Shown: positions 1-39,477, numbered from the stretch's first letter. The stretch is DNA of 39,477 bases from Planctomycetia bacterium (GCA_016200145.1 JACQFH010000737.1:1-39477), one strand, 5' to 3'. The notes: generated by a model not told the origin, from the sequence alone. Numbers and translations: made by a program.

Positions 1-46
1 CCGGAAGAACAACCGCGATGAGCGCGGTTTCAGATGCCAAAATGGC

Positions 47-194
47 GGTGGGACGGTGGGACGCGGTGGGACAGTCCCACCGAATCCCACCGGGTGACGG
101 TGGTGGTGGGACGGGCCTATATATATAGGCCGTCCCACCCACCACCACCGGCGCGCCGGCGGCGAGGCTTGTCCCAGCGCGCGGTTGTCCCACC
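47..194. repeat. Cluster of GTGGGAC / GTCCCAC words
   Basis: GGTGGGAC occurs at 47-54, 55-62, 65-72 and 105-112. Its complement GTCCCACC occurs at 74-81, 132-139 and 187-194, with near copies at 84-91 and 171-178. That is about nine copies in 150 bases, in both orientations, with no convincing gene across them. Single copies of GTCCCACC recur at 2158-2165 and 2316-2323, inside the small-gene/HNH region. Such spacing resembles iterons or the binding sites of an initiator, partition or regulatory protein. No cognate protein can be named, and the role is inference. Confidence 0.7.
99..149. repeat. Large imperfect palindrome centred on an alternating TA tract
   Basis: A G-rich left arm ends in GGGACGGGCCTATA and a right arm starts with TATAGGCCGTCCCACCC, centred on TATATATATA near 122. 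The arms pair over roughly 20 bases with a one-base bulge and a small offset in the outer GGTGGTGGT/ACCACCACC part. The structure contains two of the GTGGGAC words. It could be a cruciform, a replication or partition site, or a bidirectional terminator. No poly-U run favours the last. Confidence 0.6.
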
Positions 195-222
195 GGCAGA
201 TCCTGGTCCCTTGCGGAGGGGA

Positions 223-699
223 TTACTGCTCGTCAAGGGATTCAACAAATCGTCGGCGCTTGTCGGTGACGTCTGTTTTGATTTCGGGTAATTGCTTGGT
301 GTGCTTCGAATGGATCGCGTGCAAGGCCCGCTTCGCCTTCTCGGCCGTCGGAGTTCTGGGAAACTTTTCGAGAACCTCTTTCAGTTGCGCAACGGCTTTC
401 TGGAGTTCCATCTCAGCAGCCGAGTCCTGCTCGGCGATCGACTTTGTCAGTTCGTCGAGAGATTTACGGACTTCGTCGTCGCCCATGCGCTCGGTTCGTT
501 CCCTGAACAGTTCGACGAGTTGTTTACGCAGCGGCGCGGAACTCGGCACAATCGGAGTAACAGGCCCTTCCGCGGCTATGTCAACCACGGCCGCTTTCCC
601 GGCGTTTTGGTCCCCTGACAAGCGTGACGTGTTCAGCCAGATGGTCGAAACGACAACAGCGAGTCCACAACTGACCGCCAACAGAATTTTGCGTTTCAT
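223..699 (-). CDS. Small exported helical protein, unknown function
   Basis: This encodes a protein of about 158 residues. I chose the ATG at 699 over an upstream in-frame TTG at 705 because GGAGG sits eight bases before it. The first 25 residues are a basic start (MKRK) followed by a hydrophobic run (ILLAVSCGLAVVVSTIWL), so it is exported or membrane-anchored. The rest is charged and helical, with a likely coiled-coil stretch around residues 60-115 rich in E, K, L and Q. No catalytic motif is visible. It lies downstream of a second minus-strand exported protein, with 37 bases between them, so the two are probably co-transcribed. I do not recognise the family. Confidence 0.65.
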   Translation of the reverse strand: MKRKILLAVSCGLAVVVSTIWLNTSRLSGDQNAGKAAVVDIAAEGPVTPIVPSSAPLRKQLVELFRERTERMGDDEVRKSLDELTKSIAEQDSAAEMELQKAVAQLKEVLEKFPRTPTAEKAKRALHAIHSKHTKQLPEIKTDVTDKRRRFVESLDEQ

Positions 700-736
700 G
701 TTCAAAACCTCCGTGAATGGGACAGAAAAGACCGGT

Positions 737-1471
737 TCATTCCAAATCCGTCATCATTTGTACTTTCGGCCGCAATACCCCACTGTGGGTCACGACAGCA
801 GTCGAACGTAGGTTTGCTGAAATTAATCTGGTCGATTGGTCCGCCGTGAGACAGTTCCGCAGTGTTTTCACGTAGATCGAGTCCGCGAGAAACTCTCCGC
901 CAATGCTCACGCGCCGCAAGGGCTGTGACTCGCGAGTGCACTGGCGGACGAGATGGAACCTCGCTTGAAAATCCGACTCATCGACCCACTCCGATTGATA
1001 TTTGCGCCGCAGGTCGTCCACGCGATGAATAAAACGCCGAATGTCGCCTCGGCCGGCAACCGTCAGTTTTCGTTTCTGAACGTCGGTCAATTGACAGGCT
1101 TGATCGAGTGCTTCGATCCGACCATGCAGCTCTGCGGAAAGAACCTCGCACACAGATTCGTCTGTCGCAGCGTTGCCGTGCAGAATTTGATTGAGACTCG
1201 AATCGTCGATACGGACTATCCGCAATTCCTCGTCGAGCGTTGCGTCTTCACCTTGCGGCTGCGCACTGGGCTTGACCCATTCAATCAGCGTTCCATCCAC
1301 GACAAACGAATACCGGAGCTTGCGAGCACCTGGGGCAATCTCAACAGCCAGGGGCGCAGCTCGGACCAAATCATCCGGTGACATTGGCTTCTTAGATTCG
1401 CCTTGGCCGAACGACGACGCATTTATGCTGATCGCGGCCAGCACAAGAAGCGTGGCGAGGAAGACCTTCAT
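737..1471 (-). CDS. Exported protein of a planctomycete LTDxQ...AGRGDI type
   Basis: The protein is about 244 residues. The ATG at 1471 was chosen because it begins a clean signal peptide (MKVFLATLLVLAAISINAS, then a likely cleavage site near FGQG) and has GGGAG upstream. In-frame starts further up would only add a non-signal extension. Around the middle it carries QLTDVQKRKLTVAGRGDIRR followed by FIHRVDDLRRKY. From memory, this helical signature recurs in many exported planctomycete proteins of unknown role. No enzyme motif is seen. It is likely cargo or host sequence rather than phage structure, and precedes the small exported protein at 223-699 on the same strand. Confidence 0.65.
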   Translation of the reverse strand: MKVFLATLLVLAAISINASSFGQGESKKPMSPDDLVRAAPLAVEIAPGARKLRYSFVVDGTLIEWVKPSAQPQGEDATLDEELRIVRIDDSSLNQILHGNAATDESVCEVLSAELHGRIEALDQACQLTDVQKRKLTVAGRGDIRRFIHRVDDLRRKYQSEWVDESDFQARFHLVRQCTRESQPLRRVSIGGEFLADSIYVKTLRNCLTADQSTRLISANLRSTAVVTHSGVLRPKVQMMTDLE

Positions 1472-1487
1472 GCGTTCGGCTCCCACA

Positions 1488-1844
1488 TTATTTCTGGCGC
1501 TCGATTGTGCGCCATTCAACTTGTCCCGAACTGGCCTGCGTCAATTCGAACGACTGCGAACACGTCGAACAGCGAACTGCAATCCGCACGGGCTTCTTGA
1601 ACAACCCCGCGTCTTCTCCAGACAACGTTCCACGACGCAGCGCTTTGGAAATTGTTTCCAAGAACTCCAGGGCTTCGTTGGGCGAATCAGAGATGAACCT
1701 CGAAGGCAGATCGGCGCAGCGGTCACACACTGGTCGGCCCTCCAGAGTAACGGATCGCAGTCGACGCGGATTGTATCGAACAGCGAGCGACGGCGGGAAG
1801 ACGAATGCCGACGTGCGCGAGGCCGCATCGCGGCAGCGACGCAA
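1488..1844 (-). CDS. Small protein with two separated Cys pairs, unknown function
   Basis: This frame encodes up to 118 residues. It has CDRC near residue 40 and CSTC near residue 93, a spacing that could hold a zinc ion. The region between is acidic and helical (SPNEALEFLETISKALRRG). The start is uncertain: the only frame-opening start is a TTG at 1844 just after an upstream stop, with no clear ribosome binding site. The first 20 residues (Arg/Ala/Ser-rich) may therefore not be translated. It ends 17 bases before the next minus-strand gene, which supports a shared transcript. Function unknown. Confidence 0.5.
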   Translation of the reverse strand: MRRCRDAASRTSAFVFPPSLAVRYNPRRLRSVTLEGRPVCDRCADLPSRFISDSPNEALEFLETISKALRRGTLSGEDAGLFKKPVRIAVRCSTCSQSFELTQASSGQVEWRTIERQK

Positions 1845-1976
1845 AATGCGTCAGCGACAGCGATTGCGGCGCGACATCGCGTAGGTACTTCCAGCGCGAG
1901 GCGGCCGTCGACGCCAGCGGGAACAGTCGCACTCATACAGAGAGTTTTCTTTGCCGGTCCGAATTTTTGAGGAGCT

Positions 1977-2348
1977 ATGGTGCAGATCCCGACCTGGAAC
2001 AAGGCGGCAGTCAGCCTCAAATCTCGACTGGAGATCGACTTCCGCAATCAGAAGAACCTGGCTGATCCCTGGTGCCGCGTGGCCCACAGCATGGTCCAGG
2101 GTTGGCGAAACATTCAGAGCCAAGGGCGACTTGGCTACGTCCCCCCACCCCCTAGGAGTCCCACCACATGGACAGAAGCAGTAACCGCAATGAAGGCCTC
2201 GTTTGCCGCCCGCAGACAATCTCGGATGCTCGATCAAACCACGTGGCAATTTTGGGCTCGCCAGATTCGTCCACCGAGCAATCGGTACATTCCGAAACGC
2301 TTCCGAGAGAGGCTCGTCCCACCGGGCGAATCACCGTTGCAAACGTGA
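1977..2348 (+). CDS. Small Trp-rich protein of unknown function
   Basis: This encodes 123 residues. The ATG at 1977 has an excellent GAGGAG four bases upstream. The sequence is basic and rich in tryptophan, in two similar halves. One contains PWCRVAHSMVQGW and the other has TTWTEAVTAMKASF followed by TTWQFWARQI, which suggests a small repeated helical unit. The 3' half overlaps the start of the HNH gene in another frame by about 180 bases. Its stop codon overlaps an internal ATG of that gene (TGATG at 2346-2350). I do not recognise the family. The strong ribosome binding site makes it likely to be translated. Confidence 0.6.
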   Translation: MVQIPTWNKAAVSLKSRLEIDFRNQKNLADPWCRVAHSMVQGWRNIQSQGRLGYVPPPPRSPTTWTEAVTAMKASFAARRQSRMLDQTTWQFWARQIRPPSNRYIPKRFRERLVPPGESPLQT

Positions 2349-2590
2349 TGCAACTCCTGCGGTGGCAGGGCTATCGATGCGCACTTACCGGACGGAAGCT
2401 GACTCCCGATAGGGCCTCCCTCGATCACATCATTCCAGTGCGGAACGGCGGCCGCCACGTTATCGAAAATGCCCAACTCCTGCATCGGGACGTAAACAAG
2501 GCCAAAACGACGATGACGAATGAGCAATTCATTCAACTATGCCGAGATGTCGTGAAACACAACTCCAGCCAGTCGGGAGAGAGCCAATGA
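2168..2590 (+). CDS. HNH endonuclease
   Basis: The 140-residue protein ends in an HNH nuclease domain at about residues 60-125. Visible are C71 in YRCALTG, the DH pair (D86, H87) in SLDHIIPVRNGG, N101 in IENAQLLH, H106 and N110. This is the usual D-H...N...H/N pattern of the metal-binding beta-beta-alpha fold that cuts DNA. The start at 2168 has AGGAG nine bases before it. An alternative start at 2348 (M61) would keep nearly the whole domain and remove the long overlap with the preceding gene. HNH proteins near terminases often assist DNA packaging in siphoviruses, but they also act as homing or restriction nucleases. It overlaps the methyltransferase by ATGA, so the two are co-translated. 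Confidence 0.85.
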   Translation: MDRSSNRNEGLVCRPQTISDARSNHVAILGSPDSSTEQSVHSETLPREARPTGRITVANVMQLLRWQGYRCALTGRKLTPDRASLDHIIPVRNGGRHVIENAQLLHRDVNKAKTTMTNEQFIQLCRDVVKHNSSQSGESQ

Positions 2591-3906
2591 AGATCGAACT
2601 CTGGGAACTTTCACGGATCAAGCCCTACGAAAACAACCCCCGCCTCAACGACGACGCGGTGGCCGCCGTCGCCGCCTCGCTGAAGGAGTTCGGCTTCCGC
2701 CAACCGATCGTCGTCGACGCCGACGGCGTGATCATCGTCGGCCACACCCGCTTCAAGGGCGCCCAGCGGCTGGGGCTGGAGCGAGTGCCCGTTCACGTCG
2801 CAACCGATCTGACGCCCGCGCAGATCAAGGCGTACCGCCTGGCCGACAATCAGACGGCCACGATCGCCGAGTGGAATTACGACCTGCTCCCGATCGAGAT
2901 CGCCGACCTCCAGGGGATGAACTTCAACATCGACCTGCTCGGATTCTCGGCCGACGACCTGGCGAAGATCTTTGACCCCGGAGTGCAGGAAGGCCTGACC
3001 GATGCAGACGCCGTGCCCGAACCGCCCGACGAAGCGACGACCAAACCCGGCGATCTATGGCTGCTCGGTGAGCACCGGCTCTTGTGCGGCGACAGTTCGA
3101 AGCCCGAAGACCTCGACAGGCTGCTCGCCGGCGCCCCGATTCACCTCGTGAACACTGACCCGCCGTACAATGTCCGGGTGGAACCGCGATCGAATAATGC
3201 GATCGCCGCCGGCAATAGCAGTTTCCCCGAGGCGAAGAAGCGCACGCACCACCAGTCGTTCGACGTGGCCCGCCAGGGGGAAAAGAAACCGACCACGAGA
3301 AAACTGCGGGCGAAAGACCGGCAACTCGCTAATGACTTCCTACCGGAAGCTGAGTTCGACCGGCTGCTCCGCGCCTGGTTCGGAAACGTGGCTCGCGTGC
3401 TGTTGCCCGGCCGGGGGTTCTACATCTGGGGCGGGTACGCAAACCTCGGGAACTATCCGCCGGCGCTTAAGGAGTGCGAACTGTATTTCTCGCAGGGAAT
3501 TGTCTGGGACAAGCAGCACCCGGTGCTGACGCGCAAGGATTTCATGGGCTGCTTTGAGCTGGCCTTCTACGGCTGGCGCGAGGGGGCGGCCCACGAATTC
3601 TTCGGGCCGAACAACGCCCTGGACCTGTGGCACGTCAAGAAAGTGAACCCGCAGAACATGGTGCACCTCACCGAGAAGCCGGTCGAGTTGGCCGTGCGGG
3701 CCATTCAGTATTCGTCGCGCACGGGCGAGAACGTGCTCGACCTGTTTGGCGGGTCAGGAAGCACGCTGATCGGCGCACAACAGACGGGACGCAAGGCGTT
3801 CCTGATGGAACTCGACCCGCTGTACTGCGATGTGATTGTGCAGCGCTTCGAGCAATTCACCGGGAAGAAAGCAGAACGGGCTGCGGCTCCCAGGGTCGCG
3901 GCGTGA
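2587..3906 (+). CDS. ParB-like N-terminal domain fused to a beta-class DNA methyltransferase
   Basis: The 439-residue start at 2587 was chosen because its ATG overlaps the HNH stop (ATGA). Residues 1-130 form a ParB/Srx-like domain, with PYENNPRLND, GFRQPIVVDADGVIIVGHTR and RLADNQT. The rest is an N6-adenine/N4-cytosine methyltransferase. Motif IV DPPYNV is at 191-196. The AdoMet-binding motif I, VLDLFGGSGSTL, is near 383-394, followed by the LMELDPLYCDVI segment. Motif IV before motif I is the beta-class order. Such ParB-methylase fusions are common in phages and may protect phage DNA from host restriction. No partner restriction enzyme is recognisable apart from the adjacent HNH gene. The target sequence cannot be read from the gene. 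Confidence 0.93.
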   Translation: MKIELWELSRIKPYENNPRLNDDAVAAVAASLKEFGFRQPIVVDADGVIIVGHTRFKGAQRLGLERVPVHVATDLTPAQIKAYRLADNQTATIAEWNYDLLPIEIADLQGMNFNIDLLGFSADDLAKIFDPGVQEGLTDADAVPEPPDEATTKPGDLWLLGEHRLLCGDSSKPEDLDRLLAGAPIHLVNTDPPYNVRVEPRSNNAIAAGNSSFPEAKKRTHHQSFDVARQGEKKPTTRKLRAKDRQLANDFLPEAEFDRLLRAWFGNVARVLLPGRGFYIWGGYANLGNYPPALKECELYFSQGIVWDKQHPVLTRKDFMGCFELAFYGWREGAAHEFFGPNNALDLWHVKKVNPQNMVHLTEKPVELAVRAIQYSSRTGENVLDLFGGSGSTLIGAQQTGRKAFLMELDPLYCDVIVQRFEQFTGKKAERAAAPRVAA

Positions 3907-3926
3907 CCTCGGCGGACAAATGAAAA

Positions 3927-3952
3927 ACGCCCCACGTCGAATCGTGGGGCGT
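3927..3952. terminator. Hairpin terminator between convergent genes
   Basis: A perfect 10-base-pair stem, ACGCCCCACG / CGTGGGGCGT, encloses a six-base loop. It lies between the stop of the methyltransferase (plus) and the stop of the HARE-HTH-like gene (minus). The AAAAA at 3923-3927 gives a U-run on the minus-strand transcript, so it should work best for the minus-strand operon. On the plus strand the flank is GC-rich. The position between convergent genes supports the call. Confidence 0.8.
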
Positions 3953-3962
3953 CCGGGCCGCT

Positions 3963-4535
3963 CTATTTCGCAGCGAACAGTCCCTTGTCGGTCTTCTTGA
4001 ATCGGGATTCCTTGCCCTTGCCGAGTTCTCTGAGGATTGCCGAATACAGCGTGGCGGCCGGCGTCTTGCCGCCGGGGCTGGTCCACAGTTTCTTGGCCGC
4101 CATCGCCTCGATCAGAGCCTTGGTGGTCATTGGCTCCTTCGCCTCGGCCAGCACCTTGGCCGCCGCATCGAGGCAGGAGAGTTTTCCATGGGCCTTGGCG
4201 GCCTTCGCCGGCTTGCCGGCTTTCGATTCAGACTTCGTGGCCTTCGACTTCGACTTGGTGGCGCTCTTCGACATGTCATTCTCCTCGTCTTGGAAATGGG
4301 GTTCAAAACCTACGGGCTCGACCACCGTGGTCGGTGCCCAACTCGTCACGTGTGTGCCGCGGCATTGGAACCGCCGCGGTTGTCCTTCCTGGTCGGCGAA
4401 CTCGACGTCTTGTTCCGGCCGGTCCAGGCGAACCAAGGCCCGGCATTCGTTGGCCTTCAGCAAGATGCCGGTGACCTCCGGCATCTCGGCGAGGCGGAAT
4501 CTGGTTCCTGGTCGTAGCCATTGCAGGGCGGGCAT
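3963..4535 (-). CDS. Two-part protein ending in a HARE-HTH-like winged helix
   Basis: The open frame is 190 residues. Residues 1-87 are a small unknown domain (RPGTRFRLAEMPEV, CRALVRLDRP). After a Lys/Ser/Ala-rich basic linker (about 88-115), residues 118-190 look like the HARE-HTH winged helix, with LDAAAKVLAEAKEPMTTKAL, a GKTPAATLYSAILREL segment and a final FKKTDKGLFA wing. In known families this domain binds DNA or links DNA recognition to modification. Two starts look usable: ATG 4535 with AAAGGA seven bases before it, and internal ATG 4274 (M88) with GAGGAG six bases before it. The winged helix may therefore also be made alone as about 103 residues. Third gene of a minus-strand operon. 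Confidence 0.75.
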   Translation of the reverse strand: MPALQWLRPGTRFRLAEMPEVTGILLKANECRALVRLDRPEQDVEFADQEGQPRRFQCRGTHVTSWAPTTVVEPVGFEPHFQDEENDMSKSATKSKSKATKSESKAGKPAKAAKAHGKLSCLDAAAKVLAEAKEPMTTKALIEAMAAKKLWTSPGGKTPAATLYSAILRELGKGKESRFKKTDKGLFAAK

Positions 4536-4547
4536 CGGGGCGTCCTT

Positions 4548-4772
4548 TCAATTCACCGGGATGGTCATGATGCGGTATTTGCCATCCGGCATTTCGTGGT
4601 CGACGAGGTGCGCGAACTCGACCCCGGCGGCAGCGATGCGCTCGACCTCGTCGGCGGCCAGGACGAAGTTCCGGGCGTCGAGGAGGATGGCCTTGCCCCC
4701 CGCCGCCTCGGCGTGCTGGAGCGCCGCGAACGCGCTGGGGAATTCAATCGCCTTGAAGGTGATGGTTTTCAT
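4548..4772 (-). CDS. Small conserved-looking phage protein, unknown function
   Basis: This encodes 74 residues. The ATG at 4772 is preceded by AGGAG at seven bases. The sequence is compact and mixed alpha/beta (MKTITFKAIEFPSAFAALQH, then AILLDARNFVLAADE, then GKYRIMTIPVN). That suits a small folded single-domain protein without membrane segment or cysteines. It sits 20 bases after the gene at 4792-5172 and 13 bases before the HARE-HTH-like gene, so the three form one operon. Function not recognised. Confidence 0.65.
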   Translation of the reverse strand: MKTITFKAIEFPSAFAALQHAEAAGGKAILLDARNFVLAADEVERIAAAGVEFAHLVDHEMPDGKYRIMTIPVN

Positions 4773-4791
4773 GGGGTTGCTCCTGGTTTGG

Positions 4792-5172
4792 TTAGGCCTG
4801 CGTGGAGTTGACCGCGTCGCGCAGCCGGTCCCACTCTTCGCTGGTGACCATTTCGTCGTCGCGGGCTTCGAGCAGCGCGCGGGCGGCGGCCACCACCGAG
4901 GGTGATCGGGTTGCGTCGACCGCGGCGGTGATCGCCGCGCGAATCACACCGATCGGCGCCGCGTACGGCAGGCTGATCTCGTAGGTCAGCAAGCGCCCGA
5001 TCTGGCCGTCGAAGGCGTAGATCGCGCACCGCTCGTCGTCGGTGACGAGATGCACCCGTACCGCCGAGGCAGCGTGGTCGCGGCAATCGTTCCGCGGGTT
5101 GGTCGCGGCGAATCCGAGTTCGTCGAGCGTCGCGTGGATGGCTGTTTCTGTCTCTTGGCTGTTCGTTCGCAT
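4792..5172 (-). CDS. Small phage early-type protein, unknown function
   Basis: This encodes 126 residues. The ATG at 5172 follows AAAGGAG at an ideal distance. It is acidic, with two Cys (C30, C49) and alternating helix and strand. It contains AIYAFDGQIGRLLTYEISLP and a helical C-terminus that includes AARALLEARDDEMVTSEEWD. No membrane segment or catalytic motif is visible. It is the first gene of the minus-strand trio. It lies divergently from the late operon, with about 150 bases between, the usual place for an early or regulatory transcript. No helix-turn-helix was recognised, so a repressor role is not claimed. Confidence 0.65.
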   Translation of the reverse strand: MRTNSQETETAIHATLDELGFAATNPRNDCRDHAASAVRVHLVTDDERCAIYAFDGQIGRLLTYEISLPYAAPIGVIRAAITAAVDATRSPSVVAAARALLEARDDEMVTSEEWDRLRDAVNSTQA

Positions 5173-5277
5173 GTTCTTTCTCCTTTATTTGCAATGCCTT
5201 ACGTCGTCTCAACGATCACACAGTTACCTCGGGTTTCCAGACACATCAACCCACATTGATGCGTATTCCACCGGAAT

Positions 5278-5306
5278 TTGACACGTTTTTCACAGGCCAG
5301 TAATGG
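5278..5306 (+). promoter_or_regulatory. Candidate sigma70-type promoter of the late operon
   Basis: A perfect -35 TTGACA at 5278-5283 is followed after 17 bases by TAATGG at 5301-5306, a partial match to TATAAT. It lies in the only large gap (5173-5324) before the packaging and structural genes and points toward them. The poor -10 makes this tentative. A phage activator may be needed. Confidence 0.4.
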
Positions 5307-5324
5307 CCAGAAACAGGCCCCAAA

Positions 5325-5555
5325 TTGCCCTCTGAAATCACCCCCGCGCCGCCCCCCGCGAAGCCGGCGTTGAGTTCGACCGCTTTGTCGCTGCCCGACG
5401 CGGCGGCGCTGCTCAGCAAAGTCAGCGGCGAGCCGATCACAATCGAGATGCTGGAGTCCGACGTCGAGGCCGGCGCCCCGGCCAATCCCGACGGCACGCT
5501 CAATCTGGTGCACTACGCGGCTTGGCTCGTGCGCGAGGTTTCGCGTGGCGATTGA
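5325..5555 (+). CDS. Small protein before TerL; possible small terminase
   Basis: This encodes 76 residues. The only start in frame is TTG at 5325, because a stop (TAA at 5301) lies just upstream. A Pro/Ala-rich leader is followed by a helical domain (LPDAAALLSKVSGEPITIEM) and NPDGTLNLVHYAAWLVREV. The latter resembles the first 60 residues of the next protein, which read RIGDGRHLDLFRYVAWLIHE. That suggests both carry the same small DNA-binding-type fold. Its place directly before the large terminase and the 11-base overlap with it make a small terminase subunit possible. It is very short for one, so this is inference. Confidence 0.55.
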   Translation: MPSEITPAPPPAKPALSSTALSLPDAAALLSKVSGEPITIEMLESDVEAGAPANPDGTLNLVHYAAWLVREVSRGD

Positions 5556-7863
5556 CCCACGGCACCTGAAACCAGCCGAGCTGTGTCGGCTGCTCAACTC
5601 AACACCGCTCAGGACGGTGATCGCCGAGCGCCAGCTCTACCGGCACAGGACACGCGCCGGGTTCCGGATCGGCGACGGCAGGCATCTCGACCTGTTCCGC
5701 TACGTCGCCTGGCTCATTCACGAGCATCGAACGCCCAAGGCGGTCGATCCGGTGGCTGGATATGAGACGCTAAAACAGCGCGCGCGTTCCCGGAACATTG
5801 CGCAATCCCTGGCGGGCCGAGACATCGGTGACCTCCCCGATCTGAAGAATCCTCCGCGGCGCGAGCGGGCTTCCACCGACTTCCGATTCTTCTGCGAAGC
5901 GTATTTTCCGCTGACGTTTCACCTGTCGTGGTCTGACGACCATCTCAAGGTGATCGCCAAGATCGAGCAGGCCGTCCTCCGCGGTGGCCTGTTCGCGATG
6001 GCCATGCCTCGGGGATCCGGAAAAACCACGCTGGCAGAATGCGCCTGTCTGTGGGCCATCCTGAACGGCCACCACAACTTCGTGGCGCTGATCGGTTCCG
6101 ACGAGGGGCATGCCACCGACATGCTCGAAAGCATCAAGATGGAGCTCGACGGTAACGGTTTTCTCCTTGACGATTACCCTGAGGTGGTCCATCCGATCGA
6201 GAGCCTGGACGGAATCGCCAACCGGTGCAACGGCCAGCTCTACCAGGAAGAGCGAACTCACATCGGCTGGACAGCCCGCGAGATTGTGCTCCCGACGCTG
6301 AAGCCGAAAGACTGGCTCAATGACGCTGTGCTTCGGAAGTTTGTGCGGGAGGACGGCAGCTCGCTGGCCAGTGGCGCGATCGTCAAGGTGGCCGGGATCA
6401 CAGGAAGAATCCGCGGCATGAAGTTCAAGCGGTCTGACGGCCAGACGGTCCGGCCGTCGCTGGTTGTGCTGGACGACCCGCAGACCGACGAGTCGGCCCG
6501 GTCGCTTTCGCAATGCGCCAACCGGGAAAGCGTTTTGGCGGGGGCCGTGCTGGGGCTGGCCGGACCAGGAAAAAAGATCTCGGGGATCATGCCGTGCACA
6601 GTCATCAAACCGGGCGACATGGCGGACAACATTCTCGACCGGGACCGGCACCCGGAATGGAATGGCGAACGCACAAAACTCGTTTACGCCTTTCCGGCGA
6701 ACGAGCAGCTCTGGGCCCAGTACGCCCAGCTGCGGGCCGAGGGAATGCGGAACGAAGACGGCGGCAAGGCAGCCACAGAGTTCTACCGTGAAAACAAAGT
6801 CGAAATGGACGCCGGCGCCCTTGTGGCCTGGCCGCAGCGGTTCAATTACGACGAGCTCAGTGCCATCCAGCATGCGATGAACCTGCGGCTCCAGGACGAG
6901 GCGGCGTTCTACGCCGAATACCAGAACGAGCCGCTCCCCGAAGAAGAGGCTGATGACGGCCTGATGACGGCCGACCAGGTGGCCGAGAAGACGAACGGCC
7001 TGGCGCGGGGCGATCTGCCGATCGGTTGTCAGCACCTGACGATGTTCGTCGACGTCCAGCAGAAACTGTTGTTCTTCATGGTCTGCGCCTGGCACGACGA
7101 TTTCACGGGATACGTCGTCGACTATGGCAGCTATCCCGACCAGAAGCGACCGTACTTCACGCTCCGCGAGGCGCGGCACACGCTGGCGACGGCCGCGGAG
7201 GGGACGGGCCTGGAAGGAGCTATCTATGCGGGGCTGACTCAATTAACTCGGTCGTTTCTGGAACGCGAATGGCACCGCGACGACGGCGCCGCCATGCGGA
7301 TAGAGCGCTGCCTCGTCGACGCCAACTGGGGTTCTTCAACCGACGTGGTGTATCAGTTCTGCCGGCAGAGCGTTCATTCGGCCATCGTGATGCCCAGCCA
7401 CGGCAGGTTCGTCGGCGCCTCGAGCATTCCGTTCTCGGAGTACAAGCGCAAGCAGGGGGACAAGGTCGGGCTCAACTGGCGCATTCCCAACGTCCAGGGA
7501 AAGCGAGCCATCCGCCACGTTGTGTTCGACGCCAACTTCTGGAAGTCGTTCATTCACGCCCGGCTGGCCGTGGCCATGGGAGACCATGGGTGCCTGTCGC
7601 TGTTCGGCACGCGGCCGGATCAGCACCGGCTCCTGGCCGACCATCTGACGTCGGAGTACCGGGTGAAGACCGAAGGGCGCGGCAGGAAAGTCGACGAGTG
7701 GAAGATCAGGCCGGAGCAGCCTGACAACCACTGGCTGGATTGCCTCGTGGGCTCGGCGGTGGCAGCGTCGATTCAGGGGGCGGCCCTGCTGGGCACCGGT
7801 GGATTTGTCACGCCGAAGCGCCCGCGCGTGCGACTTTCCGACCTGCAACGGAGTCGCCAATGA
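5545..7863 (+). CDS. Phage terminase large subunit
   Basis: The DNA-packaging motor is 772 residues, longer than most large terminases. It starts at GTG 5545, overlapping the upstream gene. Residues 1-62 form an extra N-terminal domain like that of the preceding small protein. The ATPase has Walker A PRGSGKTT at 155-162 and Walker B SLVVLDD ending at D310-D311. The C-terminal nuclease has FVDVQ (D503), and LVDANWGSSTDVV further on is typical of the RNase H-like fold that cuts concatemers. The protein loads DNA into proheads at the portal encoded two genes downstream. An NrdR-like ribbon gene begins within its stop (ATGA at 7860-7863). Confidence 0.95.
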   Translation: MAIDPRHLKPAELCRLLNSTPLRTVIAERQLYRHRTRAGFRIGDGRHLDLFRYVAWLIHEHRTPKAVDPVAGYETLKQRARSRNIAQSLAGRDIGDLPDLKNPPRRERASTDFRFFCEAYFPLTFHLSWSDDHLKVIAKIEQAVLRGGLFAMAMPRGSGKTTLAECACLWAILNGHHNFVALIGSDEGHATDMLESIKMELDGNGFLLDDYPEVVHPIESLDGIANRCNGQLYQEERTHIGWTAREIVLPTLKPKDWLNDAVLRKFVREDGSSLASGAIVKVAGITGRIRGMKFKRSDGQTVRPSLVVLDDPQTDESARSLSQCANRESVLAGAVLGLAGPGKKISGIMPCTVIKPGDMADNILDRDRHPEWNGERTKLVYAFPANEQLWAQYAQLRAEGMRNEDGGKAATEFYRENKVEMDAGALVAWPQRFNYDELSAIQHAMNLRLQDEAAFYAEYQNEPLPEEEADDGLMTADQVAEKTNGLARGDLPIGCQHLTMFVDVQQKLLFFMVCAWHDDFTGYVVDYGSYPDQKRPYFTLREARHTLATAAEGTGLEGAIYAGLTQLTRSFLEREWHRDDGAAMRIERCLVDANWGSSTDVVYQFCRQSVHSAIVMPSHGRFVGASSIPFSEYKRKQGDKVGLNWRIPNVQGKRAIRHVVFDANFWKSFIHARLAVAMGDHGCLSLFGTRPDQHRLLADHLTSEYRVKTEGRGRKVDEWKIRPEQPDNHWLDCLVGSAVAASIQGAALLGTGGFVTPKRPRVRLSDLQRSRQ

Positions 7864-8048
7864 CGGTCGCCGAGAGCACCAGGCTTTCCGAGCAGCGCGG
7901 CATTCAGTGCCGGCGCTGCGGCTGCAAACACTTTCACGTGCTTTACACGCGCCCCAAGCCCGGCGGCACGATCCAGCGGCGCCGCGAGTGCCGGCACTGC
8001 GGCACGCGCATCACGACCTGGGAGCGGATTGCCGAGGCCGAAAAATGA
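7860..8048 (+). CDS. Small NrdR-like zinc-ribbon protein
   Basis: This encodes 62 residues starting at the ATG that overlaps the terminase stop. Nearly the whole chain is one zinc ribbon: CRRCGCKHF near residues 16-24, then an arginine-rich strand and CRHCGTRITTWERI. The spacing and the R-R-R-E-C-x-x-C-G-x-R-x-x-T-x-E-R pattern closely resemble the N-terminal DNA-binding ribbon of the ribonucleotide-reductase repressor NrdR. The ATP-cone of NrdR is absent. It is probably a small DNA-binding protein acting with the terminase, either in packaging or transcription. The role is inferred from the fold and position only. Confidence 0.7.
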   Translation: MTVAESTRLSEQRGIQCRRCGCKHFHVLYTRPKPGGTIQRRRECRHCGTRITTWERIAEAEK

Positions 8049-8194
8049 CAGAGCCCCGTCACCGTGTTACATCGGGCTAGCAACGTAACGACCGGGTGAT
8101 GACCGCAACACGCGCGACTTTTTCAACGCGGGGTTCTACCGGTGTAACGATTTTCCGCAATCGCGCGCAAGCTACCAGAAATGTCCGTGATTTT

Positions 8195-8228
8195 TTGTCC
8201 CTTTAGGGAAGTAGGACTATAGAGGGAC
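8195..8228 (+). promoter_or_regulatory. Candidate promoter with overlapping TCCCT/AGGGA operator
   Basis: TTGTCC at 8195-8200 and TATAGA at 8218-8223 are separated by 17 bases, a good sigma70-type pair. TCCCT-TT-AGGGA at 8198-8209 forms an inverted repeat over the -35 side, and another AGGGAC follows at 8223-8228, overlapping the -10. The site lies in the 207-base gap before the connector and portal genes and points toward them. An internal regulated promoter for the head genes is plausible. Confidence 0.45.
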
Positions 8229-8255
8229 ACATATTTCTCACTTTGGAACGGACGA

Positions 8256-8453
8256 ATGTCCGACGACCTCGAAGAGACGATTCGTGAGAATGCCGCGGCC
8301 CCTGCGAAGGTGGCTGGCGACGCCGGAAGCGTGGAACAACACCCGCTCTCCGAACAGATCGAGGCCGACCGGTATCTGCAGTCGAAGAAGGTCGCCCGCA
8401 GCAAAACGCTGGGCGTGCGTCTGACCAAGATCGTTCCCCCTGGGGCGAACTAA
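8256..8453 (+). CDS. Small protein between terminase and portal (gpW-position)
   Basis: This encodes 65 residues, acidic at the N-terminus and basic at the C-terminus. It contains DAGSVEQHPLSEQIEADRYL and ends in RLTKIVPPGAN. There are no cysteines or membrane segment. Its place directly before the portal gene, with two bases between, is where lambda-type phages encode gpW, the head-completion protein. The size (about 68 residues in lambda gpW) also fits. The sequence itself is not clearly gpW, so call it a likely head-joining or head-completion protein. Confidence 0.55.
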   Translation: MSDDLEETIRENAAAPAKVAGDAGSVEQHPLSEQIEADRYLQSKKVARSKTLGVRLTKIVPPGAN

Positions 8454-8455
8454 CC

Positions 8456-9949
8456 GTGTTCGAGTGGCTCAAAGGTATTTTTGCTGCGCGCCGTGCGCCT
8501 GCGCTGACCGCGACCTGGCAACAGTCCGCCCGGTTCCTGCGGGCGCGTTACGACGCGGCGCTGACGACCGACGCGAATCGCCGTCACTGGGGTTTCGCGG
8601 ATGGTCTGTCGGTCAACTCGGCCAACAGCCCCGACGTGCGCCGCATTCTTCGCAATCGGGCGCGGTACGAAGTGGCCAACAACAGTTACGCGAAGGGGAT
8701 TGTGCTCACGCTCGCCAATGACGTTATCGGGACAGGCCCGCGCCTGCAGATGCTGACCGACGATGCCGAGGCCAATCGTCGCGTGGAGTCGGAGTTTGGC
8801 CGATGGGCGAAGGCCGTTCGCCTGGCTGAAAAGCTCCGCACGATGCGCATGGCACGAACGCAGGACGGCGAGGCCTTCGCCATTCTGATCAATAATCCGA
8901 GGCTCCCGACCCCGGTCCAGCTCGACCTGCGGCTGGTCGAGGCTGACCAGGTCACGTCGCTCAACATGCTGGTGAGTGATTGGAACGTAGTCGACGGGAT
9001 TCGGCATGATGAGCAGGGGAACCCGGTCGAATATTTCGTTCTCAAGCGACACCCGGGTGATGTGCGCGGCGGCTGGACGCTCGATTACGACGCGATCCCT
9101 GCCGAATCGATGATCCACCTGTACCGCGCCGACCGGCCAGGTCAGGCGCGGGGCATCCCCGAGATCACGCCGGCGCTGCCGCTGTTTGCCATGCTGCGGG
9201 ATTACTCGCTGGCAACGCTGGATACAGCCAAGGCGGCGGCCTACTACGCCGGCATCATCTACACCGATTCTCCGGCGAACGGTGAGTCCGATTCGGTGGA
9301 ACCGATGGATGCGGTTGAGCTCGATCGCAACATGCTGCTGACGATGCCGGGTGGCTGGAAGATGAGCCAGCTCCACGCCGAACAACCGACGACGGTTTAC
9401 TCGGACTTTAAGAAGGAAATCCTCAATGAGATCTCGCGGTGTTTAAATGTCCCGTACAACGTCGCGGCCGCGAATTCGTCGTCCTACAACTACGCCTCGG
9501 GCCGGATGGACCACCAGGTCTATTTCAAGGCGATCCGCATTGATCAGGCGTCGATCGCCGTCAACCAGCTCGACCGGATTCTCTCCGCCTGGCTCGACGA
9601 GGCGGTCCTGATCGAAGGCCTGCTCCCCCAGTCGCTACGGACACTCGATGCCGACTGCCCGCACCAGTGGTTTTGGGATGGCCAGGACCACGTCGATCCT
9701 CAGAAAGAGGCCGATGCTCAGGCCACCCGGCTAGCGAACAACACGACCACGCTCGCCGACGAATACGCCCGCCGCGGCCAGGACTGGGAAGTCCAGCTGC
9801 GGCAGCGGGCCAGCGAACTGGCGCTGATGCGCGAGCTGGGACTGGCCCCGGCCGACGCGGCGCCGCAAGGAACTCCTCCATCACGGGCCACAGACGACTC
9901 TCCGGAAAACTCCGATGCCGACCTCGAACCTGTCAGCACCGACGACTGA
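8456..9949 (+). CDS. Phage portal protein, lambda type
   Basis: This is 497 residues starting at GTG 8456. It fits the lambda-type portal family (Phage_portal_2): an Arg-rich N-terminal segment with FLRARYDAALTTDANRRHW, then ANNSYAKGIVLTLANDVIGT. Later come RLVEADQVTSL and PGQARGIPEITPALPLFAML, with a long helical stem and C-terminus ending in an acidic, Pro-rich tail. Portals form the dodecameric ring at one head vertex, where the terminase docks and DNA enters and leaves. It overlaps the protease-capsid gene by 35 bases in another frame, so both are probably translated from one message. Confidence 0.93.
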   Translation: MFEWLKGIFAARRAPALTATWQQSARFLRARYDAALTTDANRRHWGFADGLSVNSANSPDVRRILRNRARYEVANNSYAKGIVLTLANDVIGTGPRLQMLTDDAEANRRVESEFGRWAKAVRLAEKLRTMRMARTQDGEAFAILINNPRLPTPVQLDLRLVEADQVTSLNMLVSDWNVVDGIRHDEQGNPVEYFVLKRHPGDVRGGWTLDYDAIPAESMIHLYRADRPGQARGIPEITPALPLFAMLRDYSLATLDTAKAAAYYAGIIYTDSPANGESDSVEPMDAVELDRNMLLTMPGGWKMSQLHAEQPTTVYSDFKKEILNEISRCLNVPYNVAAANSSSYNYASGRMDHQVYFKAIRIDQASIAVNQLDRILSAWLDEAVLIEGLLPQSLRTLDADCPHQWFWDGQDHVDPQKEADAQATRLANNTTTLADEYARRGQDWEVQLRQRASELALMRELGLAPADAAPQGTPPSRATDDSPENSDADLEPVSTDD

Positions 9950-12062
9950 ACCGACCGAGCTCAGGCTCTTGGCGCCGTCTGTCGAAATCGAAGCCGCCCT
10001 CCCCGAGGGAGAACCGCAGCGGCAGCGCCGGTTCCAGATGGTGGCCTACACCGGCGGCCCGATGATGCTGGCCGGTTGGCGCTACCCGGTCGTCGTCGAC
10101 CTCAACGGACTCGACGTCGGCAAGCAGCGCCGGCCCATCCTGCTCGATCACACGCGCGACGTCGAATTCGTGATGGGCCAGACCGACCAGATCGTGCCGG
10201 CCAACAACCAGCTGCTCGTCACGGGGCAGATCATGGGGGACTCACCGAGGGCCAAGCAAGTGATCGCCCTCAACGACAAAGGGTTTTCGTGGCAGGCGTC
10301 GATCGGGGCCAAGGCCAACCAGGTGGAGTTCGTCGCCGAGGGGCGAAGCGTCGAGGTGAATGGCCGCGAAGTGGCAGGCCCCGTGAACGTGGCGCGACGC
10401 GCCTCGTTGGGCGAAATCAGTTTCGTGGTGCTGGGAGCGGACGAGAACACGACGGCGCAAATCGCGGCGAAAGCAAAGCAGGCAAAGGAGCAACCGATGG
10501 AATTCGCAGAATGGGTCGAAGCGCAGGGCTTCGCAGTCGACAGTCTTTCCGAAAAGCAGACGACGGGACTCAAGGCGCTGTACGAACAGACGCGCGAGAC
10601 CCCGGCCGTCCCCGTCGTGGCCACGCCGCCGGCGACTGTACCGGCACCTTCCCCGACGGCTCCCGCCCCCGCTCCCGCGCTGGCGGTGCGCGATACCACG
10701 CCGGTCGACCCGGTAGCCGATCTGCGGGCGCGCCTCGCCTCCGAGCAGCGGCGCGTGGATTACATCGTCAGGACGTGCCAGGGAGACCAGTTCGGCGAAA
10801 TGAAGGTCCTGGCAATCGCCGAGGGCTGGGACGCAACCCGCCTCGAGCTGGAAATGCTGCGGGCCGGTCGTCCGAAAGGCGCCGCGCCCCATTCCCCCGC
10901 AGAGAACACGCAGATGTTTGCAGCCATCGAAGCGGCCATGTGCATTTCGGCAGGCATTTCCGAAGAGCGGGTCGGCAAGTGGTATGACGCGCGGGTCATG
11001 GAAGCGGCCCTGTCGCACGACCTGCGCGGCGCCGGGATTCACACGCTGCTGTACGAAGTCATCCGGGCGACCGGCGGACATGTGCGTCCCGGCCACGTCG
11101 ACAATGACACGATCCGGGCGGCGTTTGTCGCCGATGGTCGGCTGATCCAGGCGGCGGAGGGTTATTCGACTCTGAGCCTGGCCGGCATCCTGTCGAACCT
11201 GGCGAACAAGACACTGCTGGCTGCCTACGAGGCAGTCAACTCAGTGGCCGACCAGATCTGCGGTACGACCGATGTCAACGATTTCAAACAGGTGACCCGC
11301 TACCGGATGACGGCTTCGGGCATCTTCCAGAAGGTGGGTCCCGACGGCGAGCTCAAGCACGCTTCGCTCGACAGCGAGTCGTACACCAACCAGGTCGAGA
11401 CGTACGGTCGGATGATCGCCCTCACGCGGCAGATGATCATCAACGACGACCTGAGCGCCTTTCTGCAGATTCCGCGAGCCATCGGACGGATGTCGGCTTT
11501 GGCCCTGGAAGAGGCCGTGTTCACGCTGCTGCTGGCGAATGTCGGCAGCTTCTTCTCGGCCGGGAATGCGAATTACTTCGAGGGGGTCGATTCGGCGCTG
11601 GACGTCGATTCGCTGACGGTCGGCGAGCGGATGTTCCTCGATCGGGTCGACAGCAAGGGAAAACCGATCCTGGTGCAGCCGGCAATCCTGCTGGTCCCGA
11701 CGGGACTCAAGGTCACGGCCGAGCTGATGTTCAAAGAGACGACCTGGTTGAACCAGGTCCCGGCCAACAACAAGGCCAAGCCGGCGACGAATCCGCACGG
11801 TGGCAAGTTCCGGCCGGTGACGTCTCCCTACCTGTCAATCAGTTCGATCCCCGGAAACAGCGCCACCGCCTGGTACCTGCTGGCCGAGCCCAGCGATGTG
11901 GCGGCGATCGAAATCGCCTACCTCCGCGGCAAGAGTAACCCCACGATCGAAAGCGGCGAATCCGATTTCAACACGCTGGGGATGCAGTGGCGCGGTTACT
12001 TCGACTTCGGCGTGGCCATGCAGGATATGCGGGCCGCCGTGAAGAGCAAAGGTTCTGTGTAA
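9915..12062 (+). CDS. Prohead protease-major capsid protein fusion
   Basis: One 715-residue frame covers two usual phage proteins. Residues 1 to about 190 look like a prohead protease of the S78/assemblin-like type. They include RFQMVAYTGGPM, PILLDHTRDVEFV with candidate catalytic H79, and GFSWQASIGAKA with candidate Ser125 or Ser129. A Pro/Ala-rich linker spans about 231-258, then a helical, scaffold-like part. From about residue 325 the chain looks like an HK97-fold major capsid protein, with QVETYGRMIALTRQMIINDD, RMSALALEEAVFTLLLANVG and a C-terminal FDFGVAMQDMRA. The protease would free the capsid domain during assembly. The fusion is known in some phages but is not the commonest layout. 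Confidence 0.88.
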   Translation: MPTSNLSAPTTEPTELRLLAPSVEIEAALPEGEPQRQRRFQMVAYTGGPMMLAGWRYPVVVDLNGLDVGKQRRPILLDHTRDVEFVMGQTDQIVPANNQLLVTGQIMGDSPRAKQVIALNDKGFSWQASIGAKANQVEFVAEGRSVEVNGREVAGPVNVARRASLGEISFVVLGADENTTAQIAAKAKQAKEQPMEFAEWVEAQGFAVDSLSEKQTTGLKALYEQTRETPAVPVVATPPATVPAPSPTAPAPAPALAVRDTTPVDPVADLRARLASEQRRVDYIVRTCQGDQFGEMKVLAIAEGWDATRLELEMLRAGRPKGAAPHSPAENTQMFAAIEAAMCISAGISEERVGKWYDARVMEAALSHDLRGAGIHTLLYEVIRATGGHVRPGHVDNDTIRAAFVADGRLIQAAEGYSTLSLAGILSNLANKTLLAAYEAVNSVADQICGTTDVNDFKQVTRYRMTASGIFQKVGPDGELKHASLDSESYTNQVETYGRMIALTRQMIINDDLSAFLQIPRAIGRMSALALEEAVFTLLLANVGSFFSAGNANYFEGVDSALDVDSLTVGERMFLDRVDSKGKPILVQPAILLVPTGLKVTAELMFKETTWLNQVPANNKAKPATNPHGGKFRPVTSPYLSISSIPGNSATAWYLLAEPSDVAAIEIAYLRGKSNPTIESGESDFNTLGMQWRGYFDFGVAMQDMRAAVKSKGSV

Positions 12063-12132
12063 GCCTGGTTTTTGCGGGTGTTTTCATCGCGAGCTGGTGC
12101 GATTCGCACCTCATATATAAGGAGAGACTGGG

Positions 12133-12951
12133 ATGCCGGTGACATTTGTTCATGAAGGGGATGCGATCGACTACACGCCGGCGGTCGCCAAAACCGCGGG
12201 GGACGTCGTCGTCCAAGGTGATCTCATCGGCGTCGTGCGGATCGACATTGCCGCGAACCGCCTCGGCGCTTTGGCGCTGGAAGGCGTGTTTGATTTCCCG
12301 AAGGCTGGCGGTGTCGCGTTCACGACCGGCCAGAAGACTTACTGGGACGCAACGAACCTGATCGCGTCCAGTGACCCATCGGTCGGCCGACTGCTCGGCC
12401 GCGTCGTTAAAGACGCCGTCTCGGCCGACACGGCGGTCCGCATTCTGCTCGACATGCAGGCGGTCCCCGCGCTGCTCTATTCGGCCGAGGTGGCAAGTTC
12501 GCTAATCACCAACACGGTGGCTGAGACTGATTTCGACAAGTCGGTCACGATTCCCGCGGGCACATTGCAGGTCGGCGACGTGATCCGCGTGCGGGGCGAA
12601 GTCATCGCCATCAGCACGAACTCGACCGACACGCTCACCATCCGGCTCAAGATCGGCGCCACGGTGATTGTGGTGACGGCAGCCGTCGACGTGGCGAATA
12701 ACGATATCGGCTACGTGGAAGCCGACGTCGTCGTGCGGACGGTGGGCGCCGGCGGAACGATCGTGGCGTGCGGCGTTCAGGCGCTGGGGACCGAAGGGAC
12801 CGTCACCGCGAAGCCCTTCAAGCTGGCCTCGACGGCCATCGATACCACGGTAGCGCAAACCGTGAAGGCGTCGGCCCAATGGTCGGTGGCCAACGCGGGG
12901 AACCAGGTGCGGCTCGACGTGCTCGACGTCGAACTGCTCCGCAAGCTGTAA
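12133..12951 (+). CDS. DUF2190-type capsid decoration protein with C-terminal beta domain
   Basis: This encodes 272 residues. AAGGAG stands upstream of ATG 12133, after a 70-base gap that contains a short GGTGCG-ATT-CGCACC hairpin (12096-12110). Residues 1-115 match the DUF2190 pattern: FVHEGDAIDYTPA, VVQGDLIGVVRIDI, GVFDFPKAGGVAFTTGQKTY and a C-terminal GRLLGRVVKDA. In known phages such proteins sit on the capsid shell and stabilise it. Residues about 120-272 are a separate beta-rich domain (IPAGTLQVGDVIRVRGEV, TIRLKIGATVIVV). That domain resembles jelly-roll fibre or decoration heads, so the protein may display it on the virion surface. Confidence 0.8.
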   Translation: MPVTFVHEGDAIDYTPAVAKTAGDVVVQGDLIGVVRIDIAANRLGALALEGVFDFPKAGGVAFTTGQKTYWDATNLIASSDPSVGRLLGRVVKDAVSADTAVRILLDMQAVPALLYSAEVASSLITNTVAETDFDKSVTIPAGTLQVGDVIRVRGEVIAISTNSTDTLTIRLKIGATVIVVTAAVDVANNDIGYVEADVVVRTVGAGGTIVACGVQALGTEGTVTAKPFKLASTAIDTTVAQTVKASAQWSVANAGNQVRLDVLDVELLRKL

Positions 12952-12960
12952 GAGATCGCC

Positions 12961-13344
12961 GTGAGTGACTTGCTTCAGTCCGGTCTCGCCTGGCTGGCCC
13001 AAAAACTCAAGCAGCACGCCAGCCGACAGGTGACCTACGAGCGGGGTGTGAACTCGGTGGTCCTCCTGGCGACGCCGGCGAAGACCCAGTTTGAGCAGTC
13101 GGACACCAGTGGCCTCAAAGTCGATTCGGAAATCCGCGACTTCCTGATTGCACCGGCGGATCTGGTGCTGGCCGGCGAGATGGTTCTCCCCGAGCGGGGG
13201 GACCTGATTCGCGAATCGGACGGTTCCACATTGCACTTGTTCGAAGTCGTTCCGGTCGGCGGTGAACCCCCTTACCGCTACACCGACCCCTACCGCAACC
13301 TGTTCCGCATTCACGTGCGGGAGATTGATACTGAGCAAGAGTGA
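12961..13344 (+). CDS. Head-tail joining protein
   Basis: This encodes 127 residues starting at GTG 12961, nine bases after the decoration gene. It is mostly beta-strand, with VTYERGVNSVVLLATPAKT and SEIRDFLIAPADLVLAGEMV. After that comes ERGDLIRESDGSTLHLFEVV with aromatic, Asp-rich loops (YRYTDPYRNLFRIHV). The pattern matches phage head-closure or head-tail adaptor proteins, which seal the portal and bind the tail. The position after the decoration protein and before the tail-completion genes agrees. Its stop overlaps the ATG of the next gene (TGATG). Confidence 0.65.
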   Translation: MSDLLQSGLAWLAQKLKQHASRQVTYERGVNSVVLLATPAKTQFEQSDTSGLKVDSEIRDFLIAPADLVLAGEMVLPERGDLIRESDGSTLHLFEVVPVGGEPPYRYTDPYRNLFRIHVREIDTEQE

Positions 13345-13778
13345 TGGACGCGACGCTGATCAGAGTGGCTGACGCGGTTCTCGCCGAGCTGAACGATTAC
13401 ACGTTCAGCATGCCGTTTGAAGCCGAGCGGGTCTACCTGCCGAGGCACACTCCCAAGGAGCTCAAAGACCTGCGAGTGACCGTCGTGCCGGCCGGGTGGG
13501 ACAGCAACTACGAGTCCCGCCACTCCACCCGCCGCAACTGCACGATCCAGGTGGGCCTGCAGAAAAAGCTGGCCACCGAAGACAATGCAGAGATCGACCC
13601 GCTGGTGGGCTTGGCGCAGGAGATCGAAGACCGGTTCCGGGAGATCAAGCGCCTGAAATCAGTCGAAGCCATCCTGATGACGGTCGAAGGGCTGGCCGTG
13701 CCGGCTGACGACGACGATCTCGATCAACGCAAGATCTTTACGTCAGTCCTGTCGCTGACGTATCGGGTGGTGGAGTGA
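13344..13778 (+). CDS. Tail-completion / neck protein
   Basis: This encodes 144 residues starting at ATG 13344 within TGATG; a GTG at 13341 would add one residue. An N-terminal helix (IRVADAVLAELND) is followed by DLRVTVVPAGWD and NCTIQVGLQKKLATED. Then come a long acidic helix and IFTSVLSLTYRVVE. Small alpha/beta proteins of this size at this position in siphoviruses complete the tail or neck. I assign the role mainly from position and size. It overlaps the next gene by GTGA. Confidence 0.55.
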   Translation: MDATLIRVADAVLAELNDYTFSMPFEAERVYLPRHTPKELKDLRVTVVPAGWDSNYESRHSTRRNCTIQVGLQKKLATEDNAEIDPLVGLAQEIEDRFREIKRLKSVEAILMTVEGLAVPADDDDLDQRKIFTSVLSLTYRVVE

Positions 13779-14236
13779 GCGCCGGGTTTGGCGTCGGGTT
13801 CAAACAGGCCAGGGGCGGGTTCTTTGACCGGCGGAGTGTGACGAATGCCGTCAATCGGGCTGAGCTCAGAACGCTGTCGAAGTTTGGTGCGTTCGTGCGG
13901 ACGCGAGCGCGGACGAGTATCCGCAAGCGACGAAAGCCGTCGCTCCCGGGAAATCCCCCCAGCAGCCACAGCGGCCTCCTGAAACGATTCATCTTCTTCT
14001 TTTACGACCGGCTGCGGCACAGCGTGATCGTGGGGCCGGTGAAACTCAATGGGACGATCGGCGACGCGCCGGCCGCGCTGGAATACGGGGGCCGGTCGCA
14101 GGTGTGGGCCGGTCGCCGGCATCGCCGCTTGCTGCGGATCGTGATGATTCGGCCGCGACCCTATATGCAGCCCGCACTGGAACTCGAGCAACCAAAACTC
14201 CCCCGGTTGTGGGCCAATTCGGTGAAAGCGGCCTGA
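13775..14236 (+). CDS. Basic head-tail / minor tail protein
   Basis: This encodes 153 residues starting at GTG 13775, overlapping the previous stop. It is very basic, with TRARTSIRKRRKP and VWAGRRHRRLLRIVMIRPRP. The C-terminal RPRPYMQPALE is typical of HK97 gp10-like neck proteins, whose C-terminus often reads RPFxRPA followed by a helix. Its position before the tail genes supports a role in joining head and tail. Its stop overlaps the ATG of the membrane protein gene at 14236. Confidence 0.6.
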   Translation: MSAGFGVGFKQARGGFFDRRSVTNAVNRAELRTLSKFGAFVRTRARTSIRKRRKPSLPGNPPSSHSGLLKRFIFFFYDRLRHSVIVGPVKLNGTIGDAPAALEYGGRSQVWAGRRHRRLLRIVMIRPRPYMQPALELEQPKLPRLWANSVKAA

Positions 14237-14517
14237 TGGACATCAATTTCTTTTCTGAGTTTGTGCGGCAGAACGGGTTCGCAGCCGGCTGCCTGGCCGT
14301 TCTGGCGATCGCCGTGTGGCGCACATCGGTCTGGCTCGGCAAGGAGATCGTCAAGCCCCTGTTCGACCGGTTGATGCGGTTCATCGACGTGGCCGAGCGG
14401 GTGTTGTGCCAGCAAGCAGCCGACATGGCCGCCATTCGGACTGACCTGCAACGCGTCCAACTCAAGCAGGAAGAGCATTTCGAGATCTGTTCCCAAGCCG
14501 CATCGGCCCACTCATGA
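14236..14517 (+). CDS. Small membrane protein with coiled-coil tail; holin-like
   Basis: This encodes 93 residues starting at the ATG inside TGATG; the same frame runs further upstream but there it overlaps the preceding gene. One hydrophobic segment (GFAAGCLAVLAIAVWRTSVW, about residues 15-34) is followed by an amphipathic part. The helical C-terminus includes MAAIRTDLQRVQLKQEEHFE and is likely a coiled coil. Single-pass proteins of this form next to peptidase genes are often holins or holin partners. The two following genes are cysteine peptidases, which fits a lysis block. There is no direct family match. Confidence 0.55.
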   Translation: MDINFFSEFVRQNGFAAGCLAVLAIAVWRTSVWLGKEIVKPLFDRLMRFIDVAERVLCQQAADMAAIRTDLQRVQLKQEEHFEICSQAASAHS

Positions 14518-15179
14518 TGTTTCGCAAGCACCACCGCCGACCCGAGATTCTGCCGGGCATTCCCTGCCACGATTTGCCATACGTCGATTACCGGCATTCG
14601 GCCCGTGACTGCGACGTGGCCCTTTGGGAACCCCGCGATTTCTCGGGGAAGCTGATCGCCGTGGCCACTGACGGGCCATTCTGCCATGTCAGTGGCCTGG
14701 CCTGGCTGCATGGGCGCCTGTGGTCGGCGGGCTACGAAGAGCGCTGCAACGGGTTCCTTTCGCCCCTCAGCGCCGAAGTCCGCCGGCATCCGAGAAAGAT
14801 TTCGGTGTTCCGGCCCACGCTGCACCTTGATGAACGGCAGCGCCAGGCGATTCTCAGGCACCTGGTCGGCGACCTGACCGGCGATTACGCCTGGAAAAAC
14901 ATTCGGCTGATCACGTTGGGCCACCTGCTGGGACTGCGGTGGTTCACCTGGATTCCTGCCTACCGCGAGATGATCCGCAAGCAGAGTCTGCAAACGAAAT
15001 CGGCCATCTGCTCACAGCACATTGTCCGTTCGTTCCGACGGGGGGCCAACCTGCGGTTCGTCAATAAGCACGACGCGGTCGTCAGCCCCAACGATCTGGC
15101 CCGTTCGCCCCTCCTGCATTACCTGGGGACCCTCACCTGGCAATGGAGTTCGTCACATGCTGTCCGCCCTGCTGCTTAA
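14514..15179 (+). CDS. Permuted NlpC/P60-like (YiiX type) cysteine peptidase
   Basis: This encodes 221 residues whose ATG overlaps the previous stop (ATGA). The order of catalytic parts is that of circularly permuted papain-like enzymes. A His comes first in DGPFCHVSGLAW (H58) with a strand before it. The Cys comes later in KSAICSQHIVRSF (C166), followed by the typical VVSPNDLARSPLLHYLGTL. Such enzymes cut amide bonds in peptidoglycan stem peptides or lipid-linked substrates. In this position a role as endolysin or tail-associated wall peptidase is likely. No signal peptide is visible, so it would need the neighbouring membrane protein to reach the wall, or would be part of the virion. Confidence 0.7.
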   Translation: MMFRKHHRRPEILPGIPCHDLPYVDYRHSARDCDVALWEPRDFSGKLIAVATDGPFCHVSGLAWLHGRLWSAGYEERCNGFLSPLSAEVRRHPRKISVFRPTLHLDERQRQAILRHLVGDLTGDYAWKNIRLITLGHLLGLRWFTWIPAYREMIRKQSLQTKSAICSQHIVRSFRRGANLRFVNKHDAVVSPNDLARSPLLHYLGTLTWQWSSSHAVRPAA

Positions 15180-15786
15180 CCGGGTTCGACAAACGGTTGT
15201 GTTGGCCGTCCTGGCCACCGCCACGGCGGCGCTGCCGGGACTGGCGCCTGCCGCGCCCGCGGTCGGCACAGTGATCCACATTTCGGCCGGCGTCAGGAGA
15301 ATCATTCACCGCCTGCGGCAGCTCGACATTCCCCTGAGCTATCGCCGGTCGAACTGGATCGGCCGCCGCGGCCAGGGCTCGTGCGTTCACGCGTCAATGC
15401 GGCACCTGTTTCACTGGCAGGGACGCCACGATCTGGCCGAGTGGTGGGCCACTAACCACAGCGACGGTGAGACGGCTGAGGGTCTGGCCGCGAAGCTCGA
15501 TCGGGCGCAGGTCCGCTACGCCGAGACGCGGAATGGTGACGAAGCCTTCCTGGAATGGACTATCCGCACGCGGCGCGGCGCCGCCGTTGTCGTCCAGAAC
15601 GGCGCGCACATGGTGAACCTGGTGGGTCTGGACCGCCAATACGCCCACATTCTCGACAGCAACGCGCCCCAGCGGGTCCAGCAGCGGCCGCGGGGCGAGT
15701 TCCTGAATGACTGGAAGCGGAGCGGCGGCTGGGCCGTGACTCCGCTCGGCACGCCGGCGCCCCCTGATCCGTGGATCGTTAAGTAA
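15157..15786 (+). CDS. Exported papain-like cysteine peptidase
   Basis: The protein is about 209 residues. I chose ATG 15157, inside the end of the preceding gene, because it begins a signal peptide or anchor (LLLNRVRQTVVLAVLATATA, cleavage near the Ala/Pro-rich stretch at 30). The catalytic set is in the standard order: C76 in RGQGSCVHASM, H151 in NGAHMVNLVGLD and N169 in HILDSNAP. That order is the papain/C39-like fold. With the permuted peptidase just upstream it makes a pair of different cysteine peptidases. The likely role is wall degradation at lysis or processing of phage proteins outside the membrane. Substrate unknown. Confidence 0.7.
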   Translation: MLSALLLNRVRQTVVLAVLATATAALPGLAPAAPAVGTVIHISAGVRRIIHRLRQLDIPLSYRRSNWIGRRGQGSCVHASMRHLFHWQGRHDLAEWWATNHSDGETAEGLAAKLDRAQVRYAETRNGDEAFLEWTIRTRRGAAVVVQNGAHMVNLVGLDRQYAHILDSNAPQRVQQRPRGEFLNDWKRSGGWAVTPLGTPAPPDPWIVK

Positions 15787-15825
15787 TTCTCGTTAACAAC
15801 CTCATCCCCTCAGGAGAAATGTCCC

Positions 15826-16485
15826 ATGAAATCGGTCTGTTTCACGTCGTGTTGCGCTGCCCTGGTGGCGCTGGTCGTCAGTCTGTATGTCGTTCCCGAG
15901 CTCCGACCGGAGCAGTCGGTACCGATTGTGGTCGAAGAGTCGTTCGATCCGCGTCCCGAACAGCGCGTGCTGGACCTCCCCGAAGACGGAAATGCCTGGC
16001 ACACGATCCTGATCGTGCGCCCGGAGTGGCGGAGCATCGCCGCCGAACGGAAGGCGGAGGCCATGTTCCACTCGGAACCGCTGCTGATTTCGCTCAAACA
16101 CCAGACGCACTGGCACCTGATCACGACCGATCAGGCGGAGTTTGCGAAGTTTCGGACGCTGGTGGCGGCGACGCCTTGCCTGATTGTGGAGCGGGCCAAT
16201 GGCGAAGTCGTGTATCGCGAGTCGGGTCCCGAACTCGGAAAGCATCCCCACAACCTGACGCATGTTCTGCGGCGAGAGATCGAGCGGCATTGTCCCGATG
16301 GCCGTTGTCTCCCCCTGCATCCCGTCCCCAACAAGGACGAGCCGCGCCAGGATGACGAAGTCCCGGCCGTCCTGCGGGAGGACCCCAAACCGGCCGGTCC
16401 CAAAGCGGGCGGACTCGTCGCCGTGCTGACGGCCCTGGGCGCCGCCGCGGGTGGCGTGGGCTGGCAGTGGAAGAAGACCGGCTGA
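15826..16485 (+). CDS. Membrane protein with thioredoxin-like middle domain
   Basis: This encodes 219 residues with AGGAG nine bases before ATG 15826. The N-terminal segment (CCAALVALVVSLYVVPEL) and a C-terminal one (GLVAVLTALGAAAGGVGW) are hydrophobic, the latter followed by WKKTG. Between them lies a globular part, HTILIVRPEWRSIAAERKA, then HWHLITTDQAEFAKFRTLV and CLIVERANGEVVYRESG. The strand-helix pattern ending in a GEVVYRESG hairpin resembles thioredoxin folds but lacks a CxxC. It sits after the peptidase genes, so it may belong to the lysis block, for example as a spanin-like or holin-like part. That is inference. Confidence 0.55.
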   Translation: MKSVCFTSCCAALVALVVSLYVVPELRPEQSVPIVVEESFDPRPEQRVLDLPEDGNAWHTILIVRPEWRSIAAERKAEAMFHSEPLLISLKHQTHWHLITTDQAEFAKFRTLVAATPCLIVERANGEVVYRESGPELGKHPHNLTHVLRREIERHCPDGRCLPLHPVPNKDEPRQDDEVPAVLREDPKPAGPKAGGLVAVLTALGAAAGGVGWQWKKTG

Positions 16486-16550
16486 ACCAGCGAACCCGCA
16501 CAACTCGTTCTGTTTCCATCACGAAAACTTCCTCTTTGAAAGAACCTGTC

Positions 16551-17057
16551 ATGGATCAGCTTGATTTGTCGAATCCTATCGTTCTGGCGGCGATTGCCGC
16601 GGTCATGTTTTTTGGAGGCCAGTTGCTGTTCAAGGGAGACACGGCGGTCGAGAACCGACGGCGGGGCGCCACGCGCCTGGCCGGACGGCTGCGTGAGCTG
16701 GGGTTCACTCGGCTGCCGCCCATCCTGGAGGACTACTCGGTTGGCGATTACAGCGGGATGATCAGCAAGATCCGCGACGTAGCGGAGATGCTCGGAGACG
16801 ATAAGGAGCGGCATGCCGAGTTCGAAAAGGTGTTCCAGCTGATCCTGGAAGCCAAGATGAAGGACCCCGAGAAGCGCGACGGACTGATCAAGGCGTTCGA
16901 CAAACTGCGGGTGCTGTATTCGCAGATTGTCGCGCCGCAGCCCGATGCAGCCGCACCCGCGCCGCCGACGGTCATCGTGCAGCCGATTCACGTTCCCGTT
17001 CCGGCTGCGGCGGCCGGGAACTCCGCCCCCGCAGCGCCGAATCCCGGGTTGTCGTGA
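16551..17057 (+). CDS. Single-pass membrane protein, unknown function
   Basis: This encodes 168 residues starting at ATG 16551. The frame is open from 16467 but that part overlaps the previous gene. An N-terminal anchor (PIVLAAIAAVMFFGGQLLF) is followed by a charged helical domain, which includes RGATRLAGRLRELGFTRL, then a segment rich in K, D and E. The C-terminal tail is rich in Pro and Ala. This looks like a cell-envelope or lysis accessory protein, or possibly a late phage membrane protein. It is the last gene before the tail tube gene. Confidence 0.55.
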   Translation: MDQLDLSNPIVLAAIAAVMFFGGQLLFKGDTAVENRRRGATRLAGRLRELGFTRLPPILEDYSVGDYSGMISKIRDVAEMLGDDKERHAEFEKVFQLILEAKMKDPEKRDGLIKAFDKLRVLYSQIVAPQPDAAAPAPPTVIVQPIHVPVPAAAAGNSAPAAPNPGLS

Positions 17058-17119
17058 AGCGTGATTTCAATCGGTTGCCCGTTCGTTGGTTTCGTTGTTT
17101 TCTGAGTTAGGGTCTCATC

Positions 17120-17605
17120 ATGCCCGCCGTTCAACCCTCCTATGTCGGCCTCGACATGCTCCTGGCCTACAACTCGGCCGGGCCGGGGCTCGGTCCGACC
17201 TGGGTGGTGCTCAATGCCAAGGATGTGAAGCGAGCCCGATCTCGCACGAAAGCCGACGTCTCCAACCGGGGCAGCAAGCGCAAACTCGCCGAGCCGGCCC
17301 TGATGGAGGAAGAGATCACGTTCGACATGAATTCGGACGAGACTGACGCCGGATACGTGTTCCTGCGGTCGGCGTTCGATGCGGGAACAGCCGTCGAATT
17401 CGCGTTCGCCAATGGGCCGATCGGGACGGCAGGCACCGTGGCCACAGGTGGGACGGCCAACGTCGTGATGACGAAGATCATCATGAAAGTGTTTAGCTTC
17501 GAGGACGACCAGCCCCTCGACAACGGCTGCGATACGTCGATCACCATCGCACCGTGCAAGAAGACGCAGACTTCGCCGCCGACCGAGAATACGTTGATTG
17601 CCTGA
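17120..17605 (+). CDS. Major tail tube protein
   Basis: This encodes 161 residues. The chain is beta-rich, with VLNAKDVKRARSRTKADVSN and EEEITFDMNSD. The middle part has the loop and helix pattern VFLRSAFDAGTAVEFAF, and a final strand set runs from MTKIIMKVFSFEDDQPL onward. Siphovirus tube proteins share this size, strand pattern and position between the neck genes and the chaperone/tape measure genes. Hexameric rings of it would stack on the tape measure to form the tube. No sheath gene is nearby, so the tail is non-contractile. Confidence 0.75.
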   Translation: MPAVQPSYVGLDMLLAYNSAGPGLGPTWVVLNAKDVKRARSRTKADVSNRGSKRKLAEPALMEEEITFDMNSDETDAGYVFLRSAFDAGTAVEFAFANGPIGTAGTVATGGTANVVMTKIIMKVFSFEDDQPLDNGCDTSITIAPCKKTQTSPPTENTLIA

Positions 17606-17687
17606 TTCCGTGTCGCCGCGCGGGGATCGTGTTCGAGACCGGTCCCCGCGCGATTTCGTTTATTGGCACATGAGAGAACCGTCCGCC

Positions 17688-18254
17688 ATGCACACATTCA
17701 AAGACGAGCAGAACCGGGAATGGGACTTGTCGATCACGGTCGGCACGATCCGCCGGGTGAAGGCTGTTCTGAAAGAGCGCCTGCCGGGGCGCGAGATCGA
17801 CCTCTTGAAGATCGACGAGGGGCAGCCGCCCCTCGTGGCCCTGCTCTCGGTCGACGTGGAACTCATTGTCGACGTGATCTGGACGCTGGTGAAAGAGCGC
17901 CGCGACTCCCAGGCCGTGACCGACGAAGAGTTCGTCCTGGCGATGGGGGGCGACGCGATGGTCGCCGCCACCGCCGCGTTCTGGGGAGAGCTGCGCGATT
18001 TTTTCCAGAAGCTCGGCCGCAAAGACCTGGCGCAGGTGATCCAGACGCAGACCGAGCTGCTGACGGGGACGGTGGACAAACAGACGGCAGAATACGCGGG
18101 GATCAATCTGAAGACGCTGATCGACGAGACGTGGGAAGCGGAGAAAGCGAAGCGGAAACAGACCCCGACGGGCCAGCCGATCCTTGGGAGCGAATCTACG
18201 AGCTTGCCGGGATTGCCGGTGTCGATCCCGACGGCAGAACACTCCGTGAGCTGA
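17688..18254 (+). CDS. Tail assembly chaperone, first frame
   Basis: The protein is 188 residues from ATG 17688. An ATG at 17670 is also in frame and would add six residues; neither has a strong ribosome binding site. It is acidic and helical, with TFKDEQNREWDLSITVGTIR, then RVKAVLKERLPG and VELIVDVIWTLVKER. Its place between the tail tube and the tape measure is where lambda G and its relatives lie. The frame continues past the likely end of the conserved part, and a second coding frame begins inside it (see 18131-18457). As in lambda G/GT, the two frames may be joined by a -1 ribosomal slip. Confidence 0.75.
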   Translation: MHTFKDEQNREWDLSITVGTIRRVKAVLKERLPGREIDLLKIDEGQPPLVALLSVDVELIVDVIWTLVKERRDSQAVTDEEFVLAMGGDAMVAATAAFWGELRDFFQKLGRKDLAQVIQTQTELLTGTVDKQTAEYAGINLKTLIDETWEAEKAKRKQTPTGQPILGSESTSLPGLPVSIPTAEHSVS

Positions 18255-18457
18255 CCTGGATGGCCCGCGGTCGGCAGAAGGATGAATGGAGCCGGACGTC
18301 GTGGCTCCTCTCCAAGATTCACAACGCCTGGCACGAGAAGAAGGCCATGCCCAACGATTTCAACCCGTTTGAGACGCCCACCCGGCGGCGGAAGCCCAAG
18401 ACGCGGATCAGCGACCCGCGCCTGCTGGGATTCGGAACCGTCTGCGAGGTGCACTGA
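18131..18457 (+). CDS. Tail assembly chaperone, second (-1) frame
   Basis: The -1 frame relative to the gene before it carries a protein-like stretch of about 100 residues. It contains WERIYELAGIAGVDPDGRT, LRELTWMARGRQKDEWSRT and SWLLSKIHNAWHEKK, then NPFETPTRRRKPK. Such L-R-E-L-x-W-M-A-x-G-R sequences are the usual second tail-chaperone unit (lambda T-like or a neighbouring gene) in many phages. A start for independent translation is unclear: GTG 18131 and ATG 18260 are in frame, both without a good ribosome binding site. Expression by frameshift from the upstream gene is plausible, though I see no canonical XXXYYYZ heptamer. Start coordinate uncertain. Confidence 0.65.
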   Translation: MGSGESEAETDPDGPADPWERIYELAGIAGVDPDGRTLRELTWMARGRQKDEWSRTSWLLSKIHNAWHEKKAMPNDFNPFETPTRRRKPKTRISDPRLLGFGTVCEVH

Positions 18458-20295
18458 TGGGCGCCAGCTCGGGAGCCATTCGCGCGGGAAAAGCCTATGT
18501 CGAAATCTACGGCGATGACAATCCGCTGCAGAAGAAGCTCAACGGCGTCAGCACGAAACTCAAATCGTGGGGCGGCTCGATCAGCTCGCTGGGGACGAAG
18601 GTGTTTGCAGCCGGCGCGGCGGTCAAAGGCGCACTGGGCGGGGCCATCGCAGTCTTTGAGGAAGCCGGCACCCAGTTGCGGGGGATGAGCCTCCGCACGG
18701 GCGCCTCCGTGGAGGCCCTCTCAACCCTGGGGTTCGTGGCCGAACAGTCGGGCGTGGACATGGAAGGCCTCGAAACGGGCATCCGCAAGATGCAGAAGGT
18801 GCTCGGCGGTGCCGACGAGGGAAGCGCCGAAGCGGCCGCCGCCCTCGACAAACTGGGTTTATCCATCGACCAGCTTAAAGGCTTATCGCCTGACGAGCAG
18901 TTCCGGCGGATCGGCGCGCGCCTGGCCGCCATGCCCGACCCGACGCTGCGTGCGGCCGAGGCCATGAAGATCTTCGGCAAGTCGGGGACGTCGCTGCTCC
19001 CCATGCTGGCGCACGGGGCGGAAGGGATGGCCGAGCTCGAAGATCAGGCCCGATCGCTGGGCCTCGAATGGTCGGGACACGAAGCCGAATCGGCCGCCAA
19101 ATTGCATCACGCGATGGGCGCGCTGTGGGCCGTCATCAAGAAAGGCACCGCCAACGTGGGGTCGGCGCTGGCCGACGATCTGCGCGGGCTGGTGGTCTCG
19201 GCGACGCAGATGGCTGCGGCGACAGGCAAATGGATCAAGGAGAACAAGGGGCTGGTGGTCGGTCTCAACCTGGCTGCGGGTGCTGTTCTGGCAACCGGCG
19301 CTGCGCTGATCGTGTTGGGAACCGTCCTCACTGCCGGTGGCACAGTGCTGGGGACCATCGGCACCGTGATGGCGGCGATTCTGTCGCCCACCACGCTGGT
19401 GATTGCTGCCGTCGTCGGGCTGGGCGCGGCCCTCCTGCACTATTCGGGGGTCGGCAAGGCGGCACTCGGCTGGCTCAGCGAGCGGTTCGCCGAGCTGAAA
19501 GCCGACGCCGAAAAGACGTTCAAGGGGATTTCCGATGCTCTCTCCGCCGGTGACATCAAGCTGGCCATGAAGATTCTGTGGCTGTCACTCCAGGTCGAGT
19601 GGCAGAAGGGGATTAATTTTCTCAAAGGGCTGTGGCGCGGGTTCAAAGTCAGCGTGATCGACATCGGCCTTTCGATCGGTGAGGGGCTGGCCGCGCCGCT
19701 GCTGTTGGCGTTTGCCGAGATTCAGAAGGCGTGGATCGACCTGGAAATCATGCTGGCCAAAGGCGCACTCAAAGTCGCCGCCGCCACGAAGGGCATTCAG
19801 ATCCCCGACATGGCCTTCGCCGCCATCGATGCCGCAGGAAATGTCGTCAAAGCCAACGTGGACCAGGACGCCGAACGCCGGCGCAAGGCCATTCCGGGCG
19901 TGGCGGCCGGAATGCGGATGGCGAATGCGGCTGGAGCAGTCGCTGACGCGGCAGCCGACCAACGACGTGTCGAAGATCTCGAACGGGCGCGTGACGCGGC
20001 CATCGCGCTGGCGGCGGCCAACCGCAAGAACGGCGACGGCGGGGCGGGTGCCGGCGCGCATGGGTTCGATGCCGATGCGGCCACCGCTTCGAAGCACGGC
20101 CCGATCGCGGGTGTCGATGTGAAGTCGGCCGAGGGTTTCAAGTCGGTCCTGACCGCCGTCAACGAGGGGCGCAACAACCCGGCCGCCGACAGTGCGCTCA
20201 GCCTGCGGCAGATGGCCGCCCTCCAGCGGCGCCAGGAACGGCACGAGCGGGACACGTTGGCCGTCCTCCGCCGAATCAGCACGGTGGGGTTCTGA
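18457..20295 (+). CDS. Tail tape measure protein
   Basis: This encodes 612 residues starting at the ATG within TGATG. The protein is Ala/Gly-rich and helical. It has SSLGTKVFAAGAAVKGALGG near residue 45 and FEEAGTQLRGMSLRTGASV, then a set of long helices. A strongly hydrophobic block lies at about 264-328 (VVGLNLAAGAVLATGAALIV followed by further hydrophobic helices). These are the hallmarks of tape measure proteins, which set tail length and leave with the DNA. At about 1.5 angstroms per helical residue it would give a tail near 90 nm, short to medium for a siphovirus. It follows the chaperone frames, as expected. Confidence 0.9.
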   Translation: MGASSGAIRAGKAYVEIYGDDNPLQKKLNGVSTKLKSWGGSISSLGTKVFAAGAAVKGALGGAIAVFEEAGTQLRGMSLRTGASVEALSTLGFVAEQSGVDMEGLETGIRKMQKVLGGADEGSAEAAAALDKLGLSIDQLKGLSPDEQFRRIGARLAAMPDPTLRAAEAMKIFGKSGTSLLPMLAHGAEGMAELEDQARSLGLEWSGHEAESAAKLHHAMGALWAVIKKGTANVGSALADDLRGLVVSATQMAAATGKWIKENKGLVVGLNLAAGAVLATGAALIVLGTVLTAGGTVLGTIGTVMAAILSPTTLVIAAVVGLGAALLHYSGVGKAALGWLSERFAELKADAEKTFKGISDALSAGDIKLAMKILWLSLQVEWQKGINFLKGLWRGFKVSVIDIGLSIGEGLAAPLLLAFAEIQKAWIDLEIMLAKGALKVAAATKGIQIPDMAFAAIDAAGNVVKANVDQDAERRRKAIPGVAAGMRMANAAGAVADAAADQRRVEDLERARDAAIALAAANRKNGDGGAGAGAHGFDADAATASKHGPIAGVDVKSAEGFKSVLTAVNEGRNNPAADSALSLRQMAALQRRQERHERDTLAVLRRISTVGF

Positions 20296-20296
20296 C

Positions 20297-21196
20297 ATGG
20301 GACTGCTGTGGATCGAGCGCAAATATGAAGAAGAGGGCCGCGACGAGCAGATGCGCGAAGAGACGATCGAGCGGTACGTCCTGGAGATGTCCGACGTCAA
20401 AGACGGCAAGAAGCAGATTCGCGAAGCGCTCCCGAAACTGGCCCCGTATGAGCCGCACCCCACCGAGAAGGACCTGTACGTGGCCAGCTTCTGGCCCGTG
20501 CGCCAGCAGCCGGGTGCCAACGTCTGGGACCTGGAAATCACCTATTCGAGCGAAGTCAATCTCCCCCAGAACCCGCTCCTGGAGCCGATGGAATGGACAG
20601 TCGACACGGACGTCGAAGAGGAACCGTCATTCCGCGACGTCGACGGCAGGCCCTATCTCACCACGGCGGGCAGTCTGATCGAAGCCACGAACGACGTTCC
20701 CCACGTGGTGCTGGCCGGTTCCAAGAAGATCGCCACTAACTGGCCCGACTGGCTGCTGACGTACGGTGGGGCCGTGAACATCGACGACGTGCGAATCAAG
20801 GGGAAGACCTGGCCGGCCGGCACGCTGAAGTGCACGAAGATCAAGATCGGCAAGGACGAGGTGAGCGAATCGGGAGTGGCGTTCTGCGCCCTGGACCTCG
20901 AGCTCTCGCACCATCGCAACGGCTGGCAACTCGAAACGCCCAACCGGGATTTCTATCAGCTGATCCCGCGCCCCGCCGACCCGGGTCAGAAGAAGCCGAC
21001 GCCTGCCAAAAAGCAGAAATACGACCGGGTCAAGATTTACGTGAAGAACGAGCACGGTGTGAAAGAAGAGCCGACCGAGCCGCAGATGATCGACCAGCAG
21101 GGAAAGCTGATCGAGATTCCGACGACCGAGAACATCGTGATCCTCAAGTTCAACCGCAACCGGCGGCTGCCGTTTTCGGAACTGCCGCTGAAGTGA
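20297..21196 (+). CDS. Distal tail / tail tip protein
   Basis: The protein is 299 residues from ATG 20297, two bases after the tape measure. It begins MGLLWIERKYEEEGRDEQMR. The middle has beta strands with aromatic and acidic loops, including DVEEEPSFRDVDGRPYLTTA and then WLLTYGGAVNIDDV. In siphoviruses the gene after the tape measure usually encodes the distal tail protein that forms the hub of the baseplate. I assign the role from position and beta-rich character, without a specific family match. The next gene starts 12 bases downstream. Confidence 0.55.
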   Translation: MGLLWIERKYEEEGRDEQMREETIERYVLEMSDVKDGKKQIREALPKLAPYEPHPTEKDLYVASFWPVRQQPGANVWDLEITYSSEVNLPQNPLLEPMEWTVDTDVEEEPSFRDVDGRPYLTTAGSLIEATNDVPHVVLAGSKKIATNWPDWLLTYGGAVNIDDVRIKGKTWPAGTLKCTKIKIGKDEVSESGVAFCALDLELSHHRNGWQLETPNRDFYQLIPRPADPGQKKPTPAKKQKYDRVKIYVKNEHGVKEEPTEPQMIDQQGKLIEIPTTENIVILKFNRNRRLPFSELPLK

Positions 21197-21208
21197 GGTT
21201 TTTCAATT

Positions 21209-24028
21209 ATGCCCATCCCCATCTTTCGCGGCGATTCGCCCCCCGTGGCGCAGATCACCCGCGTGACGCCGGCCAACGTCAAGGTGGGCGATACGTTCAC
21301 GCTGACCTGCAACGGCAAGTCGGTCAGTTACGTCGCCAAAGCTGCCACAGTCGCCGACGTCGTGGCCGGTCTCGTGGCGGCGGTGCAGACGACGACGATT
21401 CCCGAGTTCGCCGAGATGCTGGCATCGCCGGCGGCCGACAACAGCTATTTCACGCTCGTGGCGGCGACGGCCGGTGTGCCGTTCACTGTGACTGCTTCGA
21501 CGACTGTCACCAGCGCGGGCAATGTGACCGTAGTCGAAACGACCCCCGGCCAGTCGGCCGTCAACGAAGTCCATCAAATCAGTCTCATCGGGACCTACAC
21601 CGGCGGCACGTTCACGCTCACCTGGAATTTTGGAAGCGGCAACGAGACGACCGGGAATATCGCATACAACGCGTCTGCTGCCACCGTGCAGGCGGCCATC
21701 GAGGCACTGGCGACGCCGGTTCCCGGCGACATCGTTGTGACAGGCGGTCCCGGTCCCAACGCCCCCTGGTTCGTGACATTCAAAGGCGCGCTGGGCGGCA
21801 TGGCGATTACGCCGGGAACCGTCAACGGGGCCAACCTGACTGGCAACGGTTCCGTTTCGATCACGACGACGCAGGACGGGAACGGTCTCTCCAACGAGAT
21901 CCAGCTCCTCAACCTGGCCGGCGCGACGGGGGGCAGCTATTCGCTGACTTTCAGCGGCCAGACGACCGCCTCTCTGAACGTTCACTCGACGGCCGCTCAA
22001 ATCCAGACTGCCCTCGAAAATCTCTCGAACATCGGTGCGGGGAACGTGGCCGTCTATGGCCCGCTGCCCTTCTCCCCCGCAATGAATGGCAACTTCTTCT
22101 ACGTCCTGTTCAAAGGAACGCTCGCCGGTACGAACGTCGACCAGCTGATTCTCAATCAGGGCAACCTGACGAACGACGGAAATTTTCCAATCACGGTGGT
22201 CGTGCAGAGTGGTGGTCAAACGACGGCCGACGAGATTCAGTTCATTGATCTGGGCGCCGCGTCCGGTGGCTCTTTCACGCTCACTTACAACGGGGTGACG
22301 TCACCGCCGATTCACGTGATCGGCTTCGAGAACGGCATGCTGGGCAGCCTGTTTTCGTTCGCGATGAGCAACGCCCTGCAGATACTCTTTGGGAACGGCT
22401 GCCAGCTCCTGTCGATTCCCGAAGAAAACGGGGCAGTCTCAGTGACGGGCTTCGCGCTCCGGTTCATGGCCGGGAATGCCAATACGGCCATGCAGCTGAT
22501 CACTATCAACGGTGGCGGCTTGATGGGCAGTACGGGCCAGACAGTAACTCGCCTCCAGCAGGGACGCGCAAACCAAAATGAAATCCAGACCGTCACCGTG
22601 TTCGGGACAGCAGGCACATTTACGCTGAGCCTCGGCAGCCAGACGACGTCGGCCATCGCCTGGAACGCCTCCACAGGCACCCTGCAGACCCGCATTCAGA
22701 CCGACTTGGCGAACACGATCACCGCCTGCACGGTGAGCGGTTCGGGAACGCTGGCCAGCCCCTGGGTCGTCACTGTCACGAATCCCGCGAATACGAACAT
22801 CCCCCAGATGACGGGTAACGGCGGCTCGCTGACAGGCGGCGGTGGGACAATCACCGAGCAGACCCATGGCGCCGCCGGCGTCAACGAAGTGCAGCTCGTG
22901 ACTCTGGCTGCCGGCGTCAGCGGCGGCACGTTTACGCTGGCGTTTCAAGGGGCGGTCACCGCCAACACGGCCTGGAATGCGTCGGCTGCCACAGTCCAGA
23001 CGAATCTCCGCGCGCTGGTCACGATCAACACGGTCACCGTGTCGGGGAGCAACGGCGGTCCCTACACGGTGACCTGGAGCGGGGCGCAGGGGAACAGCCC
23101 CGAACCGCTGCTCGTGGGCGACGGCTCTTTGCTCACCGGTGCGACCGGCACGCAGACTCTCGTCGTCTCGACCACGACGTTTTCGAGCGGTCCCAACCAT
23201 TACGACGATCCGCTGAACTGGACTGGCGGCCGAGTGCCCGATACGGCGTCAACCCCCGTGTTCGAATCGGGAGATGACGACTGCCTGTACGGTCTCGATC
23301 AGATCGCCACGTTCACGGCCAATGCGGGGACCGACATGCTGACGTTCACGTCGCGCAGCAGCCTGATCAACGACCAGATCGTCCACGTCACGAATGCAGG
23401 GGGTGGCCTCCCCGCCGGATTGGCGGCGGCGACGAACTATTATCTGGTCAACGTCGATCGCAACGCGGGGACCTGCCAGTTGGCCACGACGAGCGGGGGG
23501 ACGCCGATCGACATCACCAGCGCCGGCACGGGGACGCACACGATCGGCGTGCGGCTTGACTCGTTCGAGTTCAGCGCGCGTTACACCGGCAAGATCGGCC
23601 TTCCCAAGACCAACGCATCGGGCGGCTATTACGAATATCGCGCCCGCTACCTGCACGTGGGCCTGCGTGCGGCCGGGTTGCAAAAGCTCTTGATCGGTAC
23701 AGGGGATGGGACCGGTTCCTCGAAAATTCAGCTCGACACTGACGTCGATCAGGTGGCCCTGAAAGTCATCGATACTGGCGGCTCGGCCGAAAGCGGCGTC
23801 AATGCGCTGCTGTGGAAGGGCACGCACCCCTCAAACACGGCCCAGCTCATCAACGGCGACCTGGGGATTGCCATCTTCCCTGGCGAATTGGCGACGTTGG
23901 CCAGCCTGATCGAACGGGCCGGATCGCTGGTCCTCGGGGCCGGCGTCACCTGCGGTCCGATCGACAAGACGGGGGGCAGTCTCATCGCCGACGGCGCCAC
24001 GATCAACGGTGTCGTGTACTCGAGGTAA
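21209..24028 (+). CDS. Large repeat-rich tail fibre / tip protein
   Basis: The protein is 939 residues. The first ~110 residues hold VTPANVKVGDTFTLTCNGKS. Five tandem units of about 100-115 residues follow (listed separately), each with a NEVQ/NEIQ start, a GGTFTLTFxG strand and an ATVQ/TLQT helix. The last third is different: it contains DDPLNWTGGRVPDTAST and ends in a Gly-rich, probably beta-helical domain (LVLGAGVTCGPIDKTGG). The most likely role is a tail fibre or tip protein that touches the host surface. The following gene carries one more unit of the same repeat. Confidence 0.75.
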   Translation: MPIPIFRGDSPPVAQITRVTPANVKVGDTFTLTCNGKSVSYVAKAATVADVVAGLVAAVQTTTIPEFAEMLASPAADNSYFTLVAATAGVPFTVTASTTVTSAGNVTVVETTPGQSAVNEVHQISLIGTYTGGTFTLTWNFGSGNETTGNIAYNASAATVQAAIEALATPVPGDIVVTGGPGPNAPWFVTFKGALGGMAITPGTVNGANLTGNGSVSITTTQDGNGLSNEIQLLNLAGATGGSYSLTFSGQTTASLNVHSTAAQIQTALENLSNIGAGNVAVYGPLPFSPAMNGNFFYVLFKGTLAGTNVDQLILNQGNLTNDGNFPITVVVQSGGQTTADEIQFIDLGAASGGSFTLTYNGVTSPPIHVIGFENGMLGSLFSFAMSNALQILFGNGCQLLSIPEENGAVSVTGFALRFMAGNANTAMQLITINGGGLMGSTGQTVTRLQQGRANQNEIQTVTVFGTAGTFTLSLGSQTTSAIAWNASTGTLQTRIQTDLANTITACTVSGSGTLASPWVVTVTNPANTNIPQMTGNGGSLTGGGGTITEQTHGAAGVNEVQLVTLAAGVSGGTFTLAFQGAVTANTAWNASAATVQTNLRALVTINTVTVSGSNGGPYTVTWSGAQGNSPEPLLVGDGSLLTGATGTQTLVVSTTTFSSGPNHYDDPLNWTGGRVPDTASTPVFESGDDDCLYGLDQIATFTANAGTDMLTFTSRSSLINDQIVHVTNAGGGLPAGLAAATNYYLVNVDRNAGTCQLATTSGGTPIDITSAGTGTHTIGVRLDSFEFSARYTGKIGLPKTNASGGYYEYRARYLHVGLRAAGLQKLLIGTGDGTGSSKIQLDTDVDQVALKVIDTGGSAESGVNALLWKGTHPSNTAQLINGDLGIAIFPGELATLASLIERAGSLVLGAGVTCGPIDKTGGSLIADGATINGVVYSR
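21560..23190 (+). repeat. Five tandem NEVQ-GGTFTLT domains
   Basis: Units begin near 21560, 21890, 22227, 22573 and 22879, about 306-346 bases apart. Each begins with NEV/I-Q/H, followed by GG(T/S)(F/Y)(T/S)L(T/A) and then NASAATVQ or a variant. A strand ending in WVVTF/WFVTF and a LTGxG turn follow. The third unit is longer and diverged. The protein-level similarity is clear, but the DNA has drifted, so the array is old. Confidence 0.75.
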
Positions 24029-24030
24029 CG

Positions 24031-24759
24031 ATGTCCGACGCCAACGATTCGGTGTTCATCTCCCGCGAATTGGCCGAAGATTGTCGGGATCTGGCCAACT
24101 CGAGGCGGCGCGGCAGCCTGCGGGGAAGGCACCAGCGGCGCGATCCGACCGCCTCCTCTTATATGCCCCCACTGCGGGGCATTTTGCTCGAAGACCTTCC
24201 CGACGGCGGTACCGCCGATTGCGCCACGACAATCCTGCTCAAAGACAGCACAATCCAGGAAGTCATCATCCTGGGCGGGCCGGTTTCGGCGGGGACTTTT
24301 AAGCTCTCGTTCAAAGGCAAAACCACCGCACCTCTGGCCTGGAATATCACGGCCGCCGATCTGCAGACCGCCCTCGAAAAGCTGGAAACAATCGGCCCGA
24401 ATAACGCCGTGGTGACTCTGGGACAAGGGGAGTACACGAGCGCCGATGATCCCGACGCGGGTGCCCAGTCGGAATTCCCCGGCCTGTGGATCGTATCGTT
24501 CGTTGGTGTCTTTGCCGGCCGCACCGACACGCCACTGATGACCGTCGAGAACAGCCTGGCCGGTGGCCTGTCGATGCTGGTCGTCGCGACCACTTCCTGG
24601 GGCGACACGGGGAAGGTGGCCACGGTCCGAGCCGTCGTTCCAGTTGGGACTCCGACCCCCATGCGGGCAGGGGCCGTCGTAATCGCCATCGCGTTCCCCG
24701 GCATCGGCTACGGCGTCATCTCCTGCGAACCGCGAGAATTCGGGGTTCCGTACTACTGA
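24031..24759 (+). CDS. Tail fibre-associated protein with one NEVQ-type domain
   Basis: The protein is 242 residues from ATG 24031, two bases after the fibre stop. The N-terminus is charged (FISRELAEDCRDLANSRRRG). The middle contains one copy of the repeat seen in the large fibre: TIQEVIILGGPVSAGTFKLS, APLAWNITAADLQTALEKLE and LWIVSFVGVF. The C-terminus is beta-rich and ends EPREFGVPYY. It is probably a fibre partner or adaptor bound through the shared domain. Its stop overlaps the next ATG (TGATG). Confidence 0.65.
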   Translation: MSDANDSVFISRELAEDCRDLANSRRRGSLRGRHQRRDPTASSYMPPLRGILLEDLPDGGTADCATTILLKDSTIQEVIILGGPVSAGTFKLSFKGKTTAPLAWNITAADLQTALEKLETIGPNNAVVTLGQGEYTSADDPDAGAQSEFPGLWIVSFVGVFAGRTDTPLMTVENSLAGGLSMLVVATTSWGDTGKVATVRAVVPVGTPTPMRAGAVVIAIAFPGIGYGVISCEPREFGVPYY

Positions 24760-25292
24760 TGCCCATCACTCTCTTCAACCCGCCGTGCCCGCCCGCCGAT
24801 CCGGTCGTCGCCGGCCTCTCGCAGCGCGACGGGCAGCGCTGCGGGACGTGCATCTGTGTTCCGCGGTACTGGCAACTCATCGCCAGCCTGACCGGCGATC
24901 CCTATGCAGACGCGTTCCTGGGGAAACAGATCCTGACGCGCGACCTGCGGACCTTTCCAACTGACACGAACGCCGACTGCCTGTGGGTGAAGGGCATTGA
25001 TCTCACGCAGCTCAATGGCGGCACGCCGGCATTCGGATCGATTCAGCTCATCTACACGTCGATGGACAGCGGCCTGGGGACCCTCGGTAACACCGGTTGG
25101 TGGGTGATTTTCACCGGGTTTCACACGACCGGCTTTCCGACGGACGTGGAAGTCTACGGCGCGCTGGGAGGCGACACGGGCCGGTGGTGGAAATGTCTCA
25201 AGCCCAACACGCTGCCTCGCGACGACTCGAAGGGCGGCGGCAATTTCCCGCCCATGCCCGATTCGATTGTCGTCCAACCGTTCTGGCCCTGA
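24759..25292 (+). CDS. Tail-region protein, unknown function
   Basis: The protein is 177 residues from the ATG inside TGATG. It opens with Pro and Cys (NPPCPPADP) and has CGTCICVP near residue 28, a close Cys pair set that may bind metal. The rest is beta-rich and aromatic (GNTGWWVIFTGFHTTGFPTD, GRWWKCLKPNTLPR). It lies between the fibre genes and the glycosyltransferase, so it is probably a minor tail or fibre component. No family recognised. Confidence 0.55.
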   Translation: MPITLFNPPCPPADPVVAGLSQRDGQRCGTCICVPRYWQLIASLTGDPYADAFLGKQILTRDLRTFPTDTNADCLWVKGIDLTQLNGGTPAFGSIQLIYTSMDSGLGTLGNTGWWVIFTGFHTTGFPTDVEVYGALGGDTGRWWKCLKPNTLPRDDSKGGGNFPPMPDSIVVQPFWP

Positions 25293-25302
25293 GAGATCAA
25301 AA

Positions 25303-26913
25303 ATGTTCAATGCCGACCTGCATCACGAGCAGTACGCCCCCCGCGAAGGGATCGACGCGACGCACGACGCCTACCACGCCCGACTCACCGTCTGCACGAA
25401 ATGCCCGCTACGGCACGGGCATACCTGTCGGTTGGAAAACCAGCTGTGCAGCGTGATGGCCCGGCCGGCGAATGGCGTCTGTCCGAACAGATCATGGCCC
25501 GGAGATCCACCGGTACTCATCGTCGCCGCGCCCTCCGCCGTGTCGGCACCACGTCCCGGTGCGTTCCTGTCATGCGACATCGTGATCGTATGCCACAATT
25601 ACGGCCGCTTTCTGGCCGAGGCGACCGAAAGCGTTCTGGTCCAGACCGTGAAACCCGTCTCCATCATCGTGGTGGACGACGCCTCGGATGATGAGACGCC
25701 GCAGATTGCGCGTTCATTCCGGGATCGCGGCGTGGTCTACAAGCGCATCGAGGCCCGCAATACGCACGAGGCACGGAAGGCCGGATTCCAGGCTATGACG
25801 AATGACGTGCTCTGTTTTCTCGATGCCGACGACGTTCTGCCGCCGGATTACCTCGAAAAGGGACTGCCGGCGTTCGCTGATCCCGGCGTGGGGCTGGTGT
25901 ATTCGGACATGGAGATCTTCGGGGACAGGACGGGCGCCAGAACGTTTCCGGCGGCGGGGCGGTTCGACATCAACCACCAAAACCGTTGCCATGCCAGCAG
26001 CCTCGTGCGGCGGGCGGCGCTGGAAATCTCGGGCGCGTTTGACGCTGAGAGTACGGTGACGCAGGCCAGCCACGCCGACTGGTTCACGTGGCGGCGCGTC
26101 GTGTCAGTTGGCTGGAAGCTGGCGAAGAGCCCTGCGTTGTACCGGTATCGGCAGCACGGGAATTCGCAGAGTGACGGGTTCCGGGCAGATCTGAGATCGT
26201 ATTTCGACCTGGCCGCTCTCGATAGGGAAACGATCACCCTCTTCATCCCGATGAGCGGGCGCCGCTGGGCCTGGTCTCGGATGCGGGAGTTCCTCGAGCG
26301 CCAGACGTGGCCGCACAATCAGGTGCGCCTGGTGCTCTGCGATACGAGCGATGACGAACTGTTCTCGTGGGAGCTGCGGTCGTGGCTGTCGCGATGCGAT
26401 TACACCGATTGTCGGCACTACTGGCAGAACGTGGGGCGAGCCGGACTCGCAGATGAAGACCGCGAAACGGTGAAGGCCGAGGTCCAAGCGGTTATGCCGA
26501 GGATCTACAACCGGCTGGCGCGGGAGGCGACGACCGAATATGTTTGGATCGTGGAGGATGACGTGATTCCGCCACTCGATGCCGGTGAAATGCTGCTCCG
26601 CGGGATGGATGCAGATGTCGCCAGCGTTTCGGGGGCGTATCGCAGCCGCTTTCGCCCGGGCTGGGTCGCGTGGAGCAAGGATGGGAACCTCGTCGAAGAG
26701 GCCGGCGCTGGTCTCGCGAATGTTGGTGGGAATGGGTTCGGCTGCGTCTTGCTGCGGAAATCCGTGCTCCAGCAGACCGTTCTGCAACACGTGCAGCCGA
26801 CAGGCGATTACGACCCGAATTTCTATCATTGGCTCTGCTCAACCGGTCGCTGGCGCGCGCTGGTCGACTGGTCGGTCGAGTGTGAACACCTGAGTGCGCC
26901 TGCCGGCGCGTGA
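25303..26913 (+). CDS. Two-domain family 2 glycosyltransferase with Cys-rich N-terminus
   Basis: This encodes 536 residues. Residues 31-60 hold five cysteines (CTKC, C42, C49, C60), likely a zinc-binding element. A GT-A family 2 domain follows at about 90-310, with FLSCDIVIVCHNYGRFLAEA, VVDDASDDE (123-131) and the DxD-type LDADD at 173-177. A second GT-A-like domain begins near 315, with ITLFIPMSGRRWAW, YVWIVEDDVIPPL (EDD at 418-420) and MDADVASVSGAYRSRF. The gene sits inside the tail-fibre cluster. Transfer of sugar to fibre or capsid proteins, or to a host surface glycan, is the likely job. Neither donor nor acceptor can be told from sequence. Confidence 0.85.
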   Translation: MFNADLHHEQYAPREGIDATHDAYHARLTVCTKCPLRHGHTCRLENQLCSVMARPANGVCPNRSWPGDPPVLIVAAPSAVSAPRPGAFLSCDIVIVCHNYGRFLAEATESVLVQTVKPVSIIVVDDASDDETPQIARSFRDRGVVYKRIEARNTHEARKAGFQAMTNDVLCFLDADDVLPPDYLEKGLPAFADPGVGLVYSDMEIFGDRTGARTFPAAGRFDINHQNRCHASSLVRRAALEISGAFDAESTVTQASHADWFTWRRVVSVGWKLAKSPALYRYRQHGNSQSDGFRADLRSYFDLAALDRETITLFIPMSGRRWAWSRMREFLERQTWPHNQVRLVLCDTSDDELFSWELRSWLSRCDYTDCRHYWQNVGRAGLADEDRETVKAEVQAVMPRIYNRLAREATTEYVWIVEDDVIPPLDAGEMLLRGMDADVASVSGAYRSRFRPGWVAWSKDGNLVEEAGAGLANVGGNGFGCVLLRKSVLQQTVLQHVQPTGDYDPNFYHWLCSTGRWRALVDWSVECEHLSAPAGA

Positions 26914-26916
26914 CCC

Positions 26917-28491
26917 ATGCCCATCAGCCTCCTGCAACTCGATCCGACGCTGGCGACCGCTATTCGACCGAAAGCGGCCGGCTGGTTTCACCGGATGTAC
27001 GGGGCCACATTGGGTTACGTCGGCCTCAAGCCGCCGGCCATCGCGCCGAATGTCGATTTCACGCTGCCTGCTGCGGACGGTTCGAACGGCCAGTTCCTGA
27101 AGACGAACGGTAGCGGCGTGCTCTCATTCGCCGACGTCCCCGAGAACCTGACCAATGCCGTCATCCTGGCGCCGGGCGCGACAAACCGAAATGTCGTGCA
27201 ACCCACGGGCCTGGGAATCATTCCCTTCACTCTAAAGCAGGTTGCCAGCCCTGACAGCGACAGCCTGCAGATTCTGAACAGCTCGGGGACTGCGCTGGCG
27301 AAGATCGATAAGAACGGCGCGGTTATTTCTGTTGCGGATAATGGCGGCCTTGCGCGGATCAACAACGCCAACACGGGAGTCTTCTTCTCTGGCGACGGGA
27401 TCGGCTTCCGCCAGAACGCCGGGAGCTTCAAGTACTGGTTTGGCAATTCCACATTCTTCGGACTCGGGGCCAACAACCTGGGCTGGTCGGGCGCTAGCGA
27501 TGCGACGACGCAGGACACCGGACTGGGTCGCAACTCCGCCGGCATTGTCGAAGCCAACAACGGCACCGCCGGCACGTTCCGCGACTTCAAGGCGCGGTCC
27601 TATTACGTCACAACGAACATCCAGGGCACCGCGTCGTTCGCCCCGCTGCTCGACTTCGGCGTCGCCGGCGCAGGGCAACTGCAGATCAGCAGGATCGACA
27701 CGGCAACCAACTGGCTGGTGTCACTGGGGAACGACGGGTCCGGCGGCGGTGTCGGCGTCGTTACGCGATCGGACGGCCAGTTCGGATTCTCGAACAGCGG
27801 CACGAGCTCCGGAGCCATTCACAACTCCGACTCGAAATTCACGCGCGGAGCGTCAGGGGGGATCATTGCACAAACGTCGGCTGGCATAACGATCGTTCCC
27901 TTCGTCGCTAAGGGAGTGGCGAGCCAGTCAGGCAGTCTCCAGGAGTGGCAGAACAGCACCGGTACCGCGCTCAGCAAAATCGACAACACGGGGATCGGTT
28001 ACTTTCCCTCGGTCATCGTGAACGACACGGGGATTTCCGCAGCCGTCGAGAAGTTGACTGTCAAAAATACGACGACAACGAACGCCCGGACCGCCGGCTT
28101 TTTCGGTGCCAGCGCCCAGGGGGCGTTCACCAACGGCCTCTATATCGGTTTCACCGGATCAACGAGCAATTTCCGCGGCCTGCCGACGAACACGCACTAT
28201 CTGATCGACGACGGCGGGACAGCGCGCGCTGTGGCCGTGGGCAGTCCGAACGGGTCGCTGTCGAGCATCGTGCTGTTTGGAACGGACGGAACATTGACGC
28301 TGACCGACGGCTCAAACTTCGTCTGCGGGACTTCGACCGGTAACAAAATCGGGACCGCAGCCAATCAGAAGATCGGCCATTTCGGCGCCACCCCCGTGAC
28401 GCAGCGCACGAAAGCCGGACACAACAACTGGGTGTCGCTCTCCGACGTCGTCAACGCACTCGTAGAACTCGGTTTATTCGACCAGGCTTGA
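26917..28491 (+). CDS. Tail fibre protein
   Basis: The protein is 524 residues from ATG 26917, three bases after the glycosyltransferase. It is Gly-, Ser-, Thr- and Asn-rich, with almost no cysteine. Two related units are visible: TGLGIIPFTLKQVASPDSDS with SSGTALAKIDKNG, and ITIVPFVAKGVASQSGSLQ with STGTALSKIDNTG. The S-G-T-A-L-x-K-I-D motif repeats in many phage fibres. The N-terminus (TLPAADGSNGQFLKTNGSGV) is typical of fibre shafts. Likely role: receptor-binding fibre or baseplate-attached shaft, possibly the acceptor of the neighbouring glycosyltransferase (inference). Confidence 0.75.
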   Translation: MPISLLQLDPTLATAIRPKAAGWFHRMYGATLGYVGLKPPAIAPNVDFTLPAADGSNGQFLKTNGSGVLSFADVPENLTNAVILAPGATNRNVVQPTGLGIIPFTLKQVASPDSDSLQILNSSGTALAKIDKNGAVISVADNGGLARINNANTGVFFSGDGIGFRQNAGSFKYWFGNSTFFGLGANNLGWSGASDATTQDTGLGRNSAGIVEANNGTAGTFRDFKARSYYVTTNIQGTASFAPLLDFGVAGAGQLQISRIDTATNWLVSLGNDGSGGGVGVVTRSDGQFGFSNSGTSSGAIHNSDSKFTRGASGGIIAQTSAGITIVPFVAKGVASQSGSLQEWQNSTGTALSKIDNTGIGYFPSVIVNDTGISAAVEKLTVKNTTTTNARTAGFFGASAQGAFTNGLYIGFTGSTSNFRGLPTNTHYLIDDGGTARAVAVGSPNGSLSSIVLFGTDGTLTLTDGSNFVCGTSTGNKIGTAANQKIGHFGATPVTQRTKAGHNNWVSLSDVVNALVELGLFDQA

Positions 28492-28505
28492 AAGGATTTT
28501 TCACA

Positions 28506-28868
28506 ATGGCTCTCCAAATGCAGCTTCTTGACCCGACTGCCACCAATCCAGCGCCGGCTGCCTATCTGCGGATCGTCCAGGCGAATTTCTCGTTCGCCGA
28601 TCGGGCGGCCCTGATCACCGTGTACGCCTACCGCGACCATGCCTCGCGTGCAGCCGGCAAACAGCCGTTGCAGGCATTCAACGTGCAGATCACTCCGGAC
28701 GGGCGTGCGGCCGTCGTCGATCCGGTGAGTGGCGAAACGACCAGCCCGGCAGAGCCGAGCTTCGATGTGTTGCTCGGCGAACTGGCAGAGCCATTCAACG
28801 CGATCAAAACCCGGTTCTACGAGCTGCTCAGGGCGCAATCCCAATTCGCGGGTTCCGAGAACGTGTAA
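28506..28868 (+). CDS. Small tail-region protein, unknown function
   Basis: The protein is 120 residues from ATG 28506; GAAAGGA lies shortly upstream. The chain is alpha/beta without cysteines: YLRIVQANFSFADRAALITV, then YAYRDHASRAAGKQPL, and a helical end with FNAIKTRFYELLRAQ. No signal peptide is present. Its position suggests a fibre chaperone or assembly factor, or a small baseplate part. The next gene follows after 12 bases with its own ribosome binding site. Confidence 0.55.
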   Translation: MALQMQLLDPTATNPAPAAYLRIVQANFSFADRAALITVYAYRDHASRAAGKQPLQAFNVQITPDGRAAVVDPVSGETTSPAEPSFDVLLGELAEPFNAIKTRFYELLRAQSQFAGSENV

Positions 28869-28880
28869 CAGGAGAGTCTC

Positions 28881-29633
28881 GTGGCCAACGCCGTCATTGA
28901 AATCAACACCGACGGCCTGACCGGCCTGTCGCTGACGATCGACGTCTATCCCGAGGGGAGCGACGCGGTCGCGTTCACTAGCGTTGCTCTCACCGAGGCG
29001 ACGAACCGGAAGGGAGTCTACACGGGAACCGTTTCGAACCCGGCTGCGGGCGATTATCAGGCGCAGCTCAAGAGCGGCTCGACTGTGCTCGGAGATTTCT
29101 ATGGACCGCTCACGAATATGACGAACATGCACCTGTTCGCCCTCCGCGTCGGCAAAGTCGTCGGTCTGACCGCGAATACTGACCCACTCGCCAATCCCCT
29201 CGGGAATTATGCATCCAACACGGCCGGCGGTGTGCTTCAAAACCTGGGAAAAGCCACCGTCACCGTCGTCAGTCCGGTCACACAGGGCGGAACGATCTCG
29301 ATCATTCAGGGCGACGACTACAAAGCGACTGACAACCGGGCCATCCTGTTCGCGCTGCCGGCGTCGGTTTGGGGGAATTTGACGAACGCCACCGTGGCCT
29401 TCGTCGCGCTCCGCGCGAATTCTCAAATCGGACCGCTCTCGGGGACAATCGTGAATGGGAACACGAGCGGTCAGTCTGCCCAGCTGGAACTGGCCGGCGC
29501 CGATACGTCCGCCGCGAAACCGTCTGAGAACCCGAGCGACGCGTACCTGTATGCGGTCCGCATCACGAAGGCGGGGGATGAAATTACGACGTTTCGGGGG
29601 AGGTTGATTCTGGCCAGGAATCTTTTCGATTAA
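28881..29633 (+). CDS. Baseplate or fibre protein, last intact phage gene
   Basis: This encodes 250 residues starting at GTG 28881, with CAGGAGAG seven bases before it. The N-terminal ~80 residues form a beta domain (LTIDVYPEGSDAVAFTSVAL, then KGVYTGTVSNPAAGDYQAQL). The C-terminal ~110 residues (ISIIQGDDYKATDNRAILF) resemble the BppU-type N-terminal baseplate domain, in which a GDDY-like start is common. That resemblance is from memory and unproven. A baseplate or upper-fibre role is likely. This is the last intact gene of the late operon. Confidence 0.6.
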   Translation: MANAVIEINTDGLTGLSLTIDVYPEGSDAVAFTSVALTEATNRKGVYTGTVSNPAAGDYQAQLKSGSTVLGDFYGPLTNMTNMHLFALRVGKVVGLTANTDPLANPLGNYASNTAGGVLQNLGKATVTVVSPVTQGGTISIIQGDDYKATDNRAILFALPASVWGNLTNATVAFVALRANSQIGPLSGTIVNGNTSGQSAQLELAGADTSAAKPSENPSDAYLYAVRITKAGDEITTFRGRLILARNLFD

Positions 29634-29649
29634 TGAGCGAAACACGGCA

Positions 29650-29895
29650 ATGGCCGAGTCCAGACGGCAAAAGCGGCACGGAATGGACGCCGACGTAGCC
29701 AGTGTTTCGGGAGCGTATCGTAGCCGATACCGCCCGGAGTGGGTCGCGTGGGACCGGAACGGAACCCTGATTGACACAGCGGGCACGGGCGTCGCGAGTG
29801 TCGGCGGGAATGGATTCGGGTGCGTTCTCTTGCGCAGGTCAGTCCTCCAACAGACCGTTCTCCAGCACGCCAAACGTCGAAGACGGACCGACTGA
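29650..29895 (+). pseudogene. Fragment of a second glycosyltransferase gene
   Basis: About 220 bases match the gene at 25303-26913 near its 3' end. MDADVASVSGAYRSRYRPEW corresponds to MDADVASVSGAYRSRFRPGW, and VGGNGFGCVLLRRSVLQQTV to VGGNGFGCVLLRKSVLQQTV. The matching part ends after QQTVLQH, and the frame then runs into an unrelated basic tail. No donor-binding or catalytic part remains, and ATG 29650 lacks a ribosome binding site. The many synonymous differences mean it is not a recent copy. It is rather the remnant of a paralogous gene from this or another phage. Confidence 0.8.
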
Positions 29896-29954
29896 ACTGC
29901 CTGGTCGACCGCTGTGATCTCTCCCGCGACACAACCTCTGTAACTTGGAGACCT

Positions 29955-30290
29955 TCAACAACCCGGCGCCATCATTTTCGGCCGCCCAGCGCCGCCACTT
30001 TGAAACGCCGTCAACAGTTTACGAAACTTCAACTGGCCGGCCGCGGCGGCGGGTTTGGCGTTGGCGCCTTGCTCGAGGGCGAACAGCGTGTTGAACGCGG
30101 CGATGTACAGGACGCCGTTGGCGACAACCGGCGAATTGTACCCGGGAATGCCCATGTTCTGTTCCGAGACCTGTTCCTTCACTTTCGAGACCTTGAACAC
30201 GGTGATGTCGCCGTCCTGGTCGCCGATATAGACGCAATCCCCGACGATCAGCGGCGTCGACCACGACGCGGCGAGCATGACGTCAGTCAA
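29955..30290 (-). pseudogene. 3' fragment of a PQQ-like beta-propeller gene
   Basis: The translated fragment reads SWSTPLIVGDCVYIGDQDGD, then ITVFKVSKVKEQVSEQNMG and SPVVANGVLYIAAFNTLFAL. The end of the complete gene at 35805-37493 reads SWSTPLIVGEHVYIADQDGD, then ITVFKVSKVKEQVAEQNMG and TPVVANGVLYVATFNTLFAI. The similarity begins near 30290 and covers only about the last 75 residues of a 562-residue protein, with a different tail ending at 29955. The DNA differs at about one base in five, so the two are not a fresh duplicate. The upstream part of the frame (to 30428) is unrelated sequence. Confidence 0.85.
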
Positions 30291-30346
30291 CTCGACACTG
30301 GCGGTACGCTCATATGCGGCGGCACCACCTTCCGGAACGACGGCGC

Positions 30347-30862
30347 TCATCGCTGTCTGGAGGAATTCGAGCCGCACGCCAATGCTAGCGGCACAGAGGT
30401 CGAGCCAACAGCGGTTCGGTCCGCACAAAACATGCCGGCCAAGCTACTAAACAACAGGCCAATTGCGAGAGCGATCGATGATGCACCGACAGGACTACCT
30501 GCCTCTTCGCGTCCAAAACAACCGCAATCAATCGGCAAGCCTCTGGAAAGCGCCGTGATCTGAACTATCGAATATACGGTAAATAATAGAGCCGCGCAGC
30601 GAAACACGTTGCGTGGCACTTTACCACTTATCAGTCCAATGGCAATAGCGATGTGTACAAAAGGCAACACCGCAGCCGCCATCTCTGCCGCACCTCTCGG
30701 CAGTAAATCATAATCGTAAACTGACCGTAAAAACAAGTACGGATTCGCCAAATGCGTAAACGCAGTTCGGAGCAAAATACAGGCGATCGCAACCGCATCG
30801 AGCCAGCACAACCACAACCGAACACATCCACGAATTGATGAGCGCATTGATTGTCCAGTCAT
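30347..30862 (-). CDS. MauE/DoxX-type redox-associated membrane protein
   Basis: This encodes 171 residues. ATG 30862 was chosen because it overlaps the stop of the upstream gene (ATGA at 30862-30859). About four membrane helices are visible: WLDAVAIACILLRTAF, AAAVLPFVHIAIAIGLISG, ALLFTVYSIVQITALSRG and ASSIALAIGLLFSSLAGMF. The signature L-P-x-D-C-G-C-F-G follows the third helix, with C113 and C115. This is the motif of MauE/DoxX-like proteins, which handle disulfides or electrons at the membrane. MauE proper helps form disulfides in methylamine dehydrogenase; no such enzyme is here. The likely target is the exported proteins of the same operon (inference). Last gene of the operon. Confidence 0.8.
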   Translation of the reverse strand: MTGQSMRSSIRGCVRLWLCWLDAVAIACILLRTAFTHLANPYLFLRSVYDYDLLPRGAAEMAAAVLPFVHIAIAIGLISGKVPRNVFRCAALLFTVYSIVQITALSRGLPIDCGCFGREEAGSPVGASSIALAIGLLFSSLAGMFCADRTAVGSTSVPLALACGSNSSRQR

Positions 30863-31926
30863 GGAGCCGCTGCTTGAGCTGTACTCGGCGGCCTTGCCTG
30901 CCACCCGTTAAAGCCGGCGCGATAAATCGCGACTCGCTTGTAGCCGTGTTCTGCAAACTGCCGCGCTATTACATCCGCCCAGCTACATCGCTCCGACTGA
31001 CAATAGACTATTACGCGATTGTCAGGCGCGATTCGTCCCAGTGCCTCTCGCAACATATTATGTGAGACTGACACCGGAATATTTATCGCCCCAGGAACAT
31101 GCGACTTGTGATATGAGTCGGGATGACGGGCATCGATGATTACAACATCTTGTGCGCCCAGGACCGTCTCCATTTGCTCCGTCGTCACTACTTCCATCGC
31201 AGACAACCGATATCGCGCCGCAACTGTCGCAAGCTCATAACGATTGCCGACAAATCCATAACTCACGATTGAGTGCCACAACAACGCTGAGCTCAGCGAC
31301 ACCATAATCATCGCTGCAAGCGGACGGCGACGCAATTGTCGACAGCTCGGGACAAGAAGTGCGAACGCGGCAACAAGTGTCACCGCAAATGACAATTCAA
31401 GGTCCCACAACCCACTACGCCGATCATCCTTACGGCGGCTGATAACAATGCCTGTGCCATCCCATCGATTGAGAAGTTCGGCAGCCGACATTGAATAGGT
31501 CTGCCTCGGTGGGTCGTATACGCGGATGATATTTCCGTCAAAACCAAGAAACAGTATCCAGTGATTAAAACCGGGCCGTGATGCGGCACCAGATGCATGC
31601 AGCACTACAGGCGCGGCGCTGGCCCTCAGCTCAGCCACAGTCATCCTCGGTCGGAATGTAGCAGCCGCCCCATACTTCTCTGCAAGTGCCATAAGATCGT
31701 GTCCAGTACTTCCAATCTGCCCGGACACGAACGCACCATTGTTTATATCATCAAAGGAGGGGGCCGAACCGAGCGCTGTCAGCGCTGCGAACATTGAATA
31801 TAAGCCGCAGTACCGCTCGTCATATACTACGTGCTCGTCAGCAGTCGACCCATTCTCCGCGCTAGGGTTACTGGCAACGCCAACGCACCAAACCGCGAAT
31901 ATCAGTATGCGCGTCATTCGAGACAC
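30859..31926 (-). CDS. C39-like peptidase fused to a periplasmic rhodanese
   Basis: The frame is 355 residues from GTG 31926; ATG 31917 (M4) is an equally good start. After a short hydrophobic segment, residues 35-165 look like a papain/C39-type peptidase: C40 in YDERYCGLYSMFAAL, H122 in FNHWILFLGFD and D138 in RVYDPP. Two membrane helices follow (about 178-194 and 203-222). Residues 245-345 form a rhodanese domain: VVIIDARHPDSYHKSHVPGA and the active C309 in VIVYCQSERCSW, ending AGFNGW. With two helices between them, both catalytic domains lie on the same, probably outer, face of the membrane. This joins proteolysis with sulfur transfer. It directly follows the stop at 31927 and overlaps the MauE-like gene. 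Confidence 0.8.
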   Translation of the reverse strand: MSRMTRILIFAVWCVGVASNPSAENGSTADEHVVYDERYCGLYSMFAALTALGSAPSFDDINNGAFVSGQIGSTGHDLMALAEKYGAAATFRPRMTVAELRASAAPVVLHASGAASRPGFNHWILFLGFDGNIIRVYDPPRQTYSMSAAELLNRWDGTGIVISRRKDDRRSGLWDLELSFAVTLVAAFALLVPSCRQLRRRPLAAMIMVSLSSALLWHSIVSYGFVGNRYELATVAARYRLSAMEVVTTEQMETVLGAQDVVIIDARHPDSYHKSHVPGAINIPVSVSHNMLREALGRIAPDNRVIVYCQSERCSWADVIARQFAEHGYKRVAIYRAGFNGWQARPPSTAQAAAP

Positions 31927-33156
31927 CTAACCAGTCGTGCGTAACCGGTGCCATAGCAACAGTAGAACGACCGCGCCAGCGATCAGGTGCGCGAGAAGTA
32001 TTCGCCGGTACGAGGGCGTCGACGCTACAGCCACTGCACGGCCAAGTTGCAAAGCGCCATGATCGACTTGCTTAATGATTTTGCCGTCATTCGTGGTCCA
32101 GACAATGCCTGTCTGACTTTTATTTGCCATTGCGACTCGGCAATTGTCAGGCAATTGACGAATCGATTCTGTAACGTCGCGGTGCGTCACAGTACCGCTC
32201 CGAAACGTCTTAAACGTCAGCGTTATCGTCAATACAGATGCTTCGTTACCAGACAACCGTCGGTCCGTGCGTGTCACCGACTCCGGCAACGAGTGCCCAA
32301 GATCCGACGGTGCGCGATAGGCCACACGGTACGTTGACTCAAGTTGGTCAAGCTGAGCGTTAGGCTGTGCGAAGTCAGAGTCAACCAGGTACGCGCGATT
32401 TCTGATCGAATTGTGTGCAGCGACACCAGGCTTGTCTGTCAGTCCATCGGTCGCTACAACTTTGTGTTGCGGCAGCTTGACGATCTGGATTTCAGATACT
32501 AGCCATTGACGATCGCATTTGTCGCATGTAACACGTGTGATCCCGTATACTGCCGACTCAAACTCACAAGAGACGCGCGAATGAGATGCGTCTTCCCATT
32601 TAGATGACCGGAGGCGATATCCATACTTGCCAGATTCTGAGACCATTTCAGTAAATGTAATGTTACTGTGCTGTACCGAATTGGCAAAATCATCCAGAAG
32701 AATGCCATCCAGAGCGTTGCGGCGAGCTCCCAGTGATTCGTCAACAACGACAAGTTGTACGTCGTCACGCACCAGTGGCGCTGCGGGCAACGGCCATTCG
32801 ACGAGTAATCGTTCTGCAAAGTTGATCTCGATTCTCGGCTGCCCATCAAGCCATCGCTGTTCAAAGGCGCGGATCGCCGGCCCGGTAGTCTTGCCACGTC
32901 GAGTTACTTTTCGGCGGTCACGTGCCTGAATGAAAATGGCGTCTGAACAAATCAACGCCCGCACGTCCATTTCCACGGTATTCGTGCCACGTGGCTCACC
33001 GCGCCATTGCGTTTGAGTGCCGATAAAGTCACAATTCTTGAACGCAGTGCAAAAGTTGCTAACGACGCGCCCCAGATCGACAGCGTTAATTGGCGAATCG
33101 GCACAGATGCAGAATGACTGAATGACGCCATTTGTGAGCAATAGGCCGACTCGCAC
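31927..33156 (-). CDS. Membrane-anchored protein of unknown function
   Basis: This encodes 409 residues. GTG 33156 has AAAGGA seven bases upstream. The N-terminus (MRVGLLLTNGVIQSFCICA) is only weakly signal-like. The C-terminus is a clear tail anchor (ILLAHLIAGAVVLLLLWHRL) with a few basic residues after it. Most of the chain is mixed alpha/beta, with a CDKCDRQW element near the middle and several other cysteines. The large domain would face the periplasm if the N-terminus is exported. Cysteines here could be substrates for the MauE-like or rhodanese partner. No family recognised. Lower GC than the phage genes to its left. Confidence 0.65.
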   Translation of the reverse strand: MRVGLLLTNGVIQSFCICADSPINAVDLGRVVSNFCTAFKNCDFIGTQTQWRGEPRGTNTVEMDVRALICSDAIFIQARDRRKVTRRGKTTGPAIRAFEQRWLDGQPRIEINFAERLLVEWPLPAAPLVRDDVQLVVVDESLGARRNALDGILLDDFANSVQHSNITFTEMVSESGKYGYRLRSSKWEDASHSRVSCEFESAVYGITRVTCDKCDRQWLVSEIQIVKLPQHKVVATDGLTDKPGVAAHNSIRNRAYLVDSDFAQPNAQLDQLESTYRVAYRAPSDLGHSLPESVTRTDRRLSGNEASVLTITLTFKTFRSGTVTHRDVTESIRQLPDNCRVAMANKSQTGIVWTTNDGKIIKQVDHGALQLGRAVAVASTPSYRRILLAHLIAGAVVLLLLWHRLRTTG

Positions 33157-33241
33157 GCGACGATCCTTTCGATGCCGATATGCGCTTTCCGCTACAACGG
33201 TCTACGAGGAAGCCGGTCGTTACGGCAGCAACATACGAATA

Positions 33242-33270
33242 TCACGCGCGCGCACCTTGCCCGCGCGTGA
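33242..33270. other. GC-rich hairpin after the small exported gene
   Basis: TCACGCGCG and CGCGCGTGA form a perfect nine-base stem with an 11-base loop, just beyond the alternative stop at 33276 on the minus strand. No U-run follows on either strand. It may be a weak terminator or an RNA processing/stability site that separates the small gene from the membrane-anchored gene downstream. Confidence 0.45.
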
Positions 33271-33304
33271 CTGAATCACAGACCCGCCGGCAATGCGGCG
33301 GCCC

Positions 33305-33622
33305 TTAGTGCGCAATACAATTGTTGCTGAGCGCTCTGACGGTCACCGAAACGCAATTGAATTGGGTGCACCTCGTAACGTGCCCCACGTTTGGAGTTGC
33401 CGTCCAATTCGCCGTCGAGCCGACGATTGGTTTCGAGTACATGAACATGCAAGGTCCAAACATCAGCGTCAATGTCTGACAGTGTGACAGTACATTGCGG
33501 TACTTGCAAATGAGACCACCGTCAACGCTGGACGGGGAATCATGACTCGGCCAACATCGGAGGCCGACCGCGACAATTACACATGTGAATAATGCCTTGA
33601 CAACCTGTACAGTCTTGAACAT
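33305..33622 (-). CDS. Small exported protein, probably frameshifted
   Basis: ATG 33622 has AAGGAG seven bases upstream, so the start is well supported. The first 20 residues (VVKALFTCVIVAVGL) form a signal peptide or anchor, followed by SSVDGGLICKYR. The frame as written stops at 33305 after 105 residues. Beyond about residue 40, however, it becomes rich in Cys, Thr, Asn and Met, unlike the neighbours. The next frame from 33509 gives a more protein-like chain (VTLSDIDADVWTLHVHV, then NRRLDGELD) and ends at 33276. A one-base indel near 33490-33530 would join signal peptide and this chain into about 115 residues. Function unknown. It lies between the sulfotransferase and the other island genes. 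Confidence 0.5.
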   Translation of the reverse strand: MFKTVQVVKALFTCVIVAVGLRCWPSHDSPSSVDGGLICKYRNVLSHCQTLTLMFGPCMFMYSKPIVGSTANWTATPNVGHVTRCTQFNCVSVTVRALSNNCIAH

Positions 33623-33740
33623 AACGCACTCCTTTCGTACGAAAAACGGACGTGACAAAGAGCAACAACCAAGCCATTAAGGCGTGGCGTATCGCTGCGA
33701 GCAAGCGACGCGACGCACGCACGTGAACGGCGAGTCTTGT

Positions 33741-35543
33741 CTAGGTGTTGTGTTCGAGTGACAACAAGGGCCCGAGAAATTCGCGATAGCGTTCCCACCG
33801 CATCACTGAAGTTGAATAAATTGGTCGGCGAACTTGCCACCGGCTTGCCGTATCGACTTGTCGGACGGATTCGAAGAATCGCATACACGCGTCTTCAAAT
33901 GGAAGCGCAGAAAAAGTGGTTAGGCGCTGGATTACGCTGGCGGGTTCCGCAACGAGCGTCTCGTACGACAATTCGAACAAGGAATCTCTGTCAAGGACGG
34001 AATACCAGTGGCGCATCAGTTTGTCATAGAGCTTGTAAACCGTGGCCAATTGCCCAAGGTCAGTCGCAAATGGTACCATTTCGAAATGCTGCATGTATGC
34101 TGATAGGCATGTATCGATCGCGTTCCGTTTGCAATGGACAAAGCGCGCTTTCGGAAAGAGAATTCGGATTAGGCCCAAATCGAATGCATCATGTGGACAT
34201 TTTGTAACGACACGGGCAGTTGCGCCGGCAATTGCTCGGAGTCGATCGTAGATCTGAAGTGATACTCGTTGAACCACGGACGGTGTCAGTCCGGCGCAGC
34301 ATTTCGGATACGGCAAATTGGATTTCAGTTCGCGCGATAGTCGTTGCGTTAAATTGAAGAAGTCTTGCCGTTCACCTAGGCCTCGTACAGATGAATGAGC
34401 GCTCAGTATTTGCTCTGCCAACGTGGTCCCAGAGCGGGGCATCCCGACGATGCAAATTAGGAAGTCCGCGTGACAGCCATATTGAGAAAAATCCGAAATG
34501 AATTCGCGCGTGAATATGGAGACGCGTTCCTCCGCCGCGGATGTTTCATACGCCATCCGAAGGTGTCCGGGAGGAAATCGCGCTGATCGCAGATGATTCG
34601 CCAGTGCGAAATGGGCAAAGGCTTCGGCCGGATGTCGAGCGTCGTCATAGAGTTTGCCGAGCGCATAATGTAGGCCAGTCCTTTGCATCGGCGTGGCGGT
34701 CGGCATCTCCAGTGCGTTTCGCATTTGTTCGACGACCGGGTCGTTTAGACCGTGGACCGCGCGGGACTCAACAAGCCCATAGTATGCCAACCCCTCGCTG
34801 GGCTCGACCTCTAGAATGTGCCGATACAACGCTACGGCTTCATCTTTTCGCCCTTCGGACGCAATACAGTCGGCCATGCCCAACAGTGCACCGACCGTCA
34901 GTCGCTTTGTTGGTGCCAATTGCGATTCGACTTTGAACGAATTCGCAGCGGAATCCGTGTGTGCGCGCGCGCGGCAGAGTTTTCCATGGACTCGCCAGAC
35001 GACCGGCGATTTGGGATATAGCCGCTTCGCAAACTCGACATAGCGCACCGCTGCGTCAAACCGTTCGAGGTAGAGCAACAAGTCAGCGATCCGGCAACAC
35101 ACCGTGGACAAGTGCGGATGCGAGCGCTGCAGCTGAGTCGTCGTAATCGACTCGCAGAGTTCGACAGCTTCTGATTCCGACCAGTCGGCCAACGCTCTTG
35201 CTAGCCAAAAGCGAGCGATTAGCTCATTCGGGAAGAGGGCAACAAGTCCGCGCAAGATCGAAATTGCACTCGTCGTCCAATTTCGTCGGAGGCACTTCAT
35301 GGCCAACCGCAGACCAAGCCACGTCATTCGGCGAGCCAAGCGCGTCGCGAATCCCCGTCGGCGCCTTCCTCCCGTCAAGCGCACGACGTCCATTGCAATG
35401 GCTGAATCACACTGCACAACAAGATCGCGTGCGGTGGAATTGCTAACCGAGAGAGTCTCCGGACTTACAGAGGCAACATTGCTGCTGCTATCGGCCAGAT
35501 TTCGCACATCGATTTCGTCGATCGTGCAATGCACGGTGGCCAT
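33741..35543 (-). CDS. TPR-containing sulfotransferase
   Basis: The protein is 600 residues from ATG 35543, which follows GAGGAG at seven bases; the frame is open further up but the extension lacks a site. Residues about 90-330 are TPR-like helical repeats (NELIARFWLARALADWSESE, KDEAVALYRHILEVEPSEGL, LHYALGKLYDDARHPAEAF). A sulfotransferase domain follows. The PAPS 5'-phosphosulfate loop is FLICIVGMPRSGTTLAEQIL (361-380), then HSSVRGLGERQDFF. The 3'-phosphate part is KARFVHCKRNAIDTCLSAY. It transfers sulfate from PAPS to a hydroxyl or amine; the TPR part suggests a protein or peptide acceptor, as in some tyrosine sulfotransferases. First gene of the low-GC island operon. No PAPS synthesis genes are seen. 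Confidence 0.9.
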   Translation of the reverse strand: MATVHCTIDEIDVRNLADSSSNVASVSPETLSVSNSTARDLVVQCDSAIAMDVVRLTGGRRRRGFATRLARRMTWLGLRLAMKCLRRNWTTSAISILRGLVALFPNELIARFWLARALADWSESEAVELCESITTTQLQRSHPHLSTVCCRIADLLLYLERFDAAVRYVEFAKRLYPKSPVVWRVHGKLCRARAHTDSAANSFKVESQLAPTKRLTVGALLGMADCIASEGRKDEAVALYRHILEVEPSEGLAYYGLVESRAVHGLNDPVVEQMRNALEMPTATPMQRTGLHYALGKLYDDARHPAEAFAHFALANHLRSARFPPGHLRMAYETSAAEERVSIFTREFISDFSQYGCHADFLICIVGMPRSGTTLAEQILSAHSSVRGLGERQDFFNLTQRLSRELKSNLPYPKCCAGLTPSVVQRVSLQIYDRLRAIAGATARVVTKCPHDAFDLGLIRILFPKARFVHCKRNAIDTCLSAYMQHFEMVPFATDLGQLATVYKLYDKLMRHWYSVLDRDSLFELSYETLVAEPASVIQRLTTFSALPFEDACMRFFESVRQVDTASRWQVRRPIYSTSVMRWERYREFLGPLLSLEHNT

Positions 35544-35804
35544 ACAGCCTCTCCTCACCCGGCGAATGGCACCGGGCGAAATAGAGTTACCGCACGTACG
35601 GCCCACAGCAATGGTTGCTGTCAGAGAAAGTCAGATTGAACCGGCAGGCCACGTAGAAGTGGCGAAGATGAATTGCAACCTGGAACGTAGCGATGGCCTC
35701 GCCGCCTGTCAAGAAAAAAATGTATCTTTTTTCGATTTTTCAGAAATATTCTTTCGCGAGATTCGACATGTCGCGTTGGCGCATGAATCCGGCCGCAATG
35801 TCAC

Positions 35805-37493
35805 TTATTGACCTGTTGGTCGCGCACTGCGATCGGCTTTCGTTGAAGCGCCCTCAGTGATTGCGAATAAAGTATTGAAAGTGGCGACGTAAAGCACCCC
35901 ATTCGCGACAACCGGCGTATTCTCGACCGGGATTCCCATGTTCTGCTCGGCAACTTGCTCTTTGACTTTCGAGACCTTGAAAACGGTGATATCGCCGTCC
36001 TGGTCGGCGATGTACACGTGTTCGCCGACGATCAGCGGAGTCGACCACGACATGGCCAGCATATCGTGCGTCCAGTGCACCTTGCCCGTCTTGGCGTCGA
36101 GGCAATGGAACAGTCCGCTCTCATCGGAAATGAAGAGCAGGCCGTTCTTGATTGCCGCGCTGCTCACTGTGCGGTGCATCGTCTCTTCGAACTTCCCGGG
36201 ATTGGTGCCGGCATAGTGCCAGACCATCGCCGAATTCTCGTTGTCGCGCTCGAAGTCTCCGGCCTTCTCGTCGCAGGCCTGGATCCGCTTGTAGGGAATC
36301 GGGGTCTTGGGGTCTTTCTTGTTGAACACCAGCGTGGGGCTGACGTCGCCGCGCTTCTTGGGGTCAATGCACCATAAGTGGCCTTTGCCTTCGCCGTGTT
36401 CGGGATCCTCGCCAACGCCGATATAAACGTAACCGTCGTAAATGACCGGGGTCCCTATGATTGGATTGCGCGTCGCCCTATCCAGCGCGTATATGGAAGT
36501 TTTGGGATTGCAGTCGAACTTCCAGAGCAGTTTCGCCTTGCCCCCGTCGCCCTTTGCTTCGAAGCTGTACAGCCAGCCGTCTCCGCCGGCGAACAGCACC
36601 TGCTCGACGCCCCCCAGCACGCCGCACGCGGGCGACGACCATTGCCCGTGCATAATGTTGCTGCCGGGCGATTTGTCGGTCCACAGGACCTCGCCGGTAT
36701 TCTTGTTCATCGCCAGAAAGCTGGGAGCGTTGGGCTGGGCGATCACTTTGTGGGCTTCATCGACGCCGTTGGACGTGCTGACGAACAGCACGTCGCCCAG
36801 GGCCGTCACCGAGCAACTGCACGCGTTGTGAGGCGACGCCCCCAGCTTGCCCATCATGTCGACTTTCCAGATGATGTCGGCTTCGTCCTTGTTGTTGTTC
36901 GGCTCAGACTTGAACGGGCCGTCGTTCTCCCCATCGAGGAAGCCTTCGACGTCGAGACAGACGATTTCATCGCGATTGGTGACGTACCACAGCCGGTCCT
37001 TCTCGACGTACGCGCTCGAGCAGACGCCCAGCATCTCCCAATCATTCACGCGTCCCGCGGGCAATTTCTCGTTTGAGTGCTGCCACAGGAACTTGCCGGT
37101 CGCTTCGTCGAAACACAACAGGCAGCCCAGATCGACCCTGGCGGGGTAGCGCTTGACGTAACCGTTGGCGTTGTTCGTGCCGATGAAGATTTTCCCATTA
37201 GCGACGACAGGACTTGAATAGGTCTGCGATCCCAAACGTGCCGACCATTTGATGTTTTTGCCCGACGAGACGTCCCATTCGGTGGGAATGCTCTTATTGG
37301 CCGGGCTGACGTTGTTGCGGTATCCGCTGAGGCCCATCTGCGGACTGTCGCCGGGCTTCACGTTCATCTTGGCGAGCACCTTGGCCGCCTCGGCGATGGG
37401 GTCGTAGGAGTCGTCGGCCGCCGGGGCGATGGCAGCACAGGCGATCGCCAGAGAAGCCACGAGGCCCGGGGAGATGCGAACGATCGATTTCAT
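35805..37493 (-). CDS. Exported PQQ-like beta-propeller protein
   Basis: The protein is 562 residues from ATG 37493. A signal peptide (VASLAIACAAIAPAADD) is followed by a propeller of repeated blades. Each blade carries VVANGKIFIGTNN- or YVYIGVGEDPEHG-like strands and W/D turns, for example KIKWSARLGSQTYSSPVVA without the first residues, GEVLWTDKSP and KVHWTHDML. The fold is that of PQQ-binding dehydrogenase-like proteins and BamB. Whether PQQ is bound cannot be judged. It acts outside the cytoplasm. Planctomycetes carry many such proteins. A 3' fragment of a close relative lies at 29955-30290. The upstream neighbour in the same direction is another propeller protein. Confidence 0.85.
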   Translation of the reverse strand: MKSIVRISPGLVASLAIACAAIAPAADDSYDPIAEAAKVLAKMNVKPGDSPQMGLSGYRNNVSPANKSIPTEWDVSSGKNIKWSARLGSQTYSSPVVANGKIFIGTNNANGYVKRYPARVDLGCLLCFDEATGKFLWQHSNEKLPAGRVNDWEMLGVCSSAYVEKDRLWYVTNRDEIVCLDVEGFLDGENDGPFKSEPNNNKDEADIIWKVDMMGKLGASPHNACSCSVTALGDVLFVSTSNGVDEAHKVIAQPNAPSFLAMNKNTGEVLWTDKSPGSNIMHGQWSSPACGVLGGVEQVLFAGGDGWLYSFEAKGDGGKAKLLWKFDCNPKTSIYALDRATRNPIIGTPVIYDGYVYIGVGEDPEHGEGKGHLWCIDPKKRGDVSPTLVFNKKDPKTPIPYKRIQACDEKAGDFERDNENSAMVWHYAGTNPGKFEETMHRTVSSAAIKNGLLFISDESGLFHCLDAKTGKVHWTHDMLAMSWSTPLIVGEHVYIADQDGDITVFKVSKVKEQVAEQNMGIPVENTPVVANGVLYVATFNTLFAITEGASTKADRSARPTGQ

Positions 37494-37534
37494 GACGGAG
37501 GTCCAGAAAGAGGATTTTGGAATTCGAAATTACG

Positions 37535-37563
37535 CTCGTTCCCACGCAGAGCGTGGGAACGAG
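37535..37563. repeat. Perfect intergenic inverted repeat (GTTCCCACGC type)
   Basis: CTCGTTCCCACGC, a three-base AGA loop and GCGTGGGAACGAG form a perfect 13-base stem in the gap between two PQQ-like genes. From memory, this core is a widely dispersed intergenic palindrome in planctomycete and other genomes. It may act as a REP-like element or terminator; there is no U-run next to it. Confidence 0.8.
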
Positions 37564-37652
37564 AAATTCCAGCAGTTGTTAGCTGTGTTCATGCGTGTCC
37601 ATCTGTGGCGATTTTTATCACAGCTCAAATTGTAATTCGGATACGGGAATTC

Positions 37653-37688
37653 TGAAATCCGAGATTCGAAATCCCACATCCGAAATCT
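37653..37688. repeat. Short GAAATCC direct-repeat patch
   Basis: TGAAATCC (37653), CGAAATCC (37668) and CGAAATCT (37681) are three near copies in 36 bases, just before the stop of the second propeller gene. The cause could be slippage or remnant sequence. No function is apparent. Confidence 0.45.
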
Positions 37689-39477
37689 AATTCGCCGTCA
37701 CCTTTACGTTGTCGACGAACACCTCGGCGTCGGTGGCCTGGCCGAACAGGCCGGGGCTGCCAGAGACGTTCGGCGTTTCGTCGATGCCTTCGATCGTCCA
37801 GGCGGCCGGCTCGGCTTCGCCGCGCGGCCAGACTTTGCCGCGGAGTGTCGCCTTGCCGTCTTTGTTCTCGCTCTGGAATTTCATCGTATACCAGACGTCG
37901 TATTTCCAGGCGAAGGGAATGCTCTTGGCGAAGCGCAGCTCAAGCCGCGATACCCACGAGCGGATCTGCAAGCCGGGCACGGCTCCGTCGGGGGTTTCGA
38001 CGGCGCTCTCGAGGGCCAGCGTATACCGCTGGTTGATGACCCCCATCGCCGGCATCTTGTTGTGGCGCGTCGAGCCGCGCAGGTCGACCTGAATCGTGTA
38101 GTCGTGCAGGTGGGTCTGTCCCATCCAGCCCTGGCTGCGAGTCCCCTTGGGGATGGTGGTGATCTTGCACATCACGGCACTCCCCGTCACGCCGCGAGAG
38201 CCGCGGCCGACGGTCAGCTCCAGATTTCCCGCGGCGTCCTGCGACCAGTCCCATTTCTCGATGACTTTTTCCTTGGCCAGCAGCTCCAGGCCGGCATCGA
38301 ATTCCTTTTTCGCGTCGTCGATCGTCGCGGGCTTGCCTTCGTCGCTGAGGTCGAAGTAGCGAAGCAGGTCGTTCCAGGCCTGGCGGGGGCCGGCATCCTG
38401 AAATTTGACCGTGGGCGCATTCCCGTTCACGAACGCGGTCGTCAGATAGATATAGAGCTGGGCCGCGCGCGGGTTTTGCGTTTTGAGCGACTGCAACAGA
38501 TCGTCGTCGAGCACGATGTGACGGTACGCCGAGCCGATCCACGATTCAGGGATTTTTCCGTTCTGGAAATCGAAGCTCCAGGGGAAATTCGGCACGGTGC
38601 GGATACGGGCCGTGCTGGTCAGCTCGCCGACCTTGGCGGTGACGAAGCTGACGGCGTGTCCGGCGTTGGGGTCTGGGGTAAATACGACCTGGTTCTCTTT
38701 GCCTGCTTCCTTGGAGGGCTCGATCTTGCCGGGCCCTTTGAGCTCGTAAGCCGGTTTGACCGACTTCGAATCGAGGTACCGTCCATTGGCGTTGAACAGG
38801 CGGAACCCGATCGTCTGGGTCTGCCCCTTGCTTTGCCTCCCCACCGGCCGTAACAGCGATTCAACGGGGGTCAACTGCAACTGGGCCGGCGTGCGATCGG
38901 CCGACCAGGGAGTTTCTTCGGGCACCGCGGGGCGCGGATCGGGCGCGACCGGAGCCTGGTCTTTGTGGCCGATGCAGAAGATGGCATCGCCGGTCGGGAT
39001 GTACACGCGACCGTGCAACGCAATTGCCGATCCGTGAATCGTGTCGCCTTCCAGTCGCAGCTTGTGGACGATCTTGACCCCTTTCTCGGTGGGTTCGAGG
39101 ATCGCCGTAATTCCGGACCGGATCGCACAGTAAATTTTGCCGTCAGCGTAGAGGGGGCTGGAAAAGACCTCGCCCGTGCCGAGCTTCTGCTTGCCGATCT
39201 CGTTGCCGGTCTTGGAATCGCGGACCGACAGCATGGCGCCGTCGTCGACGATGTACAACCGGTCGTTGACGAACAACGGCGCCGCACGGCCCAGCATCAC
39301 GGTGGGCTTGATCCACAGCTCTTTGGTCTTGGTGACGTTGCCCGTTCCGGTGCCGTCGATGGCGAACAGGGCCCCCATCACGGTCGTATCGAACACGTTT
39401 TCTTCGGCGTGTCCGCAGAAGACGCTGTTGCCGATGACCGTGGGGGTCGTATTGATGCCGCGGAGCGATGCGTCATA
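37687..39477 (-). CDS. PQQ-like beta-propeller protein with C-terminal domain, partial
   Basis: The frame is open to the right edge of the window, so the start lies outside; at least 597 residues are present. The first part is propeller-like, with VIGNSVFCGHAEENVFD, LFVNDRLYIVDDGAMLSV and GRVYIPTGDAIFC. A Pro-rich hinge (VAPDPRPAVPEETPW) leads into a different C-terminal half. That half includes LTSTARIRTVPNFPWSFD and WMGQTHLHDYTIQVDLRG, and near the end LRGKVWPRGEAEPAAWTIEG and DAEVFVDNVKVTAN. The last part looks like a laminin-G/DUF1080-like jelly roll. It is an exported or surface protein by type. The layout of two propeller genes in tandem is typical of Planctomycetes. Confidence 0.85.
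   Translation of the reverse strand, partial: YDASLRGINTTPTVIGNSVFCGHAEENVFDTTVMGALFAIDGTGTGNVTKTKELWIKPTVMLGRAAPLFVNDRLYIVDDGAMLSVRDSKTGNEIGKQKLGTGEVFSSPLYADGKIYCAIRSGITAILEPTEKGVKIVHKLRLEGDTIHGSAIALHGRVYIPTGDAIFCIGHKDQAPVAPDPRPAVPEETPWSADRTPAQLQLTPVESLLRPVGRQSKGQTQTIGFRLFNANGRYLDSKSVKPAYELKGPGKIEPSKEAGKENQVVFTPDPNAGHAVSFVTAKVGELTSTARIRTVPNFPWSFDFQNGKIPESWIGSAYRHIVLDDDLLQSLKTQNPRAAQLYIYLTTAFVNGNAPTVKFQDAGPRQAWNDLLRYFDLSDEGKPATIDDAKKEFDAGLELLAKEKVIEKWDWSQDAAGNLELTVGRGSRGVTGSAVMCKITTIPKGTRSQGWMGQTHLHDYTIQVDLRGSTRHNKMPAMGVINQRYTLALESAVETPDGAVPGLQIRSWVSRLELRFAKSIPFAWKYDVWYTMKFQSENKDGKATLRGKVWPRGEAEPAAWTIEGIDETPNVSGSPGLFGQATDAEVFVDNVKVTAN

What the first reader, a model, noticed from the sequence alone, without database searches (positions are those of the whole stretch)
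30347..35543. Candidate new system: sulfotransferase, peptidase-rhodanese, MauE-like and small exported protein in one operon
The genes run in one direction with overlaps or short gaps, differ in GC from the phage, and join sulfation, outer-face proteolysis, sulfur transfer and thiol redox. The TPR part points to a protein or peptide acceptor. One reading is maturation of a secreted, sulfated or disulfide-bonded product, with the small exported protein as substrate; another is envelope modification.
Basis: inference. Interest (0 to 1): 0.7.

Follow-up and report, generated by a model that had tools for sequence, protein, structure and literature searches.

The report
Planctomycete disulfide-peptide maturation operon
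The window carries a previously undescribed four-gene unit, found in about a tenth of the related planctomycete genomes searched, that most likely exports a small six-cysteine peptide, trims it outside the cytoplasm at a double-glycine site and ties up its disulfides; the sulfotransferase next to it appears only here.

Summary
In detail: five co-directional genes at 30347-35543 (GC 0.53-0.56 against 0.60-0.65 around). I compared 35 non-redundant C39-rhodanese loci, all in Planctomycetota. The core is precursor, LolA-like gene, C39-rhodanese, MauE. A small Sec-exported precursor is present in 29 of the 31 loci with enough sequence. These precursors share only a Gly-Gly/Gly-Ala site just before the first cysteine, usually V/I/L/F at -4 (the double-glycine leader signature), and about six conserved cysteines. 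In the family's 170 genomes the precursor profile matches 12 of the 15 genomes that have C39-rhodanese and none of the 155 that lack it. The C39 Cys/His and both rhodanese cysteines (CQSxxC) are invariant in 35/35, and topology puts both domains outside. MauE follows in 33/35. The sulfotransferase is in no other locus; DUF1559 pseudopilins (15/35) and PMT-type glycosyltransferases (about 10) take accessory places. No family model of the precursor exists in the libraries scanned and I found no paper on the system. Cleavage, disulfides and biological role are inferred.

The parts
33305..33622 (-). precursor peptide, 105 aa: Sec-type signal (hydrophobic about residues 7-21), spacer, SVDGG (residues 32-36), then a 69-aa predicted mature part with 6 Cys
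   Evidence: GG + six-Cys framework shared with 16 other precursors; profile hit E 1.2e-12, the only one in this genome
33308..33514 (-). predicted mature peptide LICKYRNVLSHC...NNCIAH, 6 Cys
   Evidence: cleavage after Gly-Gly is inferred from the leader consensus (PMC6363468, PMC10885120), not shown
33241..33271 (-). strong hairpin between precursor gene and the next gene, no U-run: possible processing or attenuation element
   Evidence: 10-bp stem, z -2.95 for the 71-nt stretch
31927..33156 (-). LolA/LolB-fold protein with N-terminal signal and a C-terminal transmembrane anchor (membrane-tethered peptide-binding or chaperone candidate)
   Evidence: no family; C-terminal TM plus basic tail throughout the family; pLDDT 78.8; VIA Z 12.3 to LolB (223 residues, rmsd 4.5), 11.4 to LolA (179, 3.7)
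30859..31926 (-). C39 peptidase - two TM - rhodanese fusion protein; C39 about residues 36-166 (31429-31821), rhodanese 249-344 (30895-31182)
   Evidence: Pfam; C40, H122 35/35, D138 31/35, C309 and C314 (CQSxxC) 35/35; topology
30347..30904 (-). MauE-type membrane protein with CGC motif (likely start 30862)
   Evidence: PF07291 3e-18; adjacent in 33/35 loci, CGC motif in 33/35
33741..35543 (-). TPR-sulfotransferase, 600 aa, no signal peptide (cytoplasmic); same island and strand, not a conserved part of the system
   Evidence: related to protein-tyrosine sulfotransferases (8w5z E 9.4e-8); absent from other loci

Best explanation
A dedicated maturation operon for a secreted disulfide-stabilised peptide. 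(1) The ~105-aa precursor is exported by Sec through its N-terminal hydrophobic signal (inferred from sequence). (2) In the periplasm the membrane-tethered LolA-fold protein holds or hands over the peptide (inferred from fold and co-occurrence). (3) The periplasm-facing C39 domain cuts the leader after Gly-Gly/Gly-Ala just before the first cysteine (inferred from the conserved catalytic residues, the conserved site and strict co-occurrence). (4) MauE (CGC) and the periplasmic rhodanese domain (CxxxxC) drive or proofread formation of about three disulfides, possibly through a persulfide or disulfide relay (inferred; the least certain step). (5) Locus-specific accessories (DUF1559 pseudopilin, PMT-type or GT2 glycosyltransferases, here perhaps the sulfotransferase) display or decorate the product. 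The fast-changing mature parts fit an exported effector or signal rather than a housekeeping protein. Shown here: gene order, recurrence, conserved residues, co-occurrence, topology by hydropathy, fold by prediction. Not shown: cleavage, disulfides, biological activity.
For: Recurrence: 35 non-redundant C39-rhodanese loci; MauE directly downstream or fused in 33; LolA-like gene directly upstream as a rule, fused to C39-rhodanese in L116 and L071, downstream in L035/L036. Precursor: a mechanical detector finds 24 hits in the operon zone against 3 elsewhere, a 47-fold excess, and one of those 3 (L064) is a true precursor beside its protease gene; five more seen by eye. A4 shows G35 and five cysteines invariant over 17 precursors. 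Even cysteine number in 26 of 30 (p 3e-5) and hydrophobic residue at -4 of GG in 21 of 30, as LahT/ComA leaders need (PMC6363468, PMC10885120). Genome-wide, precursor hits coincide with C39-rhodanese: 12 of 15 genomes with it, 0 of 155 without, Fisher p 6e-16, including genomes not in the profile (G506, G508, G510). Catalytic Cys/His 35/35, Asp 31/35, rhodanese cysteines 35/35. Signal sequence in all 34 testable and two TMs with a mostly basic loop in 35/35 put both domains outside. C39 part related to ComA and PCAT1 peptidases. Tandem precursors in L035/L036: in the closest-leader pairs leader 86-94% identical, mature 41-59%.
Against: No cleavage or disulfide data. The Gln usually found six residues before the C39 Cys is not conserved, although a cocrystal structure doubts its oxyanion role (PMC6363468). 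C39 Pfam score is only just over the cut-off. Two loci with enough sequence lack a recognisable precursor, among them the closest relative of the window (L033; also L122). Precursor model is poor (pLDDT 53), so disulfide connectivity is unknown. The profile was trained partly on precursors from the same genomes it then found. Rhodanese could act in sulfur transfer rather than disulfide exchange.
Confidence: 0.78

Rival explanations
1. Sulfated-peptide pathway like RaxX-RaxSTAB: the TPR-sulfotransferase sulfates the precursor in the cytoplasm before export, then the C39 domain removes the double-glycine leader.
For: Sulfotransferase, double-glycine precursor and C39 peptidase lie together on one strand in one low-GC island, as raxX, raxST and raxB do (PMC6637879); the sulfotransferase is related to protein-tyrosine sulfotransferases.
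Against: No sulfotransferase in any other C39-rhodanese locus; 21 of 32 searched genomes (31 of them with C39-rhodanese) have no homologue at 1e-20, and where one exists it lies elsewhere. The two mature tyrosines are not in an acidic context. No ABC exporter.
Confidence: 0.15
2. Envelope or surface-structure biogenesis: the Cys-rich small proteins are structural units joined to DUF1559 pseudopilins and glycosylated, not free effectors or signals.
For: DUF1559 pseudopilin in or next to the operon in 15 of 35 loci, five times fused to MauE; PMT-type glycosyltransferase directly downstream in about 10, GT2 fused to MauE in L037.
Against: Both families are abundant in planctomycetes (4-37 PMT_2 hits per genome; DUF1559 from general knowledge); most loci lack them; precursors are fast-evolving and patchily distributed (15 of 170 genomes carry the system), unlike core envelope parts.
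Confidence: 0.2
3. Redox or sulfur metabolism module: rhodanese and MauE serve periplasmic sulfur transfer; the small protein is only a redox carrier.
For: CxxxxC rhodanese loop and MauE CGC motif are the most conserved cysteines; periplasmic rhodaneses such as PspE are known (PMC2593051).
Against: Does not explain the conserved C39 active site, the Gly-Gly site placed before the first Cys, or the conserved leader with variable mature part.
Confidence: 0.07
4. Chance grouping of unrelated genes in a genomic island.
For: The locus is an island between a complete PQQ-propeller gene and a displaced PQQ 3' fragment; the sulfotransferase does not recur.
Against: Four of the five genes recur together in dozens of divergent loci with fusions between them.
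Confidence: 0.02

Closest known systems
Double-glycine leader peptides with C39 peptidase-ABC exporters (PCAT/AMS: ComA, LahT, PCAT1)
   Same: C39 peptidase with conserved Cys/His/Asp; substrate cleaved at Gly-Gly/Gly-Ala with a hydrophobic residue at -4 (PMC6363468, PMC10885120)
   Different: No ABC transporter; the peptidase is on the outer face behind a signal sequence; the precursor has a Sec-type signal; fused to a rhodanese; no conserved Gln before the Cys
MauE/MauD maturation of methylamine dehydrogenase beta subunit
   Same: MauE beside a small exported Cys-rich protein; MauE is thought to help form its disulfides (cited in PMC7794033)
   Different: No MauD and no other mau genes in the operon; a rhodanese domain takes the place of the thioredoxin-like partner; a C39 protease and LolA-like protein are added
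mauE-containing candidate RiPP families of Streptomyces found by decRiPPter (PMC7794033)
   Same: mauE next to a predicted Cys-rich (8 or more Cys) precursor
   Different: Different phylum; the passages read do not mention a C39-rhodanese fusion or LolA-like gene in them; I did not compare sequences
RaxX-RaxST-RaxAB (sulfatyrotides)
   Same: Sulfotransferase, small double-glycine precursor and C39 peptidase in one cluster (PMC6637879)
   Different: Rax has a peptidase-ABC exporter and a leader removed during export; here the sulfotransferase is not conserved and the peptide is Cys-rich
LolA/LolB and RseB/MucB fold
   Same: Predicted fold of 31927-33156
   Different: Has a C-terminal membrane anchor and no detectable sequence relation; not next to lol genes

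Membership tests
C39 peptidase family | Pfam Peptidase_C39 match over curated cut-off | tested here: met
   24.5 bits against cut-off 22
C39 peptidase family | catalytic Cys-His-Asp triad | tested here: met
   C40 and H122 35/35, D138 31/35
C39 peptidase family | Gln about six residues before the catalytic Cys | tested here: not met
   position 34 not conserved and not Gln; PMC6363468 reports the Gln 4.3 A from the oxyanion and doubts its role
PCAT / AMS double-glycine exporter | C39 domain fused to an ABC transporter | tested here: not met
   two TMs and a rhodanese instead; no ABC gene in the window operon
Double-glycine leader precursor | GG/GA/GS site with hydrophobic residue at -4 | tested here: met
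   GG or GA in 30/30 (detector required it for most); V/I/L/F at -4 in 21/30
Double-glycine leader precursor | actual cleavage after the GG | not testable with these tools
   needs mass spectrometry
MauE family | Pfam MauE over cut-off | tested here: met
   66.8 bits against 27
Methylamine dehydrogenase maturation cluster | mauD and structural mau genes beside mauE | tested here: not met
   none in the window operon
Rhodanese | Pfam Rhodanese and active-site Cys | tested here: met
   E 3.2e-19, C309 35/35, in a CQSxxC loop
Rax sulfated-peptide system | sulfotransferase conserved with precursor and C39 protein | tested here: not met
LolA/LolB fold | open barrel fold by structure | tested here: met
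   Z 12.3 to LolB, 11.4 to LolA, at the head of the list; fold only, no functional test
Known curated precursor family | match in Pfam or NCBIfam | tested here: not met
   no family over cut-off; Pfam was tried on two precursors, NCBIfam on about seven

The most novel reading that the evidence does not exclude
A modular extracytoplasmic peptide-maturation pathway in Planctomycetota: Sec export, periplasmic double-glycine cleavage by a C39-rhodanese, MauE-driven disulfides, with an exchangeable tailoring slot that is filled by glycosyltransferases in other species and by a TPR-sulfotransferase here, so that the window makes a sulfated, disulfide-bonded peptide.
Probability: 0.15. Interest if true: 0.85.

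Novelty: new variant of a known kind. Interest (0 to 1): 0.68.

Why it matters
It would be a double-glycine peptide pathway turned inside out: Sec carries the precursor out and the C39 protease waits outside, physically joined to sulfur/thiol chemistry. It gives a function to a set of unannotated genes in a phylum whose secreted peptides are almost unknown, supplies a new family of hypervariable six-cysteine peptides without a family model in Pfam or NCBIfam as scanned, and offers a rare testable role for an extracytoplasmic rhodanese.

Tried and rejected
Sulfotransferase as core part: rejected. Phage cargo: viral-contig scan found no relative. Precursor structure: pLDDT 53, uninformative. First alignment attempt used the wrong strand. 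A first script for leader/mature identity failed and was rerun. One annotated-region call with a dummy accession gave nothing. Verrucomicrobia and Omnitrophota hits (L077-L081) match only the rhodanese part; not followed. Paper searches for C39 with MauE, rhodanese or planctomycetes found no description of this system; NVEALA peptides, a resemblance recalled from memory, gave no paper. Exact duplication of the PQQ fragment by the insertion: rejected, the two copies clearly differ, so it is a paralogous or displaced 3' end. My MauE profile was trained with one wrong sequence (the precursor of L064), so the printed 34/35 is given here as 33/35.

Full report
WHAT IS THERE. The window is contig C333 of a planctomycete genome (phylum from the relatives named). 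On the - strand, 35543 down to 30347, lie: a TPR-sulfotransferase, a small exported protein, a 409-aa protein without a family, a C39 peptidase-rhodanese fusion and a MauE protein. Start sites with good ribosome-binding sequences are ATG 35543 (sulfotransferase) and ATG 33622 (small protein). GC is 0.53-0.56 across the unit and 0.60-0.65 outside.

THE ISLAND. The unit sits between an intact PQQ-propeller gene (35805-37493) and a displaced 3' fragment of a similar gene (29955-30330), which is alike but clearly different in sequence. A genome of the same genus has the same pair of PQQ genes in the same order with no operon and no fragment, and has no C39-rhodanese. The window's C39-rhodanese is closest (44%) to one from another family (G377), ahead of those of its own family (up to 35%). 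This fits acquisition as one piece, sulfotransferase included; that is inference.

RECURRENCE. C39-rhodanese occurs in 15 of 170 genomes of the family and 32 of 398 of the class and in further planctomycete assemblies. After removing near-duplicates and truncated copies I compared 35 loci. MauE follows directly, or is fused on, in 33, lies 3.1 kb downstream in L064 and was not found in L071 (corrected by hand because the profile included one wrong sequence). The gene upstream is, as a rule, the LolA-like protein with one C-terminal TM and a basic tail; it is fused to C39-rhodanese in L116 and L071. In L035 and L036 the LolA-like gene and two or three precursor copies lie downstream of MauE.

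THE PRECURSOR. A mechanical detector (hydrophobic N-terminus, Gly-Gly or Gly-Ala, then Cys within 10 residues, at least 5 Cys) found 24 hits in the operon zone and 3 elsewhere in the 543 kb examined; one of the 3 (L064) is itself a true precursor. Five more were recognised by eye (L037, L054, L110, L114, L115). That makes 29 of 31 loci; four other loci are cut by contig ends; L033 and L122 have none that I could find. The alignment of 17 precursors keeps one Gly of the GG and five cysteines invariant, with a sixth nearly so. Cysteine number after the GG is even in 26 of 30; the residue at -4 is V, I, L or F in 21 of 30. These are the features of double-glycine leaders cut by C39 peptidases, in which Val or Ile at -4 fits a pocket (PMC6363468, PMC10885120). 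A profile of the precursors, searched in whole genomes, hits almost only at the C39-rhodanese loci, and in the family hits 12 of 15 genomes with C39-rhodanese and 0 of 155 without (Fisher p 6e-16). Caveat: most of those 12 genomes contributed to the profile; G506, G508 and G510 did not. G510's hit is on another contig, because its C39-rhodanese contig begins at that gene. In the closest-leader pairs of tandem copies leaders are 86-94% identical and mature parts 41-59%, the pattern of a conserved address and a variable product.

THE ENZYMES. In 35 C39-rhodanese proteins the C39 Cys and His are invariant, the Asp kept in 31, and both cysteines of the rhodanese loop CQSxxC invariant. The Gln often placed in the oxyanion hole is missing, but its role is disputed (PMC6363468). 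A signal sequence in all 34 testable proteins and two TMs in all 35, separated by a mostly basic loop, place both domains outside the cytoplasm. The LolA-like protein was modelled at pLDDT 78.8 and matches LolB and LolA best (Z 12.3 and 11.4).

ACCESSORIES. DUF1559 pseudopilins lie just downstream, or fused to MauE, in 15 of 35 loci; PMT-type membrane glycosyltransferases follow in about 10; a GT2 is fused to MauE in L037. PMT_2 genes number 4-37 per genome, so single cases prove little. A sulfotransferase beside the operon is seen only in the window; its nearest relatives in other carrier genomes lie far away or are missing.

MECHANISM. Best reading: Sec export of a precursor, periplasmic cleavage after Gly-Gly by the C39 domain, disulfide formation by MauE with the rhodanese domain, handling by the LolA-like protein. 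Recurrence, residues, topology and fold are computed results; cleavage, disulfides and role are inference. What the peptide does (antagonism, signalling, surface structure) is open; the fast-changing mature part and patchy distribution favour an effector or signal.

KNOWN OR NEW. It works like double-glycine processing and like MauE-assisted disulfide formation, but it is not a PCAT system (no ABC transporter) and not a mau cluster (no mauD or structural genes). The nearest published hint is the set of mauE-bearing candidate RiPP families with Cys-rich precursors in Streptomyces (PMC7794033). No Pfam or NCBIfam model covers the precursors scanned or the LolA-like protein, and the paper searches found no account of the system.

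Noticed in passing
window 29955-30330 and 35805-37493: Displaced 3' fragment of a PQQ-propeller gene on the far side of the operon from an intact one; same-genus genome G433 (L126:2831-7120) has the pair without fragment or operon.
   Followed up: partly
L111, L119, L121, L122, L123: MauE fused in one frame to a DUF1559 pseudopilin (with prepilin N-methylation motif in L111).
   Followed up: partly
L037:8127-9377: MauE fused to a GT2 glycosyltransferase, followed by a PMT-type glycosyltransferase.
   Followed up: no
L071:6903-8792: 629-aa TPR membrane protein that looks like a TMTC-type glycosyltransferase directly after a LolA-C39-rhodanese fusion; judged by eye only.
   Followed up: no
L035, L036: Two or three tandem precursor genes downstream of MauE, leaders far more alike than mature parts.
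   Followed up: yes
window 33241-33271: Strong GC hairpin without U-run between precursor and machinery genes.
   Followed up: partly
L033:11928-12683: Sigma-factor-like ORF in the place where other loci carry the precursor; the locus has no precursor I could find.
   Followed up: no
L049:6578-8200, L052:9623-11203: Conserved 526-540 aa exported protein downstream of MauE in the Schlesneria-type loci, weak matches to DUF1570 and predicted Zn-protease families only.
   Followed up: no
L077, L078, L079, L081: Verrucomicrobia and Omnitrophota single rhodaneses that match the CQSxxC type.
   Followed up: no
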